From the NCBI RefSeq assembly GCF_007827795.1, contig NZ_VITI01000009.1:124001-188000 (forward strand): 64,000 nt of DNA, in the 5' to 3' direction. Each line of letters opens with the position of its first letter. Position 1 is the stretch's first letter. This stretch comes from Azospirillum brasilense. Its GTDB lineage: Bacteria; Pseudomonadota; Alphaproteobacteria; Azospirillales; Azospirillaceae. The notes below the pieces were generated by a model. The model worked only from the letters and a program-made list of their open reading frames with translations. It was not told where the DNA came from and ran no database searches. Of the stretch, positions 1 to 64,000 are shown one piece after another. Made by a program: the position numbers and the translations under genes.

Positions 1-140
1 AAGGCTTCCTTCGCGTTCTCGCACTGTACGCCGTCCCGCGGCGCGGCGCATAGCCGCCTTGCACCGCTTGAATTCGCTTTGATTTCGCTGCCCCCACCGC
101 TCATGAACGGGGCATCCGCTCTCACCGACGTGGCCCCTCG

Positions 141-854
141 ATGCGCATCCTGGTCGTCCAGAACAACCGAAACGCCCCCGCCGGACTCGTCGGGGACGCG
201 CTTGCCGCATTCGGCGCGACGCTGGTCACCATCGCCGCGGACGAGGGGGAAGCGCTCCCCGCTGCGCCGGAGGGCTATCACGGGCTGCTGGTTCTGGGCG
301 GCCCGCAGGACGCCTGGAACGACGGGCAGGGGCCGCATTTCCCGCAGGTCATGAAGCTGATCCGCGCCTTCGCGGCGGAGGAGCGTCCGGTGATGGGCAT
401 CTGCCTGGGCGCGCAGTTGGCCGCCCGCGCCTTCGGCGCCCGCGTCTGCCGCCATTCGGTGGCGGAGATCGGCGTGGGCGCGGTCCGGCTGTTCAACGCC
501 GCTTCGGACGATCCGCTGCTCGGTGGGCTGGCGCCGGAGCTGCACTTGGTGCAGTGGCACTACGACACCTTCGAGTTTCCCGAGGGTGCCGTGCCGCTGG
601 CTTGGAGCGAAGCCTGCATGCGTCAGGCCTTCCGGCTCGGCCGCAACCTCTACGCCTTCCAGTTCCACCCGGAGGCCGACGCCGCCATCGTCCGCGGCTG
701 GGCGGAAAAGTTCGGCGTCGACTCGCGGGAGCGCAACCGGGCCGTCCTCGACGGGCTGGACGCGGCGCTGGAGCTGCACCTTCCCGCCGCCGAGACGGTC
801 GCCCGGACGATCTCCCGCCGCTGGCTGGATCTGGTGATCGAACGGGCGGCCTGA
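141..854 (+). CDS. Class I glutamine amidotransferase (GMP-synthase-like domain protein)
   Basis: A 237-residue stand-alone class I glutamine amidotransferase, a family that releases ammonia from glutamine through a Cys-His-Glu triad. The nucleophile elbow GICLGAQ puts Cys at residue 88, and FHPE supplies His176 and Glu178. The whole protein is the amidotransferase domain, with no synthetase domain attached, so it is not GuaA itself; proteins of this size are usually called GMP-synthase-like or gamma-glutamyl hydrolase-like, and the true acceptor cannot be read from sequence. It converges with the MocA-like gene on the other strand, the two stops only 3 bp apart. The ATG begins the conserved first strand (MRILVVQNN). 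Family confident, substrate unknown. Confidence 0.85.
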   Translation: MRILVVQNNRNAPAGLVGDALAAFGATLVTIAADEGEALPAAPEGYHGLLVLGGPQDAWNDGQGPHFPQVMKLIRAFAAEERPVMGICLGAQLAARAFGARVCRHSVAEIGVGAVRLFNAASDDPLLGGLAPELHLVQWHYDTFEFPEGAVPLAWSEACMRQAFRLGRNLYAFQFHPEADAAIVRGWAEKFGVDSRERNRAVLDGLDAALELHLPAAETVARTISRRWLDLVIERAA

Positions 855-857
855 GCT

Positions 858-2468
<1,611 letters not shown>

Positions 2469-2483
2469 GGCGATGAACTCCTG

Positions 2484-3200
2484 TCAGGCCGCGCCGGCCT
2501 TGCGCCGCACGGCGGTGATCTGGGCCATGACCGACAGGGCGATTTCCGCCGGGGTCACGGCGCCGATGTCCAGCCCGACCGGGGCGTGGATGCGCGCCAG
2601 CTCCGCGTCGGTCACGCCCTGCTCCGTCAACCGCTCCAGCCGCTTGGCGTGGGTGCGCCGGCTGCCGAGCGACCCGACATAGAAGGCGGGGGAGCGCAGC
2701 GCCACCAGCAGGGCCGGGTCGTCCAGCTTGGGGTCGTGGGTCAGGGTCACCACGGCGGTGCGGTTGTCGATTTTCAATTCCGTCAATGCCTCGTCCGGCC
2801 AGGAATCGTGCAGGGAGACGCCGGGGAAACGCGATTCCGTGGCGAAGGAGCCCCGCGGGTCGATCACCGTGACGGCGTAGCCGGTCAGAGCGGCGAGGGG
2901 GGCCAGCGCCTGGGCGATGTGCACGGCACCGACCACCAGCAGGCGAAGCGGCGGGTTGTGGGTCTGAACGAACAGCTGGACGCCGTCCTCCTCCCCCTCC
3001 GGATCGGTGATGAGGCCGGAACGATCCTGGCGCAGCCGGTCCCGCACCTCCGCCAGACGGTCATCCTCCAGCCCGAAGCCGCCGTGGATGGCGTCCTCGT
3101 AGACCAGCGTCTGCAGGCCGGTGCCGAGGTCGGTGACCAGGGCCACGGGACGTCCGGCCTTGCGGGCGGCCAGCAGCCGTTCGGTGATGTCGCGCTTCAT
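2484..3200 (-). CDS. XdhC family protein with C-terminal Rossmann domain (CoxF/CoxI-like)
   Basis: 238 residues. The second half is the XdhC C-terminal Rossmann-type domain, with LLVVGAVHIAQAL as the glycine-containing nucleotide-binding loop and YVGSLGSRRTHAKR as the conserved downstream motif. XdhC proteins bind molybdenum cofactor, protect it and help insert the sulfurated form into xanthine-dehydrogenase-type apoenzymes. The ATG overlaps the stop of the preceding 110-residue XdhC_CoxI-domain gene by 4 bp (ATGA), so the two are translationally coupled. Together they cover the two domains normally found in one XdhC polypeptide. The first half looks like a degenerate or alternative N-terminal domain and lacks the CG-containing motif seen in its partner. 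Confidence 0.85.
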   Translation of the reverse strand: MKRDITERLLAARKAGRPVALVTDLGTGLQTLVYEDAIHGGFGLEDDRLAEVRDRLRQDRSGLITDPEGEEDGVQLFVQTHNPPLRLLVVGAVHIAQALAPLAALTGYAVTVIDPRGSFATESRFPGVSLHDSWPDEALTELKIDNRTAVVTLTHDPKLDDPALLVALRSPAFYVGSLGSRRTHAKRLERLTEQGVTDAELARIHAPVGLDIGAVTPAEIALSVMAQITAVRRKAGAA

Positions 3201-3529
3201 TCCACGGCCTCGACATAGACCTGCACCCGGCCGCCGCAGGCCAGCCCGACCTCCCAGGCCATTTCGTTGCTCACCCCGAAGGAGATCATCCGCGGCTCGC
3301 CATCCTCCATGGTCTTGCGCGCCTCGTGGACCACGGCCCCCTCGATGCAGCCGCCGGAGACCGAGCCGATCATCGAACCGGCGTCGTCCACCGCCATCTG
3401 GCTGCCCACCGGACGGGGGGAGGACCCCCAGGTGGCGACCACCGTCGCCAGGGCGACCTTGCGGCCCTCCGCGCGCCAGCCCGCGGCCTGCTCCAGAATA
3501 TCGTCCCTCATGCGGCCTCCTTCAGCCAC
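3197..3529 (-). CDS. XdhC/CoxI N-terminal domain protein
   Basis: A 110-residue protein that is essentially only the XdhC_CoxI domain: ATVVATWGSSPRPVGSQMAV followed by GSVSGGCIEGAVV, with the conserved Cys of SGGC. In XdhC this domain takes part in molybdenum cofactor binding. Its start overlaps the end of the coxE-like gene by 22 bp and its stop overlaps the next XdhC gene by 4 bp, so it sits in a tightly coupled operon. The split into separate N-domain and C-domain genes recurs in cox-like clusters and is probably functional rather than a frameshift, because both genes keep proper overlaps and start codons. Confidence 0.85.
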   Translation of the reverse strand: MAEGGRMRDDILEQAAGWRAEGRKVALATVVATWGSSPRPVGSQMAVDDAGSMIGSVSGGCIEGAVVHEARKTMEDGEPRMISFGVSNEMAWEVGLACGGRVQVYVEAVE

Positions 3530-4707
3530 TTGCGCAGGCTTTCGGCCCGTCGCGGCCCGTCGCGGTTCAGCGCGTCGGCGAGCCCGGCCAGACTGTTCAG
3601 GTTATGGACCGGGCGGAAGTCGTCCACATGCGGCAACAGGGCCCGGATACCGCTGGATTTTGGTGCGAACCCCTCCCACCGCAAGAGCGGGTTCAGCCAG
3701 ACCAGTCGGCGGCAGCTCTTGTGCAGCCGTTCGGCCTCCGCCGCAAGCCCCTCGCCGGCATCCCGGTCCAGCCCGTCGGTGATGAGCAGCACCACCGCCC
3801 CCTGGCCGAGGACCCGTCGCGCCCAGGTCCGGTTGAAGGCGTGGAGCGCCGTGCCGATGCGCGTCCCGCCCGACCAGTCCGCCACCGCCGCCGACACGGC
3901 GTCCAGCGCCACGTCCACGTCCTTGTGCCGCAGATAGCGGGTAATGTTGGTCAGGCGGGTGCCGAAGACGAAGCTGTGCACCCGGTCGCGGTCGTTGCTG
4001 ACCGCGTGCATGAAATGCAGCAGCATCCGCGAGTAGCGGGTCATGGAGCCGGAGATGTCGCACAGCACCACCAACGGCGGCGGGCGCGTGCGGCGGCTGC
4101 GCCGCGCCAGATCGGCCAAGTCCCCGCCGGAGCGCAGCATCCGCCGCAGCGTCGCCCGCGGGTCCACCCGCGGCCCCTGCGGATCGGGACGGTGGCGGCG
4201 GGTCGTGACCTCGGCCACCGGCAGGGCGATGCGGGCCAGCATCCGCTTGGCCTCGGCCATCTCCGCCGCCGACATCGTCTCGAAATCCTTCTCCTGCAAC
4301 CGTTCCTGGGCCGAAACGGTGAAGGCGGCGTCAATCTCGATCTCCGATTTTTCCGGCCCCTCGGCTTCCGGCGCGGTGCCGCGCAGGGCGTCGGCGACGC
4401 GGCGGGACAGCGGGTCCTGGGTGTCCGGCGACTCGGTGCGGATGGTCGGCAGCATCATGCCCATCATCCGCTTCAGGATGTCGGGGTTGCGCCAGAAGAC
4501 GTGGAAGGCCTGATCGAAGACCTCGCGCTGGTCGCGCCGGTTCACGAAGACGGCGTGCAGCGCCCAATAGAAGTCCGCCCGGTTGCCGATCCCCACCGCC
4601 TCCACGGCCTCGACGGCCTGGAGCAGCTTGCCCGGCCCGACCGGCAGCCCCGCCGCCCGCAACGCACGGGCGAAATGCATCAGGTTGATGGCGAGGCCGC
4701 CCTGCAT
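3508..4707 (-). CDS. coxE: CoxE-like VWA domain protein
   Basis: A 399-residue protein of the VWA-containing CoxE family. The MIDAS metal site is visible as DISGS (LCDISGSMTRYSRM) in the C-terminal half, followed by GGTRIGTAL and the loop ITDGLDRD. CoxE works with the MoxR ATPase CoxD; in Oligotropha this pair is needed to assemble the CuSMoO2 centre of CO dehydrogenase. It starts 6 bp after the moxR-like gene ends and its end overlaps the XdhC_CoxI gene. In form II clusters, whose active site has no copper-binding cysteine, the chaperone role is less clear, so the job here is inferred from neighbours. Confidence 0.88.
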   Translation of the reverse strand: MQGGLAINLMHFARALRAAGLPVGPGKLLQAVEAVEAVGIGNRADFYWALHAVFVNRRDQREVFDQAFHVFWRNPDILKRMMGMMLPTIRTESPDTQDPLSRRVADALRGTAPEAEGPEKSEIEIDAAFTVSAQERLQEKDFETMSAAEMAEAKRMLARIALPVAEVTTRRHRPDPQGPRVDPRATLRRMLRSGGDLADLARRSRRTRPPPLVVLCDISGSMTRYSRMLLHFMHAVSNDRDRVHSFVFGTRLTNITRYLRHKDVDVALDAVSAAVADWSGGTRIGTALHAFNRTWARRVLGQGAVVLLITDGLDRDAGEGLAAEAERLHKSCRRLVWLNPLLRWEGFAPKSSGIRALLPHVDDFRPVHNLNSLAGLADALNRDGPRRAESLRKWLKEAA

Positions 4708-4713
4708 GGCCGC

Positions 4714-5637
4714 TCACCGCGCCGTGCTGGCGGCGAGTTCCGTCTTGACCTGGGCCAGGATGCGCGCGGCTTCGCTGCCCTGGATGCGGGCGATGTCATC
4801 CTGATACTTCAGCAGCGTGCCCAGCGTGTCGTTGATGACCGAGGGCTCCAGCTCCAGCTGGTTCAATTCCACCAGCGCCTGCGCCCAGTCCAGAGTCTCG
4901 GCCACGCCCGGCGCCTTGTAGAGGTCCATGCCGCGCAGGCTCTGCACGACGCCGACGACCTGGGCGGCCAGTCGGGCGTCGGCCTCCGGCGCCTTCACCG
5001 CCAGGATGGCGCGCTCGCGCTCGGCGTTGGGGTAATCGACCCAGTGGTAGAAGCAGCGCCGCTTCAGCGCGTCATGAATCTCGCGGGTGCGGTTGGAGGT
5101 CAGGATGACGATGGGCGGCTTCGGCGCCTTGACGGTGCCGAACTCCGGGATCGAGACCTGGAAGTCGGAGAGGATTTCGAGGAGATAGGCCTCGAACGGC
5201 TCGTCGGTGCGGTCCAGCTCGTCGATCAGCAGGACGGGAGGACCAGCCAAGTCGGGTTCCAGCGCCTGAAGCAGCGGGCGTTTGATGAGGAAGCGTTCGG
5301 AAAAGAGGTCGGCACCGAGCGCCTCCCGGTCACGGTCGCCCGACGCCTCGGCCAAGCGGATCTCCATCATCTGCCGGGCGTAGTTCCACTCATAGACCGC
5401 TGTGGCGACGTCCAGCCCCTCGTAGCATTGCAGCCGCAGCAGGCGCCGCCCCAGCGTGGCGGACAGCACCTTGGCGATCTCGGTCTTGCCGACCCCGGCC
5501 TCGCCCTCCAGGAACAGCGGGCGCCGCAGCTTCAGCGCGAGGTACAGCGCCGTCGCCAGCGAGCGGTCGCCGACGTAGTTCCCCCGCCGCAGCAGGTCCA
5601 GCGTGGCATCGACGGAGGCGGGGAGGGTGTTGGGCAT
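4714..5637 (-). CDS. coxD: MoxR family AAA+ ATPase (CoxD-like)
   Basis: A 307-residue MoxR-type AAA+ ATPase counted from the ATG at 5637. A longer reading frame upstream would pass through the intergenic palindromic repeat and is not credible. Walker A is GEAGVGKTE near residue 46, Walker B is LLIDELDR, and sensor-type residues follow (ILTSNRTREIHDALKRR). MoxR ATPases act with VWA partners in metalloenzyme maturation; the partner is the adjacent coxE-like gene. The gene lies between the structural genes (small, large, medium) and the VWA/XdhC genes, the order expected for a form II carbon-monoxide-dehydrogenase-like cluster. Confidence 0.9.
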   Translation of the reverse strand: MPNTLPASVDATLDLLRRGNYVGDRSLATALYLALKLRRPLFLEGEAGVGKTEIAKVLSATLGRRLLRLQCYEGLDVATAVYEWNYARQMMEIRLAEASGDRDREALGADLFSERFLIKRPLLQALEPDLAGPPVLLIDELDRTDEPFEAYLLEILSDFQVSIPEFGTVKAPKPPIVILTSNRTREIHDALKRRCFYHWVDYPNAERERAILAVKAPEADARLAAQVVGVVQSLRGMDLYKAPGVAETLDWAQALVELNQLELEPSVINDTLGTLLKYQDDIARIQGSEAARILAQVKTELAASTAR

Positions 5638-5671
5638 GGTTGGCGGGATGCCTCGCTGGGTGCTGCGGTAA

Positions 5672-5790
5672 CCCTCTCCCCTCCGGGGAAAGGGTGGCCC
5701 GGAGGGCCGGTGAGGGGGATGTGCTTGTGCCGAACGTAACGACACGCGCCCCCCCCCTCACCCTAACCCTCTCCCCGGAGGGGAGAGGGG
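5672..5790. repeat. Pair of inverted GC-rich intergenic palindromic repeats
   Basis: Two copies of a CCCTCTCCCC...GGGGAGAGGG-type palindromic element, at 5672-5718 and 5753-5790, face each other in opposite orientation in the 174-bp gap between the medium-subunit gene and the moxR-like gene. Each copy is itself partly palindromic, and the pair could fold into one large hairpin. Similar CCTCTCCCC/GGGGAGAGG elements are common REP-like intergenic repeats in proteobacteria. A 13-mer next to the first copy (GCTTGTGCCGAAC, 5723-5735) recurs exactly at 9721-9733, preceded there by GGAGAGG, so that site is probably a remnant of the same element. Effect on transcription between coxM and coxD is unknown. 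Confidence 0.75.
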
Positions 5791-5811
5791 ACATTCAAGG
5801 TAATGGGACTT

Positions 5812-6606
5812 TCACCCGCACGCCTCCACCGCGCGCCGCGCCATCACCCGCACCAGATGGGCGCGGTAGTCGGCGCTGGCATGGATGTCGGCGTTCAGCC
5901 CGGCCGCCGACACGGAGGCACCGTTCAGGGCGTCCGCGCGGAAGTCCTGGGACAGCGCCGTCTCCATGTCGTCCGCCCGGAAGACGGACGGGCCGGCGCC
6001 GGTCACCGCCACGCGCACCTCGCTGCCGAACACCGCCACGAACACGCCGACGATGGCGTAGCGGCTGGCCGGATTGCGGAACTTGGCGTAGGCGGCCTTG
6101 TCGGGCTTCTGGAAATGCACAGCGGTGACGATCTCGCCGGGCTCCAGCGCCGTCTCGAACATGCCGGTGAAGAAGTCGTCGCCCGCGATCTCCCGCCGGT
6201 CGGTCCGCACCGTGGCCTTCAGCGCGACGACCGCGGCGGGGTAGTCGGCGGAGGGGTCGGCGTTGCAGATCGACCCGCCGAGCGTGCCCATGTTGCGCAC
6301 CTGCCGGTCGCCAATGCCCTCGGCGAGGCTGGCCAGCGCCGGGATGACGCGCTTCACGACGTCGGAGTGGGCGACCTCGGCGTGGCGGGTGAAGGCGCCG
6401 ACGGTCAGGCCGCCGGCCTCCTCCCGGATGCCCTGAAGCTCCGGGATCTGGCCGAGGTCGATCAGGTCGCTCGGCCGGGCGAGGCGCTGCTTGAGAGTCG
6501 GCAGGAGCGTCTGCCCGCCGCCCAGCAGCTTGGGGTCTTCGAACTGGCCGAGCAGGGACACGGCGTCGGCGACGCTCTTGGGGCGGTGATAGGTGAAGGC
6601 GTACAT
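5812..6606 (-). CDS. coxM: CoxM-like FAD-binding medium subunit
   Basis: A 264-residue flavoprotein subunit of a molybdenum hydroxylase. The start MYAFTYHRPKS is typical of the family. The FAD-binding motifs are visible: LGGGQTLLPTLKQRL near residue 32 and LGGSICNADPSADYPAA (TxGGxxxxxDPxxD-like) near residue 107. This subunit accepts electrons from the [2Fe-2S] small subunit. It lies 15 bp after the large-subunit gene with Shine-Dalgarno GGGAGGAG before the ATG. The order small-large-medium matches form II clusters rather than medium-small-large of form I. A palindromic repeat pair follows it, so expression of downstream genes may be attenuated. Confidence 0.92.
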   Translation of the reverse strand: MYAFTYHRPKSVADAVSLLGQFEDPKLLGGGQTLLPTLKQRLARPSDLIDLGQIPELQGIREEAGGLTVGAFTRHAEVAHSDVVKRVIPALASLAEGIGDRQVRNMGTLGGSICNADPSADYPAAVVALKATVRTDRREIAGDDFFTGMFETALEPGEIVTAVHFQKPDKAAYAKFRNPASRYAIVGVFVAVFGSEVRVAVTGAGPSVFRADDMETALSQDFRADALNGASVSAAGLNADIHASADYRAHLVRVMARRAVEACG

Positions 6607-6621
6607 GATGTCTCCTCCCTC

Positions 6622-9012
<2,391 letters not shown>

Positions 9013-9048
9013 CTTCGTGTTCCTCCCATGAGAGCCTTTGTCCGTTGT

Positions 9049-9546
<498 letters not shown>

Positions 9547-9863
9547 CCGCTGTCCTCCCATTGTTGGTGACGTTCTGTTGCCCCGACCTTCGCGACGCTT
9601 CTTTCGACGGTTCTTCCAACTCTGCGGGATAAAGTGTGGCGCAGGACCAACCGGAACAAGGATAGGGGGGCGTCGTCCCGTCCGGTCAAGACGCCGTTCG
9701 GCCTCATCCGAAGGGAGAGGGCTTGTGCCGAACCGCCACGCGACTATCGGTTCCTACGGACTGGCGGACCCACCGCCCACAAGTTAGGATAGCCAATAAT
9801 CCGACGCAAACCAAAGCGTCTTACGAACGATCCGCACGGACAGTCTCTCGGGAGGATAGAAGA
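9547..9863. other. Divergent intergenic region, cox-like operon / TAXI-TRAP operon
   Basis: A 317-bp gene-free stretch between two divergent operons. It must contain promoters for both, but I find no convincing -35/-10 pair or operator palindrome. It carries a fragment resembling the intergenic repeat found inside the cox-like operon (GGAGAGG followed by GCTTGTGCCGAAC, ending 9733). A GGGAGGA ribosome-binding site at 9850-9856 belongs to the TAXI gene. Reading frames that cross this stretch lack start signals. Confidence 0.5.
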
Positions 9864-10802
9864 ATGAAGCGTTTCCTGGCCGCGGTCGGCGTCTGCATGC
9901 TCACCGCGCTGCCGGCCCAGGCCGAGCAGTTCGTCACCGTCCTGACCGGCGGCACCAGCGGCGTCTATTACCCGCTGGGCGTGGCGCTGTCCGGCATCTA
10001 CGGCAAGGCCATTCCGGGGGCCAAGGTCACGGTCCAGGCGACCAAGGCGTCGGTCGAGAACCTGAACCTCCTCCAGTCGGAGCGCGGCGAGATCGCCTTC
10101 TCGCTCGGCGATTCGCTGAGCGGCGCCTGGAAGGGCGACGAGGAGGCCGGCTTCAAGACCAAGCTGACCAAGCTGCGCACCGTCGCCGCCATCTACCCCA
10201 ACTACATCCAGATCGTCGCTGCCAAGGATTCCGGCGTGAAGACGCTGGCCGACCTGAAGGGCAAGCGGGTGTCGGTCGGCGCGCCGAAGTCGGGGACGGA
10301 GCTGAACGCCCGCGCGATCTTCGCCGCCGCCGGGCTGGGCTACAAGGACTTCGCCAAGACCGAGTATCTGCCCTTTGCCGAATCGGTGGACCTGATCAAG
10401 AACCGGCAGCTCGACGCGACGCTGATCTCCGCGGGCCTCGGCGTGGCGGCGATCAAGGATCTGGCGACCTCGCAGGACATCACCATCGTGTCGATCCCGG
10501 CCGACGTGATCCAGAAGGTCGGCGACCCCGCCTACATCGCCGAGACCATCCCGGCCAACAGCTACAGCGGCCAGGGCGAGCCGGTGCCGACCGCGGCGGT
10601 GCGCAACCTGCTGGTCACCCACGCCGGCGTGTCGGACGACGCGGTCTATGCGATGACCAAGGCGATGTTCGAGAATCTCGACGCGATGGCCGCGGCCCAC
10701 GCCGCCGCCAAGCAGATCAAGCTGGACGCGACCGCCATCCAGTCGCCGGTGCCGCTGCATCCGGGCGCCGAGAAGTTCTACAAGGAAAAGGGCCTGATGT
10801 AA
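9864..10802 (+). CDS. TAXI family TRAP transporter solute-binding protein
   Basis: A 312-residue periplasmic binding protein of the TAXI (TRAP-associated extracytoplasmic immunogenic) family. A signal peptide is clear: basic MKR, a hydrophobic stretch, then cleavage after LPAQA. The mature N-terminus FVTVLTGGTSGVYYPLGVAL is the hallmark of the family, and LKGKRVSVGAPKSGTELNA follows at mid-protein. The start at 9864 is chosen because GGGAGGA lies just upstream; the longer frame to 9723 runs into repeat sequence. It is first in an operon with a fused TRAP permease and a DUF1850 protein. TAXI proteins often bind glutamate or related dicarboxylates; the ligand here is not readable. Confidence 0.92.
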   Translation: MKRFLAAVGVCMLTALPAQAEQFVTVLTGGTSGVYYPLGVALSGIYGKAIPGAKVTVQATKASVENLNLLQSERGEIAFSLGDSLSGAWKGDEEAGFKTKLTKLRTVAAIYPNYIQIVAAKDSGVKTLADLKGKRVSVGAPKSGTELNARAIFAAAGLGYKDFAKTEYLPFAESVDLIKNRQLDATLISAGLGVAAIKDLATSQDITIVSIPADVIQKVGDPAYIAETIPANSYSGQGEPVPTAAVRNLLVTHAGVSDDAVYAMTKAMFENLDAMAAAHAAAKQIKLDATAIQSPVPLHPGAEKFYKEKGLM

Positions 10803-10833
10803 GCGCGTCGCGTCGCCCCGGGAATCCCGTGCG

Positions 10834-12930
10834 ATGAGCGCATCTCCTCAAGCGGCGGACAGCAAGATCCGCCAGGCGATCGACCGAGAGAATCCCTCCA
10901 CGGTCGTGGCCTTCGAAGGCGTCGCCGGAAAGGCCGTCTTCGCCATCGCGGTGGCCTTCTCGGTGTTCCAGATCTGGACAGCGGCGTTCAACCCGCTGTC
11001 CAGTCTGGTCGTCCGGTCGGTCCATGTCGGCTTCCTGCTGCTGATGACCTTCACCCTGTTCGGCTTCCGCCAGGATGCGGAACGGCGCAGCGTGCCCTGG
11101 TATGATTGGCTGCTCGGCCTGGGCGCCTTCGCGCTGGGTCTCTACCATTACGTGTTCGAGGTCGACCTTATCCAGCGGTCGGGCGATCCGAGCATGACGG
11201 ACCTCGTGGTCGGGGCCGTCACCGTCGCCCTGGTGTTCGAGGCCGCCCGGCGCATCATGGGGTGGGCGCTGCCGATCATCTGCGGCGTCTTCATTCCCTA
11301 CGCGCTGTTCGGGCGGCATCTGCCTTTCGGGCTGGCCCACCGCGGCTACGACATCGATCAGGTCATCGACAACCTTTTCCTGTCGACCGAGGGCATCTAC
11401 GGCACCCCCACCTTCGTGTCGTCGACCTTCATCTTCCTGTTCATCCTGTTCGGCGCCTTCCTGGAGCGCGCCGGCATGATCAAGCTGTTCAACGACGTGT
11501 CGCTGGGCCTCGTCGGGTCGGCCAAGGGCGGGCCGGCGAAGGTGGCGGTCGTCTCATCCGGCTTCATGGGGACGATCAACGGCTCGGGCGTGGCGAACGT
11601 GCTGACCACCGGCCAGTTCACCATCCCCCTGATGATGCGCTTCGGCTACCGCCCGGCCTTCGCCGGGGCGGTGGAGGCGACGGCCAGCATGGGCGGACAG
11701 CTCATGCCGCCGGTCATGGGCGCTGCGGCCTTCATCATGGCGGAGACCATCGGCGTCCCGTTCAGCGACATCGCCATCGCCGCGGCAATACCGGCGATCC
11801 TCTATTTCGGCAGCGCCTTCTGGATGGTCCATTTGGAGGCGGGCAAGCGCAACCTCGTCGGTTTGCCGAAGGACCAGTGCCCCAGCGTGTCCCGCGCGCT
11901 GGTCGAAGGCTGGTACCTGATCCTGCCGCTGGCGGCGCTGGTCTATCTGCTGTTCTCCGGCTTCACGCCGCTGTTCGCGGGGGTGATCGGCATCGCCTCC
12001 ACCATCGCGCTGATCCTCGGCACCAAGATCGTCGGCTCCATCGGGCCGATGGCCCTGCGCGTCGCCTTCTGGGTCGTGCTGGGCCTCCTCGCCGCGGCGC
12101 TGTGGCGGATGGGCTGGCGGACGGAGCATCTGGCCTTCGCCATCGTCGGACTGCTGGTCATTCCCTGCCTGATCGTGAAGGGCGGGCGGGAGACTCTGGC
12201 CATGCTGGTGAACAGCCTCGCGGACGGCGCCAAGAACGCCGTTGGCGTGGGCGTGGCCTGCGCGCTGGTGGGGGTGCTGATCGGCATGCTGACGCTGACC
12301 GGCCTGGCCTCCAGCTTCGCCGGGACGATCGTCCAGCTTTCCGGCGGCAACCTGCTGGTCGCACTGATTCTCACCATGCTGGCCTGCATCCTGCTGGGCA
12401 CCGGACTGCCGACGACGGCCAACTACATCGTCACCGCGGCCATCGCGGCGCCGGCCCTGCTGCAGATGGGCGTGCCGCTGATCGTGTCGCACATGTTCGT
12501 CTTCTACTTCGGCATCATGGCGGACCTGACGCCGCCGGTGGCGCTGGCGGCGCTGGCGGCCTCGTCGATCTGCCGGGCGGGACACATGCAGGTCGGCTGG
12601 ATCGCCACGCGGATCGCCATGGCGGGCTATGTCGTGCCCTTCATGGCCGTCTATTCCCCCGCGCTGATGCTCCAGACCACCGACCCGCTGGCTGTGGCCT
12701 ACGTCCTGATCAAGGCGCTGATCGCCATCGGGCTGTGGGGAGCGGCGACCATCGGCTTCTTCTGGACGCCTCTCAACCTGGCGGAGCGGGTGTTCGCGGC
12801 GGTGGCGGCCTTCCTGTTCGTCCTGGCCCTTCCGGTGACGGACGAGATCGGCTTCGCCATGACGGCGGCCTTCCTGCTGTGGCAGCGCCATCGCCTGCGC
12901 CGCCTGGGACGGAGCAGCGCCCCGGCATGA
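10834..12930 (+). CDS. Fused TRAP transporter permease (4TM/12TM, TAXI type)
   Basis: A 698-residue polytopic inner-membrane protein that fuses the small (DctQ-like, roughly residues 25-160) and large (DctM-like, roughly 170-690) TRAP membrane subunits. Such fusions are typical of TAXI systems. Many hydrophobic helices are visible, with the conserved loops GTPTFVSSTFIFLFILFGAF, GFMGTINGSGVANVLTTG and GTGLPTTANYIV in the transport core. TRAP systems use an ion gradient, not ATP, to import the ligand delivered by the binding protein. It follows the TAXI gene by 31 bp and its stop overlaps the ATG of the DUF1850 gene (ATGA). Confidence 0.93.
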   Translation: MSASPQAADSKIRQAIDRENPSTVVAFEGVAGKAVFAIAVAFSVFQIWTAAFNPLSSLVVRSVHVGFLLLMTFTLFGFRQDAERRSVPWYDWLLGLGAFALGLYHYVFEVDLIQRSGDPSMTDLVVGAVTVALVFEAARRIMGWALPIICGVFIPYALFGRHLPFGLAHRGYDIDQVIDNLFLSTEGIYGTPTFVSSTFIFLFILFGAFLERAGMIKLFNDVSLGLVGSAKGGPAKVAVVSSGFMGTINGSGVANVLTTGQFTIPLMMRFGYRPAFAGAVEATASMGGQLMPPVMGAAAFIMAETIGVPFSDIAIAAAIPAILYFGSAFWMVHLEAGKRNLVGLPKDQCPSVSRALVEGWYLILPLAALVYLLFSGFTPLFAGVIGIASTIALILGTKIVGSIGPMALRVAFWVVLGLLAAALWRMGWRTEHLAFAIVGLLVIPCLIVKGGRETLAMLVNSLADGAKNAVGVGVACALVGVLIGMLTLTGLASSFAGTIVQLSGGNLLVALILTMLACILLGTGLPTTANYIVTAAIAAPALLQMGVPLIVSHMFVFYFGIMADLTPPVALAALAASSICRAGHMQVGWIATRIAMAGYVVPFMAVYSPALMLQTTDPLAVAYVLIKALIAIGLWGAATIGFFWTPLNLAERVFAAVAAFLFVLALPVTDEIGFAMTAAFLLWQRHRLRRLGRSSAPA

Positions 12931-13307
12931 GTGCAGCGTTGTGCCTGTCGGCGCTCGGCGGGGCGGTTCTGGCCGCCCTGCCGGGTCCCGCCTTCACCCT
13001 GTCCTGGACCCATTCGGTGGAGAAGACCGAATGGCGGGAGGAGTGGCGCATCGCGGACGGACGTCTCGTCCTGACCGAAGCCCGCGTCAAGGGCAGCGGC
13101 GCCGGGATGGAGCCACCGGACGGCGCCCGTCTGGCCGATGGCTGGTGGGTCTGGACGCCGGCGGTTCCGCCGCTGGAACGGGTGGTCCTGGCTGCTTCCA
13201 TCTTCACGCCGGACCACGAACTGTGCGCGGGCCAGGAGTGCCGCCCGCTTCACGGCTGGATCGGCGGACCGGTCCCGAGTCCCCTCGAACTGAAGCCTTG
13301 CGGCTAG
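12927..13307 (+). CDS. DUF1850 domain protein (TAXI-TRAP accessory)
   Basis: A 126-residue protein whose ATG overlaps the permease stop by 4 bp. It has a short hydrophobic N-terminus (ALCLSALGGAVLAALPG) and then the DUF1850 pattern FTLSWTHSVEKTEWREEWR, ARVKGSGAGMEPPDGA and DGWWVW. DUF1850 proteins are regularly encoded with TAXI-type TRAP permeases, but their role is not established. The translational overlap suggests equimolar production with the permease. The conserved Cys pair in LCAGQECRPLHGW near the C-terminus could form a disulfide if the protein is exported. Confidence 0.85.
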   Translation: MSAALCLSALGGAVLAALPGPAFTLSWTHSVEKTEWREEWRIADGRLVLTEARVKGSGAGMEPPDGARLADGWWVWTPAVPPLERVVLAASIFTPDHELCAGQECRPLHGWIGGPVPSPLELKPCG

Positions 13308-13421
13308 AGCCACGTTATTCACGCACGGCGGTTAAGGGAATTCCGAAGGGGCGTTCCGGCTTGGCTTAGCCCTTTCGGGGACGCATACTTCGGTAACTGA
13401 TATTACAGATGAATGCGTGTT

Positions 13422-14894
13422 ATGACCGACGCCCGACCGACCCGACATCGCCTCACCCGTTCCCTGGCCGCCCCTTTGGCCGCGCTGGCGGGCCTCGCCG
13501 CCGCAGGACTGCCGGGGCTGGCCCTGGCGGCGGAGGGGGCGGGGGTTCCGCATCTGGACGGGCGCGACCTGAGCGTCCTCTGGGTGATTCCCTTCGCCGG
13601 AATTCTGCTGTCCATCGCGCTGATGCCGCTGCTGGCGCCGTCGTTCTGGCACCATCATTTCGGCAAGGTCGCCGCCGGCTGGGCCGTCGCGTTTCTGCTG
13701 CCCTTCGCGCTGACCTTCGGGGCCAGCCTCGCCACTTACGAGCTGCTGCACACCCTGCTTCTCGAATACATCCCCTTCATCGTTTTGCTGACCGCCCTGT
13801 TCACGGTGGCTGGCGGCGTGCGGATCTGCGGAACGCTGGTGGGAACGCCGCTGGCGAACACGCTGGGGTTGGGGCTGGGCACGCTGCTGGCGAGCCTGAT
13901 GGGGACCACCGGCGCCTCGATGCTGCTGATCCGCCCGCTGATCCGCGCCAACGAGCACCGGCGGCACAAGGTGCACACCATCGTCTTCTTCATCTTCCTG
14001 GTGTCGAACGTCGGCGGGTCCCTGACTCCGCTGGGCGATCCGCCGCTGTTCCTGGGATTCCTGAAGGGGGTCGGCTTCTTCTGGCCGACCGTGCACCTGT
14101 TCTGGCCGATGATGCTGGTGGCCGGCTGCCTGCTGGCGATCTACTTCCTGCTTGACCTCTATCTGCACACCAAGGACCCCGGCAAGCACCCGCTGATCGA
14201 GGGCGTGCATGAGCGGGAGCCGGTGCGGATCGAAGGGGCGGTGAACCTGCTCCTGCTCGTCGCCATCGTCGGCGCGGTGCTGCTGAGCGGCGTCTGGCAT
14301 CCGGGGGTGGGGGTGGAGATCTACCACATCCACGTGCCGCTGGAGACGATCGCCAGCAACCTGCTGCTTCTGGGAATCGCCGGCCTGTCGCTGAAGCTGA
14401 CCAGCGCGCGCAGCCGCCGTCTGAACGCCTTCACCTGGGGTCCGATTCTTGAAGTGGCGAAGCTGTTCGCCGCGATCTTCCTGACCATCATTCCGGCCAT
14501 CGCCATCCTGCGGGCGGGCACCGACGGGGCGCTGGGCGCCATCATCGCGGCGGTGAACCAGGACGGCCAGCCGGTTCCGGCGGCCTATTTCTGGGCGGCC
14601 GGCCTGCTGTCCAGCTTCCTCGACAACGCACCCACCTACCTGATCTTCTTCAACACCGCGGGCGGCGACGCGCAGGTGCTGATGACCGACCTCGCCGTGA
14701 CCCTGGCGGCGATTTCGGCGGGTGCGGTGTTCATGGGCGCCAACACCTACATCGGCAACGCGCCGAACTTCATGGTCAAGGCCATCGCGGAGGAGCGCGG
14801 CGTGGCGATGCCGAGCTTCTTCGGCTACATGCTGTGGTCCTTCGGCATCCTGGTGCCGCTGTTCGTCCTGGTGACCTGGGTGTTCTTCGTCTAG
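13422..14894 (+). CDS. Putative sodium:proton antiporter (ArsB/NhaD superfamily)
   Basis: A polytopic membrane protein of about 490 residues of the ion-transporter (ArsB/NhaD) superfamily. A signal-like N-terminus (hydrophobic stretch ending GLALAAEG) is followed by roughly 11-12 hydrophobic segments. Conserved intramembrane loops include GTTGASMLLIRPLIRAN and SNVGGSLTPLGDPPLFLGF in the first half, and SSFLDNAPTYLIFFN and MGANTYIGNAPNFMVKAIAE in the second, giving the two-fold repeat typical of the superfamily. Na+/H+ exchange is the usual annotation for close relatives; the ion is inferred. Two ATGs lie 9 bp apart (13413 and 13422); neither has a strong Shine-Dalgarno. The gene is monocistronic and ends at a 19-bp inverted repeat. 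Confidence 0.78.
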   Translation: MTDARPTRHRLTRSLAAPLAALAGLAAAGLPGLALAAEGAGVPHLDGRDLSVLWVIPFAGILLSIALMPLLAPSFWHHHFGKVAAGWAVAFLLPFALTFGASLATYELLHTLLLEYIPFIVLLTALFTVAGGVRICGTLVGTPLANTLGLGLGTLLASLMGTTGASMLLIRPLIRANEHRRHKVHTIVFFIFLVSNVGGSLTPLGDPPLFLGFLKGVGFFWPTVHLFWPMMLVAGCLLAIYFLLDLYLHTKDPGKHPLIEGVHEREPVRIEGAVNLLLLVAIVGAVLLSGVWHPGVGVEIYHIHVPLETIASNLLLLGIAGLSLKLTSARSRRLNAFTWGPILEVAKLFAAIFLTIIPAIAILRAGTDGALGAIIAAVNQDGQPVPAAYFWAAGLLSSFLDNAPTYLIFFNTAGGDAQVLMTDLAVTLAAISAGAVFMGANTYIGNAPNFMVKAIAEERGVAMPSFFGYMLWSFGILVPLFVLVTWVFFV

Positions 14895-14903
14895 GTCCCC
14901 CCC

Positions 14904-14947
14904 ACAAGGCCGGCGGGCGGCAGCGAAGTGCCGCCCGCCGGCCTTGT
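14904..14947. terminator. 19-bp perfect inverted repeat between convergent genes
   Basis: Arms 14904-14922 and 14929-14947 pair perfectly over 19 bp around a 6-nt loop (GCGAAG). It lies between the antiporter (+, stop 14894) and the universal stress protein (-, stop 14954), so it can act for both. There is no U-tract on either side, so it is a stem-loop terminator or mRNA 3'-end stabiliser rather than a canonical intrinsic terminator. Confidence 0.7.
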
Positions 14948-14953
14948 GCGCCC

Positions 14954-15778
14954 TCAATGGGACATCAGGACCGGGGTGGTGAGGTTCGACAGCACCGTGC
15001 GCGTCGCCCCGCCCAGCACCAGCTCGCGCAGGCGGGAATGGCCGTAGGAGCCCATCACCAGCAGGTCCCCGCCCAGGCTGCGATGGCTGTCCAGAATGAT
15101 CTCCCCGACGTCGCCGCCCTGGAAGATGCTGGCCTGATGCTGGCTGCGGACACCGTGGCGCTCCAGCCAGATCATCAGATCGCGGCCGCTGTCCAACGCA
15201 TGGCCCGGCGGGTCGATGGTGACCACCGTAACCCGTTCCGCCGCCTTTAGGAATGGCATGGCGTTGCGCACGGCGCGCCCGGCTTCCCGCGTGTTCTTCC
15301 AGGCCACCACCACATGGCGGCCGATCTCCGTCCGGGGCGGGAAACTGAAGGGAAGCACGAGGGTCGGGCAAGAGCTGGTCAGCGGAAGACGGTCCGGCAC
15401 CTGGAGCATCACCCGGTCGCCGAGGTCGTCCCCGTGGCTCTGGGTCACGATGGCCAGGTCGGCATAGGCGGCGCGGGCGGCCAGCAGCTCCACATGGTCC
15501 CCTTCGTCGACCGTCCAGGAATAGGAGCAATCCTTCAACGCCGACCGCACCTCCTGTTCGATCAGTCCGGCCTTCTCGTGGGCGATGGCCGTGGCCTCGG
15601 CGATGTAGGCGTAGGAGGCGGCGCGCCCGGTCACCGCGGGGGGCATCGACACCGGCGTGGCGACGAACAGCACCTCGACAAAGGCCGAGAAGCGCTTGGC
15701 GAGACCGACCGCGACCTCAAGCCGTTGGGTGTGGCGGTCGTCGTTCGACATGTGCAGCAGGATCGTCTTGATCGGCAT
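14954..15778 (-). CDS. Universal stress protein, tandem UspA domains
   Basis: A 274-residue cytoplasmic protein with two UspA folds in tandem. The first begins MPIKTILLHMSNDDRHTQRL; the second ends with the ATP-binding signature GGDLLVMGSYGHSRLREL followed by GGATRTVL (Gx2Gx9GS/T type). The ligand motif is complete only in the second domain, as is common in tandem proteins. The start at 15778 is where homologous domains begin; a longer frame adds 14 low-complexity residues. It is the only stress-response gene near; role is inferred from the family. Confidence 0.88.
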   Translation of the reverse strand: MPIKTILLHMSNDDRHTQRLEVAVGLAKRFSAFVEVLFVATPVSMPPAVTGRAASYAYIAEATAIAHEKAGLIEQEVRSALKDCSYSWTVDEGDHVELLAARAAYADLAIVTQSHGDDLGDRVMLQVPDRLPLTSSCPTLVLPFSFPPRTEIGRHVVVAWKNTREAGRAVRNAMPFLKAAERVTVVTIDPPGHALDSGRDLMIWLERHGVRSQHQASIFQGGDVGEIILDSHRSLGGDLLVMGSYGHSRLRELVLGGATRTVLSNLTTPVLMSH

Positions 15779-15857
15779 GGTCTCGCTCGCAGGTTTCGAA
15801 CCGGATGACCGGGACTCCATTGGTAACGTTTGCCGGGCCGGTCTGGCAACGGCGTGG

Positions 15858-16616
15858 CTAGCGGCTGGCGAGGCCGGTGCCTCCGTCCGTGCGGGGGGCG
15901 GGGGGCAGTCCGGAGATTTCCAGGAGCAGCTTGCTGAGAATGGCGTCGGCGAACGCTTCGAAGCTGACGGCGGGCACCAGGAAGGCGCCGGGTCCGCCGA
16001 TCACATGCTCCTCGTAATAGCCGTCGAGGTTCGTCGGCGCCGCCCCGCCCCAGGGATTGGGTCGGTCGTTCAGGATCGGCAGGCCGTTGATGGTGATCCC
16101 CGCGGCGACGGCCTCGTCGCGCGCCCATTGCACCGGGCGGCCGCGGTTGTTGACCCCGTCCCCCGACACGTCGATCACCCGCCGCGTCCCCTCGAATCCA
16201 TTGTCGTTGAACAGGCGGGCGCTGAAGTCGATGGCGGCGCTGATCGAGGTCCACTGCGCGCTGAGGGTTGGCGATTCGGCGATGGAGGATGAGAAGGCCT
16301 CGACGCTGCCCTGGTCGCCCAGCAGGGTCCAGGGCACGGAGATGCGCTGGAAACTGTCCCCGGCCCATTCGATGTAGGTGACGGCGATGCGCCCGAAGGG
16401 GCCGCCGCGGATGGCCGCCTGGACCTTCGGGTCGGTGAGGGCGGCGACGTAGCCTTCCCGCTGGAGGCGGCCTTCCTCCGCGTCCACGCTGCCGGACACG
16501 TCCACGGCCAGCACCAGTTCCAGATCGACCGGCGTGTCAGCCAGGGCCGACGCGCCCGCTCCACCGGCCACAAGAACCGCGACGGCCACCCCCGCCAGAC
16601 GCCACGCACCGTCCAT
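15858..16616 (-). CDS. DUF1194 (VWA-like) exported protein
   Basis: A 252-residue protein with an N-terminal signal peptide (hydrophobic AVAVLVAGGAGASALA then D) and a von-Willebrand-A-like fold. The MIDAS motif DVSGS is at about residue 40 and a second conserved segment, VIDVSGDGVNNRG, lies in the middle; these define DUF1194. Function of the family is unknown; metal-dependent protein adhesion is what VWA folds generally do. It is 79 bp upstream of the universal stress protein on the same strand and divergent from the deacetylase-like gene. Periplasmic location is inferred from the signal. Confidence 0.85.
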   Translation of the reverse strand: MDGAWRLAGVAVAVLVAGGAGASALADTPVDLELVLAVDVSGSVDAEEGRLQREGYVAALTDPKVQAAIRGGPFGRIAVTYIEWAGDSFQRISVPWTLLGDQGSVEAFSSSIAESPTLSAQWTSISAAIDFSARLFNDNGFEGTRRVIDVSGDGVNNRGRPVQWARDEAVAAGITINGLPILNDRPNPWGGAAPTNLDGYYEEHVIGGPGAFLVPAVSFEAFADAILSKLLLEISGLPPAPRTDGGTGLASR

Positions 16617-16743
16617 GCCGTGCCTCCTCCGCGGATGTCTTCGTCAAGACCCCTTTAGAAAAAAGTTCGCCACACGCCCACGACAAGGGGCCTCGTGCAT
16701 GAGACGTTGACGGACGGGCGTCGCCGCTCCACCTCTCCACCCC

Positions 16744-17895
16744 ATGCCGACCAAATCTCCGAACGAATGTCCCTCCCGCCCGCTCTTCCTGGGCAGCGAG
16801 ATCTACCGGGGCTCCAGCTATGGCCCGAAGCACCCGCTGGCCATTCCGCGGGTGTCCACCGCCATCGACCTCAGCCGCGCCATGGGATGGCTGCCCGACG
16901 CGGCCTACGGCGACAGCCCCCTGGCGTCGCCGCAGGAACTGTGCCGCTTCCACACCCAGGACTATATCGCCGCCCTCCACCGCGCCGAGACGGACCAGCG
17001 CGTGGATGCCGAAACTGGGGAGCGCTACAACCTCGGCCGGCTGGAGAATCCCGTCTTTCCGGAGATGTACCGCCGTCCCGCCATCAGCGCCGGCGCCGCC
17101 ATCCTGGCTGGGCGCCTTCTGGGGGACGCGCCCGCCGGCATCGTCTACAGCCCGGCCAGCGGCACCCACCACGCCCGTCCGGGGCGGGCCAGCGGCTTCT
17201 GCTACCTCAACGCCCCGGTGCTGGGCATTCTGGCTCTGCTCGATTCCGGCATCGAACGGGTGCTCTATGTGGATCTCGATGCCCATCACGGCGACGGGGT
17301 GGAGGACGCCTTCGCCGACGACGACCGTGTGCTGACCGTGTCGGTCCACGAGGACGGGCGTTGGCCCTTCACCGGCAAGGCGGAGGATCGGCCCGGAGCT
17401 CTGGCCGTCAACCTGCCGGTCCCTCCCGAGTTCAACGACACGGAGATGGATTGCCTTCTGGAGACGGCGATCCTGCCGCTGGGGCAGGCGTTCCGCCCCC
17501 AGGCGCTGGTCATTCAGACCGGGGCCGACGCGCTCGCCGAGGACCCGCTGAGCCGGCTGGAGCTGTCGAATGGCGCGCTGTGGCGGGCGGTAAGGGCGTT
17601 GATGGGGCTGGCGCCGCGCCTGATGGTGGTCGGCGGCGGGGGCTACAATCCCTGGTCCGTCGGGCGCTGCTGGGCCGGGATCTGGGCGGTGCTGAACGGC
17701 ATCGACCCGGCGGTGCCGCCGACGCCGCAGGCGGAGGATGTGCTGCGGGCGCTGTCCTGGTCGCGCGCCGCCGGACGCCACCCGCCGGAGCATTGGTTCA
17801 CCACGCTTGCCGACGCGCCGCGTCCCGGCCCGTTGCGCGACGACGTGCGTCGCGTTGCCGCTGCGGCAATAACGAAGATGGTCCGTACTGGATAA
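16744..17895 (+). CDS. Histone deacetylase family protein (AcuC-like)
   Basis: A 383-residue zinc hydrolase of the arginase/deacetylase fold. Visible motifs: GTHHARPGRASGFCYLN with the catalytic His pair at 142-143, VLYVDLDAHHGDGVEDAF with zinc ligands Asp179 and His181, and the C-terminal GGGGYNPWSVGRCW. Family members deacetylate acetyl-lysine, acetylpolyamines or similar amides. The length matches AcuC-like proteins rather than the shorter acetylpolyamine amidohydrolases. No acetyltransferase or acetoin gene is adjacent, so the substrate cannot be inferred. It is divergent from the DUF1194 gene across a 127-bp gap. Confidence 0.88.
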   Translation: MPTKSPNECPSRPLFLGSEIYRGSSYGPKHPLAIPRVSTAIDLSRAMGWLPDAAYGDSPLASPQELCRFHTQDYIAALHRAETDQRVDAETGERYNLGRLENPVFPEMYRRPAISAGAAILAGRLLGDAPAGIVYSPASGTHHARPGRASGFCYLNAPVLGILALLDSGIERVLYVDLDAHHGDGVEDAFADDDRVLTVSVHEDGRWPFTGKAEDRPGALAVNLPVPPEFNDTEMDCLLETAILPLGQAFRPQALVIQTGADALAEDPLSRLELSNGALWRAVRALMGLAPRLMVVGGGGYNPWSVGRCWAGIWAVLNGIDPAVPPTPQAEDVLRALSWSRAAGRHPPEHWFTTLADAPRPGPLRDDVRRVAAAAITKMVRTG

Positions 17896-18051
17896 TCTTT
17901 GGAATGTTTTTCATTCACGTATGTCATGCAGTTGACGTATTGGAACGAATCGGCCAGCCTGATTCGCGCGACTCGCGCTATGCGCTGGCCATTCCGTTGA
18001 ATCTCGCCACGCTGGAAACCGGGAGCCGGAGAGGGAAGGGGCAGGCCGCCG

Positions 18052-18609
18052 ATGTCCAACACCACCTTGCTCCTGCTGACCATCGCCGCGATGATGCTGG
18101 CCGCGGTGCCGGTCGCCATGATGCTGAAGCGCTTTCTTCCCGACTTTCTTCATCGCTCCGCGGGCATCGACCAGCTTGAGAACCGCATCTACGTCCTGCA
18201 TTCGGAGATCCATGAGCTTCAGGACCGGGTGAACGGCAAGGTGCAGCGGCGCAACCAGGTGTCCGCCGAGAAGCACCGCGCCGAAACCGAGAACCGCAAG
18301 ATGGAGCGGGCGATCGCGGAAATCGCCCTCCAGCCGCCGGTGTTCGTCCACGAGGTGGGCGACCCCCAGGCCGGCCTGTCGAAGTTCCTGGTGAATGTCG
18401 CCCAGGAGAAGGCCTCCGCCGGCGGCGACAAGGCCCAGGTCAATCCGATCTGGCGCTGCGCCAACGTTGCCGAGGTCTGGGCATCCGGTGCGGAGGAGGC
18501 CAAGCAACTCGTCGAGGTGGCGTTCCCCTTCAAAATGGGCTTCACCAAAAACTTCCAGAGGACCCAAGGCCGCCCCAACCCCGGACGGATCAAGGCACCC
18601 GCGTCATGA
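18052..18609 (+). CDS. Unknown single-pass membrane/coiled-coil protein (first of a pair)
   Basis: I do not recognise a named family. The 185 residues comprise one N-terminal membrane helix (about 5-25), a heptad-rich stretch with many E, Q, K and R (about 38-95, IDQLENRIYVLHSEIHELQD onward) that should form a coiled coil, then a C-terminal globular part with proline and tryptophan. The ATG of the next gene overlaps its stop by 4 bp, and the partner has the same architecture. The pair looks like a two-component membrane-anchored assembly with cytoplasmic or periplasmic coiled coils. A 156-bp, relatively AT-rich gap upstream probably holds its promoter. Confidence 0.75.
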   Translation: MSNTTLLLLTIAAMMLAAVPVAMMLKRFLPDFLHRSAGIDQLENRIYVLHSEIHELQDRVNGKVQRRNQVSAEKHRAETENRKMERAIAEIALQPPVFVHEVGDPQAGLSKFLVNVAQEKASAGGDKAQVNPIWRCANVAEVWASGAEEAKQLVEVAFPFKMGFTKNFQRTQGRPNPGRIKAPAS

Positions 18610-19160
18610 TGATCAACTTCCTCATCATTTTAGGGATCATCGCCATCGGGGCATGGCTGGGCAATGTGCTGCTGGCGGTCGATTCGCAGGTCGCGCAGAG
18701 CCGCAGCCGGATGCGCGCCGCCAAGGACACGATCGGCAAGCTGGAGGCGACGATCCGCCGGCTCCAGCACGAGGACGAGCACATCGTCAAGGAGATCGAG
18801 GAGTGCATGGCCGACACGGTCGAGGCGCGCCGCAAGCAGTCGGACATCCAGCGGCGTCTGTCCGAGGCGCAGACCAAACAGCGGCCCCAACTCCTGATCC
18901 TGACCGACCGGCGCAACCCGAACGACAAGGAATGGCTGGTGACGGTCGTCAACACGCAGATCGGCGAGATCGACGCGCTGCACCCGCTGGCCGTCGAATG
19001 GGCGCGCGGGCGCGATTATCTCGTCTGGGCCGAGAGCGACCGGGAGGCCGGGGAACGGGCCGTCCGCCGCTTCAGCGCCCGCCCCGGCTACCAGATCAAG
19101 CAGGTCAAGCCACTGACCAAGGACATCTATACCACCGCCACCGACCGGACGGCGGCGTAA
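18606..19160 (+). CDS. Unknown single-pass membrane/coiled-coil protein (second of the pair)
   Basis: A 184-residue protein with the same plan as its upstream partner: membrane helix at about 3-24 (INFLIILGIIAIGAWLGNVLL), heptad-type coiled coil at about 30-95, then a compact C-terminal alpha/beta-looking domain (QLLILTDRRNPNDKEWLVTV, YLVWAESDREAGERAVRRF). The start codon overlaps the previous stop (ATGA). No enzymatic motif is visible. Sequence identity to the partner is low by eye, so this is shared architecture rather than an obvious recent duplication. Function unknown. Confidence 0.75.
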   Translation: MMINFLIILGIIAIGAWLGNVLLAVDSQVAQSRSRMRAAKDTIGKLEATIRRLQHEDEHIVKEIEECMADTVEARRKQSDIQRRLSEAQTKQRPQLLILTDRRNPNDKEWLVTVVNTQIGEIDALHPLAVEWARGRDYLVWAESDREAGERAVRRFSARPGYQIKQVKPLTKDIYTTATDRTAA

Positions 19161-19258
19161 CCCCGCCGGAGAAACGCGGCGGGTGAGACGCCGCTGGACA
19201 GGCGCGCGCCGCGGCGGCATCGTCCAAGCTCTGAACGTCAAGGGATGGGTTGTTCGCG

Positions 19259-19741
19259 ATGATCGGACGGGCTGTGCGTGGCATTTTGGGCGGGCTTCTG
19301 ATGGGGGTCGCGATTGTGCTGTCGGCCATCCCGGCGGCGGCATTGGAGAGTTTCACGCGCTCCTCTCTGACCGTCGAGACGGCGGGCGGCGGCAAGTACC
19401 GCTTCGACGTGGAAGTGGCGGAAACCCCGGCCCAGCAGGCGCAGGGCCTGATGTTCCGCGAGACGATGGCCGCCGATGCCGGCATGCTGTTCACCTACGC
19501 CCGCCCGCAACCGGCCAGCTTCTGGATGAAGAACACGCTGATCCCGCTCGACATGATCTTCATCGGGGCGGACGGCCGGATCGTCAACATCCACGCCAAC
19601 GCCGTGCCGCAGTCGCTGGACGCCGTGAACTCGGCCGGTCCGGTGAAAGGCATTCTGGAGATCAACGGCGGCATGAGCGCGCGTCTGGGCATCCGTCAGG
19701 GCGACCGTGTGGTGCATTCGGCCTTCGGCACCGCCAAGTGA
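19259..19741 (+). CDS. DUF192 family exported protein
   Basis: 160 residues from the ATG at 19259; a TTG at 19250 is an alternative. A signal peptide (RGILGGLLMGVAIVLSAIPAAA) precedes the DUF192 domain, recognised by ETPAQQAQGLMFRETMAADAGMLF, FWMKNTLIPLDMIFIGADGRIV and the C-terminal GGMSARLGIRQGDRV. DUF192 proteins are small beta-barrel-like exported proteins of unknown function. It follows the membrane/coiled-coil pair by about 100 bp on the same strand and may be co-transcribed with it. Confidence 0.88.
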   Translation: MIGRAVRGILGGLLMGVAIVLSAIPAAALESFTRSSLTVETAGGGKYRFDVEVAETPAQQAQGLMFRETMAADAGMLFTYARPQPASFWMKNTLIPLDMIFIGADGRIVNIHANAVPQSLDAVNSAGPVKGILEINGGMSARLGIRQGDRVVHSAFGTAK

Positions 19742-19754
19742 TGGCGCTGCGGCG

Positions 19755-20252
19755 CTAACGAATCGCGCCGGGAAATCCGAAGGCGGCCAGGATGAGCCGG
19801 GCCGCTTCCTCTGGGTCACCGGCTCCGCTCACGGTAACAGCGGCGCGCGGATGCAGCCACCCCCGCAAGGCGCGCCGCAGGCCGGCGGAAGGCGGCATGT
19901 CCTCCAGCACCGCCGCGGGCGTGCCTTGCCGCGCCAGCCGGACGGCGCCAAGGGCCGCCAGCCCCGCGTCCGATCCCACCCCGATCAGCCCGGCCGGCCG
20001 CCGTTCCGCGACGATCCGCGCGAGAGCGAGGACGGAGGTGGCGGTGTGGCGCTTGGCAAGGTCGATCTGGCCGATGCCGGGGTGCAGCCCCGCCCGCAAT
20101 GCCCCCCCGCCCATCGGTGCCACCACGTCGAGCCCGTATCCCCGCCGCCGCAGGGCATCGGCCAGAGCCAGGGCGGCCCGGCCGGCCGGCGTGTCGTCCA
20201 GCCCGGAAACGAAGACGGCGAGACGGGGATGGGGCGGGAAGGTGGGGTTCAC
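19755..20252 (-). CDS. Small glycosyltransferase-like N-terminal domain protein
   Basis: 165 residues, apparently one Rossmann-like half of a GT-B fold: PRLAVFVSGLDDTPAGRAALALADALRRRGY, GLDVVAPMGGGALRAGL, and LALARIVAERRPAGLIGVGSDAGLAALGA. This resembles the acceptor-side domain of family 4 glycosyltransferases, but the nucleotide-sugar-binding half (the E-x7-E region) is absent. It may be a truncated relic, a half-protein needing a partner, or an unrelated Rossmann protein. The start is a GTG at 20252. It converges on the DUF192 gene (13 bp between stops). Weak recognition. Confidence 0.55.
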   Translation of the reverse strand: MNPTFPPHPRLAVFVSGLDDTPAGRAALALADALRRRGYGLDVVAPMGGGALRAGLHPGIGQIDLAKRHTATSVLALARIVAERRPAGLIGVGSDAGLAALGAVRLARQGTPAAVLEDMPPSAGLRRALRGWLHPRAAVTVSGAGDPEEAARLILAAFGFPGAIR

Positions 20253-20371
20253 GGAGTTGGTTTTCGGCGCGGTCGAAGCGGGGCGGCATCATACGTAAGG
20301 TCCACCCTGCGGGATAGATGCGGCTGCGTCTTGCCGTACGCGCGGGGTTCGTGTATTCCACTGCGCGACGT

Positions 20372-20449
20372 CGGGGCGTAGCGCAGTCTGGTCAGCGCGC
20401 CAGTTTTGGGTACTGGAGGCCCCCGGTTCGAATCCGGGCGCCCCGACCA
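20372..20449 (+). tRNA. tRNA-Pro (UGG)
   Basis: A full cloverleaf. The acceptor CGGGGCG pairs with CGCCCCG, the anticodon stem CCAGT pairs with ACTGG around loop TTTGGGT (anticodon TGG), and the T arm is CCCGG-TTCGAAT-CCGGG. The CCA tail is encoded (20447-20449). It lies just upstream of the Complex I accessory gene. Confidence 0.97.
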
Positions 20450-20498
20450 ATGAAATTCGAACGATGCACTACGCACGTATCAGAGGAGATGCCGCGTC

Positions 20499-20795
20499 AT
20501 GAAGGTCCGGATCTACCAGCCGAGCAAAGCGGCCACTCAATCCGGGCGTGCCAAGACGCATCGTTGGCTTCTTGAGTACGAGATCGAAACCCCGCGCCGC
20601 CCGGAGCCGCTGATGGGCTGGATCAGCTCCGGCGACACGCTGAACCAGGTGCGCATCGGTTTCGAGACCTCGGAGGAGGCGGTCGCCTTCGCCCAGCGCA
20701 AGGGCTGGGACTACACGGTCCAGGACGCGCCGGTTCGTCGTGTCCGCCCGCGCAACTACGCCGACAACTTCCGCATGGACCGTCCGCGCTTCTGA
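20499..20795 (+). CDS. ETC Complex I subunit, NDUFS4-like accessory protein
   Basis: A 98-residue protein of the ETC_C1_NDUFS4 family, the bacterial relative of the mitochondrial 18-kDa Complex I accessory subunit. Typical segments are VRIYQPSKAATQSGRAKTHRWLLEYE, PLMGWISSGDTLNQVRIGFETSEEAVAFA and KGWDYTVQDAPVRRVRPRNYADNF. It is thought to stabilise the NADH-oxidising module. The family is essentially restricted to alphaproteobacteria and mitochondria. It stands alone here between tRNA-Pro and tRNA-Arg, away from any nuo genes. Shine-Dalgarno GAGGAG lies upstream of the chosen ATG. Confidence 0.92.
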   Translation: MKVRIYQPSKAATQSGRAKTHRWLLEYEIETPRRPEPLMGWISSGDTLNQVRIGFETSEEAVAFAQRKGWDYTVQDAPVRRVRPRNYADNFRMDRPRF

Positions 20796-20805
20796 TCCGG
20801 ACCGG

Positions 20806-20882
20806 GGCCCCATAGCTCAGTTGGATAGAGCAATCGCCTTCTAAGCGATAGGTCGCAGGTTCGAATCCTGCTGGGGTCGCCA
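20806..20882 (+). tRNA. tRNA-Arg (UCU)
   Basis: Full cloverleaf. Acceptor GGCCCCA pairs with TGGGGTC (one G-U), anticodon stem ATCGC/GCGAT encloses loop CTTCTAA (anticodon TCT), T arm GCAGG-TTCGAAT-CCTGC, CCA encoded at 20880-20882. No integrase gene or duplicated 3' end follows, so there is no sign that it serves as an attachment site. Confidence 0.96.
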
Positions 20883-21326
20883 TCTTCCTTTGCAATGCCG
20901 TTCGTTCGTCATCGGCTTGGACCGTCCGCTGGTCACGTTCAGCGGGCCATCTTCTGATCCCCCGAAACGGTCAACACAGTTATCCCCATATTCCTTTTGT
21001 CGTAGACAATGGAATCGCAAAGCCTTTGGTTGCGGTACAACGCTGACGATTTGCAGTGTATCCAATGGTTTCGCCTCGCGATGACCATGCCCAATTTGGG
21101 GGCATAACGGCAAGGCATCGCCACTCCAACAGGCTTTGAGACTCATCCACAAAGTTATCCACAGAAAATGGGGATAACCCGAAAGCGTCTGCGTGAGGCA
21201 GGGCTAAGGCGTTCTCATGCGCCAATGCCATCACCATCTAGCGCAAGGAACGGTCTCCGTGCCGGTGACGTTTCACGGAGCGCTTGATCAATCCCACGCC
21301 GTTCGGGGTCAGTACGAGGTGATGTC
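20883..21326. other. Gene-free stretch with clustered DnaA-box-like 9-mers
   Basis: A 444-bp gap, visibly more AT-rich than its surroundings, with no plausible gene. It contains TTATCCCCA (20980-20988, +), TCATCCACA (21144-21152, +), the perfect consensus box TTATCCACA (21155-21163, +) and TTATCCCCA on the minus strand (21169-21177). The last three fall within 34 bp, the first two of these with starts 11 bp apart. Two GANTC sites (CcrM type, 21012-21016 and 21140-21144) are also present. This could be a DnaA-binding regulatory region or a replication-origin element. No dnaA, hemE, parAB or gidA/B gene is in the window to support an origin. Confidence 0.45.
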
Positions 21327-21572
21327 TTGGTGGGTTGGGTCGTCAGAACGCTTCTGTTGTGCTTCGTGGTCGGGCTGGTTCTGTCCTTCCTGGACATCAA
21401 TCCGGCCAGCATCCTGACCAACAGTTGGGCCACCATCCAGGACATCGCCCGGCTCGCCGCGGACATGTTCCATTGGGCGCTGCCCTACATCCTGATCGGA
21501 GCGGTGATCGTCGTCCCGTTGTCCGTCATCGGAGCGGTCATGCGCTGGACCCGCACGCGCCACCGTCCATGA
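21327..21572 (+). CDS. Small two-helix membrane protein (DUF6460-like)
   Basis: An 81-residue protein with two hydrophobic helices (about 5-22, TLLLCFVVGLVLSFL, and about 50-70, YILIGAVIVVPLSVIGAVM) joined by a short amphipathic stretch containing DINPASIL. This matches the DUF6460 pattern as I remember it (V-R-L-L..VVG..LS.LGLDP..IL then LGAVIVVP). Function unknown. The start is a TTG at 21327 or GTG at 21330, with GAGG at 21315-21318 as ribosome-binding site; no in-frame ATG is available. Confidence 0.72.
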   Translation: MVGWVVRTLLLCFVVGLVLSFLDINPASILTNSWATIQDIARLAADMFHWALPYILIGAVIVVPLSVIGAVMRWTRTRHRP

Positions 21573-21604
21573 CCGGGATGCGCCGATGACCGCACCCTCA
21601 CAAG

Positions 21605-21635
21605 AAAAAAACCGGAGATTCGAAGGAATCTCCGG
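21605..21635 (-). terminator. Intrinsic terminator of small-RNA unit 1
   Basis: On the minus strand, a perfect 10-bp stem (21626-21635 with 21612-21621) around loop 21622-21625, followed directly by seven U (A-tract 21605-21611 on the + strand). A textbook Rho-independent terminator. The small membrane-protein gene ends at 21572 on the other strand, so this structure serves a minus-strand transcript starting to its right. Confidence 0.92.
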
Positions 21636-21663
21636 CTAAGTGAATACAGGGAGGGTTAGAGAC
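21605..21663 (-). ncRNA. Candidate small RNA, unit 1 (about 59 nt, FNR-type promoter)
   Basis: Predicted from structure, not from homology. An FNR/FixK-type box centred at 21704.5 would, at the class II spacing of -41.5, start transcription at about 21663 (a G). The transcript would open with GUCUCUAACCCUCCCUGU and run to the terminator ending near 21605. Positions 21642-21666 are identical to 21806-21830 in unit 2. The unpaired CCCUCCC is complementary to GGGAGGG Shine-Dalgarno sequences, as in several alphaproteobacterial trans-acting sRNAs. No credible start codon with a ribosome-binding site opens a coding frame across it. The transcription start is inferred. Confidence 0.7.
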
Positions 21664-21666
21664 AAG
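21642..21666. repeat. 25-bp direct repeat, copy 1
   Basis: Identical over 25 bp to 21806-21830. The copies are 164 bp apart in the same orientation, each immediately upstream (minus-strand sense) of a terminator whose stem sequence differs. Conservation of this block while the stems diverge argues that it is the functional part of the two RNAs. Confidence 0.95.
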
Positions 21667-21697
21667 GACTGTTTATCTCCTTGGCACATCCGCTTCG

Positions 21698-21711
21698 TTG
21701 ATCTGTATCAA
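21698..21711 (-). promoter_or_regulatory. FNR/FixK-type binding site and promoter of unit 1
   Basis: TTGATctgtATCAA is a perfect dyad matching the TTGAT-N4-ATCAA FNR/FixK consensus. Its centre is 38.5 nt from the edge of the 25-nt conserved block, exactly as in unit 2. On the minus strand TAAACA at 21675-21670 is a possible -10 element relative to a start near 21663. An FNR/CRP-family activator binding at -41.5 fits a class II promoter. Confidence 0.75.
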
Positions 21712-21763
21712 TCTGCGTTAATTTTATCGAATGCCTACAACTGGACGGGCTTTGTCTTTGGAC

Positions 21764-21799
21764 AAAAAAATAGCCGGGGGTTCCATTGGAACCCCCGGC
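21764..21799 (-). terminator. Intrinsic terminator of small-RNA unit 2
   Basis: On the minus strand, a 12-bp GC-rich stem (21788-21799 with 21773-21784) closes a 3-nt loop and is followed, after UA, by seven U (A-tract 21764-21770 on the + strand). Its stem sequence is unrelated to that of unit 1, so the two terminators are not simply copies. Confidence 0.92.
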
Positions 21800-21827
21800 A
21801 TAGGCGAATACAGGGAGGGTTAGAGAC
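21764..21827 (-). ncRNA. Candidate small RNA, unit 2 (about 64 nt, FNR-type promoter)
   Basis: Same layout as unit 1: FNR/FixK-type box centred at 21868.5, inferred start at about 21827 (a G at the same place in the conserved block), the 5' sequence with CCCUCCC, then a strong terminator. It lies 79 bp beyond the hisI stop on the same strand. Read-through from hisI is possible, but its own promoter-like elements and the duplication argue for an independent RNA. The two units could act redundantly or be tuned by their slightly different boxes. Confidence 0.7.
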
Positions 21828-21830
21828 AAG
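21806..21830. repeat. 25-bp direct repeat, copy 2
   Basis: Second copy of the block at 21642-21666, identical over 25 bp. The flanks diverge at once on both sides, except that the distance to the FNR-type box is preserved to the nucleotide. Confidence 0.95.
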
Positions 21831-21861
21831 AGCGTTCTACCTCTTCCCGCCTCGGGCTACG

Positions 21862-21875
21862 TTGACATAGATCAA
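21862..21875 (-). promoter_or_regulatory. FNR/FixK-type binding site and promoter of unit 2
   Basis: TTGACatagATCAA matches the FNR/FixK consensus in both half-sites (TTGAC and ATCAA are both accepted variants). Centre 21868.5 is 41.5 nt from the inferred start at 21827. TAGAAC at 21839-21834 (minus strand) is a reasonable -10 element. It sits between the hisI stop and the conserved block. Confidence 0.7.
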
Positions 21876-21908
21876 ACACTTTTCGCATTGCAGCGAAGGT
21901 TTAGCGTC

Positions 21909-22343
21909 TTACTTATGCGTGTGTCCGTAGAGAATCGACGGGTCGGTCTCGACATTCTGAACGATGTCCAGTTTTCCATCCCGCAGCGCCCGGTAGAAGC
22001 AACTGCGGCGTCCGGTGTGGCAGGCCACGCCGTCCTGCTCCACGATCACCAGCAGGGTGTCGCCGTCGCAATCGACGCGGAAATCCTTCAGCCGCTGCAT
22101 CTGTCCGGAGGTTTCGCCCTTGCGCCACAGCCCCTTGCGGGACCGTGACCAGTAGCAGACACGGCCTGTCCGCAACGTTTCCAACACGGCCTCGCGGTTC
22201 ATCCAGGCCATCATCAGGATCTCGCCGCTTCCCTCCGCCTGGGCGATGGCCGGGACCAGCCCGTCGGCGTTGAAGGCGATGGCGGCGATCACGTCCTCAA
22301 ACGCAGGCTCAAACGGCGGCTCAAACGCGGTGGCGTCCGTCAT
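21909..22343 (-). CDS. hisI: Phosphoribosyl-AMP cyclohydrolase
   Basis: A 144-residue HisI, third step of histidine synthesis: it opens the adenine ring of phosphoribosyl-AMP to give ProFAR. Signature segments are MMAWMNREAVLETLRTGRV, the WSRSRKGLWRKGETSG motif, and DCDGDTLLVIVEQDGVACHTG..SCFY with the metal-binding Asp and Cys residues. The monofunctional form (no HisE domain) is usual in alphaproteobacteria. It follows metC by 40 bp on the same strand and may share its transcript. No other his gene is near, apart from a HisC-like aminotransferase 6 kb away. Confidence 0.95.
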   Translation of the reverse strand: MTDATAFEPPFEPAFEDVIAAIAFNADGLVPAIAQAEGSGEILMMAWMNREAVLETLRTGRVCYWSRSRKGLWRKGETSGQMQRLKDFRVDCDGDTLLVIVEQDGVACHTGRRSCFYRALRDGKLDIVQNVETDPSILYGHTHK

Positions 22344-22383
22344 GGTGTCCCATCCTTAGCGTTGGTGTATCGGGGGCCGCCCG

Positions 22384-23562
22384 TTACAGGGCGGCCCTCA
22401 GGCGGGAGAAGGCGCCATCCAGATCCCGGATGAGATCGTCCACATCCTCCAACCCGGCGTGCAGGCGCAACACAGTGCCGGGATCGGTCCAACGGGTCGC
22501 CGCGCGGACGGCGCCGGGACGCGCCGGCAGGATCAGGCTCTCGAACCCGCCCCAGCTGTAGCCCAGCCCGAAGAGTTCCAGTGAATTCAGCATCGCCGAC
22601 AGGGCCGGCTTCGGCACTGTGTTCATGACGACGGAGAACAGGCCGGAGGAGCGCCCGATGTCGCGCTTCCAGAGGTCGTGTCCCGGACAGTCGGGGAAGG
22701 CCGGGTGCAGGATGCGCGTGACCTCGGGCTGCTTCGACAGCCAGCCGGCCAAGGCGAGCGCGCTTTGCTCGTGCTGCTTCAGGCGGACGGACAAGGTGCG
22801 CAGGCCGCGCAGCCCCAGAAAGATGTCGTCCGGACCGGCGCAGGTGCCGGTCCGCGTGGCGGCCTTCTTCACCGCCAGCCATTGCGCCTCGTTGGCGCAG
22901 GAGATCACGCCCAGCATCGCGTCGGCGTGACCGACGATGTATTTGGTGGCCGAATGGATGGAAACATCCACCCCGTGCCGCAATGGCTGGAAGAAGAGGG
23001 GGGTGGCCCAGGTGTTGTCGATCATCACCGTGGCGCCCGCCGCCTTGGCCGCGGCGGCGATCGCCGGGACGTCCTGCACCTCGAAGGTCAGGGAGCCCGG
23101 CGATTCGAGAAACACCACGCTGGTGTTCGGCTTCAGCAGAGCGGTGATGCCGGCGCCGATGGTGGGGTCGAAATACTCGACCTCCACGCCGTAGGGGACC
23201 AGCGTGTCGTTGGCGAATCGGCGTGTCGGGGCATAGGCGCTGTCGGTGATCAGCACATGGTCGCCCGTCTTGGTGAAGGCCAGAAGCGCCGTAGCGATGG
23301 CGTTCAGGCCGGACCCGGTGTTGACCGCGCGATAAGCGCCCTCTAGCTCGGCCATCGCCTGCTCGAAGGCCAGCGTGGTCGGAGTCCCGACGCGCCCGTA
23401 GTTGATGCTGTCGAAGGGCGCGCGGTCGCTCGCCTCCAATTCCTCCAGCGTCGGGAACAGCACCGTCGAGCAATGGTAGACCGGCGGATTCACGATTCCG
23501 TGATTGTCGCGCGGGCTGCGCCCGGCGTGTCCGAGGATCGTATCTTTTCGTGCGTCTTTCAT
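22384..23562 (-). CDS. metC: Cystathionine beta-lyase
   Basis: A 392-residue Cys/Met-metabolism PLP enzyme (transsulfuration family). The Schiff-base lysine is Lys207 in SIHSATKYIVGHADAM, the PLP-contacting YGRVGTPT lies at 55-62, and LESPGSLTFEVQDVPAI is typical of MetC-type rather than MetB or MetY enzymes (P-G-S-x-T-F-E). It cleaves cystathionine to homocysteine in methionine synthesis. Nothing recognisable as a SAM riboswitch is present in the 240-bp upstream gap. It is divergent from the aap operon. Confidence 0.9.
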   Translation of the reverse strand: MKDARKDTILGHAGRSPRDNHGIVNPPVYHCSTVLFPTLEELEASDRAPFDSINYGRVGTPTTLAFEQAMAELEGAYRAVNTGSGLNAIATALLAFTKTGDHVLITDSAYAPTRRFANDTLVPYGVEVEYFDPTIGAGITALLKPNTSVVFLESPGSLTFEVQDVPAIAAAAKAAGATVMIDNTWATPLFFQPLRHGVDVSIHSATKYIVGHADAMLGVISCANEAQWLAVKKAATRTGTCAGPDDIFLGLRGLRTLSVRLKQHEQSALALAGWLSKQPEVTRILHPAFPDCPGHDLWKRDIGRSSGLFSVVMNTVPKPALSAMLNSLELFGLGYSWGGFESLILPARPGAVRAATRWTDPGTVLRLHAGLEDVDDLIRDLDGAFSRLRAAL

Positions 23563-23745
23563 GGGTCTTCCCGCAACAACAGTGATGGCGGCCGTTATCC
23601 CGACATTCCAAGTTGGACCCGACCGGCAAAGATTCTATTCCCTAAGCCTCTGTAAGGGATAACCAAGCCAAATGCACGGCTTAAGGATGATTCGACAAGC
23701 CCGATGCTGTTGGTGCACTCTTGTCACACGCGCGTGTCCGCCATG

Positions 23746-23761
23746 CGGGGCGCGCATTGCA
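23746..23761 (+). promoter_or_regulatory. Possible sigma-54 promoter of the aap operon
   Basis: CGGGGCGCGCATTGCA resembles TGGCACG-N4-TTGCA: the invariant GG and GC dinucleotides are present with the correct 10-bp spacing, though the -24 part matches only partly. Transcription would start near 23773, 31 bp before the aapJ ATG. Nitrogen (NtrC) control of Aap is known in rhizobia, which makes this plausible. No NtrC site was identified. Low confidence. Confidence 0.3.
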
Positions 23762-23803
23762 TGAACCTAAGCGTAAAAACGCAAGAACAGGGTGGAGCTT
23801 AAT

Positions 23804-24826
23804 ATGAAATCGGGAATCCTCGCCGCTGCTGCCGCGGCCGTGGTGTTCGGTGCCGTCACCGGCGCCCAGGCCGGTCCGACGCTCGACGCCGTCAAGGGCC
23901 GCGGCTTCGTCCAGTGCGGCGTGAACGCCGGCCTTCCGGGTTTCGGCAACCCCGACAGCTCGGGCAACTGGACCGGTCTCGATGTCGATTACTGCCGCGC
24001 GGTCGCGGTTGCGCTGTTCAACGACCCGAACAAGGTCAAGTTCACCCCGCTGTCGGCCCAGCAGCGCTTCCCCGCCATCCAGTCGGGCGAAGTCGATCTG
24101 CTGTCGCGCAACACCACCGTCACGCTGACCCGCGACACCTCGGTCGGCCTGAACTTCGCCCCGGTCACCTACTATGACGGCCAGGGCTTCATGGTGAACA
24201 AGAAGCTCGGCGTGAAGAGCGCCAAGGAGCTGAACGGCGCCACCGTCTGCGTCCAGGCCGGCACCACGACCGAACTGAATCTCGCGGACTATTTCCGCAC
24301 CAACAACATGTCCTACAACCCGGTCGTCATCGAGTCGAACGACGAGGTGAACGCCGCCTACTTCGCCGGCCGCTGCGACGTGCTGACGACGGACGCCTCC
24401 GGCCTGGCCGGCACCCGCGCCGGCGTGGCGCCGGTTCCGGAAGACCATGTCATCCTGCCGGAGATCATCTCCAAAGAGCCGCTGGCCCCCGCCGTCCGCC
24501 ACGGTGACGACCAGTGGTTCGATGTGGTGAAGTGGACCGTCTACGCCACCATCCAGGCGGAAGAGATGGGCATCACTTCCAAGAACGTCGACGAGTTCGT
24601 GAACAGCAAGAACCCGGAGATCCAGCGCATCCTCGGCACCTCGCCGGGCATGGGCAAGGCGCTGGGCCTGGACGAGAAGTGGGCCTACAACGTGATCAAG
24701 ACCATGGGCAACTATGGTGAGATCTTCGAGCGCAACGTCGGCACGAAGACCCCGCTGAAGCTGGAGCGCGGCCTGAACGCGCTGTGGACCAACGGCGGTC
24801 TGCAATACGCGATGCCGATCCGCTAA
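23804..24826 (+). CDS. aapJ: General L-amino-acid ABC transporter, substrate-binding protein
   Basis: A 340-residue periplasmic binding protein with a clear signal peptide (MKSG, hydrophobic core, cleavage after GAQA). The mature start GPTLDAVKGRGFVQCGVNAGLPGF is characteristic of AapJ/BztA, and WTGLDVDYCRAVAVALFND follows. Family members bind a wide range of L-amino acids, glutamate and aspartate prominent. First gene of aapJQMP. GGTGGAG lies 7 bp before the ATG. A terminator-like hairpin separates it from the permease genes, probably allowing excess binding protein. Confidence 0.95.
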   Translation: MKSGILAAAAAAVVFGAVTGAQAGPTLDAVKGRGFVQCGVNAGLPGFGNPDSSGNWTGLDVDYCRAVAVALFNDPNKVKFTPLSAQQRFPAIQSGEVDLLSRNTTVTLTRDTSVGLNFAPVTYYDGQGFMVNKKLGVKSAKELNGATVCVQAGTTTELNLADYFRTNNMSYNPVVIESNDEVNAAYFAGRCDVLTTDASGLAGTRAGVAPVPEDHVILPEIISKEPLAPAVRHGDDQWFDVVKWTVYATIQAEEMGITSKNVDEFVNSKNPEIQRILGTSPGMGKALGLDEKWAYNVIKTMGNYGEIFERNVGTKTPLKLERGLNALWTNGGLQYAMPIR

Positions 24827-24838
24827 GGACGGAAAGGG

Positions 24839-24879
24839 GGACCGCGGACCACAGGGAGGCCCGCGGTCCTTCCTTTTTT
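24839..24879 (+). terminator. Partial terminator between aapJ and aapQ
   Basis: Nine-bp GC-rich stem (24839-24847 with 24861-24869) followed by TTCC and six T. It lies 13 bp after the aapJ stop. Since aapQ-aapM-aapP follow on the same strand, it probably stops most transcripts after the binding-protein gene. Confidence 0.8.
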
Positions 24880-25025
24880 GACGACGGGCGGGGCGGCCGC
24901 AGGGCGACAAGAATCAATGCCCGTGCCGCAGGCCCGTTTGGGAGACGATATACGTGGCGCAAGTTGCGGCGGACGTTCGGGAGGCGGCCGACGCCCTTAT
25001 GCCATGCTGGTGAGGGGAGAGAACC

Positions 25026-26225
25026 GTGGCCAGCAAGACCCGGGACACCGCGCGCCCAAGCGCGCCTGGCGGTGTTTCATTTTCCCTCAGCGACCCGACG
25101 GTCCGTGCCGTGTTCTACCAGATTCTGGTGGTCGGCATGGTCATCGCGGTCGGCTGGTTCCTTATTCACAACACGCTCGACAACCTGTCGAAGCGGTCCA
25201 TCGCGACGGGATTCGGATTCCTGGAGCGCGAGGCCTCCTTCGGCATCGGTGAGAGCCTGATCGACTATCATCCGCGGGACAGCTACGGCCGGGCCTTCCT
25301 GGTCGGCGTGCTGAACACGCTGAAGGTGTCGATCATCGGCGTCGTCCTGGCGACCGTGCTGGGCACGCTGATCGGCGTCGCCCGCCTGTCCAGCAACTGG
25401 CTGATCGCCAAGCTGGCCTCCACCTACGTGGAGATCGTCCGCAACATCCCGCCGCTGCTCCAGCTCTTCTTCTGGTACGCGCTGGTCTCGGAAAGCATGC
25501 CGCCGGTGCGGCAGGCGCTGAACCCGATCCCCGGCGTGTTCCTGTCGCAGCGCGGCCTGTTCGTTCCGGTGCCCTCCGCCGACCCGGTGTGGGGCACGAT
25601 GGCCTTCGCGCTCGCCATCGCGGTGATCGCCGTGATCTTCCTGCGGCGCTGGGCCAATTCCCGGCAGGAGCGGACGGGGCAGCCCTTCCCGATCGGATCG
25701 GCGACCCTGGGGCTGCTGATCGGCCTTCCGCTGATCGCCTACATCGCCGGCGGCGCGCCCACGGCGCTGGACGTGCCGAAACTTCAGGGCTTCAACTTCG
25801 TCGGCGGCGTGGTCCTCACTCCGGAGTTCTTCGCGATCCTGGTCGGGCTGGTCGTCTACACCGCCGCCTTCATCGCCGAGGTGGTGCGCAGCGGCATCCT
25901 GGCGGTCAACTGGGGCCAGACGGAAGCCTCGCGGGCGCTCGGCATCGACAGCGGCAAGACGCTGCGGCTCGTCGTTCTGCCGCAGGCCCTGCGGGTGATC
26001 GTGCCGCCGCTGACCAGCCAGTATCTGAACCTGACCAAGAACAGCTCGCTGGCGCTCGCCATCGGCTACCCGGATCTGGTGTCGATCGCCAACACGACGC
26101 TGAACCAGACCGGTCAGGCGATCGAGGGCGTGGCGATGATCATGGGCACCTATCTGGTCATCAGCCTGGGCATCTCGATCTTCATGAACTGGTACAACAA
26201 GCGCATCGCGCTGGTGGAGCGCTGA
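25026..26225 (+). CDS. aapQ: Amino-acid ABC transporter permease AapQ
   Basis: A 399-residue inner-membrane permease of the His/Glu/Gln family. It has the enlarged architecture of AapQ/BztB, with extra membrane segments and a long periplasmic region compared with HisQ. The transmembrane-domain start VGVLNTLKVSIIGVVLATVLGTLIGVAR is visible near residue 95, and the EAA loop EASRALGIDSGKTLRLVVLPQALRVIVPPL sits near 300. The start is a GTG at 25026 with a purine-rich GGGGAGAG upstream. It pairs with AapM to form the channel. Confidence 0.94.
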   Translation: MASKTRDTARPSAPGGVSFSLSDPTVRAVFYQILVVGMVIAVGWFLIHNTLDNLSKRSIATGFGFLEREASFGIGESLIDYHPRDSYGRAFLVGVLNTLKVSIIGVVLATVLGTLIGVARLSSNWLIAKLASTYVEIVRNIPPLLQLFFWYALVSESMPPVRQALNPIPGVFLSQRGLFVPVPSADPVWGTMAFALAIAVIAVIFLRRWANSRQERTGQPFPIGSATLGLLIGLPLIAYIAGGAPTALDVPKLQGFNFVGGVVLTPEFFAILVGLVVYTAAFIAEVVRSGILAVNWGQTEASRALGIDSGKTLRLVVLPQALRVIVPPLTSQYLNLTKNSSLALAIGYPDLVSIANTTLNQTGQAIEGVAMIMGTYLVISLGISIFMNWYNKRIALVER

Positions 26226-26230
26226 CGGCC

Positions 26231-27349
26231 ATGACAGACAACGTCCATACCGGCAACGTCCATACCGGAAGCATCCCCGACGAGCGTCCGCCGGCCAACA
26301 CCGTCGGCCCCGTGGCATGGCTGCGCAACAACCTGTTCAACACCTGGTACAACGCGCTTCTGACGATCCTGATCGCCTGGCTGCTGTTCAAGGCGATCCC
26401 GCCGCTTCTCGACTGGCTGATCTTCAGCGCCAACAGCTTCGGCACGCCGCCCCAGGTGTGCCGGCAGGAGGGCGGCGCCTGCTGGACCTTCGTCAGCGAG
26501 AAGCTGCGCTTCGTCATGTTCGGCACCTTCCCGTACGATGAGCAGTGGCGGCCGCTGATCACCATCGTGATCATCATCGCGCTGGTGCTGGCGAGCTGCG
26601 ACCGCCGATTCTGGAAGCCCTGGCTGGGCCTCCTGTGGATCGCCGGCCTGACCGCGGTCGGCGTGCTGATGTGGGGCGGCGTGCTGGGCCTGACCTATGT
26701 CGAGAACACGCTGTGGGGCGGCCTGCCGTTGACGCTGATGCTCTCGGTGGTCGGCCTGTCCGTGGCCTTCCCGGCGTCGGTCCTGCTGGCGCTCGGCCGG
26801 CGCTCGCAGCTTCCCGCCATCCGGGTGATCTCGGTGACCTACATCGAGCTGATCCGCGGCGTGCCGCTGATCAGCCTGCTGTTCATGGCCTCGGTGATGT
26901 TCCCGCTGTTCCTGCCGACCGGCGTGAACTTCGACAAGCTGCTGCGCGCGCAGATCGCCTTCATCATGTTCGCCGCCGCCTATATGGCGGAGGCGATCCG
27001 CGGCGGTCTCCAGGCCATCCCGAAGGGCCAGTACGAGGCCGCGGACGCGCTCGGCCTGAACTACTGGCAGGCGATGGGCAAGATCATCCTGCCGCAGGCG
27101 CTCGCCATCTCCATCCCGCCGCTGGTGAACACCTTCATCAGCTTCTTCAAGGACACGTCGCTGGTCATCATCATCGGCCTCTACGACCTGCTGGGAACCG
27201 CCAAGGCGGCGCTGTCCGACCCGGCGTGGCGCGGCTTCTACCGCGAGGCCTACCTGTTCATCGGCGTGATCTACTGGGTGTTCTGCTACTCGATGTCCAA
27301 ATACAGCCAAAAGCTCGAACGCGACCTGCATCGCGGCCACCGTCGCTGA
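26231..27349 (+). CDS. aapM: Amino-acid ABC transporter permease AapM
   Basis: The 372-residue second permease subunit. The conserved membrane core begins around [28 protein letters not shown], and the EAA loop is [31 protein letters not shown]. The N-terminus is odd: a 15-bp tandem duplication encodes NVHTG twice (residues 4-13), in a tail probably outside the membrane. The ATG is 5 bp after the aapQ stop; a much longer frame starting inside aapQ is only a shadow. Confidence 0.94.
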
Positions 27350-27365
27350 GGGAAAGGGAAAAGAG

Positions 27366-28148
27366 ATGACCATGGCCCAAACCGCCGGCGCCGCGCGCAC
27401 CTTCCCCCAGGGGGAGCCGATCATCCAGTGCCAGGGCGTGCACAAGTGGTACGGCGAGTTCCACGTCCTGAAGAACATCGACCTGTCGGTCGCCAAGGGG
27501 GAGCGGATCGTGATCTGCGGCCCCTCCGGCTCCGGCAAGTCGACCATGATCCGCTGCCTGAACCGGCTTGAGGAGCACCAGAAGGGTTCCATCATCGTCG
27601 ATGGCATCGAGCTGACCGGCAACTTGAAGAACATCGAGCTGGTCCGCCGCGAAGTCGGCATGGTGTTCCAGCACTTCAACCTGTTCCCGCATCTGACCGT
27701 GCTGGAGAACTGCACGCTTGCCCCGATCTGGGTCCGCAAGAAGCCGAAGGCCGAGGCGGAGGAAATGGCGATGCGCTACCTGAAGCGGGTGCGCATCGCG
27801 GAGCAGGCGCTCAAGTACCCCGGCCAGCTCTCCGGCGGGCAGCAGCAGCGCGTCGCCATCGCCCGCTCGCTGTGCATGAGCCCGAAGGTCATGCTGTTCG
27901 ACGAGCCGACCTCCGCGCTGGACCCCGAGATGGTGAAGGAGGTGCTGGACGTCATGATCGGTCTGGCCGAGGACGGCATGACCATGCTCTGCGTGACGCA
28001 CGAGATGGGCTTCGCCAAGTCGGTCGCCGACCGCGTCATCTTCATGGACCGCGGCGAGATCGTCGAGCAGAACACGCCCAACGAGTTCTTCAACAGCCCG
28101 CAGTCGGAGCGGACGAAGCTGTTCCTCAGCCAGATCCTGAACCACTGA
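27366..28148 (+). CDS. aapP: Amino-acid ABC transporter ATP-binding protein AapP
   Basis: A 260-residue ABC ATPase. Walker A is GPSGSGKST, the Q-loop is [16 protein letters not shown], the signature motif LSGGQQQR, Walker [15 protein letters not shown] and the H-loop VTHEMGF; all are intact. It energises AapQM. It follows aapM by 16 bp with GGGAAAAGAG upstream and is the last gene of the operon; a GC-rich hairpin follows the stop. Confidence 0.95.
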
Positions 28149-28157
28149 TACCCGCCG

Positions 28158-28188
28158 ACCGCGCCGGAATGGCTTGTTCCGGCGCGGT
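28158..28188 (+). terminator. Hairpin after aapP
   Basis: A 12-bp perfect stem (28158-28169 with 28177-28188) starts 10 bp past the aapP stop. No U-tract follows, so it may be a Rho-assisted terminator or a 3' stabilising structure. Confidence 0.55.
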
Positions 28189-28290
28189 AAGCCAGCGCAA
28201 CCCGCAACGAACGCTGGCGGGTTGTGCCGGTTTCGGGTTGAATGCAGTCCGTTCGTGCTGTTTGCCGCTATGCACAACGGAGCCTGCCTG

Positions 28291-29376
28291 ATGGAGCTGC
28301 TGAGTCCCCGTCCCGGAATTGGCCAGATCAAGCCCTACCGTCCCGCCCGACCACCGGAGGACGGGGCCACCTGGGTCGATCTGTCGCTGACGGTCAATCC
28401 GCTGGGACCCGGCAAGAAGGCGCTCACCGCCTACCGCCATGTGGCGGCGCAAATCCACCGTTATCCCGACTGGTCGCAGGACCGCCTGCGCCACGCCATC
28501 GCCCGGCGCTACGATCTGGACGCCGGCCACATCACCTGCGCCAACGGCTCCGACGAGATGATCCACCTCGTCACCCAGGCCTTCGCCGGGCCGGGGGACG
28601 AGGTGCTGTGCCACGAGCACGGCTACCGCGGCTTCATGAAGGCGATCCGCGCCGCCGGGGCGACTCCGGTGATCGCCGCGGAACGCGATCTGGTCGTCGA
28701 TGTCGAGGCGATGATCGACCGGGCGAACGAGAAGACGAAGCTCTGCTTCCTCGCCAACCCGAACAACCCGACCGGCACCTACATCCCGTCGGAAATGGTC
28801 CTGCGGCTGCGCGCCGGCCTGCCGTCGCACACGCTGCTGGTTCTGGACTCGGCTTACGCCGACTATTGCCGCCGCGACAACTACAGCAACGGGACGGAGA
28901 TCGTCGAGTCTTCCGACAACGTCCTGATGGTGCGCACCTTCTCCAAGCTGCATGGGCTGGCCGGGCTGCGCGTCGGCTGGGCCTATGGCCCGGCGGGGGT
29001 GATCGAGGCAGTCAACCAGACGCGCGGCCCCTTCAACGTCGGGATCGCCGCGCAGGCCGCGGCGGAGGCCGCCATCGCCGACATCGAGCATGAGGAGGCG
29101 ACCTTCGCCCACAACAGCGCGTGGCTGCCCTGGCTGAGCCACGAGCTGGAACAGCTCGGCGTGCGCGTCTATCCCAGCGTCTGCAACTTCATCCTGGCGC
29201 GCATCCCGACCGACCCGTCGCTCGGCGTCCAGGCGGTGCTGGACCATCTGGCGCGCCGCGGCATCCTGGTGAAGCCCACCCAGGACTACGGGCTGGCCGA
29301 TTGCCTGCGCATCACGGTCGGGCGGGAGGACGAAAACCGGGCTCTGGTCGCGGCTCTGGGAGAGATTCTGAGCTGA
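28291..29376 (+). CDS. HisC-like pyridoxal-phosphate aminotransferase
   Basis: A 361-residue fold-type I class I/II aminotransferase, closest by eye to histidinol-phosphate aminotransferase. Visible features are the N-terminal LSLTVNPLGP, CFLANPNNPTGTYIPSEM (Asn-Pro-x-Asn-Pro-Thr-Gly), VLDSAYADYC and the PLP-lysine segment TFSKLHGLAGLRVGWAYG. HisC uses glutamate to aminate imidazole-acetol phosphate, but relatives act on aromatic amino acids or threonine phosphate, and no his or tyr genes adjoin. I prefer the ATG at 28291 because GGAG lies upstream; 28270 is an alternative. Its 3' end overlaps the convergent DMT gene by 65 bp. Confidence 0.85.
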   Translation: MELLSPRPGIGQIKPYRPARPPEDGATWVDLSLTVNPLGPGKKALTAYRHVAAQIHRYPDWSQDRLRHAIARRYDLDAGHITCANGSDEMIHLVTQAFAGPGDEVLCHEHGYRGFMKAIRAAGATPVIAAERDLVVDVEAMIDRANEKTKLCFLANPNNPTGTYIPSEMVLRLRAGLPSHTLLVLDSAYADYCRRDNYSNGTEIVESSDNVLMVRTFSKLHGLAGLRVGWAYGPAGVIEAVNQTRGPFNVGIAAQAAAEAAIADIEHEEATFAHNSAWLPWLSHELEQLGVRVYPSVCNFILARIPTDPSLGVQAVLDHLARRGILVKPTQDYGLADCLRITVGREDENRALVAALGEILS

Positions 29377-30265
29377 AATCCGGCTCCTCTCCGGGAATTG
29401 GATCTGGCATCGGGTCCGGATGGCGGGTGTGCTCGCGGGCGAAGATGAACAGCCCGGAACCGACCACGATGACGATGCCGACCAGCGACAGCAGGTCAGG
29501 CCACTCGTCGAAGAAGACCGCCCCGATGACCAGCGCCCACAGGATCTGGCTGTACTGGGCCGCCCCCACCCGATCCGCCGGGGCGAAGGCGGCGGCCAGG
29601 GTGAACAGGGCCTGGGCGGCGAAGGTCGTGGTGGCGAATCCCACCGTCAGAATCCATTGCTCCCGCGTCGGCCACTCGAAGCCGGGGATCATCAGCAGGC
29701 CGGACGCGACGGCGGTCGACAGGAACACCGTCCCGATCAGGGTGAAGCGCTTCTCGGAATGCCCGATCATCCGCCCGGTGATGACCACGACGGCCGAGCT
29801 GAAGGCGCAGCCGAGCGCCGCGAAATGGCCGGGCAGCAGTTCGCGGAAGCCGGGGCGAGCGACGATCAGCACGCCGATGAAAGCCGCCCCGATGGCCAGC
29901 CGCCGACGCCAGCGCACCGGCTCCTTCAGCGCGAAAATCGACAGCAGCGTCACCAGGCTGGGCATCAGGAAGATCATCGCGAAGGCTTCCGCGAAGGGAA
30001 GGCTTCGGAACGACATGACGCTGAGCGGGGTGGAGGCCGCCACGAAGATCAGCCGAACCGACATCAGCCACGGCCGGTTCCAGCGCAGCAGGTCGCCGAC
30101 CCGGTCGCCCTTGGTCATGAAGACGGGAGAGAGCAGCAGCGGCAGGATGTAGGCGAAGAAAGTGACCTCGAAGGGGTCCAGCCCATGCCCGATCGCCTTC
30201 ACCAGCGCATCGCCCCAGGCGAAGAAGGCGAAAGCCAGGAACGCGAACAGAATGCCCTTCATCAT
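29312..30265 (-). CDS. EamA/DMT family transporter
   Basis: A 317-residue, roughly ten-helix drug/metabolite transporter with two EamA repeats, exemplified by ILFAFLAFAFFAWGDALVKAIG at the N-terminus and SQILWALVIGAVFFDEWPDLLSLVGIVIVVGSGLFI at the end of the second repeat. The substrate cannot be inferred. It has an unusual C-terminal tail rich in Pro, Asp and Glu (PDPMPDPIPGEEPD onward) that lies in the region overlapping the aminotransferase gene, so the tail's sequence is constrained by both genes. Two start codons are adjacent (30265 and 30262). Confidence 0.88.
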   Translation of the reverse strand: MMKGILFAFLAFAFFAWGDALVKAIGHGLDPFEVTFFAYILPLLLSPVFMTKGDRVGDLLRWNRPWLMSVRLIFVAASTPLSVMSFRSLPFAEAFAMIFLMPSLVTLLSIFALKEPVRWRRRLAIGAAFIGVLIVARPGFRELLPGHFAALGCAFSSAVVVITGRMIGHSEKRFTLIGTVFLSTAVASGLLMIPGFEWPTREQWILTVGFATTTFAAQALFTLAAAFAPADRVGAAQYSQILWALVIGAVFFDEWPDLLSLVGIVIVVGSGLFIFAREHTRHPDPMPDPIPGEEPDFSSESLPEPRPEPGFRPPARP

Positions 30266-30317
30266 GGCGTCGGTGTCCCGGCGTTCGGAGCGGCGTGGAG
30301 CGGACCCGGGCGGGGGG

Positions 30318-30959
30318 TCACTCGTTGATCGGAATGTGTGGGGCCGAGGTCCGCGGCAGCCAGCCGAGGAGACGGGGATCGCGGATTTCGCGGGTCACAT
30401 GGCGGTAGGGCACGAACCCCATGGACTGATAGAGCGGCAGCGCCTTCGGATGGTCGAAGGTGCAGGTGTTGACGAGAAGGCGCGCCGTCCCGCCCTGCCA
30501 GGCCAGCCGGATCGCCGTGTCGAGCAGCCAGGGGCCGAGTTTCAGGCCGATGAAATCCGGGATCAGCCCAAAGTAGGCCAGGTCGGTGTCGTCCTCCCGC
30601 CGGTCGATCTCGGCGTAGCCGGCGGGCGTGCCGTTGACATAAAGAACCCAGATCTCGACCCGCGGATCGGTGACGACGCGCCCCAACTCCGGCATCGGCA
30701 TGCGCCGCCGCTCGTGCCACAGCCAGGGCTCGCCCACGGTGTCGTAGAGATAGCGGTAGTAGGAGGCGGTCGGCGGGTTGGCCCGCACCAGCGCCACGTC
30801 ACCCACCGGCCGGGGCAGGGGCGCGTGGGCCGGCGGGGCCGTCATCTCCAGATAGGTGACGATGACGGACAAGCAGCCGAGCGGCACCGGCGCCGCGATC
30901 CGGGAGGGCGACAGGGACGTCCGGGGAGGCGGAGTCAGGGAGAATCGGTCTTCAGCCAT
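30318..30959 (-). CDS. GNAT family N-acetyltransferase
   Basis: 213 residues with a GNAT acyltransferase core: VWVLYVNGTPAGYAEIDRR for strands 2-4, LGPWLLDTAIRLAW in the acetyl-CoA-binding region, and VNTCTFDHPKALPLYQSMGFVPY, the C-terminal motif B. The acceptor is unknown. The first about 30 residues look unlike the family and overlap the preceding acetyltransferase gene by 25 bp; translation might begin lower, for instance around LSVIVTYLEM (TTG). The two GNAT genes and the sulfurtransferase form a run on the minus strand. Confidence 0.82.
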   Translation of the reverse strand: MAEDRFSLTPPPRTSLSPSRIAAPVPLGCLSVIVTYLEMTAPPAHAPLPRPVGDVALVRANPPTASYYRYLYDTVGEPWLWHERRRMPMPELGRVVTDPRVEIWVLYVNGTPAGYAEIDRREDDTDLAYFGLIPDFIGLKLGPWLLDTAIRLAWQGGTARLLVNTCTFDHPKALPLYQSMGFVPYRHVTREIRDPRLLGWLPRTSAPHIPINE

Positions 30960-31357
30960 TTCTGCATCACGGTAACGGGACCGGTGGCATAGCCCAGCCG
31001 CTCATAGAACGCCACCACGGCGTGGTTCGTCGCGCGCACCATGAGTTGCGCCTTGGGCATGCCGGCCTCCACCAGCCAGCCCTCCGCCGCCCGGACCATC
31101 GCACGGCCATGGCCATTCCCGCGGCAGGCGGGATCGACCGCCAGATAGTAGAACCAGCCGCGGTGCCCGTCATGACCGACCATGACGGAGGCCACGGTCC
31201 GCTCTGCCGCGCGGCCGATCAGGATCGTGGCGTTCGGCTTCGACACGGCGAGCGCGATGTCGGCCACCGGGTCGTTCCACGGCACGACGAGGTTGCAGGC
31301 GGTCCACAGAGCCACCACGTCGTCGCGGTCCGCCGCCTCGTAATGACGGATGCTCAT
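30935..31357 (-). CDS. GNAT family acetyltransferase (YpeA-like)
   Basis: A 140-residue GNAT protein. The start MSIRHYEAADRDDVVALWTACNLVVPWNDP and the core WFYYLAVDPACRGNGHGRAMVRAAEGWL (Q/RxxGxG/A acetyl-CoA motif) match YpeA-type acetyltransferases. The end FYERLGYATGPVTVMQKWL is typical. The start at 31357 lies 8 bp after the sulfurtransferase stop; longer frames run back into that gene. A GTG at 31369 is an alternative. Substrate not known. Confidence 0.9.
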   Translation of the reverse strand: MSIRHYEAADRDDVVALWTACNLVVPWNDPVADIALAVSKPNATILIGRAAERTVASVMVGHDGHRGWFYYLAVDPACRGNGHGRAMVRAAEGWLVEAGMPKAQLMVRATNHAVVAFYERLGYATGPVTVMQKWLKTDSP

Positions 31358-31365
31358 CGCGTCGC

Positions 31366-32268
31366 TCACCGAGTCACCGGTTCGGTTTTCTGGGGTCCAG
31401 TCTCCAGCGGCAGATCGCTGCGCAGCCCCCATTCCGCCCAGGACCCGTCATAAACGGCCACGTCCTCCTTGCCGGCCGCGGCCAGCCCGAGCGCCAGCAC
31501 GCAGGCGGTCACGCCGCTGCCGCAGGAAGCGACGATGGGACGCTCCAGATCGAGTCCGGCGCCCTTCGCCCGTTCCGCGATGGACTCGGGCGGCAGCAGG
31601 GTCTTGCTCTCCGCGTCGATCAGCTCCGTGTAGGGCAGGTTCAGGCTGCCGGGAATGCGCCCGCTGCGGCGGCCCGGCCAGGGCTCGACGATGGCGCCTT
31701 CGTAGCGGTTGGCGCCACGGGCGTCCACCACCTGATCCGCCCGCGAGTCGATGTTGGCGAGGACATCGTCGGCCCGGCGCAGCAGACCGGGCCGCAGCGC
31801 TGCCGTGAACTCCGCCGGCGCCGGATCGGCCGGACCGGATTCCAGAGGCCGGCCCTCCGCGATCCATTTCGGCAGGCCTCCGTCCAGGACGGCGACGCGG
31901 CCATGCCCGAACAGGCGGAACATCCACCAGACACGCGCGGCGGCGGTGGCCATGCCGGCGCTGTCATAGACGATCACCGTGTCGCCGCTGCCGACGCCGA
32001 GCGCCCCGACCTTGGCGGCGAAGGTCGCCTCGTCCGGCACCATGTGCGGCAGGGGGTGGGTGTTCGGCTGCGCCACCTCGTCGATGTCGACGCGCACGGC
32101 GCCGGGAATGTGCCGCTCCAGGAACTCGGCGCGCGGGTCGCGGTCGGAGCCGGGCATGAACCAGGAAGCGTCGAGGACGCGCAGGCCCGGCTGGTGCAGC
32201 CGTTCCGCCAACCAGCCCGTCGGAACGATCGGGCCGGGGAGGGTGAGCGTGGTGTGCGACTCGGTCAT
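31366..32268 (-). CDS. sseA: 3-mercaptopyruvate sulfurtransferase
   Basis: A 300-residue tandem-rhodanese enzyme. The inactive N-terminal domain contains VLDASWFMPGSDRDPRAEFLERHIPGA; the catalytic domain carries the loop CGSGVTA with Cys249. CG[S/T]GVT is the mercaptopyruvate-type loop (thiosulfate enzymes have CRxGx[R/T]). It transfers sulfur from 3-mercaptopyruvate to thiol or cyanide acceptors. Its neighbour cysteine synthase, with AlaX between, suggests a loose cysteine/sulfur group. Confidence 0.93.
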   Translation of the reverse strand: MTESHTTLTLPGPIVPTGWLAERLHQPGLRVLDASWFMPGSDRDPRAEFLERHIPGAVRVDIDEVAQPNTHPLPHMVPDEATFAAKVGALGVGSGDTVIVYDSAGMATAAARVWWMFRLFGHGRVAVLDGGLPKWIAEGRPLESGPADPAPAEFTAALRPGLLRRADDVLANIDSRADQVVDARGANRYEGAIVEPWPGRRSGRIPGSLNLPYTELIDAESKTLLPPESIAERAKGAGLDLERPIVASCGSGVTACVLALGLAAAGKEDVAVYDGSWAEWGLRSDLPLETGPQKTEPVTR

Positions 32269-32283
32269 GAAATATCTCCCCGT

Positions 32284-32991
32284 TCAATCACGCAGCGCGA
32301 CGATCACGCGCCGGTTCTGCTTGCCCTTGTTCTCGATCTTCACGACGTCGAGCCCGCCGATCTCGCCCAGCCGCTTCACATGGGTGCCGCCGCAGGGCTG
32401 ACGGTCCACCCCGGCGATGTCCACCAGCCGGACGCGGCCGTAGCCGCGTGGCGGCTTGACCGTCAGGGTGCGGATCAGGTCGGGGTTGGCGTCCAGCTCC
32501 GCGTCGGTGATCCACAGCGAGCCGACCGGCGTGTCCGCGGCGACCAGCCGGTTCAGGGCCGCCGCGATGGCCTCCTTGTCGAGCCCTTCGGTCGGCACGT
32601 TGAAATCGACCCGGCTGCGCTCCGCCCCGACCTGGGCGCCGGTGATCGAGGCGCCGGGAAGCACCGCGCAGACGAGATGCAGCGCCGTGTGCATCCGCAT
32701 GTGGCGATGCCGGCGGTCCCAATCGATCTCCGCCTCCACCGGGGTGCCGGGGGCGGGCAGGGCCGCGCCGGGCTCGGGCACGTGGATGACGTCGTCCGGC
32801 CCGTCGCCCTTCACCGTGTCCACGATGCGCAGCGTGGCGCCGGCGACGCGCAGCAGCCCGGTGTCGCCGGGCTGGCCGCCGCCGTTGGGGTAGAAGACCG
32901 TCCGGTCCAATCGGATGCCCCGCTCGTCCGCGACGGTCACGGTGGCGGCGCAGGAGGTGGCGTAGGCGTCCTCGCGGAAGATCAGCTCCAT
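32284..32991 (-). CDS. alaX: Alanyl-tRNA editing protein AlaX
   Basis: A free-standing 235-residue editing domain related to the C-terminal part of alanyl-tRNA synthetase. It hydrolyses Ser- or Gly-tRNA-Ala. The zinc-site motifs are HTALH (His101, His105) and QPCGGTHVK (Cys200, His204), and TVFYPNGGGQPGDTG is the conserved glycine-rich loop. The start at 32991 begins the conserved MELIFREDAY; a longer frame overlaps the cysteine synthase. Spacing to the sulfurtransferase is 15 bp, suggesting co-transcription. Confidence 0.92.
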   Translation of the reverse strand: MELIFREDAYATSCAATVTVADERGIRLDRTVFYPNGGGQPGDTGLLRVAGATLRIVDTVKGDGPDDVIHVPEPGAALPAPGTPVEAEIDWDRRHRHMRMHTALHLVCAVLPGASITGAQVGAERSRVDFNVPTEGLDKEAIAAALNRLVAADTPVGSLWITDAELDANPDLIRTLTVKPPRGYGRVRLVDIAGVDRQPCGGTHVKRLGEIGGLDVVKIENKGKQNRRVIVALRD

Positions 32992-33007
32992 GGAACCTCG
33001 GGTGCGT

Positions 33008-34012
33008 TTACGAATCCAGCCAATCGGGCACCGGCAAATTCTTCTCACGCAGGAAGGCCGGATTGAAGAGCTTCGATTGGTAGCGCTGCCCGCCGTCGCA
33101 GAGAATCGTCACGATGGTGTGGCCCGGCCCCATCTCCCTGGCGATGCGGATGGCCGCCGCCACGTTGATTCCGCTGGAACCGCCCAGAACGAGACCCTGC
33201 GACTTGATCAGGTCGAAGATGATCGGCAGGGCCTCCTCGTCGGTAATCTGCAGCGCCTGATCGACCGGAGCGCCCTCCAGGTTGGCGGTGATGCGGCCCT
33301 GACCGATGCCTTCGGTGATCGAACTGCCCTCGGCCTTCAGTGTCCCATGGGCGTAGTGATGGTAGAGGGAGGCACCCATCGGGTCGGCCAGAACGATGCG
33401 GACGTCCGGGTTGCGCCACTTCAGAGCCAGCCCGACGCCGGCCAGCGTGCCGCCGCTGCCCACCGCGCAGGTGAAGGCGTCGATCCGCCCCTCGGTCTGG
33501 GTCCAGATTTCCGGACCGGTGGTCAGGCGATGGCCTTCGCGGTTCGCCACATTGTCGAACTGGTTGGCCCAGACGGCGCCGTTCGGCTCGGTCTTCGCCA
33601 GTTCCTCGGCCAGACGGCCCGAGTAACGGACGTAGTTGTCGGGGTTGGAGTAGGGCACCGCCGGCACCAGACGAAGGTCCGCGCCGACCAGGCGCAGCAT
33701 GTCCTTCTTCTCCTGGCTCTGCGTCTCCGGCATCACGATCACGGTGCGGTAGCCGAGCGCGTTGCCGACCAGCGCCAGCCCGATGCCGGTGTTGCCCGCC
33801 GTGCCCTCCACAATGGTGCCGCCGGGGCGCAGCAGGCCCCGGCGCTCGGCGTCGCGGACGATGGCGAGCGCCGCGCGGTCCTTCACCGAGCCGCCGGGGT
33901 TGAGGAACTCCGCCTTGCCCAGGATCTCGCATCCCGTGGCCTTCGACGGCCCTTCCAGCCGAATCAGCGGCGTGTTGCCGATGGAGCCGATGAAGCCGGT
34001 GCGGATGTCCAC
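33008..34012 (-). CDS. cysK: Cysteine synthase A (O-acetylserine sulfhydrylase)
   Basis: A 334-residue PLP beta-replacing enzyme. Lys44 in LNPGGSVKDRAA forms the Schiff base, VEGTAGNTGIGLAL is the substrate loop, and GLVLGGSSGINVAAA lies near the C-terminus. It makes cysteine from O-acetylserine and sulfide. The start is a GTG at 34012, set by GGGAG eight bases upstream and by the family N-terminus (GFIGSIGNTPLIRL); an upstream ATG at 34156 would add 48 non-homologous residues. The C-terminal region is a little longer than in CysK of enterics, as in some alphaproteobacterial homologues. Confidence 0.92.
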   Translation of the reverse strand: MDIRTGFIGSIGNTPLIRLEGPSKATGCEILGKAEFLNPGGSVKDRAALAIVRDAERRGLLRPGGTIVEGTAGNTGIGLALVGNALGYRTVIVMPETQSQEKKDMLRLVGADLRLVPAVPYSNPDNYVRYSGRLAEELAKTEPNGAVWANQFDNVANREGHRLTTGPEIWTQTEGRIDAFTCAVGSGGTLAGVGLALKWRNPDVRIVLADPMGASLYHHYAHGTLKAEGSSITEGIGQGRITANLEGAPVDQALQITDEEALPIIFDLIKSQGLVLGGSSGINVAAAIRIAREMGPGHTIVTILCDGGQRYQSKLFNPAFLREKNLPVPDWLDS

Positions 34013-34140
34013 GGACTGTCTCCCGAATCGAATGATGAGCCGGGCAACACTATCGGATTGCGCACCAGGGAATTCAAGGTCGGCTTGTGAAATGCAGCAT
34101 TGAACGAAGTTTCTTCGTTCTTTCCGGTTTCCGATCCCCT

Positions 34141-34749
34141 CTATTTTCCATCCCATTTGGCGCGCAGCCGGTCGCGGTTCCGCGCGAACCAGCCGAGCGC
34201 GATGATGGCGATGGAGTTGTTCAGTCGGTTCTCGTCGAGCAGCCGGATCGCCTCGTCCGCCGGGACGACCATGATGCGGATGTCCTCGTGCTCATCCGCG
34301 CAGCCGCCCGTCGCGGCGAGGCCCCGGCTGTCCACCCGCCCGCAAAAGACGGTGACATGCTCGTCGTAGGCACCCGGGCTGGGGTAGTAGTCGCAGATCA
34401 TCTCGATGTCCTGGACGGTGCAGCCGGCCTCCTCCATGGCCTCGCGCCGCGCCACCTGTTCCGGCGTCTCGCCTTCGTCCAGAAGGCCGGCGACGATTTC
34501 CGTGAGCCACCCCCGCCCGCCGGCCGAAGCCGAGCCGACCCGGAACTGTTCGATCAGCACCACGCTGTCCCGCTCCGCATCGTAGAGCAGCACGCCAACG
34601 GCTTCGCCGCGCACGCAAACCTCCCGCGGCGGCAGGACGCCGGTCCAGGAACCGTCGAACTTCTTGTGGCGCAGGCGGTAGACGTCGACCTTGAGATAGC
34701 CGTTGTAGGCCCTCTTCTTCTCTTGGACCTCGATGTCCGGATGATCCAC
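34141..34749 (-). CDS. ADP-ribose pyrophosphatase (Nudix hydrolase, NudF-like)
   Basis: A 202-residue Nudix protein of the TIGR00052/NudF type. The Nudix box is complete: GLLDEGETPEQVARREAMEEAG. N-terminal KVDVYRLRHKKFDGSWTGVLPPREVCVRGEAVGVLLYD is characteristic of ADP-ribose and nucleoside-diphosphate-sugar hydrolases. The start is a GTG at 34749 with AAGGAG eight bases upstream; an ATG at 34788 lies upstream of that ribosome-binding site and is not preferred. Substrate is inferred from family. Confidence 0.9.
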   Translation of the reverse strand: MDHPDIEVQEKKRAYNGYLKVDVYRLRHKKFDGSWTGVLPPREVCVRGEAVGVLLYDAERDSVVLIEQFRVGSASAGGRGWLTEIVAGLLDEGETPEQVARREAMEEAGCTVQDIEMICDYYPSPGAYDEHVTVFCGRVDSRGLAATGGCADEHEDIRIMVVPADEAIRLLDENRLNNSIAIIALGWFARNRDRLRAKWDGK

Positions 34750-34836
34750 GGGCGGGACTCCTTGGCTTGCGATGCGTTCACGGTCCAAGGATGTAGCGCA
34801 TCCGCCCGTCCGGAGCGAGGCGACCGGGGAACTCCC

Positions 34837-35859
34837 TCAGAAGGTCGGGTTCAGTTTCAGCGTGCTGTAGCGGTCGGCGGACGGGACGGCGACCGGTTCC
34901 AGCTTGGGGCCGCGCAGCAGTTCCAGCGGCACGGTGACGCCGGCGGGACCGAGATCCCAGACCTTGCGGTAGAAGTCCGCCAATCCCTTCGGCCGCTGGC
35001 CGGCGACCCCGACGATCATGTCGCCCGGTCGGATTCCCACGGTCGCCGCGGGGCTCTGCGGGGTGACCCGCTCGACCATCAGGCGGCCCTGCTCCTCGCG
35101 CAGCGTGACGCCCAGCCATGGCCGCGCCGGCTCCTGTCGTCGCCCGAACGCCAGCAGATCGGCCAGGATCGGCTTCAGTGCGGAGACCGGAACGAACATG
35201 TTGCCGGGAATCCCGCCATGGGCCGGCACCGCGTCACGCACGATCAGCGAGCCGATCCCGACCAGCTCGCCCTTACGGTCGATCAGGGCGGCGCCGTTGA
35301 AGCCCATGATCGGCGGCGTGGTGAAGATCGCTTCGTCCAGCAGATACTCCCAATAGCCGGCGAACTCGCGTTTCGCGGCGATCAGCACCGGCTGCACCCC
35401 GGTGGACCCCTGCCGGGTGAGCACCATGGCGCGCTCCCCCTCCTTGATCGCGTCGGAGTCGCCAAGCCGGACGGGGGCGGCGCTGAAACCCATGCCGGCG
35501 CGCAGCAGCCCGAATCCGCTGGCCTGATCGTACGCCACGAATTCCGCGGGATAGCCGCGCCCCTCGCCGGTGGTGACCTGAAGCTGGGACGCCTCCAGAA
35601 TCGTGTAGCCGATGGTGAGGATCAGTCCGGACCCGTCGATGACGACGCCGGTTCCCTCGCGCTCCGTGCCAAGCGAGCGGGCGCTCTGGCTGTCGGGCAG
35701 AATGGTGGCGGAGATCCGGACCAGGGCACCCGCCAGCTTCGCCGCGTCGAGCTGGTCCGCCCGCGCGGCGTGGGCGGGAAGGATCACGGAAAGGAAGGCT
35801 GCAAGGCAGGTCGTTGAGAGGGTCAACGTCCAGGAGATGCGGCGCCAGCGACCCGTCAT
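34837..35859 (-). CDS. HtrA-like protein with PDZ domain, catalytic triad lost
   Basis: A 340-residue exported protein: signal peptide about 1-35, a trypsin-like HtrA fold about 40-225, one PDZ domain about 245-320 (PWLGVTLREEQGRLMVERVTPQSPAATVGIRPGDMIVGVAGQ). Aligned to DegP/DegQ motifs, the catalytic His is Tyr85 (LTIGYTI for LTNNHVV), the Asp is Gly115 (DQASGFGLL) and the Ser is Asn188 (GFNGAAL for GNSGGPL). All three triad positions are therefore substituted, so it is probably a non-proteolytic binding protein. The start is supported by a strong GGGAGGG before the ATG. A longer frame to 36168 is spurious. Confidence 0.85.
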   Translation of the reverse strand: MTGRWRRISWTLTLSTTCLAAFLSVILPAHAARADQLDAAKLAGALVRISATILPDSQSARSLGTEREGTGVVIDGSGLILTIGYTILEASQLQVTTGEGRGYPAEFVAYDQASGFGLLRAGMGFSAAPVRLGDSDAIKEGERAMVLTRQGSTGVQPVLIAAKREFAGYWEYLLDEAIFTTPPIMGFNGAALIDRKGELVGIGSLIVRDAVPAHGGIPGNMFVPVSALKPILADLLAFGRRQEPARPWLGVTLREEQGRLMVERVTPQSPAATVGIRPGDMIVGVAGQRPKGLADFYRKVWDLGPAGVTVPLELLRGPKLEPVAVPSADRYSTLKLNPTF

Positions 35860-36049
35860 GCTTCCCTCCCTTGCCGGAGTCGAGTCGGGCGGGACGCCGG
35901 ATTGCTCGATCCCCGAATTAAACATGAGCGTCAGGGCGCTTGCATCAAGGGGTTCTCTGATTCGACGGAGGCGCACCTGTCCGGTGCGTGAAACCTCCAC
36001 CCGCCGACAAACGTTACCCGCGTCAACGACACCACGAAGGACGGCGCCG

Positions 36050-36226
36050 ATGCCCATCAACAACGAACATGAACTCGAACAGGCGGTGGCGGAGTTCCAA
36101 CGTCTCGCCGACGAGCCCGCCGGTTCGTCCGGCGAGCGCCGGAAGCTCGAACTGGATGCGGAGATCAAGGCCTTCTACGCCCAGCACTCCGACGACATGC
36201 GCAAAGGCAAGCCGCGGCACGAGTGA
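36050..36226 (+). CDS. Small acidic/charged protein, unknown (58 aa)
   Basis: A 58-residue protein, highly charged and probably all-helical (HELEQAVAEFQRLADEP and RRKLELDAEIKAFYAQH). AAGGACGG lies upstream of the ATG. No cysteine, membrane segment or known motif is present. It is transcribed divergently from the HtrA-like gene across 190 bp. The composition and codon choice look like a genuine gene; I do not recognise a family. Confidence 0.65.
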   Translation: MPINNEHELEQAVAEFQRLADEPAGSSGERRKLELDAEIKAFYAQHSDDMRKGKPRHE

Positions 36227-36357
36227 CGCACCGCCGCCGACACCGGCGCGCATTTCTTCATCGACGCGGAGGGGGCGGCTGGCCGACACTGCCGCCGCTC
36301 CCGGAACGGATTGCCGTTCCGGGGCGCCGTCGTTGAAGGAAGGAGCGCGTCCCCACG

Positions 36358-36597
36358 ATGAAGCGAATCGACAATTGCTACACTTGCCTGTTCTGGGAAG
36401 GGCAGGGCATCCGCCAGAGGGGACCGAAGGGACTGTGCCGCCGCTTTCCGCCGCAGGTGACCCCGCGCGACACGGAAGGGCGCTTTCCGATCACCCTGTC
36501 CACCGACTGGTGCGGCGAATGGAAACGCGACATTGGCGACCCTGCCGGCGAGGCCGCAGACAACCGCCTGATCTACGACGACCCACAATCTCGATAG
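36358..36597 (+). CDS. Small four-cysteine protein, unknown (79 aa)
   Basis: 79 residues with four cysteines: Cys7 and Cys10 (CYTCLFW), Cys27 (GLCRRFPP) and Cys52 (TDWCGEW). The pattern CxxC-x16-C-x24-C suggests a zinc or iron-sulfur site. Short proteins with CxxCxFW, CRRxPP and DWCGEW occur as uncharacterised proteins in proteobacteria and phages, as far as I recall. GGAAGGAG lies about 12 bp upstream. No neighbour indicates a role. Confidence 0.75.
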   Translation: MKRIDNCYTCLFWEGQGIRQRGPKGLCRRFPPQVTPRDTEGRFPITLSTDWCGEWKRDIGDPAGEAADNRLIYDDPQSR

Positions 36598-36660
36598 ACA
36601 TCCGCATTGGATGGCCCGCCCGGTCATCGGGCTATCAGGCATCCGATTCAGCCGGGCATT

Positions 36661-36891
36661 TTAGCGGGGCATCGGTGTGACCACCATGGACCGCTGGTTT
36701 TCCGGCAGCACGGCCTCGCCGCGGACCAGCATCCGGTGCCAATCGACGCCCAGCAGGGCGATGGCCACCACCATGGCCAGGGCGACGATCGCCACCGCGG
36801 CGACCCAGCCACCGTCTTCCTGCCGGCCATCGGGCCGAGGGGGCACACCCTTGGGCGTGAAGGGTCGAAAACTGAGGGGGAGAATGGACAT
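36661..36891 (-). CDS. Small single-pass membrane protein, unknown (76 aa)
   Basis: 76 residues: a polar, proline-rich N-terminus (about 1-28), one membrane helix (about 29-48, WVAAVAIVALAMVVAIALLG), then a short basic tail. GGAGGCGACCC precedes the ATG, a good ribosome-binding site. No motif recognised. It lies on the opposite strand to the four-cysteine gene, converging on it. Confidence 0.65.
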   Translation of the reverse strand: MSILPLSFRPFTPKGVPPRPDGRQEDGGWVAAVAIVALAMVVAIALLGVDWHRMLVRGEAVLPENQRSMVVTPMPR

Positions 36892-37061
36892 GGGTCGCCT
36901 CCACCGCTGAACAGGCGCAATCCCGACTCGGATGGGTGTACCGTGGAATTGTAACGCCGGAAGTGCTGCGGCGGCATCAAGCCTTCGGTCGGAACGCTCG
37001 TTCCTTCGGATGATGCCGGAAGCGGTGGCGGTGAAAGGATACTACGAATGACCGCTATGAG

Positions 37062-37093
37062 AAAAGGCCGAGCCCGCGAGGACTCGGCCTTTT
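37062..37093 (-). terminator. Terminator after tRNA-Asn
   Basis: An 11-bp perfect stem (37062-37072 with 37083-37093) whose arms end in a run of A or T, so it works as an intrinsic terminator in either direction. It lies 9 bp beyond the 3' end of tRNA-Asn on the minus strand. Confidence 0.85.
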
Positions 37094-37101
37094 CATCGAA
37101 G

Positions 37102-37177
37102 TGGCTCCCGGTGCTGGACTCGAACCAGCGACACGCGGATTAACAGTCCGCTGCTCTACCGACTGAGCTAACCGGGA
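37102..37177 (-). tRNA. tRNA-Asn (GUU)
   Basis: Minus-strand cloverleaf: acceptor TCCCGGT with ACCGGGA, anticodon loop CTGTTAA (anticodon GTT), T-arm loop TTCGAGT, encoded CCA at 37104-37102. Followed by a terminator. Confidence 0.97.
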
Positions 37178-37397
37178 TCAGTCTGACCGGCCTTTGCGAG
37201 GCGCAACGTCCGGCGTGGGCGGCTATATAGCGGACCCTCTGACGCTTGCCAAGTCTTTTGATGGCAAAAAATCGACGGCTGGGGCAGGGCGGATGGCGGC
37301 GCCGACGCGACGCGAAAACGCGAAAACGCACCGGCCTGTAGTGGCGCGATGCTCATCGAACGCTTTGATTTTTCTGATGTCTCAGCCGTATCAAGGA

Positions 37398-37471
37398 TGG
37401 AGGCACGGGCGGGAATCGAACCCACGTACACGGATTTGCAGTCCGCTGCATCACCACTCTGCCACCGCGCC
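37398..37471 (-). tRNA. tRNA-Cys (GCA)
   Basis: Minus-strand cloverleaf: acceptor GGCGCGG, anticodon loop CTGCAAA (anticodon GCA), T-arm loop TTCGATT, encoded CCA at 37400-37398. It lies 220 bp upstream of tRNA-Asn on the same strand, with no gene between them. Confidence 0.97.
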
Positions 37472-37688
37472 ATCCTTGCGTCCGGCACCCCCTAGCGGGA
37501 GCGCCGCGGCGTGGGAGCGGACGTATACTGCTGTTCACTGGGGTGGTCAAGCGCCTTCGTGGCGTATTTCGATCATCCGGTGCGGCGTTGTGTTCGTGAG
37601 ACTTTGAAGATATATACGCGACGAGGCAGCGAGGCCGCGTACCACGGCTTGGCGCCGCGCTCCGTCCACCAGATTGTAAGCGACCGCC

Positions 37689-38345
37689 ATGTCCGAATAC
37701 GCCGCCGCCCGTCTCAACATGGTCGAAGGGCAGATCCGACCGAACAAGGTGACCGACCAGCGTCTGGTCGATGCCATGCTCGACATTCCTCGTGAACAGT
37801 TCGTGCCGAAGGCGGCGCGCGGCTTCGCCTATGTGGACGAGGATCTCGCCATCGGCAATGGCCGCTATCTGATGGAGCCGATGGTCTTCGCCCGCATGCT
37901 TCAGGAAGTGGGCATCGATGAGACCGACGTCGTGCTCGACATCGGCAGCGGCTCCGGCTATTCGACCGCCGTTCTGGCCCGCCTCGCGGCGACCGTCGTC
38001 GGCATCGAGTCCGACGCCGAGTTGGCCCGGCAGGCCACGGAATCGCTGAGCGCGGTCGGCGTTGACAACGCCGTCGTCATCGCCGCTCCGCTGACCGAAG
38101 GCTATCCCCAGCAGGCCCCCTACGACGTGATCGTCATCGAAGGCCTCGTGTCGGAGGTGCCGGAGGGCATCCTGGCCCAAATGACCGAGGGCGGGCGGCT
38201 GGTCGCCGCCGTTCTGGGCGACCGCAGGGTCGGTGAAGTGAAGCTGTTTCAGCGCAGCGGCGGAGTCACCTCGGCCCGCACGCTGTTCGAAGCGCATCCG
38301 CACCCGTTGCCGGGTTTCGAAGCCAAGCCGAAATTTGTATTCTGA
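37689..38345 (+). CDS. pcm: Protein-L-isoaspartate O-methyltransferase
   Basis: A 218-residue SAM-dependent methyltransferase that repairs isoaspartyl residues. The SAM loop is VVLDIGSGSGYSTAVLARL; N-terminal MVEGQIRPNKVTDQRLVDAM and PREQFVP are characteristic of the alphaproteobacterial PCMT family, and VIVIEGLVSEVPEGIL is motif post II. It heads a plus-strand run with rhodanese, tolC, popZ and valS, an order I recall from other alphaproteobacteria such as Caulobacter. A short hairpin (38365-38380) follows it. Confidence 0.93.
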   Translation: MSEYAAARLNMVEGQIRPNKVTDQRLVDAMLDIPREQFVPKAARGFAYVDEDLAIGNGRYLMEPMVFARMLQEVGIDETDVVLDIGSGSGYSTAVLARLAATVVGIESDAELARQATESLSAVGVDNAVVIAAPLTEGYPQQAPYDVIVIEGLVSEVPEGILAQMTEGGRLVAAVLGDRRVGEVKLFQRSGGVTSARTLFEAHPHPLPGFEAKPKFVF

Positions 38346-38364
38346 TCTCAGAAAGACTGACCCC

Positions 38365-38382
38365 AGGGGCTTCGGCCCCTTT
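38365..38382 (+). terminator. Short hairpin after pcm
   Basis: A 6-bp GC stem (38365-38370 with 38375-38380) capped by the stable TTCG tetraloop and followed by TTTC. It may attenuate transcription between pcm and the rhodanese gene. Confidence 0.5.
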
Positions 38383-38455
38383 CGACCTGTCCCCCAGCCT
38401 GTCACCTTGCCTTTCACCGGCCGCGGTCCTGCGGCCCGCAGCGGAGAATCAAGGC

Positions 38456-38782
38456 ATGCCGGCGCCGTTTGACATGGACGTCGAGGATCTGGACCGCATC
38501 CGGACATCGGGTGGCGATCCGCTGGTGCTCGACGTCCGGGAACCGGGGGAGGTGGCCATCTGCGCCCTTCCCGACAGCCTCCACATTCCGATGGGGGCGC
38601 TGCCCGCCCGCGTCGGGGAGTTGCCGCGGGACCGCGACATCGTGGTCGTCTGCCACCACGGCGGGCGCAGTGCGCAGGTGACCATGTGGTTGCGTTCCCA
38701 GGGATTTTCCCGCGCCACCAATCTGAATGGCGGGGTGGATGCCTGGGCGCGCCGAATCGACCCGAACATGAAGGTCTATTGA
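38456..38782 (+). CDS. Single-domain rhodanese (sulfurtransferase)
   Basis: A 108-residue rhodanese domain. The active-site Cys66 sits in the loop CHHGGRS, and the fold's other conserved segments are LVLDVREPGE and NLNGGVDAWARRID. Single-domain forms carry persulfide sulfur for various pathways. It ends 2 bp before the tolC start, so the two are probably co-translated. GGAG lies upstream of the ATG. Confidence 0.9.
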   Translation: MPAPFDMDVEDLDRIRTSGGDPLVLDVREPGEVAICALPDSLHIPMGALPARVGELPRDRDIVVVCHHGGRSAQVTMWLRSQGFSRATNLNGGVDAWARRIDPNMKVY

Positions 38783-38784
38783 AC

Positions 38785-40176
38785 ATGACTGTGCGAAGCC
38801 GTTTCGCGCGCCATTTGATGGCGACCGCCCTCACGCTGGGGGTTGCCATCGTCGGGGGCATCGACACCGCATCGGCCCAATCCCTCGAAGACGCGCTAGC
38901 GCAGGCCTATTCCAACAACCCGGCGCTCGCCGCGCAGCGCGCCCGCCAGCGCGCCGTGGACGAAAGCGTCCCGCAGGCCCTGTCCGGCTACCGTCCGACG
39001 GTGCGGGCGACGGCGGACATCACCCGAAACGCCACCAACAGCACCTTTCAGGGCGGCGAAACCGGTTCCGAGAACAACGCCAAGAGCGTCGGCGTCACCG
39101 CCACCCAGCCGCTCTACGACGCGACCGTAGGTCCGGCCGTCCGCCGTGCCGAGCGCACCGTCGAAGCCCAGCGCGCCACCGTGCTCGCCAACGAACAGCA
39201 GATCCTGCTGAACGCCGCGGCAGCCTATCTGGACGTCGTGCAGAACCAGGCGGTTCTGGAACTTCAGGCGAACAACGAGCAGGTGCTGCGCCGTCAGCTC
39301 GACGCCGCCCGCGACCGCTTCCGCGTCGGCGAATACACCCGAACCGACGTCAGCCAGTCCGAATCGCGCCTTGCCGCCTCCATCGCCGCCCGCATCTCCG
39401 CCGAAGGCACGCTCCAGGCGTCGCGAGCGACCTACGAGCGCGTCGTCGGCTCGATGCCGGGCAAGCTGAAAGCGCCGAAGCCGAAGTTCAAGCTGCCGGG
39501 AACGCTGGACGAAGTCGTCGAGATGGCGCGCTCCAACAACCCGTCGGTGCTGTCGGCCACCTATACGGAGGCGGCGCAGCGCGAGGCGGTGGATCAGCAG
39601 TTCGGCCGCCTGCTCCCGTCGGCCAACCTGTCGGCCCAGGCGAACCGCACCATCGACGCGGGCCGCTCGTCGGGCATCGACATCAAGCGGCAGGACGGCG
39701 CCCAACTCACCGCCCAGATCACCATTCCGCTCTACCAGGCCGGCCTGCCGGAAGCGCTGACCCGCGAGGCGAAGCACACGGCGAATCAGGCCCGCCTGCA
39801 GATCGACGACACGCGCCGTCAGGCGGTCGAGGCGGCGATCAGCGCATGGCAGGGCCTGCAGGCCGCGCGGGCGAGCATCGAGTCCTACAACTCCCAGATC
39901 CGGGCCGCCGAGATCGCGCTGGAAGGCGTGCGGCAGGAAGCCCAGGTCGGCTCGCGGACCGTCCTCGACGTGCTGAACCAGGAGCAGGAACTGCTCAACG
40001 CCCGCGTCAACCTCGTCCGCGCCCAGCGGACCGAAATGGTGCAGGCCTTCACGGTCCTCGGCGCGATCGGCCAGTTGACGGCGCGGCAGCTCAACCTGCC
40101 GGTCCAGTATTACGATGCCGACACGCACTACAAGCAGGTGCGCAACAAGTGGATCGGTACCGGCGTTCCGGAGTGA
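38785..40176 (+). CDS. tolC: TolC family outer-membrane efflux protein
   Basis: A 463-residue TolC-type outer-membrane channel. A signal peptide (FARHLMATALTLGVAIVGGIDTASA) is followed by two homologous OEP repeats: SLEDALAQAYSNNPALAAQRARQRA at the start and, in the second half, TLDEVVEMARSNNPSVLSATYTEAAQREAV. VGSRTVLDVLNQEQELLNARVNLVRAQR is the conserved C-terminal OEP segment. TolC trimers form the exit duct for efflux pumps and type I secretion. It follows the rhodanese gene by 2 bp and ends before a strong terminator. Confidence 0.93.
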   Translation: MTVRSRFARHLMATALTLGVAIVGGIDTASAQSLEDALAQAYSNNPALAAQRARQRAVDESVPQALSGYRPTVRATADITRNATNSTFQGGETGSENNAKSVGVTATQPLYDATVGPAVRRAERTVEAQRATVLANEQQILLNAAAAYLDVVQNQAVLELQANNEQVLRRQLDAARDRFRVGEYTRTDVSQSESRLAASIAARISAEGTLQASRATYERVVGSMPGKLKAPKPKFKLPGTLDEVVEMARSNNPSVLSATYTEAAQREAVDQQFGRLLPSANLSAQANRTIDAGRSSGIDIKRQDGAQLTAQITIPLYQAGLPEALTREAKHTANQARLQIDDTRRQAVEAAISAWQGLQAARASIESYNSQIRAAEIALEGVRQEAQVGSRTVLDVLNQEQELLNARVNLVRAQRTEMVQAFTVLGAIGQLTARQLNLPVQYYDADTHYKQVRNKWIGTGVPE

Positions 40177-40222
40177 TCGCACTTGAACATCCCGTCCTGG
40201 GTGATCGTTCCCGGATGATCGA

Positions 40223-40249
40223 AACGGCCCGCCTCGGCGGGCCGTTTTT
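40223..40249 (+). terminator. Intrinsic terminator after tolC
   Basis: Ten-bp stem (40223-40232 with 40237-40246) with a 4-nt loop, followed by T residues to 40249. It separates tolC from the popZ-like gene. Confidence 0.88.
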
Positions 40250-40317
40250 GTCTGGTGGCTTTTTACCCAGTCCTGCCCTAGTGTCCGCGTCAGGATGACG
40301 TCCCCGGGTTTGCCACG

Positions 40318-41007
40318 ATGAGCGATAAAGGCCAGCAAGAACCGTCGATGGAGGAGATCCTCGCCTCCATCCGCCGCATCATCTCGGAGGATGGCGAACC
40401 CGCGAAGGCGGAAGCGGCGCCCCCTCCGCCGCCCCCACCTCCTCCACCGCCACCACCGCCTCCTCCTCCGCCGCCGCCGCCTCCCATGGACGACGACGAT
40501 GACGATGACGTTCTGGAACTCACCCAGATGCTCCAGGACGAGGGGAGGGACGAGCCCGACGAGCCGGAGCCCGATCCGTGGCGCGACGAGCCATCCTTCG
40601 GCGGCATGGCCGACCCGGAGCCGGCGTATCATGCGCCGGACCCCGAACCGCCGCCCCCGCCGCCGCGGCCGGCCGCGAAACGTCCGGCGCCGGCCTTCGA
40701 CGATTTCGACGACGACGAGCCGCCCCCGCCGCGGCCGCGTGTCCGTGCGTCGGGTCTCGACGACGGGCTGATCTCCCGCCGGGTGGCCGAGGAATCGTCC
40801 CACCATTTCACGCATCTGGCGCGCCAGCTCGGCGACGACCTGTCCATCGGCCCGATGCCCGTCGGCGTCCGCACCGTGGAGGAGGTCGTCCGCGAGCTGT
40901 TGAAGCCGCTGCTGAAGGAGTGGCTGGACGAGAATCTGCCGACCATCGTCGAGCGGCTGGTCCAGCAGGAAATCGACCGGATGATCCGGCGCTCCCAGAA
41001 ATTCTGA
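40318..41007 (+). CDS. popZ: PopZ-type polar organising protein (DUF2497)
   Basis: 229 residues. The short N-terminal helix MEEILASIRRIISED and the C-terminal helical domain (VRTVEEVVRELLKPLLKEWLDENLPTIVERLVQQEI) are the two conserved parts of PopZ/DUF2497. Between them is a disordered, acidic, proline-rich linker that here includes 22 consecutive prolines (about residues 36-57) and then Met and seven aspartates. In Caulobacter PopZ self-assembles at the pole, anchors ParB-parS and recruits many partners; the acidic linker tunes its fluidity. The location between tolC and valS matches other alphaproteobacteria. Confidence 0.9.
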   Translation: MSDKGQQEPSMEEILASIRRIISEDGEPAKAEAAPPPPPPPPPPPPPPPPPPPPPPMDDDDDDDVLELTQMLQDEGRDEPDEPEPDPWRDEPSFGGMADPEPAYHAPDPEPPPPPPRPAAKRPAPAFDDFDDDEPPPPRPRVRASGLDDGLISRRVAEESSHHFTHLARQLGDDLSIGPMPVGVRTVEEVVRELLKPLLKEWLDENLPTIVERLVQQEIDRMIRRSQKF

Positions 41008-41063
41008 GCGGCGTCACGCCCGCCACGCATTCCGTTTGAATTCGTAAGCGAAAGTTCCTGGTG

Positions 41064-43715
41064 ATGTTGGAAAAGACGTACCGGCCCGCCGAGGTCGAGG
41101 AAAAGCACTACCGGCTGTGGGAAGAGTCGGGCGCGTTCGCGGCGAAGACCGAGTCGAACGGCAAGCCCTACACCATCATGATGCCGCCGCCGAACGTGAC
41201 CGGCAGCCTGCACATGGGCCATGCGCTGACCTTCACGCTCCAGGACGTTCTGACCCGCTACAACCGGATGCGCGGGCGCGACGCGCTGTGGCAGCCGGGT
41301 ACCGATCACGCCGGCATCGCGACCCAGATGGTCGTGGAACGGAACCTCGCCAAGGACGGCAAGACGCGCCATGACTTCGGCCGCGACGCCTTCATCGACA
41401 AGGTGTGGGAGTGGAAGGCCGAATCGGGCGGAACCATCACCCGCCAGCTCCGCCGGCTGGGCGCCTCGCCCGACTGGCCGCGCGAGCGCTTCACCATGGA
41501 CGAGGGGCTGAGCCGCGCCGTCCGCAAGGTGTTCGTGGAACTGCACAAGCAGGGCCTGATCTACAAGGATAAGCGGCTGGTCAACTGGGACCCCAAGCTG
41601 CACACCGCCATCTCCGACCTCGAGGTCGAGCAGAAGGAGATCAAGGGCAACCTCTGGCACTTCCGCTACCCGATCGAAGGGGAGGCGGATCGCTTCATCG
41701 TGGTCGCCACCACGCGCCCCGAGACGATGCTCGGCGACACCGGCGTCGCCGTGCATCCGGAGGACGAGCGCTACAAAGACTTGATCGGCAAGAATGTCGT
41801 CCTGCCACTGGTCGGCCGTCGGATTCCCATCGTCGGTGACGAGTACGCCGATCCGGAAACCGGCTCGGGTGCCGTGAAGATCACCCCGGCCCACGACTTC
41901 AACGACTTTGAGGTCGGGCGGCGCAACAACCTTGCGGCCATCAACATCATGGACCGCGACGCCCGCATCACCGGCGACGAGGTTCCGGAGGCCTACCGCG
42001 GGCTCGACCGCTACGAGGCGCGCAAGAAGGTCGTGGCCGAGTTGGAGGCGCTGGGGCTCCTGGAGACGATCGAGCCGCACACCCACATGGTGCCGCACGG
42101 CGACCGCTCCGGCGTCGCCATCGAGCCTTGGCTGACCGACCAGTGGTACGTCGACGCCGCCACGCTCGCCAAACCGGCCATCGAGGCGGTGGAGACCGGC
42201 AAGACCGTGTTCGTCCCCAAGCAGTGGGAGAACACCTATTTCGAATGGATGCGCAACATCCAGCCCTGGTGCATCAGCCGCCAGATCTGGTGGGGCCATC
42301 AAATTCCCGCTTGGTACGGTCCGGACGGCCATTTCTTCGTCGAGGAGACCGAAGAGGCGGCCATCGCCGCGGCCAAGGTCCACTACGGCAAGGACGTGGA
42401 GCTGACCCGCGACCAGGATGTGCTGGACACCTGGTTCTCGTCGGCCCTGTGGCCCTTCTCCACGCTGGGCTGGCCGGATGAGACTCCGGAACTGGCGCGC
42501 TATTACCCGACCGACGTGCTGGTGACGGGCTTCGACATCATCTTCTTCTGGGTCGCCCGGATGATGATGATGGGCCTGCACTTCATGAAGGACGTGCCCT
42601 TCCGGACGGTCTACATCCACGCCCTGGTCCGCGACGAAAAGGGCCAGAAGATGTCGAAGTCCAAGGGCAACGTGATCGACCCGCTGGACCTGATCGACCA
42701 GTACGGCACCGACGCCCTGCGCTTCACCCTGACGGCCATGGCCGCCCAGGGCCGCGACATCAAGCTGGCGGTCAGCCGCGTCGAGGGCTACCGCAACTTC
42801 GCGACGAAGCTGTGGAACGCGGCGCGCTACACCCAGATGAACGGGGTGGCCCCGATCCCCGGCTTCAAGCCGGTCGGACTGACCCAGACGGTGAACCGCT
42901 GGATCGTCGGCGCCCTGGCGGAGGCGGCGAAGAAAGTCGGCGAGTCCATCGAGGCGTACAAGTTCAACGAGGCCGCCAACACCGCCTACGCTTTCACCTG
43001 GGGCACCTTCTGCGACTGGTACCTGGAGTTCACCAAGCCGATCCTGAACGGCGCGGACGAGGCGGCCATCGCCGAGACGCGGGCGACCACCGCCTGGGTA
43101 CTGGACGAGATCCTGCACATGCTGCATCCGCTGATGCCCTTCATCACGGAGGAGCTGTGGGAGCAGCTTTCGGGCGACCGGGCGAACCGCCTGATCTCCG
43201 CCCATTGGCCGGAGCACGGCGCGGAGCTGATCGACCCCGCCGCCCGCGACGAGATGGACTGGGTGGTTCGGACGATCTCCTCGGTCCGCTCCATGCGGTC
43301 GGAGATGAACGTCCCGCCCGCGGCACAGATCGAGCTGAAGCTGAAGGACGCCGGTCCGGAGAGCCTGAAGCGGCTGGACACCCACCGCGACCTGATCCTG
43401 CGCATGGGCCGTCTGGCCAGTGCCGAGCCGCTGTCCGGCCCGGTGCCGAAGAGCGCCGTCCAGGCCGTGCTGGACGAGGCCACGCTGATCCTGCCGCTGG
43501 AGGGCATCGTCGACCTCGACAAGGAGCGGGCGCGCCTGACCAAGGAGATCGAGAAGCTGTCCGGCGAGATCAAGAAGATCGACGCCAAGCTGTCGAACGA
43601 GCAGTTCGTCGCCAAGGCGCCGGAAGAGGTGATCGAGGAGCAGCGCGACCGCCGCGACACCGCGGAGCAGGCCCGCGACAAGCTGCAGAAGGCGCTGGAG
43701 ATGCTGGCCGCGTAA
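41064..43715 (+). CDS. valS: Valyl-tRNA synthetase
   Basis: An 883-residue class I synthetase. HMGHAL (HIGH motif) is near residue 50 and [10 protein letters not shown] (KMSKS) near 528. Between them lies the editing domain, with [37 protein letters not shown] and a C-terminal coiled coil ([23 protein letters not shown] onward), typical of ValRS, are present. The ATG at 41064 is preferred; a GTG lies 3 bp before. A terminator follows. Confidence 0.97.
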
Positions 43716-43740
43716 GGCCGGTCATCCACGCCCCGAAAAC

Positions 43741-43779
43741 GAGAAAGGGCAGGGGCTTCGGCTCCTGCCCTTTCTCTTT
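43741..43779 (+). terminator. Intrinsic terminator after valS
   Basis: Thirteen-bp perfect stem (43741-43753 with 43764-43776) followed by TTT; the loop region itself can extend the pairing around TTCG. It lies between valS and the convergent chemoreceptor gene and may serve both. Confidence 0.88.
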
Positions 43780-43808
43780 GTCTGAAGAATGCCTGACGGC
43801 CTGATGCC

Positions 43809-45767
43809 TCAAATCTTGATGGAGGACACGAACCGTTCGGCGTCGGCTTCGAGCTGCCGGAGCTCGTCCGCCAGCTGCGCGGCGGAGTAGATCATCTCGA
43901 TGGCCGACTTGCCGGTTTCCGCGGCGGTGATCGCCATGGTGCTGACGCTCTCGGTCACCTCGTGGGTGTTGTCGTTGGCCCGGCCCACCGCGCCGACGAT
44001 CTCCTCGGTCTGCTCAAGCTGGTCGCGCACGGCGGCGGACACGTCTTCCGACAGGTGGGCGACCTCTTCCACGGTGGTGCGGATGGCCCGGATCGCCTCG
44101 ACGACGGAGCCGGTGGCCTCCTGGATGGCGCCGACCTGACCGGCGATGTCCTCGGTGGCCTTGGCGGTCTGGTTGGCCAGCACCTTCACCTCCGACGCGA
44201 CGACGGCGAAGCCCTTGCCGGCCTCTCCCGCGCGGGCGGCCTCGATGGTGGCGTTCAGGGCCAACAGGTTTGTCTGCCCGGCGATGTCGTTGATCAACCG
44301 GACGATCTCGCCGATACGCTGCGAGCTGTCGGCCAGCGCGGCCACCGCCGAGTCGCTCTGCCGGGCGTGATCCACGGCGCGACGGATGGCCGTGCTGGAG
44401 GTGGTCACCCGCCCGCCGATCTCACCGATGGAGGCGGAGAGGGTGCGCGACACGTTGTTGACGATGCCGACGACCTCGGAGGTCTGCTCCGCCTTCTCCG
44501 ACGTGTCGAGCGCCTGCTCCTTCATCTTCTCCGCGGTGTCGCGCAGGATGTGCGCGCCGTTGCGGATCTGGTCGGCGGCGTGGCTGACCGTGTGCAGCAC
44601 GCGCCCGAAAGCCGAATCGAAGTCATGGGCAATGGCGCGGAGTGCGTTTTCCCGCTCCTCCTCCGCCCGCCGTTCGGCCCGGCGGGACTCCTGCTCCAGC
44701 TCATGCGTGCGCTGAAGATTCTCCTTGAACACGCTGACGGCGCGGGCCATCGCGCCGATCTCGTCGCGCCGCCCGGTCTCCGGCACGGTGGCCGTCCGGT
44801 CGCCGCCTGCCAACCGCTCCATCACGCCCTCGATGAGCCGCAGGGGCCGGGTGATGCTGCGGGCGACGAGCAGACTGATGATCGCGAAGCCGACCAGCAG
44901 GACGGAGCCGACCTGAAGCACGTTGGCGATCACCTCGCCGCGCACCCGGTTCTGCGTCTCCACCGCCCCGGCCATGCCGGCGTTGGCCGACTCCAGAAGG
45001 GCCTCGAAACGCGGCACCATCGCCTGGAAGGCATCGTTGAAGGTCTGCACCTCGGCCCGGAAGGCCTTGGTGGCGTCGACGAAGCGGCCGAGGTCGGTGC
45101 GATAGGTGCGGGCCTGCTTCTCCAGCTTGGTCTGGGTGGCCGTGTCCAGGCCCGAATCGGCCAGAAAGAAGGTGAATTCGTTGAAGGCCTTGCGGTGGCC
45201 GGACAGCAGCGATTCGTCGCTGTAGATGATGAAGTCCTTCTCCATCTTCCGCATGGACTCCATGCGGCCGGTCAGCTTGTCGGCGTTCGGCCACTGCTTC
45301 AGCTCGTCCTCGATGGCGCGGGCCGAGGCGCGCAACACTCCACGCAGGCCGCTGTCGTCGGACAGCCCCAGTTCCTTCGCTCGTGCGACGACCGACGAGA
45401 ACCGCTCCTTCAGCGTGCCGATGCCCTGCGACAGGTGGTCCAACTCCTCCTGGGGCAGGCGTTCGGCACCGCGCTCCTTGATATTGTCCAGCAGGCGCGA
45501 GGCATCCTCCGCATTCTTCGCGAAGGCCTCGGCCGCCGCCGCGTCCCGGTCGGCCACGAAGCGCAGCGCCTGGAAGCGCAGGCGGCTGGCCCGGCGCTCG
45601 ATGGCGGCGGTGTGCTCGTAGGCGTCGCGGAACTGGTCCAACTCCGCGGTCGCCTCGAACATGCGCTGTGCGCCGACGGTGACCGTCCCGCCCAGAAGGC
45701 CCAAGGTGACCACGGACGCGGCGACCAGCAGCGCGATTCGCGTGCCGATGGAAATGTTCGACAGCAT
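43809..45767 (-). CDS. Methyl-accepting chemotaxis protein (HBM-type sensor)
   Basis: A 652-residue transmembrane chemoreceptor. TM1 is about 11-31 and TM2 about 285-307, enclosing a periplasmic, all-helical region of about 250 residues. [19 protein letters not shown] and [17 protein letters not shown] match the helical bimodular (HBM) domain pattern. Then come HAMP ([22 protein letters not shown]) and the signalling hairpin, whose tip is [39 protein letters not shown] receptors known elsewhere sense organic acids; the ligand here is unknown. No CheR-binding pentapeptide is seen at the C-terminus. No che genes adjoin. Confidence 0.92.
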
Positions 45768-45927
45768 ATGCGGGAAATCCTTGGTTGCGCCGCGGACCTT
45801 ACCCGCCGCCGAAGACGCCGCTGTTACGGATTGATGGCGGATTCGTTACCGTGCCGTCGCCCCCTGGGCATCGCGGGTGAGCGTCCGTATCTACAAACCG
45901 CTGAAAATCGAAAGGGGAGGTCGGCTG

Positions 45928-46761
45928 TTGTCCTTCGTGCTGTCGAAGCTGCTGTGGCTCCTGGTTTCGCCGGGCAATCTGCTCGTGCTGATCCTCTCCG
46001 CCGGAACGGCGCTGCTGTTCACCCGCCGTCTGGCCCACTGGGGGCGGCGGCTGGTCGTGGCGGTGACCGTGGGCTTCGTGGTCGTCATGGTCACGCCGAT
46101 CGCCTCGTGGGTCGCGCTGCCGCTGGAAGAGCGTTTTCCCCGCCCCGAGTTGCCGGAGCGGGTGGACGGCATCATCATGCTGGGCGGGGCGGTGAACCCA
46201 CCGATCACCCGCGATCGCGGCGAGCCGTCCGTCAACGACGCGGCGGAGCGTGTCCTGGGCTTTGCCGAGCTGATCCGCCGCTATCCCCAGGCCCATGCGG
46301 TCTTCACCGGCGGCTCGGGGCGTCTGGCCGGGCAGGACGCCCTGGAACTGCGCGAGGACATCGCGGTGCGCAGCGCCCTACGGCAGGTCGGAATCGACCC
46401 GGACCGCGTCACCTACGAGAACGAGTCCCGCAACACCTGGGAGAACGCCCTGTTCAGCCAGCGGCTGGTCCGGCCGAAGCCGGGGGAGACCTGGGTCCTC
46501 GTGACCTCGGCGATGCACATGCCGCGGTCGGTTGGCATCTTCCGGCAGGTTGGTTGGGACGTCATTCCCTATCCGGTCGATTACCGCACGCGCTTCGGCG
46601 GACGGCCTTTCGTCCGGTTCGAGTTCGACAAGCAGATCGACGCGCTCCAGGACCCGGTCCGCGAATGGGTCGGCCTCGTCGCCTACCGCCTGATGGGGCG
46701 GACCGATTCGCTGTTTCCGGGGCCCGCCCATGACCGCGTTGCAGCGCAGGCGGGCTCCTGA
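45928..46761 (+). CDS. YdcF/ElyC/SanA family membrane protein
   Basis: 277 residues: two N-terminal membrane helices (LSKLLWLLVSPGNLLVLILSAGTALL and VVAVTVGFVVVMVTP) and then the DUF218 domain, with DGIIMLGGAVNP, AVFTGGSGRLAGQDALELRED, ENESRNTWENALFS and VTSAMHMPRSVGIFRQVGWDVIPYPVDY. ElyC of E. coli affects envelope peptidoglycan. I place the start at TTG 45928 because GGGGAGG lies 7 bp upstream and family members begin with this helix; a GTG at 45877 is also in frame. It stands upstream of rlpA and a carboxypeptidase, a cell-wall context. Confidence 0.87.
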   Translation: MSFVLSKLLWLLVSPGNLLVLILSAGTALLFTRRLAHWGRRLVVAVTVGFVVVMVTPIASWVALPLEERFPRPELPERVDGIIMLGGAVNPPITRDRGEPSVNDAAERVLGFAELIRRYPQAHAVFTGGSGRLAGQDALELREDIAVRSALRQVGIDPDRVTYENESRNTWENALFSQRLVRPKPGETWVLVTSAMHMPRSVGIFRQVGWDVIPYPVDYRTRFGGRPFVRFEFDKQIDALQDPVREWVGLVAYRLMGRTDSLFPGPAHDRVAAQAGS

Positions 46762-46833
46762 CGGGTGTTGCGCGGTTGGCGCGGAGAGGTAACTCGGCTA
46801 GAGTGGCGCCACCAGATTTAGCGGGGTGGGGCC

Positions 46834-47778
46834 ATGCGACGCGCGCATATGCTGAGGGGGGCGGTCGTGCTCGCAGGGGCGCTGACGCTCGCCGCCTGCG
46901 CGTCCGCGCCGCCCGCGCCATCCTCCTCCGGACTGCCGCGCAGCGGCGTCTACAAGGTCGGCAAGCCTTATCAGGTCAACGGCGTCTGGTATTACCCCGC
47001 CGAGGATTACTCCTACAGTGAAACCGGGATCGCCTCCTGGTATGGGCCGGGATTCCACCAAAAGGTCACCGCCAACGGCGAGGTTTACGACCAAAATGAG
47101 CTGACGGCCGCGCACAAGACCTTGCCCATGCCAAGCCTCGTGCGCGTCACCAATCTCGACAACGGCCGGTCGCTGGTTGTTCGCATCAACGACCGCGGCC
47201 CCTACGCCAACGGGCGAATCATCGACATGTCGCGGCGCGGCGCGCAATTGCTGGGGTTCGAAGGCACGGGCACGGCCAAGGTGCGCGTGCAGATTCTGGC
47301 CGAGGAAAGCCGCGCGGTCGCCGCCGCGGCCCGCCAGGGCACGCCGGCGCCGATGCTGGCGGAACTGGACGGCCCGCCGCCGAAGGCCGCCCCGCGCGGT
47401 TCGGTGGAGGTCGGCGGCGTCGCCCGTCCGACTCCCGCCGCGGTCACCCGCGCCCCGGTGCCGCCGCCCACGACGGTGGCCGGCGACATGGTCAACGGTC
47501 GCTTCGTTCCGGCCCCGGTGGTCGCCGAGCTTCCGGTGAAGCCCTATGAGCAGATCTACGTCCAGGTCGGCGCCTTCGGCAGCCAGGACAACGTCACCCG
47601 CGTGCGCGCCCGTCTGGCCTCGCTCGGCCAACAGGCGCAGGTCACCCAGACGGTCGCGGGGCGGCAGCGTCTTCAGCGGGTGAGGGTGGGGCCGCTGGCC
47701 AGCGTGGAGTCCGCCGACGCCGTGTTGAACCAGATCCTCCAAGCCGGCCTTACCGACGCCAAAATCGTGGTTGATTGA
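46834..47778 (+). CDS. rlpA: RlpA family septal lytic transglycosylase with SPOR domain
   Basis: A 314-residue lipoprotein with a lipobox LAAC (Cys22). The double-psi beta-barrel RlpA domain (GIASWYGPGFHQKVTANGEVYDQNELTAAHKTLP... VRINDRGPY) contains the catalytic Asp/His-type residues of the family. A Pro/Ala-rich linker leads to a C-terminal SPOR domain (about 233-314, YVQVGAFGSQDNVTRVRARLASLG) that binds denuded septal glycan. It is followed 93 bp later by a D,D-carboxypeptidase, together forming a septal peptidoglycan pair. Confidence 0.93.
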   Translation: MRRAHMLRGAVVLAGALTLAACASAPPAPSSSGLPRSGVYKVGKPYQVNGVWYYPAEDYSYSETGIASWYGPGFHQKVTANGEVYDQNELTAAHKTLPMPSLVRVTNLDNGRSLVVRINDRGPYANGRIIDMSRRGAQLLGFEGTGTAKVRVQILAEESRAVAAAARQGTPAPMLAELDGPPPKAAPRGSVEVGGVARPTPAAVTRAPVPPPTTVAGDMVNGRFVPAPVVAELPVKPYEQIYVQVGAFGSQDNVTRVRARLASLGQQAQVTQTVAGRQRLQRVRVGPLASVESADAVLNQILQAGLTDAKIVVD

Positions 47779-47871
47779 TCACCCGCGAGCGAGCCCAGTC
47801 CAAGCTTGGCCCGGCACCGGGCCTCGTTCCGTTTCACGTCTTGTCCAGTCCGCGTTTCGAAGGGAGTTGTC

Positions 47872-49038
47872 ATGGTCGCTGTCGTCCGCACCCGCGTTGC
47901 CCGCACCCGTTTCGCCATGGGCCTTGCGGTCGCGCTGTTCGCGGCGGGGGTGGGGCCGGTGGCTCACGCCGCCAGCATCGAAACCATCGCCAAGCAGGCG
48001 ATCCTGGTCGATATCACCTCGAACACCGTGCTGTTCGAGAAGAGCCCGGATCAGCGCATGGCGCCGTCCTCGATGAGCAAGATCATGACGATGTACATGG
48101 TCTTCGACGCGATCAAGGAAGGCCGTCTGACGCTGGACAGCACGCTGCCGGTGTCGGAACGCGCGTGGCGGATGCAGGGCTCCAAGATGTTCGTGGAGCT
48201 GCACAACAACATCAAGGTGGACGACCTCATCAAGGGCGTGATTGTGCAGTCGGGCAACGACGCCTGCATCGTCTTCGCCGAAGGTCTCGCCGGCTCCGAA
48301 TCGGCCTTCGCCGAGCGCATGAACAAGCGCGCCCGTGATTTGGGGCTGAAGGACACCAACCTGACCAACGCGACGGGCTGGCCAGACCCGAATCACTACA
48401 TGACCGCCCGCGATCTCGCGATCCTGGCCGAGCATCTGATCAAGGATTTCCCGGAATACTACCACTATTACTCGATCCGGGAGTTCAAGTACCACGGCAT
48501 CAACCAAGGCAACCGCAACCCGCTGCTCTATCGCGGCATGGACGTGGACGGCATGAAGACGGGCCACACCGAGGCCGGCGGCTACGGCCTGACCGCCTCG
48601 GCGGAGCGGGAAGGGCGCCGTCTCATCCTGGTGGTCAACGGCCTGCCGAGCATGCAGGCCCGCGCCGACGAATCGGCCCGGCTGATCGAATGGGGCTTCC
48701 GCGAATTCGCCACCTACGCCCTGTTCAAGGCGGGCGAGACGGTGGATCAGGTGCCGCTCTGGCTGGGCGCGCAGGACACCGTTCCGGTCACCGTGCCGGA
48801 GGACATGAAGGTCACCATGGCCCGCGCCGACCGCGGCGGCATGAAGGTGTCGCTGGTCAGCAACGCCCCGGTCGCCGCACCGGTGAAGAAGGGCGATGTG
48901 GTCGGCAAGGTGGTGGTCTCCGCGCCGGGCTTCCCGGGCAAGGAGTTCCCGGTGGTCGCCGCCCAGGACGTGGAGAAGCTGGGCTTCGTCGGCCGCGCCC
49001 TGGCAGCGGCGAAGTTCCTCATTTTCGGGGCGAGCTGA
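47872..49038 (+). CDS. D-alanyl-D-alanine carboxypeptidase (class A/C low-mass PBP)
   Basis: A 388-residue periplasmic serine peptidase of family S11, trimming the terminal D-Ala of peptidoglycan stem peptides. The three penicillin-binding motifs are intact: SMSK (Ser67), SGN (127-129) and KTG (229-231). A signal peptide ends near AHA. The C-terminal beta domain (VPVTVPEDMKVTMARAD onward) and a terminal amphipathic helix match DacA/DacC. The start at 47872 follows AAGGGAG. It lies next to rlpA, and a thymidylate kinase gene follows. Confidence 0.94.
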   Translation: MVAVVRTRVARTRFAMGLAVALFAAGVGPVAHAASIETIAKQAILVDITSNTVLFEKSPDQRMAPSSMSKIMTMYMVFDAIKEGRLTLDSTLPVSERAWRMQGSKMFVELHNNIKVDDLIKGVIVQSGNDACIVFAEGLAGSESAFAERMNKRARDLGLKDTNLTNATGWPDPNHYMTARDLAILAEHLIKDFPEYYHYYSIREFKYHGINQGNRNPLLYRGMDVDGMKTGHTEAGGYGLTASAEREGRRLILVVNGLPSMQARADESARLIEWGFREFATYALFKAGETVDQVPLWLGAQDTVPVTVPEDMKVTMARADRGGMKVSLVSNAPVAAPVKKGDVVGKVVVSAPGFPGKEFPVVAAQDVEKLGFVGRALAAAKFLIFGAS

Positions 49039-49109
49039 TTGGTGTAAGCCGGCCCGTCACCGCCGGAAATCCGGAACGCGGCGGGCCTCATCACCATCGG
49101 GAGCAGACC

Positions 49110-49742
49110 ATGACGCGCGGGCGGTTCATCACGCTGGAGGGCGGCGAGGGGGCGGGCAAGACCACCCAGATCCGCCTGCTCGCCGACGCGCTCGTCAAAT
49201 GGGAGAAGCGGGTCGTGGTGACCCGCGAGCCCGGCGGCTCGCCGGGCGCCGAGGAGATCCGCGGCCTTCTGGTGTCCGGAGAGACCGGGCGCTGGGGTCC
49301 GGTGACCGAGGCGCTGCTGCACACCGCCGCCCGCCGCGACCATCTGGAGCGCACGGTCTGGCCGGCGCTGGAAGCCGGTCACTGGGTGATCTGCGACCGC
49401 TTCTTCGACAGCACGATGGCCTATCAGGGCTATGGGCTGGGGCTGGGGCGCGAGCTGGTCGCCACGCTCCAAACTGCGGCCCTGGGCGACTTTCGGCCCG
49501 ACCTGACGCTGATCCTCGACTTGCCGGTGGCGGACGGGCTGGCCCGCGCCGCTGCCCGCCGCGGCGGGGAGGACCGCTATGAGCGCATGGACGTCGCCTT
49601 CCACCACCGCCTGCGCGACGGATTCCTCGACATCGCCGCACGGGAGCCGGGCCGCTGCGTGGTCATCGACGCCGCTCACCCCGTGGAAACGGTCCAGGCG
49701 GCCATTCTCGACCATGTGACCCGCCGCCTGGGAGCCTCCTGA
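49110..49742 (+). CDS. tmk: Thymidylate kinase
   Basis: A 210-residue kinase phosphorylating dTMP to dTDP. The P-loop is EGGEGAGKTTQ, the substrate-binding DRFFDSTMAYQGYG is the DR[YF]xxS motif, and the LID region follows near ARRGGEDRYERMD. First gene of the tmk-holB-metG-tatD-MBL cluster common in alphaproteobacteria. The ATG at 49110 starts the family N-terminus; the much longer frame beginning inside the carboxypeptidase gene is spurious. Confidence 0.96.
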   Translation: MTRGRFITLEGGEGAGKTTQIRLLADALVKWEKRVVVTREPGGSPGAEEIRGLLVSGETGRWGPVTEALLHTAARRDHLERTVWPALEAGHWVICDRFFDSTMAYQGYGLGLGRELVATLQTAALGDFRPDLTLILDLPVADGLARAAARRGGEDRYERMDVAFHHRLRDGFLDIAAREPGRCVVIDAAHPVETVQAAILDHVTRRLGAS

Positions 49743-49743
49743 G

Positions 49744-50862
49744 GTGAGCCGCGCCCGCGCGCCCGAACCGGTCGCGGAGGAGGACGCCCTCGCCCCGCGC
49801 CGCAATCCCCAGCTGACCGGTCATGAGGACGCCGAGCGTTTGCTGCTCGACGCCTGGAATTCCGGACGGCTGCCGCACGCCTGGCTGATCGGCGGCCCGC
49901 CGGGGATCGGCAAGGCGACGCTGGCCTTCCGCTTCGCCCGCTTCGTCCTATCCCAAGGGCACGAGCCGCCGGACACCGGCCTGTTCGGCGCCCCGCCACC
50001 GCCCGCCTCTTTGGCGCTGTCTCCGGACGTCCCGGTTTTCCGGCGCGTGGCCTCGGGCGGTCATGCCGACCTGCTGACCGTGGAACGCCAGCGCGACGAG
50101 AAGCGCGACCGGCTGAAGCGCGACATCGCTGTGGACGACGTGCGCAAGATCGGCCCCTTCCTGCGCAAGACCGCCGCCGAAGGCGGTTGGCGCGTCGCCG
50201 TGATCGACGGCGCTGACCGTATGAATCTCAGCGGCTTGAACGCTATTCTTAAGATTTTGGAGGAGCCGCCAACCGGCGCTCTGCTGCTGCTTGTCAGCGA
50301 CAACCCCGGCGGCATGCTGCCCACCATCCGCTCGCGCTGCCGCAAGCTGACGCTTCAACCACTTCCTGAGGAAACGGTTCTCAACCTGTTGGCCCAGCAT
50401 CGTCCGGACCTCGGTGGCGAGGACCAGGCGGCGCTCGCCCGGCTGGCGGAGGGCAGCATCGGGCGGGCCATCGGGCTGGCCGAGGCCGGCGGGCTCGACC
50501 TGTACCGGGAACTGATCGGGTTGCTCGGCACCTTGCCGCGGCTGGACATCACGGCCGCCCACGCCTTCGGCGACAAGCTGACCCGCAAGCAGGACGACGG
50601 GCTCTACGAGACGGCCACCGACCTGCTCGTATGGTGGCTGGCCCGCTTCGTCCGGTCGCTGGCGCGTGGCGCGTGGCCGGCCGAGGTTGTGGCCGGGGAG
50701 GCCGCCTTGATGACCCGTCTGGCCAACGCCCGCGGCCTTGAACGTTGGGTGGAGGTGTGGGAAAAGGTCCAACGCCACTTCGCCCGTGCGGAATCCGCCA
50801 ATCTCGACCGCAAGCAGGTGGTCCTGAACGCCTTGGCGACGCTGGAAGCGGCTGCTAATTAA
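49744..50862 (+). CDS. holB: DNA polymerase III subunit delta prime
   Basis: A 372-residue clamp-loader subunit. The AAA+ P-loop region is GGPPGIGKATL (about 50-60), NLSGLNAILKILEEPPTGALLLLVS covers the Walker B/sensor region, and SRCRKL is the SRC arginine-finger motif. It starts with a GTG one base after the tmk stop. Unlike E. coli delta prime it keeps a near-canonical P-loop, as is common in alphaproteobacteria. The C-terminal collar domain is present. Confidence 0.93.
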   Translation: MSRARAPEPVAEEDALAPRRNPQLTGHEDAERLLLDAWNSGRLPHAWLIGGPPGIGKATLAFRFARFVLSQGHEPPDTGLFGAPPPPASLALSPDVPVFRRVASGGHADLLTVERQRDEKRDRLKRDIAVDDVRKIGPFLRKTAAEGGWRVAVIDGADRMNLSGLNAILKILEEPPTGALLLLVSDNPGGMLPTIRSRCRKLTLQPLPEETVLNLLAQHRPDLGGEDQAALARLAEGSIGRAIGLAEAGGLDLYRELIGLLGTLPRLDITAAHAFGDKLTRKQDDGLYETATDLLVWWLARFVRSLARGAWPAEVVAGEAALMTRLANARGLERWVEVWEKVQRHFARAESANLDRKQVVLNALATLEAAAN

Positions 50863-50934
50863 CACGGACGACACACCACGCCCACCCGGGCCGGCGACAC
50901 GCCGGGCCGGCGCATTCTCGGGAGAGCCTCTGCC

Positions 50935-52485
50935 ATGACCGGGTCGAAGACCTTCTACCTGACGACTCCGATCTACTACGTGAACGACGTGCCCCACATC
51001 GGGCATGCGTACACCACGCTCGCCTGCGACGTGCTGGCCCGCTTCATGCGGCTGGACGGCTATGACGTGAAGTTCCTCACCGGCACCGACGAGCACGGCC
51101 AGAAGGTGGAGAAATCCGCCATGAACGCCGGCATCGCGCCGCAGGAGTTCACCGACCGCGTGTCGAAGAACTTCCGCGACCTCGTCTCGCTGATGAACTT
51201 CTCCAACGACGACTTCATCCGCACGACCGAGCCGCGGCACATCGCGTCGGTGCAGGAGCTGTGGCGCCGTCTGGAATCGGCCGGCGAGATCTATCTCGGC
51301 AGCTACGCCGGCTGGTACTCGGTGCGCGACGAGGCCTTCTACGGCGAGGACGAGCTGACGACCTCGCCCGCTGGCAAGAAGATCGCCCCGACCGGTGCCG
51401 AGTGCGAATGGGTGGAGGAGCCGTCCTACTTCTTCCGCCTCTCGGCCTGGCAGGACCGTCTGCTGGAGTTCTACGAGCAGAACCCGGATTTCATTGCCCC
51501 GGCCGGCAAGCGCAACGAGGTCGTCGCCTTCGTGAAGTCGGGACTGAAGGACCTGTCGGTCAGCCGCACCACCTTCAAGTGGGGCATCCCGGTTCCCGGC
51601 AACCCTGACCACATCATGTATGTCTGGCTGGACGCCCTGGCCAACTACATCACCGCGGTCGGCTTCCCTGACGAGAGCGGCGAGTACGCCAAATACTGGC
51701 CGGCCAACCTGCACATGGTCGGTAAGGACATCCTGCGCTTCCACGCCGTCTACTGGCCGGCCTTCCTGATGGCCGCCAAGCTGGCCCCGCCGAAGCGCGT
51801 CTTCGCGCATGGCTGGTGGACCATCGAAGGCCAGAAGATGTCCAAGTCGCTGGGCAACGTCATCGCGCCGGAGACGCTGGTCAACACCTACGGCCTGGAC
51901 CAGACCCGCTACTTCTTGCTGCGCGAAGTTCCCTTCGGCAACGACGGCGACTTCTCGCACAAGCAGATGGTGCAGCGGATCAACGGCAACCTCGCCAACG
52001 ATTACGGGAACCTCGTCCAGCGCTCCCTGTCGATGATCGGCAAGAATTGCGGGGCCGCCGTGCCGCAGCCGGGCGCCTTCACGGAGGCCGACAACGCGCT
52101 GCTCGGCGCCGCCCGCAACCTGCTGCCGATCGTCCGTGCGGAAATCCAGTCGCAGTCCTTCCACAAGGCGCTGGACGCCATCTGGGCGGTGATCGGCGAC
52201 GGCAACCGCTATGTGGACGAACAGGCCCCCTGGGCGCTGAAGAAGACCGATCCGGCGCGCATGGCCACGGTGCTGTACGTGCTGGCCGAGACCATCCGCC
52301 ACCTCGCCATCCTGACCCAGCCGATCATGCCGGAAGCCTCGGCCAAAATCCTGGACCAGCTGGCGCAGGGGCCGGACGCCCGCGGGTTCGACCGGCTGGG
52401 GGCGGGCGGGGCGCTGGTTCCCGGCACGCCGCTGCCCACGCCGCAGGGCGTGTTCCCGCGCTATGTGGACGAAGCGAAGAGCTGA
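50935..52485 (+). CDS. metG: Methionyl-tRNA synthetase
   Basis: A 516-residue class I synthetase. HIGH at 21-24, TGTDEHGQKV just after, and GQKMSKSLGN near 301. This is the shorter MetG form without the C-terminal tRNA-binding EMAP domain. The anticodon-binding helical domain occupies the last about 170 residues (NYGNLVQRSLSMIGK onward). Co-oriented with holB (72-bp gap) and tatD (6-bp gap). Confidence 0.97.
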   Translation: MTGSKTFYLTTPIYYVNDVPHIGHAYTTLACDVLARFMRLDGYDVKFLTGTDEHGQKVEKSAMNAGIAPQEFTDRVSKNFRDLVSLMNFSNDDFIRTTEPRHIASVQELWRRLESAGEIYLGSYAGWYSVRDEAFYGEDELTTSPAGKKIAPTGAECEWVEEPSYFFRLSAWQDRLLEFYEQNPDFIAPAGKRNEVVAFVKSGLKDLSVSRTTFKWGIPVPGNPDHIMYVWLDALANYITAVGFPDESGEYAKYWPANLHMVGKDILRFHAVYWPAFLMAAKLAPPKRVFAHGWWTIEGQKMSKSLGNVIAPETLVNTYGLDQTRYFLLREVPFGNDGDFSHKQMVQRINGNLANDYGNLVQRSLSMIGKNCGAAVPQPGAFTEADNALLGAARNLLPIVRAEIQSQSFHKALDAIWAVIGDGNRYVDEQAPWALKKTDPARMATVLYVLAETIRHLAILTQPIMPEASAKILDQLAQGPDARGFDRLGAGGALVPGTPLPTPQGVFPRYVDEAKS

Positions 52486-52491
52486 CGAACG

Positions 52492-53289
52492 ATGCTGGTC
52501 GATAGCCACTGCCATCTCGACTTTCCCGATTTCGCCGAGGAACTGGACGCGGTCGTCGACCGCGCCCGGCAGGCGGGGGTGGGGCGGATGGTGACCATCT
52601 GCACCTACCTGTCGCGCTTCGACCGCATCCTGGCGGTCGCCGAGCGCTACGACGATGTCCTGTGCTCGCTCGGCGTCCATCCGCATCAGGCGGCGGAGGA
52701 GATCGCCGGGGTGACCGTCGAACGCCTTGTCGCGCTGTCGAAGCACCCGAAGGTGATCGGGCTGGGCGAGACCGGGCTCGATTACTTCTACGACAAGAGC
52801 CCGCGCGACGTTCAGCAGGAGTGTTTCCGCCGGCACATCCGCGCCAGCCTGGAGACCGGCCTGCCGCTGATCGTGCACACCCGCGACGCCGACGACGACA
52901 CCATGCGGATCATCCGCGATGAGTCCGCTGGCCAGCCGGTCAACGGGTTGCTTCACTGCTTCAGCTCCGGGCGGCAACTCGCTGAAGACGCTCTTGATTT
53001 TGGCTTTTACATCTCCTTGTCCGGGATCGTCACCTTCAAGAAGTCGGAAGACCTCCGTGCCATCGTGAAGGACGTCCCGCTGGACCGGATTCTGGTGGAG
53101 ACGGACGCGCCATATCTGGCGCCGGTGCCGTTCCGCGGCAAGCGCAACGAGCCGTCCTACGTCGCCCACACTGCCGCCTGTGTCGCCGAGGTCAAGGGCG
53201 TGGACGCGGCGGACATGGCCCGGATCTCCACCGAGAATTTCTTCCGCCTGTTCCCACGCGCCGGAACGCCCCGACAGGCGGCCGCATGA
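52492..53289 (+). CDS. tatD: TatD family metal-dependent hydrolase
   Basis: A 265-residue TIM-barrel hydrolase. Metal ligands are visible as MLVDSHCHLDFP (His6, His8), GLGETGLDYFYD (Glu), the IVHTRDADDDT His, HCFSSG, and ETDAPYLAPVPFRGKRNEPSYV. TatD enzymes are 3'-5' exonucleases or deoxynucleases. The 3' end overlaps the MBL gene by 4 bp (ATGA). Confidence 0.95.
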   Translation: MLVDSHCHLDFPDFAEELDAVVDRARQAGVGRMVTICTYLSRFDRILAVAERYDDVLCSLGVHPHQAAEEIAGVTVERLVALSKHPKVIGLGETGLDYFYDKSPRDVQQECFRRHIRASLETGLPLIVHTRDADDDTMRIIRDESAGQPVNGLLHCFSSGRQLAEDALDFGFYISLSGIVTFKKSEDLRAIVKDVPLDRILVETDAPYLAPVPFRGKRNEPSYVAHTAACVAEVKGVDAADMARISTENFFRLFPRAGTPRQAAA

Positions 53290-54104
53290 GCGGTCAACGG
53301 GTTACGATCCTCGGCTGCGGCGGATCACGGGGCGTTCCTGTGATCGGTCTCGGCTGGGGCTTCTGTGATCCGGCGAACCCCAAAAACCAGCGGATGCGCC
53401 CGTCCATCCTGGTGGAATGGGAGCAAGGGCAGGAGTCGAAGCAAGCTGGGGCCGGGCAGGGCAGTGGCGTCAGCGTCCTGGTCGACACTTCGCCGGACCT
53501 GCGCCAGCAGCTTCTCAACGCGGATGTGCGGCGGCTTGACGCCGTCCTGTGGACGCACCAGCACGCCGACCATGCCCACGGCATCGACGAGTTGCGGGAA
53601 CTGTGCCGGGCCATGCAAGCGCCCATCGACACCTACGGCCGCGCCGATGATCTGGCCGAGCTGGAGCGGCGTTTCGGCTATTGCTTCGAGCCCCTGCGCC
53701 CCGGCGATCCCTTCTACCGCCCGGTGCTGACGCCTCGCGCCGTGGAAGGTCCGTTCGAGGTGCGCGGTCACCGGATCGTGCCGTTCGAGCAGGATCACGG
53801 CTATCTGAAAACTCTCGGCTATCGCTTTGACAAATTTGCCTATTCGACCGATGTCGTGAGGTTGGATGAAGACGCCTTCGCGGCGTTGGAAGGTGTTGAG
53901 GTGTGGGTGGTCGACTGCGCCCGGATCGAGCCGCCACATCCGGTCCATGCCCACCTAGCCCTGACGCTGGAATGGATCGCGCGGGTGCGTCCCAAGCGAG
54001 CCTTCCTGACTCACATGGACCAGACCATGGATTACGACACGCTCCGCCGGCTGCTTCCCGCCGGTGTCGAGCCCGCCTATGACGGGCTCGTCATCGAGCT
54101 TTGA
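53286..54104 (+). CDS. MBL-fold metallo-hydrolase (PhnP-like)
   Basis: A 272-residue metallo-beta-lactamase-fold hydrolase. The zinc motif HxHxDH is HQHADH at residues 91-96, preceded by LVDTSPDLRQQLL, with later ligands in FEQDHGY and FLTHMDQTMDYD. Homologues next to tatD resemble PhnP phosphodiesterase and RNase Z relatives, but the substrate is unsettled. It ends the tmk-to-MBL operon. A glutamine-rich insertion (residues about 46-60, GQESKQAGAGQGSG) sits between early strands. Confidence 0.92.
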   Translation: MSGQRVTILGCGGSRGVPVIGLGWGFCDPANPKNQRMRPSILVEWEQGQESKQAGAGQGSGVSVLVDTSPDLRQQLLNADVRRLDAVLWTHQHADHAHGIDELRELCRAMQAPIDTYGRADDLAELERRFGYCFEPLRPGDPFYRPVLTPRAVEGPFEVRGHRIVPFEQDHGYLKTLGYRFDKFAYSTDVVRLDEDAFAALEGVEVWVVDCARIEPPHPVHAHLALTLEWIARVRPKRAFLTHMDQTMDYDTLRRLLPAGVEPAYDGLVIEL

Positions 54105-54139
54105 AGTTCAGGCGATGGCGGGATGGGGCAGGGCGGCGG

Positions 54140-55318
54140 TCACTCGTCTGGCATGATGAGGCCCAGCCGCCCGGCGATGAAACGGTCCGCAGCCGCCTTG
54201 GCCGCCTGATCCGCCGTTTGGGGATTCAGCTTGAACTTCTCTCTGTAAAGCTTTGATGTTGCAGTGATGGCCGCAGGAAGGGTGTGCATCGCCGCGCGGT
54301 ACTCCTTCTCCGGCCAAGCGTCGAAATCGCCCCAGGATCGAAAAGCGGCCACGGCCCGCCCGCGCTGCTCGGCCATCTTCTTGGCTTCGGCGGACATGGG
54401 TGCTTCGAGAAGCGTGCTGGGCACCAGCGACGCCTGAAGGTCGTCCACCTCGAACTGGCGTTCATAGCCATGGCGGATGCTCCCACGCTCCACCAGGGCC
54501 GGCTCGATGGCTGGGTCCATGTGGGTGGAGACGGCTTTCCATTCCGGCAGATCGAACAGGGAGGACGGTGGGTTGCACAGCCCGGGCGTCTCGTCGCGCG
54601 CGTTGCCCCAGAAGGCGCCAAAGGCTTCGAAGGCGGGTTGTCCATGCTTGGTGAACAGGAAGCAGGGCGCGTCCATCTCCGTGGTCGACAGGACGTGGCG
54701 CAGGAACAGCAGCGACGTGCCCAGCGGCGCGCTTGGAATGTCACCGAGATTCGCCATCTCCTCAAGGAGATAGGGATCTTTCGGAAGACCTTGGTTCACG
54801 ATCTCGTCTACCAGCCTGCGCACCGTGGCGTCCTTGTCGGGCACCGCCACCGCACCGCTTTGGTAGAGATAGACCAGCCATGCCTTTGCCGGCGCACCGT
54901 TGTAGCGCTGAAGGGCCATGGCGGCGGCCTTGGCGTCTTTTGGAATCCCGGCGACGACCGCGGCCAGCTTCTTTTGGGCCGTCGAGTTTTGGGCGGCGAG
55001 GTCGGCGGTGCGTGTCTCATACAGAGCTCGGCAGGCCGTGATGGTGGACTTGTCGGCGCAGGTGCCGTCACGTTCGGTCAGGAACGCCTTCTGCGCGCGC
55101 GCAATGGTGTCCCGGTCGTCAGCGGGGGTGTTTCCCAACGTGTCGCGCAGGAGCGTGGCCAACTCCTCGGCGGCGACTTTCAGATCGACGCTGGCGCAGA
55201 TGGTCCGGTCGGCCCGTCCGACTGGCTTGGCGCAATCGGGTGGCGTTTGGGCGATCGCGGCGAACGGGATCAGACAGAGCGACAGCGCGGGGCCGAAAAG
55301 CCACGAGGAGCGAGGCAT
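54140..55318 (-). CDS. Exported protein with LprI-like (DUF1311) domain
   Basis: 392 residues. A signal peptide (WLFGPALSLCLIPFAAIA) leads to a segment with paired cysteines (DCAKPVGRADRTICAS, GTCADKSTITACRALYETR) matching the LprI-like DUF1311 family, which in mycobacteria inhibits lysozyme. The remaining about 250 residues are unlike anything I recognise and contain a second Cys-bearing part (APCFLF, LCNPP). The ATG at 55318 is chosen because GAGGG lies 9 bp upstream; the 3-codon longer frame needs a TTG. Function beyond the domain is unknown. Confidence 0.65.
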   Translation of the reverse strand: MPRSSWLFGPALSLCLIPFAAIAQTPPDCAKPVGRADRTICASVDLKVAAEELATLLRDTLGNTPADDRDTIARAQKAFLTERDGTCADKSTITACRALYETRTADLAAQNSTAQKKLAAVVAGIPKDAKAAAMALQRYNGAPAKAWLVYLYQSGAVAVPDKDATVRRLVDEIVNQGLPKDPYLLEEMANLGDIPSAPLGTSLLFLRHVLSTTEMDAPCFLFTKHGQPAFEAFGAFWGNARDETPGLCNPPSSLFDLPEWKAVSTHMDPAIEPALVERGSIRHGYERQFEVDDLQASLVPSTLLEAPMSAEAKKMAEQRGRAVAAFRSWGDFDAWPEKEYRAAMHTLPAAITATSKLYREKFKLNPQTADQAAKAAADRFIAGRLGLIMPDE

Positions 55319-55428
55319 AAAGCGCAACCCTCATCGAAGGGAACGAATGCGGGAACGAGCCGTGACGATAGTCCATCGGTCGGAACGCCGGAAGGGACGG
55401 ATTGATGCCCTGCTCGCTTCTTCCCGAT

Positions 55429-55443
55429 ATTATTTTCCATAAT
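55429..55443. promoter_or_regulatory. AT-rich promoter region with small inverted repeat
   Basis: The stretch 55420-55540 is clearly AT-rich within GC-rich surroundings. It includes ATTAT-ttTCC-ATAAT (55429-55433 with 55439-55443) and TATATGAT nearby, suggesting promoter or operator elements for the DUF4384 gene and possibly the divergent LprI-like gene. No factor can be named. Confidence 0.35.
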
Positions 55444-55572
55444 ACAGATTATATGATCGATGTTCTGCGGCAGGAGCCATCCCTCCACCCTTGGCGATGC
55501 CCACAATGCACGCTACATAAATCGCAGTTTATAGCCAACGGCCAGGTTCCGGTGAAGGACGCCCACACGCCG

Positions 55573-56427
55573 ATGACATGGCTGATGAGATGGCGGCACC
55601 GATGCGCCACGGCGCTGCTTGCCGCCGTTGTCGGGGTCGTTATGGCCGCCTGGGCGGGCCATGCCGGCGCGGCGTCCGGTGATGGCTCGACGGACAGCGA
55701 GACTGTCTCCGCACAGCCGCCTTCCGAGCCGGACGCCCCACCGGTTCCCACCGTGCCCGACCTGTCGGCGCTGCGGACGGCCTTGTCGGAGTTTCATTGC
55801 GCCGAACTGGATGTCGCCATCGGCAAGGATCAGCGGGTTGCGATCTCCGGGCTCACGGCAGGCGATACCGATCCGGACAGTCTTGCGCTGCTCGCCCAGG
55901 ACTTTCTTACCGGCCAGCGGGCTGCTGTCGAGGTCGAGCGCGCGTCCCCTGCCCTGTGCGAACCCCTGACCCTGATCGGCCCGCTCCGGACCGCCAACGC
56001 CGGCTCTGCGGCACCCTTGTCGATCCGCTTCACGGAAGCCGCCGGAACGCCGTTCAAGGGCGGCCAGGACTTGATGTTCGATATTGCAGCCCCTGATTTT
56101 CCTGCGCATCTGCAGGTGGATTACTTCACATCGGACGGCGACGTGATCCACCTGTTGCCCAATCCGTTGGAGGTCAGTGGCCGCGTGGAGGCCGGCGCGG
56201 TTCGTCGATTGGGTGAACGCGGCGCCGGTGGACGATTCTGGAGCGTCGGGCCGCCATACGGTCACGAATTGATCGTCGTGATCGCCAGCCCCACACCGCT
56301 GTTCCCGTCTCCTCGCCCCGAAGCCGAGGCGGCTTCATCCTATCTTCCCGCCTTGAAGCAGGCGCTGGATTCCGCCGCACCGACCACCGTCGCCACCGCG
56401 CGTTTCCTGAAAACCAAGGCGCCCTGA
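55573..56427 (+). CDS. DUF4384-domain exported protein
   Basis: 284 residues from the ATG at 55573. A signal or anchor helix (ATALLAAVVGVVMAAWAGHAGA) precedes an acidic, proline-rich stretch. The C-terminal half matches DUF4384: FKGGQDLMFDIAAPDFPAHLQVDYFTSDGDVIHLLPNP, and then FWSVGPPYGHELIVVIASPTPLF. DUF4384 domains are found with serine/threonine kinases and caspase-like proteins. The reading frame continues upstream to 55402 through AT-rich, promoter-like DNA, so I prefer the later start. The start codon is uncertain within a few residues. Confidence 0.72.
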   Translation: MTWLMRWRHRCATALLAAVVGVVMAAWAGHAGAASGDGSTDSETVSAQPPSEPDAPPVPTVPDLSALRTALSEFHCAELDVAIGKDQRVAISGLTAGDTDPDSLALLAQDFLTGQRAAVEVERASPALCEPLTLIGPLRTANAGSAAPLSIRFTEAAGTPFKGGQDLMFDIAAPDFPAHLQVDYFTSDGDVIHLLPNPLEVSGRVEAGAVRRLGERGAGGRFWSVGPPYGHELIVVIASPTPLFPSPRPEAEAASSYLPALKQALDSAAPTTVATARFLKTKAP

Positions 56428-56452
56428 CACATTCGGCAATGCCGTCTGTTGG

Positions 56453-57250
56453 TCAGGCCGGAAGAAGGACGAAACGGGCGAGAATGATGGTGATGTTGTC
56501 CGGTCCGCCCGCCCCGTTGGCAAGGCCGATCAGCCGGGCGCAGGCGTCTTCGGCGGTGGGGGGCGGCTGTTGGGTGAGAAATCGCTGGATCAACCCCTCC
56601 GGCACGATCCCGGTCAACCCATCCGAACACAGAAGGTAAAGGTCATCGGGCTGCAGATCGTGGACAGCGATGTCCGGCTCCACCTGCTCACCGGTGCCCA
56701 GCGCGCGAACGATGATGTTGCGGTGGGGAGCCTGCCCGCGGCGCCCGTTGTCGAGCCAGACTTGATAAAGACTGTGATCGCGCGTCAGTGGACGCAACTC
56801 CCCATCGCGCAGACGATACAGCCGGCTGTCTCCGGCGTGGAACACCACCACGCGCCCCGTTCCCGGCACCCGCCAGAGCCCCACCAGCGTGGTTCCCATG
56901 CCGCGCCCTTCGGCATAGCCGCGCTGACGGTTCATGGTGTTGATCCGCCGGTTGGCGGCGACCACCGCGGAGCGGACTGTAGACACGGCGTCCACTGCCG
57001 CTCTTTCCTCCTCCGCCGGGGATGGCGTTCGGCCGTCATCGGCACAGCCGTGGCCGGCGATCACAGCGGCCGTTACTTCCACTGCGGTGCGGCTTGCGAT
57101 GTCGCCTCCGGCGTGTCCCCCCATGCCATCGCAGATCACCGCCAAGCCGAGCGCCGGATCGAGGTGGAACGCATCCTCGTTGCGCGATCGGACACGGCCG
57201 ACATCCGTTTGTCCGGAAGCGATCATCTCCATCAGGGCGGAATGCATCAC
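56453..57250 (-). CDS. PP2C-type serine/threonine phosphatase
   Basis: A 265-residue PPM/PP2C phosphatase with the metal-binding motifs in order: SRNEDAF, VICDGMGGHAGGDIAS, GMGTTLVGL, VFHAGDSRLYRL, LLCSDGLTG and GGPDNITIILA. The length is that of PppA/Stp1-type enzymes, which often counter a Hanks-type kinase in type VI secretion or stress signalling. No kinase or T6SS gene is in the window. It converges on the DUF4384 gene (25 bp between stops). Confidence 0.93.
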   Translation of the reverse strand: MMHSALMEMIASGQTDVGRVRSRNEDAFHLDPALGLAVICDGMGGHAGGDIASRTAVEVTAAVIAGHGCADDGRTPSPAEEERAAVDAVSTVRSAVVAANRRINTMNRQRGYAEGRGMGTTLVGLWRVPGTGRVVVFHAGDSRLYRLRDGELRPLTRDHSLYQVWLDNGRRGQAPHRNIIVRALGTGEQVEPDIAVHDLQPDDLYLLCSDGLTGIVPEGLIQRFLTQQPPPTAEDACARLIGLANGAGGPDNITIILARFVLLPA

Positions 57251-57390
57251 GCGAATGGCTCCAGCGCGTTACAGCCGAACCAGCTTCCTGGAGACAGCCT
57301 TCGGCAACGCGAAAAACCGCCTCGGCTTTGTGTAGGATAATGGCGGAGAGTGCGCGAATTGAACAGCGGGAAAGGGCGCGTAAAAACGCC

Positions 57391-57690
57391 TCAGACGCTG
57401 ACGTCCAGGAGCGTACCGCGCTGCTTGCCGCGATAGCCGGTGCCGTTCGTCCGTGCCTGGACGGCCGCCGTCTGCGGGTCGATCGCCTGCCCCGACTGGG
57501 TCGCGTTGCGCGTTTCCCGCGTCTGGTCCATCTTGCCGACCGCCTGGGTCGCCTGGACCGTCTGGGTGCGGACGGTGGGAGTGGTCTGCTGCGCCGCCTG
57601 AACCGCCGGAGACATGGCCATCTGCATCGCCGGTGTGATCGGCGGCTGCGGCTTTGCCATCGGTGGCATATTGAGCGGGCTTAACTGCAT
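57391..57690 (-). CDS. Small Gln/Thr/Ala-rich protein, unknown (99 aa)
   Basis: 99 residues, low complexity, rich in Q, T, A, M and P in the first 60, then RTNGTGYRGKQRGTLLDVSV at the C-terminus. GC-rich third codon positions support coding. The ATG overlaps a small palindrome (CTTAAC-atgca-GTTAAG), which might be an operator. No family recognised and the start is uncertain; nearby ATGs at 57669 and 57660 are alternatives. Confidence 0.5.
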   Translation of the reverse strand: MQLSPLNMPPMAKPQPPITPAMQMAMSPAVQAAQQTTPTVRTQTVQATQAVGKMDQTRETRNATQSGQAIDPQTAAVQARTNGTGYRGKQRGTLLDVSV

Positions 57691-57752
57691 GTTAAGAAGA
57701 TGCGCCCGCGCTCCAACCGTTTCAAGGTCCGAATCGACGCACCGACCGATTC

Positions 57753-57784
57753 AAAAGCGAAGGCCGGAAGAGCCTTCGCTTTTT
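57753..57784 (-). terminator. Terminator after agmatine deiminase
   Basis: A 12-bp stem (57753-57764 with 57772-57783), loop 7 nt, arms ending in A/T runs. On the minus strand it lies 22 bp past the aguA stop; on the plus strand it ends in five T, so it can work both ways. Confidence 0.82.
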
Positions 57785-57805
57785 CGCAAACAGAAAGACT
57801 TCGGA

Positions 57806-58822
57806 TCAGACCGCCGGCTGTTGCTGGGTGATGCAGTGGATGCCTCCGCCGCCGCGCACGATGTCCAAGGCTGGAACCTGCACCACCTCGCGATCCGGAA
57901 AGGCCCGGCGCACGATGCGAAAGGCCTCGTCGTCCGCCGAATCCTCGAAGGCCGGCATGACGATTCCGCCGTTGGCAATGTAGAGATTCGTGTAGGACAG
58001 GGTCAGCCGCACGCCGTTCTCGTCACGCCGCGCCGGCTGGCGGACCGGAATAACCTCCAACTCCCGTCCCTGGGCGTCGCGGGCGCGCTTCAGCCGGTCC
58101 AGATTGTCCTGGAACGCCTTGAAATTGCCGTCACCGGGATCGTCGGTGGTGATCGCCATGACGACGCCGGGCTTCACGAAGAGGGCGATCTCGTCGATGT
58201 GACCGTCCGTCTCGTCGTCCTGATAGCCCTCGCCCAGCCAGATCACCGTGGAGATGCCGAGATGCTCCTTCAGAAGCGCCTCGATCTCCGCCTTGCCGAG
58301 ATTCGGGTTGCGGTTCGGATTCAGCAGGCACTGCTCGGTCGTCAGCAGCGTCCCCTCCCCGTCCACATGGAAGGAGCCGCCCTCCATGATCAGGGGCGCT
58401 TCGAAGCGGCGCAGGCCGAGATGGTCGAGCATCAGGCGCCCGACCTGCTGGTCCTTGGCGCTGTCCGGATAATTGCCGCCCCAGGCGTTGAAGCCCCAAT
58501 GGACGCCGGCCACCTGCCCTTTCCCATCGGTGACGAAGCTCGGTCCGGTGTCGCGAATCCAGGAGTCGCTGATCGGCAAGGGCAGGATCTCGACACCCGG
58601 CCCGCAGGCCAGGGAGGCGTCGGCGACGTCGGCGGGGTCGCAGACCATGGTCACCGGCTCGAACCGGCTGATGGCGCGCGCGACGTCGGTGTAGGCGGCA
58701 GCAGCGGCGTCGAAAGCCCCCTCGGGCCAAGTCTCGGGCCGGCACGGCCACGCCATCCAGCAGCGGGTGTGCCGAGCCCATTCGCCCGGCATGGTGAAGC
58801 CTTCCGCCGCCGGTGTCGTCAT
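57806..58822 (-). CDS. aguA: Agmatine deiminase
   Basis: A 338-residue guanidino-modifying enzyme converting agmatine to N-carbamoylputrescine. Motifs: SDSWIRDTGPSFV, IMEGGSFHVDGEGTLLTTEQCLLNPNRNP, DETDGHIDEIALFV and the catalytic GGGGIHCITQQ with Cys330. The start at 58822 follows GGCAGGAGAT and begins the family N-terminus; a longer ATG is six codons upstream. It lies next to a polyamine transporter and a glutamine-synthetase-family gene, which together suggest polyamine use as carbon and nitrogen source. The carbamoylputrescine amidase partner (AguB) is not in the window. Confidence 0.94.
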   Translation of the reverse strand: MTTPAAEGFTMPGEWARHTRCWMAWPCRPETWPEGAFDAAAAAYTDVARAISRFEPVTMVCDPADVADASLACGPGVEILPLPISDSWIRDTGPSFVTDGKGQVAGVHWGFNAWGGNYPDSAKDQQVGRLMLDHLGLRRFEAPLIMEGGSFHVDGEGTLLTTEQCLLNPNRNPNLGKAEIEALLKEHLGISTVIWLGEGYQDDETDGHIDEIALFVKPGVVMAITTDDPGDGNFKAFQDNLDRLKRARDAQGRELEVIPVRQPARRDENGVRLTLSYTNLYIANGGIVMPAFEDSADDEAFRIVRRAFPDREVVQVPALDIVRGGGGIHCITQQQPAV

Positions 58823-59225
58823 CTTTGAATCTCCTGCCAAATCCCTGAATGGCCCGGCTCTTGTGCATGGCCGGAGCGGGTCGTCACGGCGTCACCCGTG
58901 ACCCACGGTCACCCTAACCACGGAGCGGAGGATTTGGCAACGGCCAGCAAAAGGGCCACCGGAATGCCCGGAAGGGCAGCGCGCTCGACCGCTCAGCGGC
59001 GGGAGGGCGGACGATCCGAATAACGGCGCTTCGGCGCCGAGAAAGGCATCGAAAAACCAAGACGAAGCATCGGGAACCATAAGAGCGCACGCATGATACG
59101 GCCTCATTCGCTGTTGCAGATGCCCACACAATAGCAAATGCAACGGCAAACGGCCACCCCCGCCGCCTGCGGCCGAACGGCATAGCGCCTATGAGGCGAT
59201 ATTTGGGAGTAACGGGGGGGGCTTG
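58823..59225. other. 403-bp intergenic stretch, aguA to potI
   Basis: No gene supported. Short minus-strand frames here lack ribosome-binding sites and conserved features. A few GTCAC repeats occur between 58881 and 58918 and could belong to the aguA promoter region. Nothing else stands out. Confidence 0.5.
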
Positions 59226-60059
59226 TCAGCCCCCCTGCACCGCCATCTGCTCGTCCCGCTTCCTCTGCCGGTCCTGCCGCGCCATCACCAGACTGGCGAT
59301 GAAGATGCCGGTGGCGACCACCACCACCATCAGCGTCGCCAGCGCGTTGATCTGCGGGCTGATGCCGAACTTCACGCTGGAGAAGATGACCATCGGCAGC
59401 GTGGTGGAGCCCGGGCCCGACACGAAGCTGGCGACCACCACGTCGTCGAGCGACAGGGTGAAGGCCAGCAGCCAACCCGACACGATGGCCGGGGCGATGA
59501 TCGGCAACGTGATGACGAAGAAGACCTTGGCCGGACGGGCGCCGAGGTCCATCGCCGCCTCCTCCAGGCTCTCGTCCAGGCTGACGAGGCGCGACTGGAT
59601 GATGACCGCGACATAGGCCATGGTGAAGGTGGTGTGGGCGATGGTGATCGTCGTCATGCCGCGCCCATCCGGCCAGCCGATGGCCTGCTCCAGCGCCACG
59701 AACAGCAGAAGCAGCGACAGGCCGGTGATGACCTCCGGCATGACCAGCGGCGCGGTGATCATGCCGCCGAACAGCGTCCTTCCGCGGAATCGCCCGAAAC
59801 GGGCCAGCGCCAGACCGGCGACAGTGCCCAGCACCACCGAGGCGGTGGCCGACATCGCCGCCACCTTGAGCGACAGCCAGGCCGCCCCGAGAAGCTGGTC
59901 GTTCTGCAGCAGCTCCGCGTACCATTTGGTGGAGAAGCCGCCCCACACCGTGACCAGCCGCGATTCGTTGAAGGAGTAGAAGATCAGCAGCGCGATCGGC
60001 ACGTAGAGGAAGGCGTAGCCGAACCACAGCGCCCAGGCCAGTTTTCCCATCTGCTTCAT
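59226..60059 (-). CDS. potI: Polyamine ABC transporter permease PotI/PotC-like
   Basis: A 277-residue inner-membrane permease. The N-terminal helix (LAWALWFGYAFLYVPIALLIFYSFNES) is typical of PotC/PotI, and the EAA loop reads ESLEEAAMDLGARPAKVFFVITLPIIAPAI. It is the last gene of the pot operon; its ATG overlaps the stop of the upstream permease gene by 4 bp. Forms the channel with PotH. Confidence 0.93.
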   Translation of the reverse strand: MKQMGKLAWALWFGYAFLYVPIALLIFYSFNESRLVTVWGGFSTKWYAELLQNDQLLGAAWLSLKVAAMSATASVVLGTVAGLALARFGRFRGRTLFGGMITAPLVMPEVITGLSLLLLFVALEQAIGWPDGRGMTTITIAHTTFTMAYVAVIIQSRLVSLDESLEEAAMDLGARPAKVFFVITLPIIAPAIVSGWLLAFTLSLDDVVVASFVSGPGSTTLPMVIFSSVKFGISPQINALATLMVVVVATGIFIASLVMARQDRQRKRDEQMAVQGG

Positions 60060-60979
60060 CGACCGGCCTCCGTCTGGCGCCCCTGGACATGCTGGAAGAC
60101 CATGATCGGCACCACCAGGAACAGCAGGAGCGCGATGGCCACCGCCGAGGCGACCGGCCAGTCGCGGTTGGCGAAGAACTCATTCCACAGCACGCGGCCG
60201 ATCATCAGCGTGTCCGGGCCGCCCAGCAGCTCCGGAGTCACGAACTCGCCGACCGAGGGGATGAAGACCAGCAGCGACCCGGCGATGATGCCCGGCAGCG
60301 ACAGCGGCAGCGTCACCGTCAGGAACGCCTTCCAGGGACGGCAGCCGAGGTCCGCCGCCGCCTCCAGCAGAGTCGGGTCGAGCTTCTCCAGAGTCGCGTA
60401 GAGCGGCAGCACCATGAAGGGCAGATAGCAGTAGGTCATGCCGATGTAGACCGCCCAATCGGAATAGAGCAGTTCGAACGGCTCCGTCGTCAGGCCGGTC
60501 CATTGCAGCAGGTTGTCCACCACCCCGTTGGCCTTCAGGATGCCGATCCAGGCGTAGATGCGGATCAGGAAGCTGGTCCAGAAGGGCAGGATGACCAGCA
60601 TCATCAGCGGCCCGCGCCTGGACGGCTCCGCCCTGGCGATGGCGTAGGCCATGGGATAGCCCAGCAGCAGGCAGCAGACGGTGGTGACCAGCGCAATCTT
60701 CACCGAGTTCAGATAGGCCAGGATGTAGAGGTCGTCGCCGCCCAGCCGCAGATAGTTGGACAGGTTCAGCAGGATCTGGAGCTTGGTCGTTTCCGCGTCC
60801 TCGTCCACCAGCCAGTCGATCAGCGGCGCGTAGGGCGGCTGCGCCAGCATCGCCTCCGACAGGCTGATGCCGAACACGATCAGGAAGGGCACCAGGAAGA
60901 ACAGCAGAAGCCACAGGTAGGGGATGGCGACCACCACCCCCCGCCCCCACAGGCCGATCCGGCGCAGAAGGTCGATCAT
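60056..60979 (-). CDS. potH: Polyamine ABC transporter permease PotH/PotB-like
   Basis: A 307-residue permease. Helices begin at VVVAIPYLWLLLFFLVPFLIVFGISL; the conserved core is LAYLNSVKIALVTTVCCLLLGYPMAYAIAR and the EAA loop LLEAAADLGCRPWKAFLTVTLPLSLPGI. The start at 60979 forms an ATGA overlap with the ATPase gene stop; a much longer frame through the ATPase gene is a shadow. The C-terminus overlaps potI. Confidence 0.93.
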   Translation of the reverse strand: MIDLLRRIGLWGRGVVVAIPYLWLLLFFLVPFLIVFGISLSEAMLAQPPYAPLIDWLVDEDAETTKLQILLNLSNYLRLGGDDLYILAYLNSVKIALVTTVCCLLLGYPMAYAIARAEPSRRGPLMMLVILPFWTSFLIRIYAWIGILKANGVVDNLLQWTGLTTEPFELLYSDWAVYIGMTYCYLPFMVLPLYATLEKLDPTLLEAAADLGCRPWKAFLTVTLPLSLPGIIAGSLLVFIPSVGEFVTPELLGGPDTLMIGRVLWNEFFANRDWPVASAVAIALLLFLVVPIMVFQHVQGRQTEAGR

Positions 60980-62139
60980 TGCGTCAGCACCACCCCGGCG
61001 AAGGGACGCCAGCTCAGATGCACCTCGTCGTCCCAGGTGATCGGCATCTCGGTGCGCCGCACCACGTTGGGCGCGGTGACGCGCACGGTCTTGCCCGTCC
61101 TCAGCTCGACCAGATAGATCGACACGTCGCCGAGATAGGCGATCTCGCGCACGATCCCGCTGGTGACGTTGCGCCCATCGGCGTTGGTCGCGGCATTGGC
61201 CGGCGGCTCCTTGCTCAGCGCGATCTTCTCCGGACGGACGGCGACGCCCACCGTGGCGCCGGCGGGGACCGCCACCGCGTGGTTGATGTAGAGGTCGCAG
61301 CCGGCGTCCTCCGAGCGGATCAGCACGTGGTCGGCCTGATCCTCCACCACCCTGCCCTCGAACATGTTCACCGAACCGATGAATTCGGCGACGAAGCGGG
61401 ACTGCGGATACTCGTAGATTTCGGTCGGCGTGCCGGTCTGGGCGATCACGCCGTGGTTCATCACGGCGATCCGCGAGGACATGGTCATCGCCTCCTCCTG
61501 GTCGTGGGTGACCACGATGAAGGTGACGCCCAGCTTCTCCTGGATGTTGACCAGCTCGAACTGCGTCCGCTCGCGCAGCCGCTTGTCCAACGCGCCCAGC
61601 GGCTCGTCGAGCAGCAGCAGCTTGGGCCGCTTGACCAGCGAGCGGGCCAGCGCCACGCGCTGCCGCTGACCGCCGGACAGCTGGTGCGGCTTGCGCTTGC
61701 CGAACTGGCCGAGCTGGACGAGGTCGAGCATCGCCCCCACCCGCTCCTTGATCTCCGCCTTCGCGACTCCGTCCTGCTTCAGGCCGAAGGCGACGTTCTG
61801 CTCCACCGACATGTGCGGGAACAGGGCGTAGGACTGGAACATCATGTTGACCGGCCGCTCGTACGGCGGAATGCCGGCCATATCGACGCCGTCGATGAAG
61901 ATCTTGCCCTCGGTCGGCGTCTCGAACCCGGCCAACATGCGCAGCAAAGTGATCTTTCCGGACCCGGAGCCGCCCAACAGGGCAAAGAACTCCCCCCGGT
62001 AGATCGACAGGCTGACTTCGTCCACGGCGACGAAATCGCCGAAGGTCTTGGTCACCTTTTCGATTCGCACATAGGGCTTCTGTCCCGGGTCCTGCCAGGG
62101 CTCCAGGCGCGTGGGCTTGCGGATCGGCTGGACGGCCAT
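60976..62139 (-). CDS. potG: Polyamine ABC transporter ATP-binding protein, altered Walker A
   Basis: A 387-residue PotG/PotA-type ATPase with a C-terminal TOBE region (VAVRPEKIALSKEPP). The signature LSGGQRQR, Walker B LLLLDEPLGALD, the Q-loop FQSYALFPHM and the H-loop VTHDQEEAM are normal. Walker A reads GGSGSGKIT: residue 63, normally Ser or Thr that coordinates Mg2+ (GK[ST]T), is Ile, encoded by ATC at 61953-61951. A single G-to-T change from AGC would produce it. This should impair ATP hydrolysis unless it is a sequence error. The gene is otherwise complete and sits within an intact operon. Confidence 0.92.
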   Translation of the reverse strand: MAVQPIRKPTRLEPWQDPGQKPYVRIEKVTKTFGDFVAVDEVSLSIYRGEFFALLGGSGSGKITLLRMLAGFETPTEGKIFIDGVDMAGIPPYERPVNMMFQSYALFPHMSVEQNVAFGLKQDGVAKAEIKERVGAMLDLVQLGQFGKRKPHQLSGGQRQRVALARSLVKRPKLLLLDEPLGALDKRLRERTQFELVNIQEKLGVTFIVVTHDQEEAMTMSSRIAVMNHGVIAQTGTPTEIYEYPQSRFVAEFIGSVNMFEGRVVEDQADHVLIRSEDAGCDLYINHAVAVPAGATVGVAVRPEKIALSKEPPANAATNADGRNVTSGIVREIAYLGDVSIYLVELRTGKTVRVTAPNVVRRTEMPITWDDEVHLSWRPFAGVVLTQ

Positions 62140-62172
62140 GCGGCTCCTCTCGGCGTCCTCTTCTCAAGGGAA

Positions 62173-62208
62173 CGCCCCGGCCGTTCCCGACAGGGAGCGA
62201 CCGGGGCG
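62173..62208 (-). terminator. Hairpin between potF and potG
   Basis: A 16-bp stem with two G-U pairs (62173-62188 with 62193-62208), loop 4 nt, 31 bp after the potF stop on the minus strand. The following U-tract is weak. It probably limits read-through from the binding-protein gene to the ATPase and permease genes, parallel to the aapJ-aapQ terminator. Confidence 0.6.
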
Positions 62209-62239
62209 CGTGTCGTTCATGCCGGCTTGCGCGGCGCGC

Positions 62240-63340
62240 TTACTTGCCGGTCTTCACCTTGGTCCAGACGCGGGTGCGGGCCCGGTCGGTGGCCTGCTTG
62301 ATCGACTTCAGGGCGAACAGCTTGACGGTGCTGTTCTCCGGCAGGAAGACGGCGGGGTTGGTCTTCACCGCTTCGTCGACCGACGCCAGCGAGGCCGGAA
62401 CGGCGTTGGCGTAGCTGACCGTGTTGGAGATCGCGGCGGTGTTCGCCGGGTCCAGGATGAAGTTGATGTAGGCGTGCGCGCCCTCCTTGTTCGGCGCGTC
62501 GGCCGGAACGGCCAGCGTGTCCCACCACACCTGCACGCCTTCCTTCGGCGTGATGTACTCGACCTTCACGCCGTTCTTGGCTTCCTCGGCGCGGGCGGCA
62601 CCCTGGATGGCATCGCCGTTGTAGGCCATGACGACGCAGGCGTCGCCGCCCGCCAGGATGTTGATGTTCTGGCCGGTGACGAACTGCTTGATGTAGGGGC
62701 GGACCGCCAGCAGCGTCTTCTCGACCTTGTCCAGATCCTCCTTCTTCTCGGAGTTCGGATCGAGGCCGAGGTAGTTCAGCACCGACGGGATCACGTCGAT
62801 GGCCGAATCCATCACGGTGATGCCGCAGGCCGCGACCTTCTTCGCCACCTCCGGCTTGAAGATCAGGTCCCAGCTGTCGAGCGGGACGTCGGGGGCGACG
62901 GCCTTGATCTTCTCCGGGATGATGGCGATGCCGACCGTGCCGCCCAGATAGGGCACGGCGAACTTGTTGCCGGGGTCCGAGTTCTCGAGGAGCTTCAGAA
63001 CCTTCGGATCGACGTTCTTCAGGTTCGGGATCTTCGCCTTGTCGAGCGGCGCCACGACCTTCGCCTGGATCATGCGCGACAGGGTCGGCTCGGCGGTCGG
63101 GACGATCACGTCGTAGCCCGACTTGCCGACCAGCACCTTCTGCTCCAGCAGCTCAAGGCTGTCGTACAGATCCACCTTGGTGTCATAGCCGGTGGCCTTG
63201 GTGAAGTCCGCCAGCGTCGATTCGCCCAGATAGTCGTTCCAGATGTAGATGTTGACCGGCTTCTTGGCCTGGGCCAGCGCCGGGCCGGCGATGGCGATCG
63301 CCGCGACGGCGCCGATGACGCTGAGAGCGAAACGTTTCAT
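62240..63340 (-). CDS. potF: Polyamine ABC transporter substrate-binding protein
   Basis: A 366-residue periplasmic binding protein with a signal peptide cleaved after GPALAQA. VNIYIWNDYLGESTLADFTKATG is the family's hallmark N-terminus; YDVIVPTAEPTLSRMIQA and GGDACVVMAYNGDAIQGA line the polyamine site. PotF-type proteins bind putrescine or spermidine; which one cannot be decided by eye. First gene of the minus-strand potFGHI operon, with the promoter in the 219-bp gap to the right. Confidence 0.93.
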   Translation of the reverse strand: MKRFALSVIGAVAAIAIAGPALAQAKKPVNIYIWNDYLGESTLADFTKATGYDTKVDLYDSLELLEQKVLVGKSGYDVIVPTAEPTLSRMIQAKVVAPLDKAKIPNLKNVDPKVLKLLENSDPGNKFAVPYLGGTVGIAIIPEKIKAVAPDVPLDSWDLIFKPEVAKKVAACGITVMDSAIDVIPSVLNYLGLDPNSEKKEDLDKVEKTLLAVRPYIKQFVTGQNINILAGGDACVVMAYNGDAIQGAARAEEAKNGVKVEYITPKEGVQVWWDTLAVPADAPNKEGAHAYINFILDPANTAAISNTVSYANAVPASLASVDEAVKTNPAVFLPENSTVKLFALKSIKQATDRARTRVWTKVKTGK

Positions 63341-63512
63341 GCAGAAAGCCCCCGAATTCTGGATCGTTCGTCAGTTCGTGACTGGTCGACTTTTTTCCAT
63401 TCGACGTGGGAGGCGGCGTGCGTCGCACGGCGTCCCCGGCGCGAGCGCTATTGCACTCACGGGGAGGTTGGTTGTCAACGGTTTGCGGGGGAACTGCGGG
63501 GTTTTGCGGAAC

Positions 63513-63550
63513 GGAAACGCCCCCTTCCGCGGCGGCGGCGGAAGGGGGCG
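63513..63550 (-). terminator. Terminator after glutamine-synthetase-family gene
   Basis: A 12-bp stem (63518-63529 with 63539-63550), GC-rich, lies 9 bp past the stop of the gene on the right. On the minus strand it is followed by TTTCCGTT, a weak U-tract. Confidence 0.6.
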
Positions 63551-63559
63551 GAAAAATGC

Positions 63560-64000
63560 TCAAACGTTCAGCAGAAGATTCTCGCGTTCCCAGGAGCTGA
63601 TCACCCGGTGATAGGCCTCGTACTCCGCCTCCTTCACGCAGGTCACCGCGTCCAGGAACTTCTCGCCGAGCACTTCCTTGAGCGGCTTGCAGGCGTTGAA
63701 CTTCTGGAGCGCGTCGCCCTGGTGGCGCGGCAGGGTGAAGGCCAGCCGATAGGCGGACCCCTTCACCGGGTCCGTCGGCTCCAGCCCCTGGGCCATGCCG
63801 AGATAGCCGCAGGCCAGCGAGGCGGCGATGGCAAGGTACGGATTCGCGTCGGCGCCGGCCACCCGGTTCTCCACCCGGCGCGAATCGGCGGGCGAGACGG
63901 GAACGCGCAGGCCGGTGGTCCGGTTGTCGCGGCCCCAATGCACGTTGATCGGCGCGTCGGAGTTCGGAACCAGCCGCCTGTAGGAGTTCACGTTCGGCGC
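63560..64000 (-). CDS. Glutamine synthetase family protein (PuuA-like), 3' part
   Basis: The last 146 residues of a glutamine-synthetase-fold enzyme; the gene runs off the right edge. The visible part starts APNVNSYRRLVPNSDAPINVHWGRDNRTTGLRVP and contains RRVENRVAGADANPYLAIAASLACGYLGM, the C-terminal part of the catalytic domain with the conserved Arg/Glu segment. Together with potFGHI and agmatine deiminase, gamma-glutamylputrescine synthetase (PuuA) is the likeliest identity, but GlnA-like proteins of other function share this C-terminus. The ATG-like start inside the window (GTG 63991) is only internal. Confidence 0.85.
   Translation of the reverse strand, partial: APNVNSYRRLVPNSDAPINVHWGRDNRTTGLRVPVSPADSRRVENRVAGADANPYLAIAASLACGYLGMAQGLEPTDPVKGSAYRLAFTLPRHQGDALQKFNACKPLKEVLGEKFLDAVTCVKEAEYEAYHRVISSWERENLLLNV

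Follow-up and report, generated by a model that had tools for sequence, protein, structure and literature searches.

A predicted family of short tandem small RNAs with FNR/FixK-type promoters beside hisI in Azospirillum

Introduction

In the DNA of Azospirillum brasilense analysed here, a 64-kb window that is the whole stretch under study, two short and similar units lie on the minus strand between hisI and the DUF6460 gene, spaced 164 bp apart. What do these units encode, what would drive their transcription, and on what might their products act? Azospirillum is widely applied to crops as an inoculant, and its nitrogen fixation and denitrification are under the control of low oxygen. An initial annotation of the same DNA had read the pair as a duplicated small-RNA locus with a conserved 5′ block and diverged terminators, comparable to AbcR1/AbcR2 and belonging to no described family that it knew of. 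The present analysis compares the units with those of related genomes, describes their promoters and considers their likely action.

Results

Two units on the minus strand

The locus comprises the following features.

21327..21572, plus strand: DUF6460 gene, convergent neighbour (PF20061, synteny)
21605..21663, minus strand: small RNA gene, unit 2, predicted length approximately 59 nt (R1 match 74.2 bits, fold, promoter register as in unit 1)
21610..21637, minus strand: terminator stem-loop of unit 2 (terminator scan; helix covaries across units)
21642..21666, minus strand: 25-bp block of unit 2, identical to the unit 1 block
21765..21827, minus strand: small RNA gene, unit 1 (hisI-proximal), predicted length approximately 63 nt (R1 match 80.7 bits, fold, 5′ end placed from the box)
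21773..21799, minus strand: terminator stem-loop of unit 1 (terminator scan; helix covaries across units)
21806..21830, minus strand: 25-bp block of unit 1, including the exposed CUCUAACCCUCCCUG 5′ arm (almost unchanged across 45 distinct units; unpaired in the fold)
21909..22343, minus strand: hisI (phosphoribosyl-AMP cyclohydrolase), conserved neighbour (PF01502, synteny)

Each unit runs from an FNR/FixK-type box through a −10-like hexamer, GUCUCUAACCCUCCCUGUAUUC and a terminator hairpin to a U-run, and between the start of the box and the end of the block the two have the same base at 49 of 70 positions. The initial annotation's pair of identical 25-bp blocks, spaced 164 bp apart, was confirmed: GAATACAGGGAGGGTTAGAGACAAG is the exact plus-strand sequence at both 21642-21666 and 21806-21830, and the number of such identical 25-mer pairs expected by chance in 64 kb is approximately 2e-6 if equal base use is assumed. 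The strong minus-strand terminators with different stems that it placed after each block were likewise found. The stem of unit 1 (21799-21773) has 12 pairs, 10 of them G-C, and that of unit 2 (21637-21610), which differs in sequence, has 12 pairs with 6 G-C, each followed by a T-run; taken together, the hits of the terminator scan do not exceed chance, with 3 found against 1.9 expected in shuffles. The sole listed open reading frame over the region, a 76-aa frame with a GTG start on the other strand, has no Pfam match. The earlier length predictions of 59 and 64 nt are close to the approximately 59 and 63 nt predicted here.

FNR/FixK-type boxes and promoters

The initial annotation gave no FNR boxes; those before the units are an addition to it. 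The putative promoter elements are as follows.

21670..21675, minus strand: −10-like hexamer of unit 2, TAAACA (−12 to −7), read from the sequence
21698..21711, minus strand: FNR/FixK-type box of unit 2, TTGATACAGATCAA, exact match to TTGATNNNNATCAA, centre 41.5 bp upstream of 21663
21834..21839, minus strand: −10-like hexamer of unit 1, TAGAAC (−12 to −7), read from the sequence
21862..21875, minus strand: FNR/FixK-type box of unit 1, TTGATCTATGTCAA, one mismatch to TTGATNNNNATCAA, centre 41.5 bp upstream of 21827

In both units the centre of the box lies 41.5 bp upstream of the same G (21827 and 21663), and from this distance the 5′ ends of the RNAs are predicted near the G of GUCUCUAACC. 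Apart from the two unit boxes, TTGAN6TCAA is absent from the 64-kb window. In number, the box-like sites of the window are unremarkable, since 10 of 100 shuffles contain at least 2; what stands out is only where they lie. A sigma-70 scan of the window gave no promoter-like site (full match) before either unit, and TA.A recurs at the −10-like position over the units of the family.

A covariance model (R1) was built from 45 distinct units of the genus loci; it describes the RNA only, and the box sequence was never shown to it. Its 168 match rows, from 99 loci, were trimmed by hand, leaving out second locus ids for the same unit of one genome, the contig-cut L147 and four antisense partial rows, and the remainder was collapsed to 114 distinct matches. 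An exact box lies 41.5–45.5 bp upstream in 111 of these 114 matches, which are not independent, as genus units share descent. The remaining three comprise two with a one-mismatch box and one chance-like match, in a Peptococcaceae MAG, without a box. Of the 111 exact boxes, 108 are centred 42.5–44.5 bp from RNA position 1, and 109 have G at base 16 of the FnrN/FixK consensus, given as TTGANCNNGATCAANG (PMC4999443). The background for a box in register ranges per position from 0.0002 in the window to 0.001 in unit-bearing loci, true units included. Among control RNAs with a similar core the box is missing from all 10 AbcR-like places (described below), which come from six genomes, and from five of five more in g35. 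Conservation is higher in the box and the arm than between them. These comparisons support promoters of the FNR/FixK type, with a box near −41.5 and a −10 element.

RNA fold and covariation

Both RNAs are predicted to fold into a free 5′ arm and a single hairpin, at −26.9 kcal/mol for unit 1 (z −5.1) and −18.9 kcal/mol for unit 2 (z −5.8), a stability reached by 0 of 200 shuffles in either case. In an alignment of 52 diverse units, which had been fitted to the structure beforehand, all 13 hairpin pairs have double changes (10.0 in shuffles, 12 of 500 of which have all 13), paired cells make up 90.7%, double-change cells number 167 against 50.5 in shuffles, and the covariation score is 0.638 against 0.215. 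A MAFFT alignment of 45 units gave 84.1% paired, 11 of 13 pairs with double changes, and 63 double-change cells against 20.2. The 5′ arm is near-invariant over the 45 distinct units and the terminator stem varies, a pattern expected for a base-pairing RNA. The arm is unpaired in the fold and exposes a motif complementary to ribosome binding sites.

Distribution of the family

Searched for at the DNA level, the locus is present in 36 of 37 genomes of the genus, this one among them, and in none of 24 genomes of other families. R1 was run on 82 genomes of the family, the same 82 that the order-level search covered. Among the matches listed, it gave full-length matches in 44 of the 45 genomes of the genus and in 14 of the 37 others in the family; these counts rest on matches down to an E-value of approximately 4.6e-6, and at E 0.01 the tally is 74 of 82, with partial and weak matches among them. 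Among the same listed matches, all 17 full-length ones outside the genus have an exact box 41.5–43.5 bp upstream. In a class-level search of 385 genomes, the four best-scoring matches outside the family, which fall in families f16 and f87, have a box in register. The class matches examined outside the family, 27 in number, were those with surrounding loci from a far longer list; 23 of them have no box in register (in L094 a box lies 70.5 bp upstream), and many of the 23 read like SorX/AbcR RNAs. With a broader model, R2, none of 13 further places examined, some of which overlap R1 places, has a box. The 17-mer GTCTCTAACCCTCCCTG occurs in 45 stretches of the genome_contigs collection, mostly from Azospirillum, Skermanella, Azospirillaceae and Rhodospirillales MAGs; the other matches are from a Peptococcaceae MAG, a Cloacimonadota MAG and one record named Roseomonas genomospecies 6.

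Loci carry arrays of one to four units. Because one to four copies recur in relatives, mostly at the same place, the units probably constitute an undescribed RNA family. The covariance search proposed by the initial annotation detected units throughout the family and in two further families of Alphaproteobacteria, and no Rfam family fits them. The combination of box, block and covarying hairpin is shared by 44 of 45 genus genomes and also occurs in other genera, which supports the duplicated small-RNA gene, with predicted transcripts, that had been proposed. Gene structure, promoter type, conservation and hairpin are all supported by comparison between genomes.

A candidate FNR-type activator

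In the genome, 13 matches to the CRP-type helix-turn-helix exceed the family cut-off, one of which does so only when its neighbours are included. An FNR-type regulator is represented by the FnrL-like protein L163, which has a CxxCx7C motif plus a later cysteine (cysteines 21, 24, 32 and 120) and a TTETVSR helix, and which aligns with solved FNR; its best NCBIfam model is FnrL (NF045989), at 197.4 bits and below the cut-off of 300. Over the 82 family genomes, R1 units are present in 57 of 75 genomes with FnrL versus one of seven without it (Fisher p 0.002, a value that ignores relatedness and was computed without the G077 unit described below). G028, a genus genome without units, also lacks an FnrL orthologue, and was scored so although two FixK-like paralogues, 57% identical, pass 1e-50. 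Two kinds of case speak against a strict link: seven g34 genomes, G061 and nine of 11 g35 genomes have FnrL and, among the matches listed, no full-length unit, and G078 carries a unit and no FnrL at 1e-50. FnrL is most likely the activator, and the box could also be read by other proteins of the CRP/FNR type in this genome.

Proposed action and candidate targets

We regard it as likely that the two units are sibling FnrL-activated small RNAs of approximately 59 and 63 nt, members of one undescribed family, which are predicted to block Shine–Dalgarno sites in low oxygen. Transcription, the role of FnrL as activator, and target pairing with its outcome are what we infer for the following scheme. 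When oxygen falls, an FNR-type activator, most likely FnrL, would bind the TTGAN6TCAA box at −41.5 of each gene and recruit RNA polymerase from a class II position. Each gene would yield an RNA of approximately 59–63 nt made up of a single-stranded 5′ arm, a terminator hairpin and little more. The arm, GUCUCUAACCCUCCCUG, would mimic the anti-Shine–Dalgarno end of 16S rRNA, and its exposed CCCUCCC may pair with AGGGAGGG-type ribosome binding sites and lower the translation of mRNAs unwanted in low oxygen. Several copies could provide dose and redundancy.

The target pattern GGGAGGGTN1-12ATG occurs at 35 places in the own genome against 0 for the reversed control, a bias expected of any Shine–Dalgarno-like pattern. 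Five genomes contain 143 such places, of which 30 were examined as loci together with 80 further stretches, the rest of those in G036 and G103 being left out; the places examined gave 73 site-ORF rows of at least 60 aa. Few candidates are repeated between genomes: an mgtE-like gene (three), an MFS symporter (two) and CBS proteins that are 52% alike (two). We treat these candidates as weak leads only.

In three Azospirillum genomes (L236, L255 and L199), the start codon of a gene for an mgtE-like magnesium transporter is immediately preceded by AGGGAGGGT. In the own genome, the stretch TACAGGGAGGGT matches the small RNA arm over 12 contiguous pairs.

The own genome (G000) also contains two AbcR-like small RNA genes, each with GTCTCCCAGACGTGAAGCCTCCCTG (GTCTCCCAGACGTGAAGCCTCCCTGTTCAACTCGCCG) and a terminator, at C4:181459-181483 and C4:226801-226825 (L310, L316, L338). 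The first lies behind a LysR gene and neither has an FNR box. The label AbcR-like derives from the motif and the LysR neighbour, and searches of Rfam to E 0.1 gave nothing for L338 and L316. These genes and the FNR-driven units have a common CCTCCCTGT core, so that shared partners are likely. This core in separate genes of the same genome, together with the weakness of the target prediction leads, would also fit FNR/FixK-driven RNAs that act mainly by another route, such as sponging AbcR-like small RNAs or their chaperone, or pairing within coding regions. We consider this unlikely, as the conserved element is exposed and complementary to ribosome binding sites, and the motifs of AbcR and ar14 have been put forward as the part pairing with such sites (PMC7143759, PMC10746234).

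Relation to known small RNAs

Rfam, which we take to hold an FnrS family, gave no model match that would identify the units as homologues of E. coli FnrS. No small RNA family of Rfam reaches its gathering score for the units, and the list to E 10 names other families; the sub-threshold matches are SorX (RF02784), with 15.3 bits against a gathering score of 46.6, and suhB (RF00519), with 12.9 against 41. Membership in a family of Rfam was rejected on this ground, and the earlier statement that no described family has this sequence stands, with only the sub-threshold resemblance to SorX and suhB beside it. It is quite improbable that the units belong to the AbcR/suhB or cuckoo families: they have the CCUCCCUGU core and a terminator in addition to the SorX and suhB matches, but the scores are far below the gathering thresholds, the hairpin is single, and AbcR-like genes, one behind a LysR gene, exist elsewhere in the genome. 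The earlier comparison with AbcR1/AbcR2 is apt as an analogy and fails beyond that, the genome having separate AbcR-like genes without FNR boxes.

Among the listed titles and opening parts of abstracts on Azospirillum small RNAs, on FnrL/FixK small RNAs and on FNR-linked small RNAs, none describes this family. In the main text of a study of A. brasilense Sp245 small RNAs, the terms FNR, anaerob-, microaer-, hisI and cyclohydrolase are absent (PMC7685610); its supplementary lists lie outside this statement and may hold an unnamed entry.

Several known RNAs are alike in part. FnrS of E. coli and other enterics is described as a short RNA activated by FNR from a class II site at −41.5 (PMC3032703), the overproduction of which represses more than 30 mRNAs for functions dispensable without oxygen (PMC8139620); in 2011 an fnrS homologue had not been seen outside Enterobacteriaceae, according to PMC3032703. 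The units here share with it a box at a predicted −41.5 and would resemble it in action, which does not imply kinship; they differ in having as many as four copies in tandem, a 5′ arm with CCCUCCC and a single hairpin. The small RNA FnrS/AniS of Neisseria is likewise reported to be FNR-activated and to have both a class II box and a Rho-independent terminator, but as a single gene with a 5′ stem-loop, cloned to +111 (PMC3032703). NmsRA and NmsRB of N. meningitidis are reported as tandem small RNAs, 70% identical, with anti-Shine–Dalgarno motifs acting on metabolic mRNAs (PMC5362039), whereas they belong to the stringent response via RelA and not to FNR. C/U-rich anti-Shine–Dalgarno motifs, proposed as the part pairing with ribosome binding sites, are a likeness to AbcR and ar14 (PMC7143759, PMC10746234), and several neighbouring copies are a likeness to AbcR and CcsR (PMC7143759, PMC10253847). 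The settings differ, with lsrB for AbcR and DUF1127 for CcsR. AbcR1/AbcR2 and ar14/NfeR1 are longer and have three stem-loops. Compared with the three stem-loops given for AbcR (PMC7143759), both units have one hairpin, and in place of the three hairpins each with an unpaired CCUCCUCCC given for ar14/cuckoo RNAs (PMC10746234) there is one CCCUCCC, in the unpaired 5′ arm.

Synteny with hisI, moved and missing units

In all 30 genus loci examined (L003-L032) hisI lies beside the units, and DUF6460 is within the examined flank in 18 of them. Outside the genus, hisI adjoins a unit in seven of 10 unit-bearing genera (g28, g29, g30, g33, g35, g36 and g37) and in both f87 genomes; in the examined stretches of g27, g31 and g32 it is not beside the units. 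By its position in these genomes, hisI is an old neighbour of the units. In the A. oryzae/lipoferum group (L084, L085 and L086), one unit is at hisI and the others lie approximately 7.8 kb off in opposite orientation, near DUF6460, each displaced unit keeping its own box. This arrangement of about 8 kb looks as after an inversion with a breakpoint between the small RNA units. Units parted from hisI, or in loci without a hisI match, keep the box.

G028 is the only genus genome without units, and there 34 bp separate hisI from DUF6460, measured between their aligned ends (L343, 1501-2194). Just downstream of hisI in G077 (L349), synteny revealed a diverged unit, TCTCCAACCTTCCCA, with the box TTGATGCAGATCAA at 42.5, which the covariance model search had not reported. 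G077 is one of 16 genomes whose hisI loci were examined in this way; the other 15 have no TTGAN6TCAA within 1.5 kb behind hisI.

Two further sequences were observed beside these. G136 (L358/L342), from another family, has a TCTCAACCCTCCCTG unit that lies approximately 1.2 kb beyond hisI and has no FNR box; it may be a relative that is controlled differently. G023 has an extra dispersed copy, TCTCAACCCTCCCTGAAG (L307:1203-1253), with the box TTGACTTCAGTCAA at 42.5, on a contig other than that of its hisI locus.

Unit 1 starts 82 bp past the stop codon of hisI, on the same strand. This position and the lack of a promoter-like site in the sigma-70 scan would suit hairpins that are terminators of the hisI operon and a block that is hisI 3′ UTR, processed or not, with no separate promoter. 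We rejected this as very improbable: each unit has its own box and −10-like hexamer at a fixed spacing before it, up to four units stand in a row, and units away from hisI or without a hisI match keep the box. That the units are a dispersed repeat or mobile palindrome resembling a terminator has almost no probability and was rejected, as the block occurs at a single locus in its own genome, at an old syntenic position, with box and arm more conserved than the stretch between, even though two similar units stand side by side and the one extra dispersed copy in G023 exists, itself with a box.

The initial annotation had named a mere dispersed repeat as the outcome that would count against its reading, and such is not the case: with up to three mismatches, the genome holds the two exact copies of the block and three unrelated-looking places. 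The extra candidates (the three 3-mismatch places, and C1:288286 just behind a protein frame) were not counted as units, having no FNR box.

Discussion

It is conceivable that the predicted FNR-driven RNAs derive from AbcR-like RNAs, which is conjecture. Extending this, the arrays of minimal RNAs, each a mimic of the 16S anti-Shine–Dalgarno sequence and a terminator under its own FNR promoter, might form an oxygen-controlled translation switch in a lineage of free-living nitrogen fixers, perhaps descended from an AbcR-like RNA that lost its 5′ hairpin and gained an FNR box, and competing with AbcR-like RNAs for the same ribosome binding sites. We offer this as a tentative and rather doubtful possibility. 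If such competition were true, oxygen and nutrient signals would meet on shared mRNAs.

With a conserved family of FNR-driven RNAs, low-oxygen control would gain a post-transcriptional level, and the Alphaproteobacteria would have their own counterpart to enteric FnrS. The simultaneous repression of many genes by FNR, which mostly activates, would then have an explanation as well.
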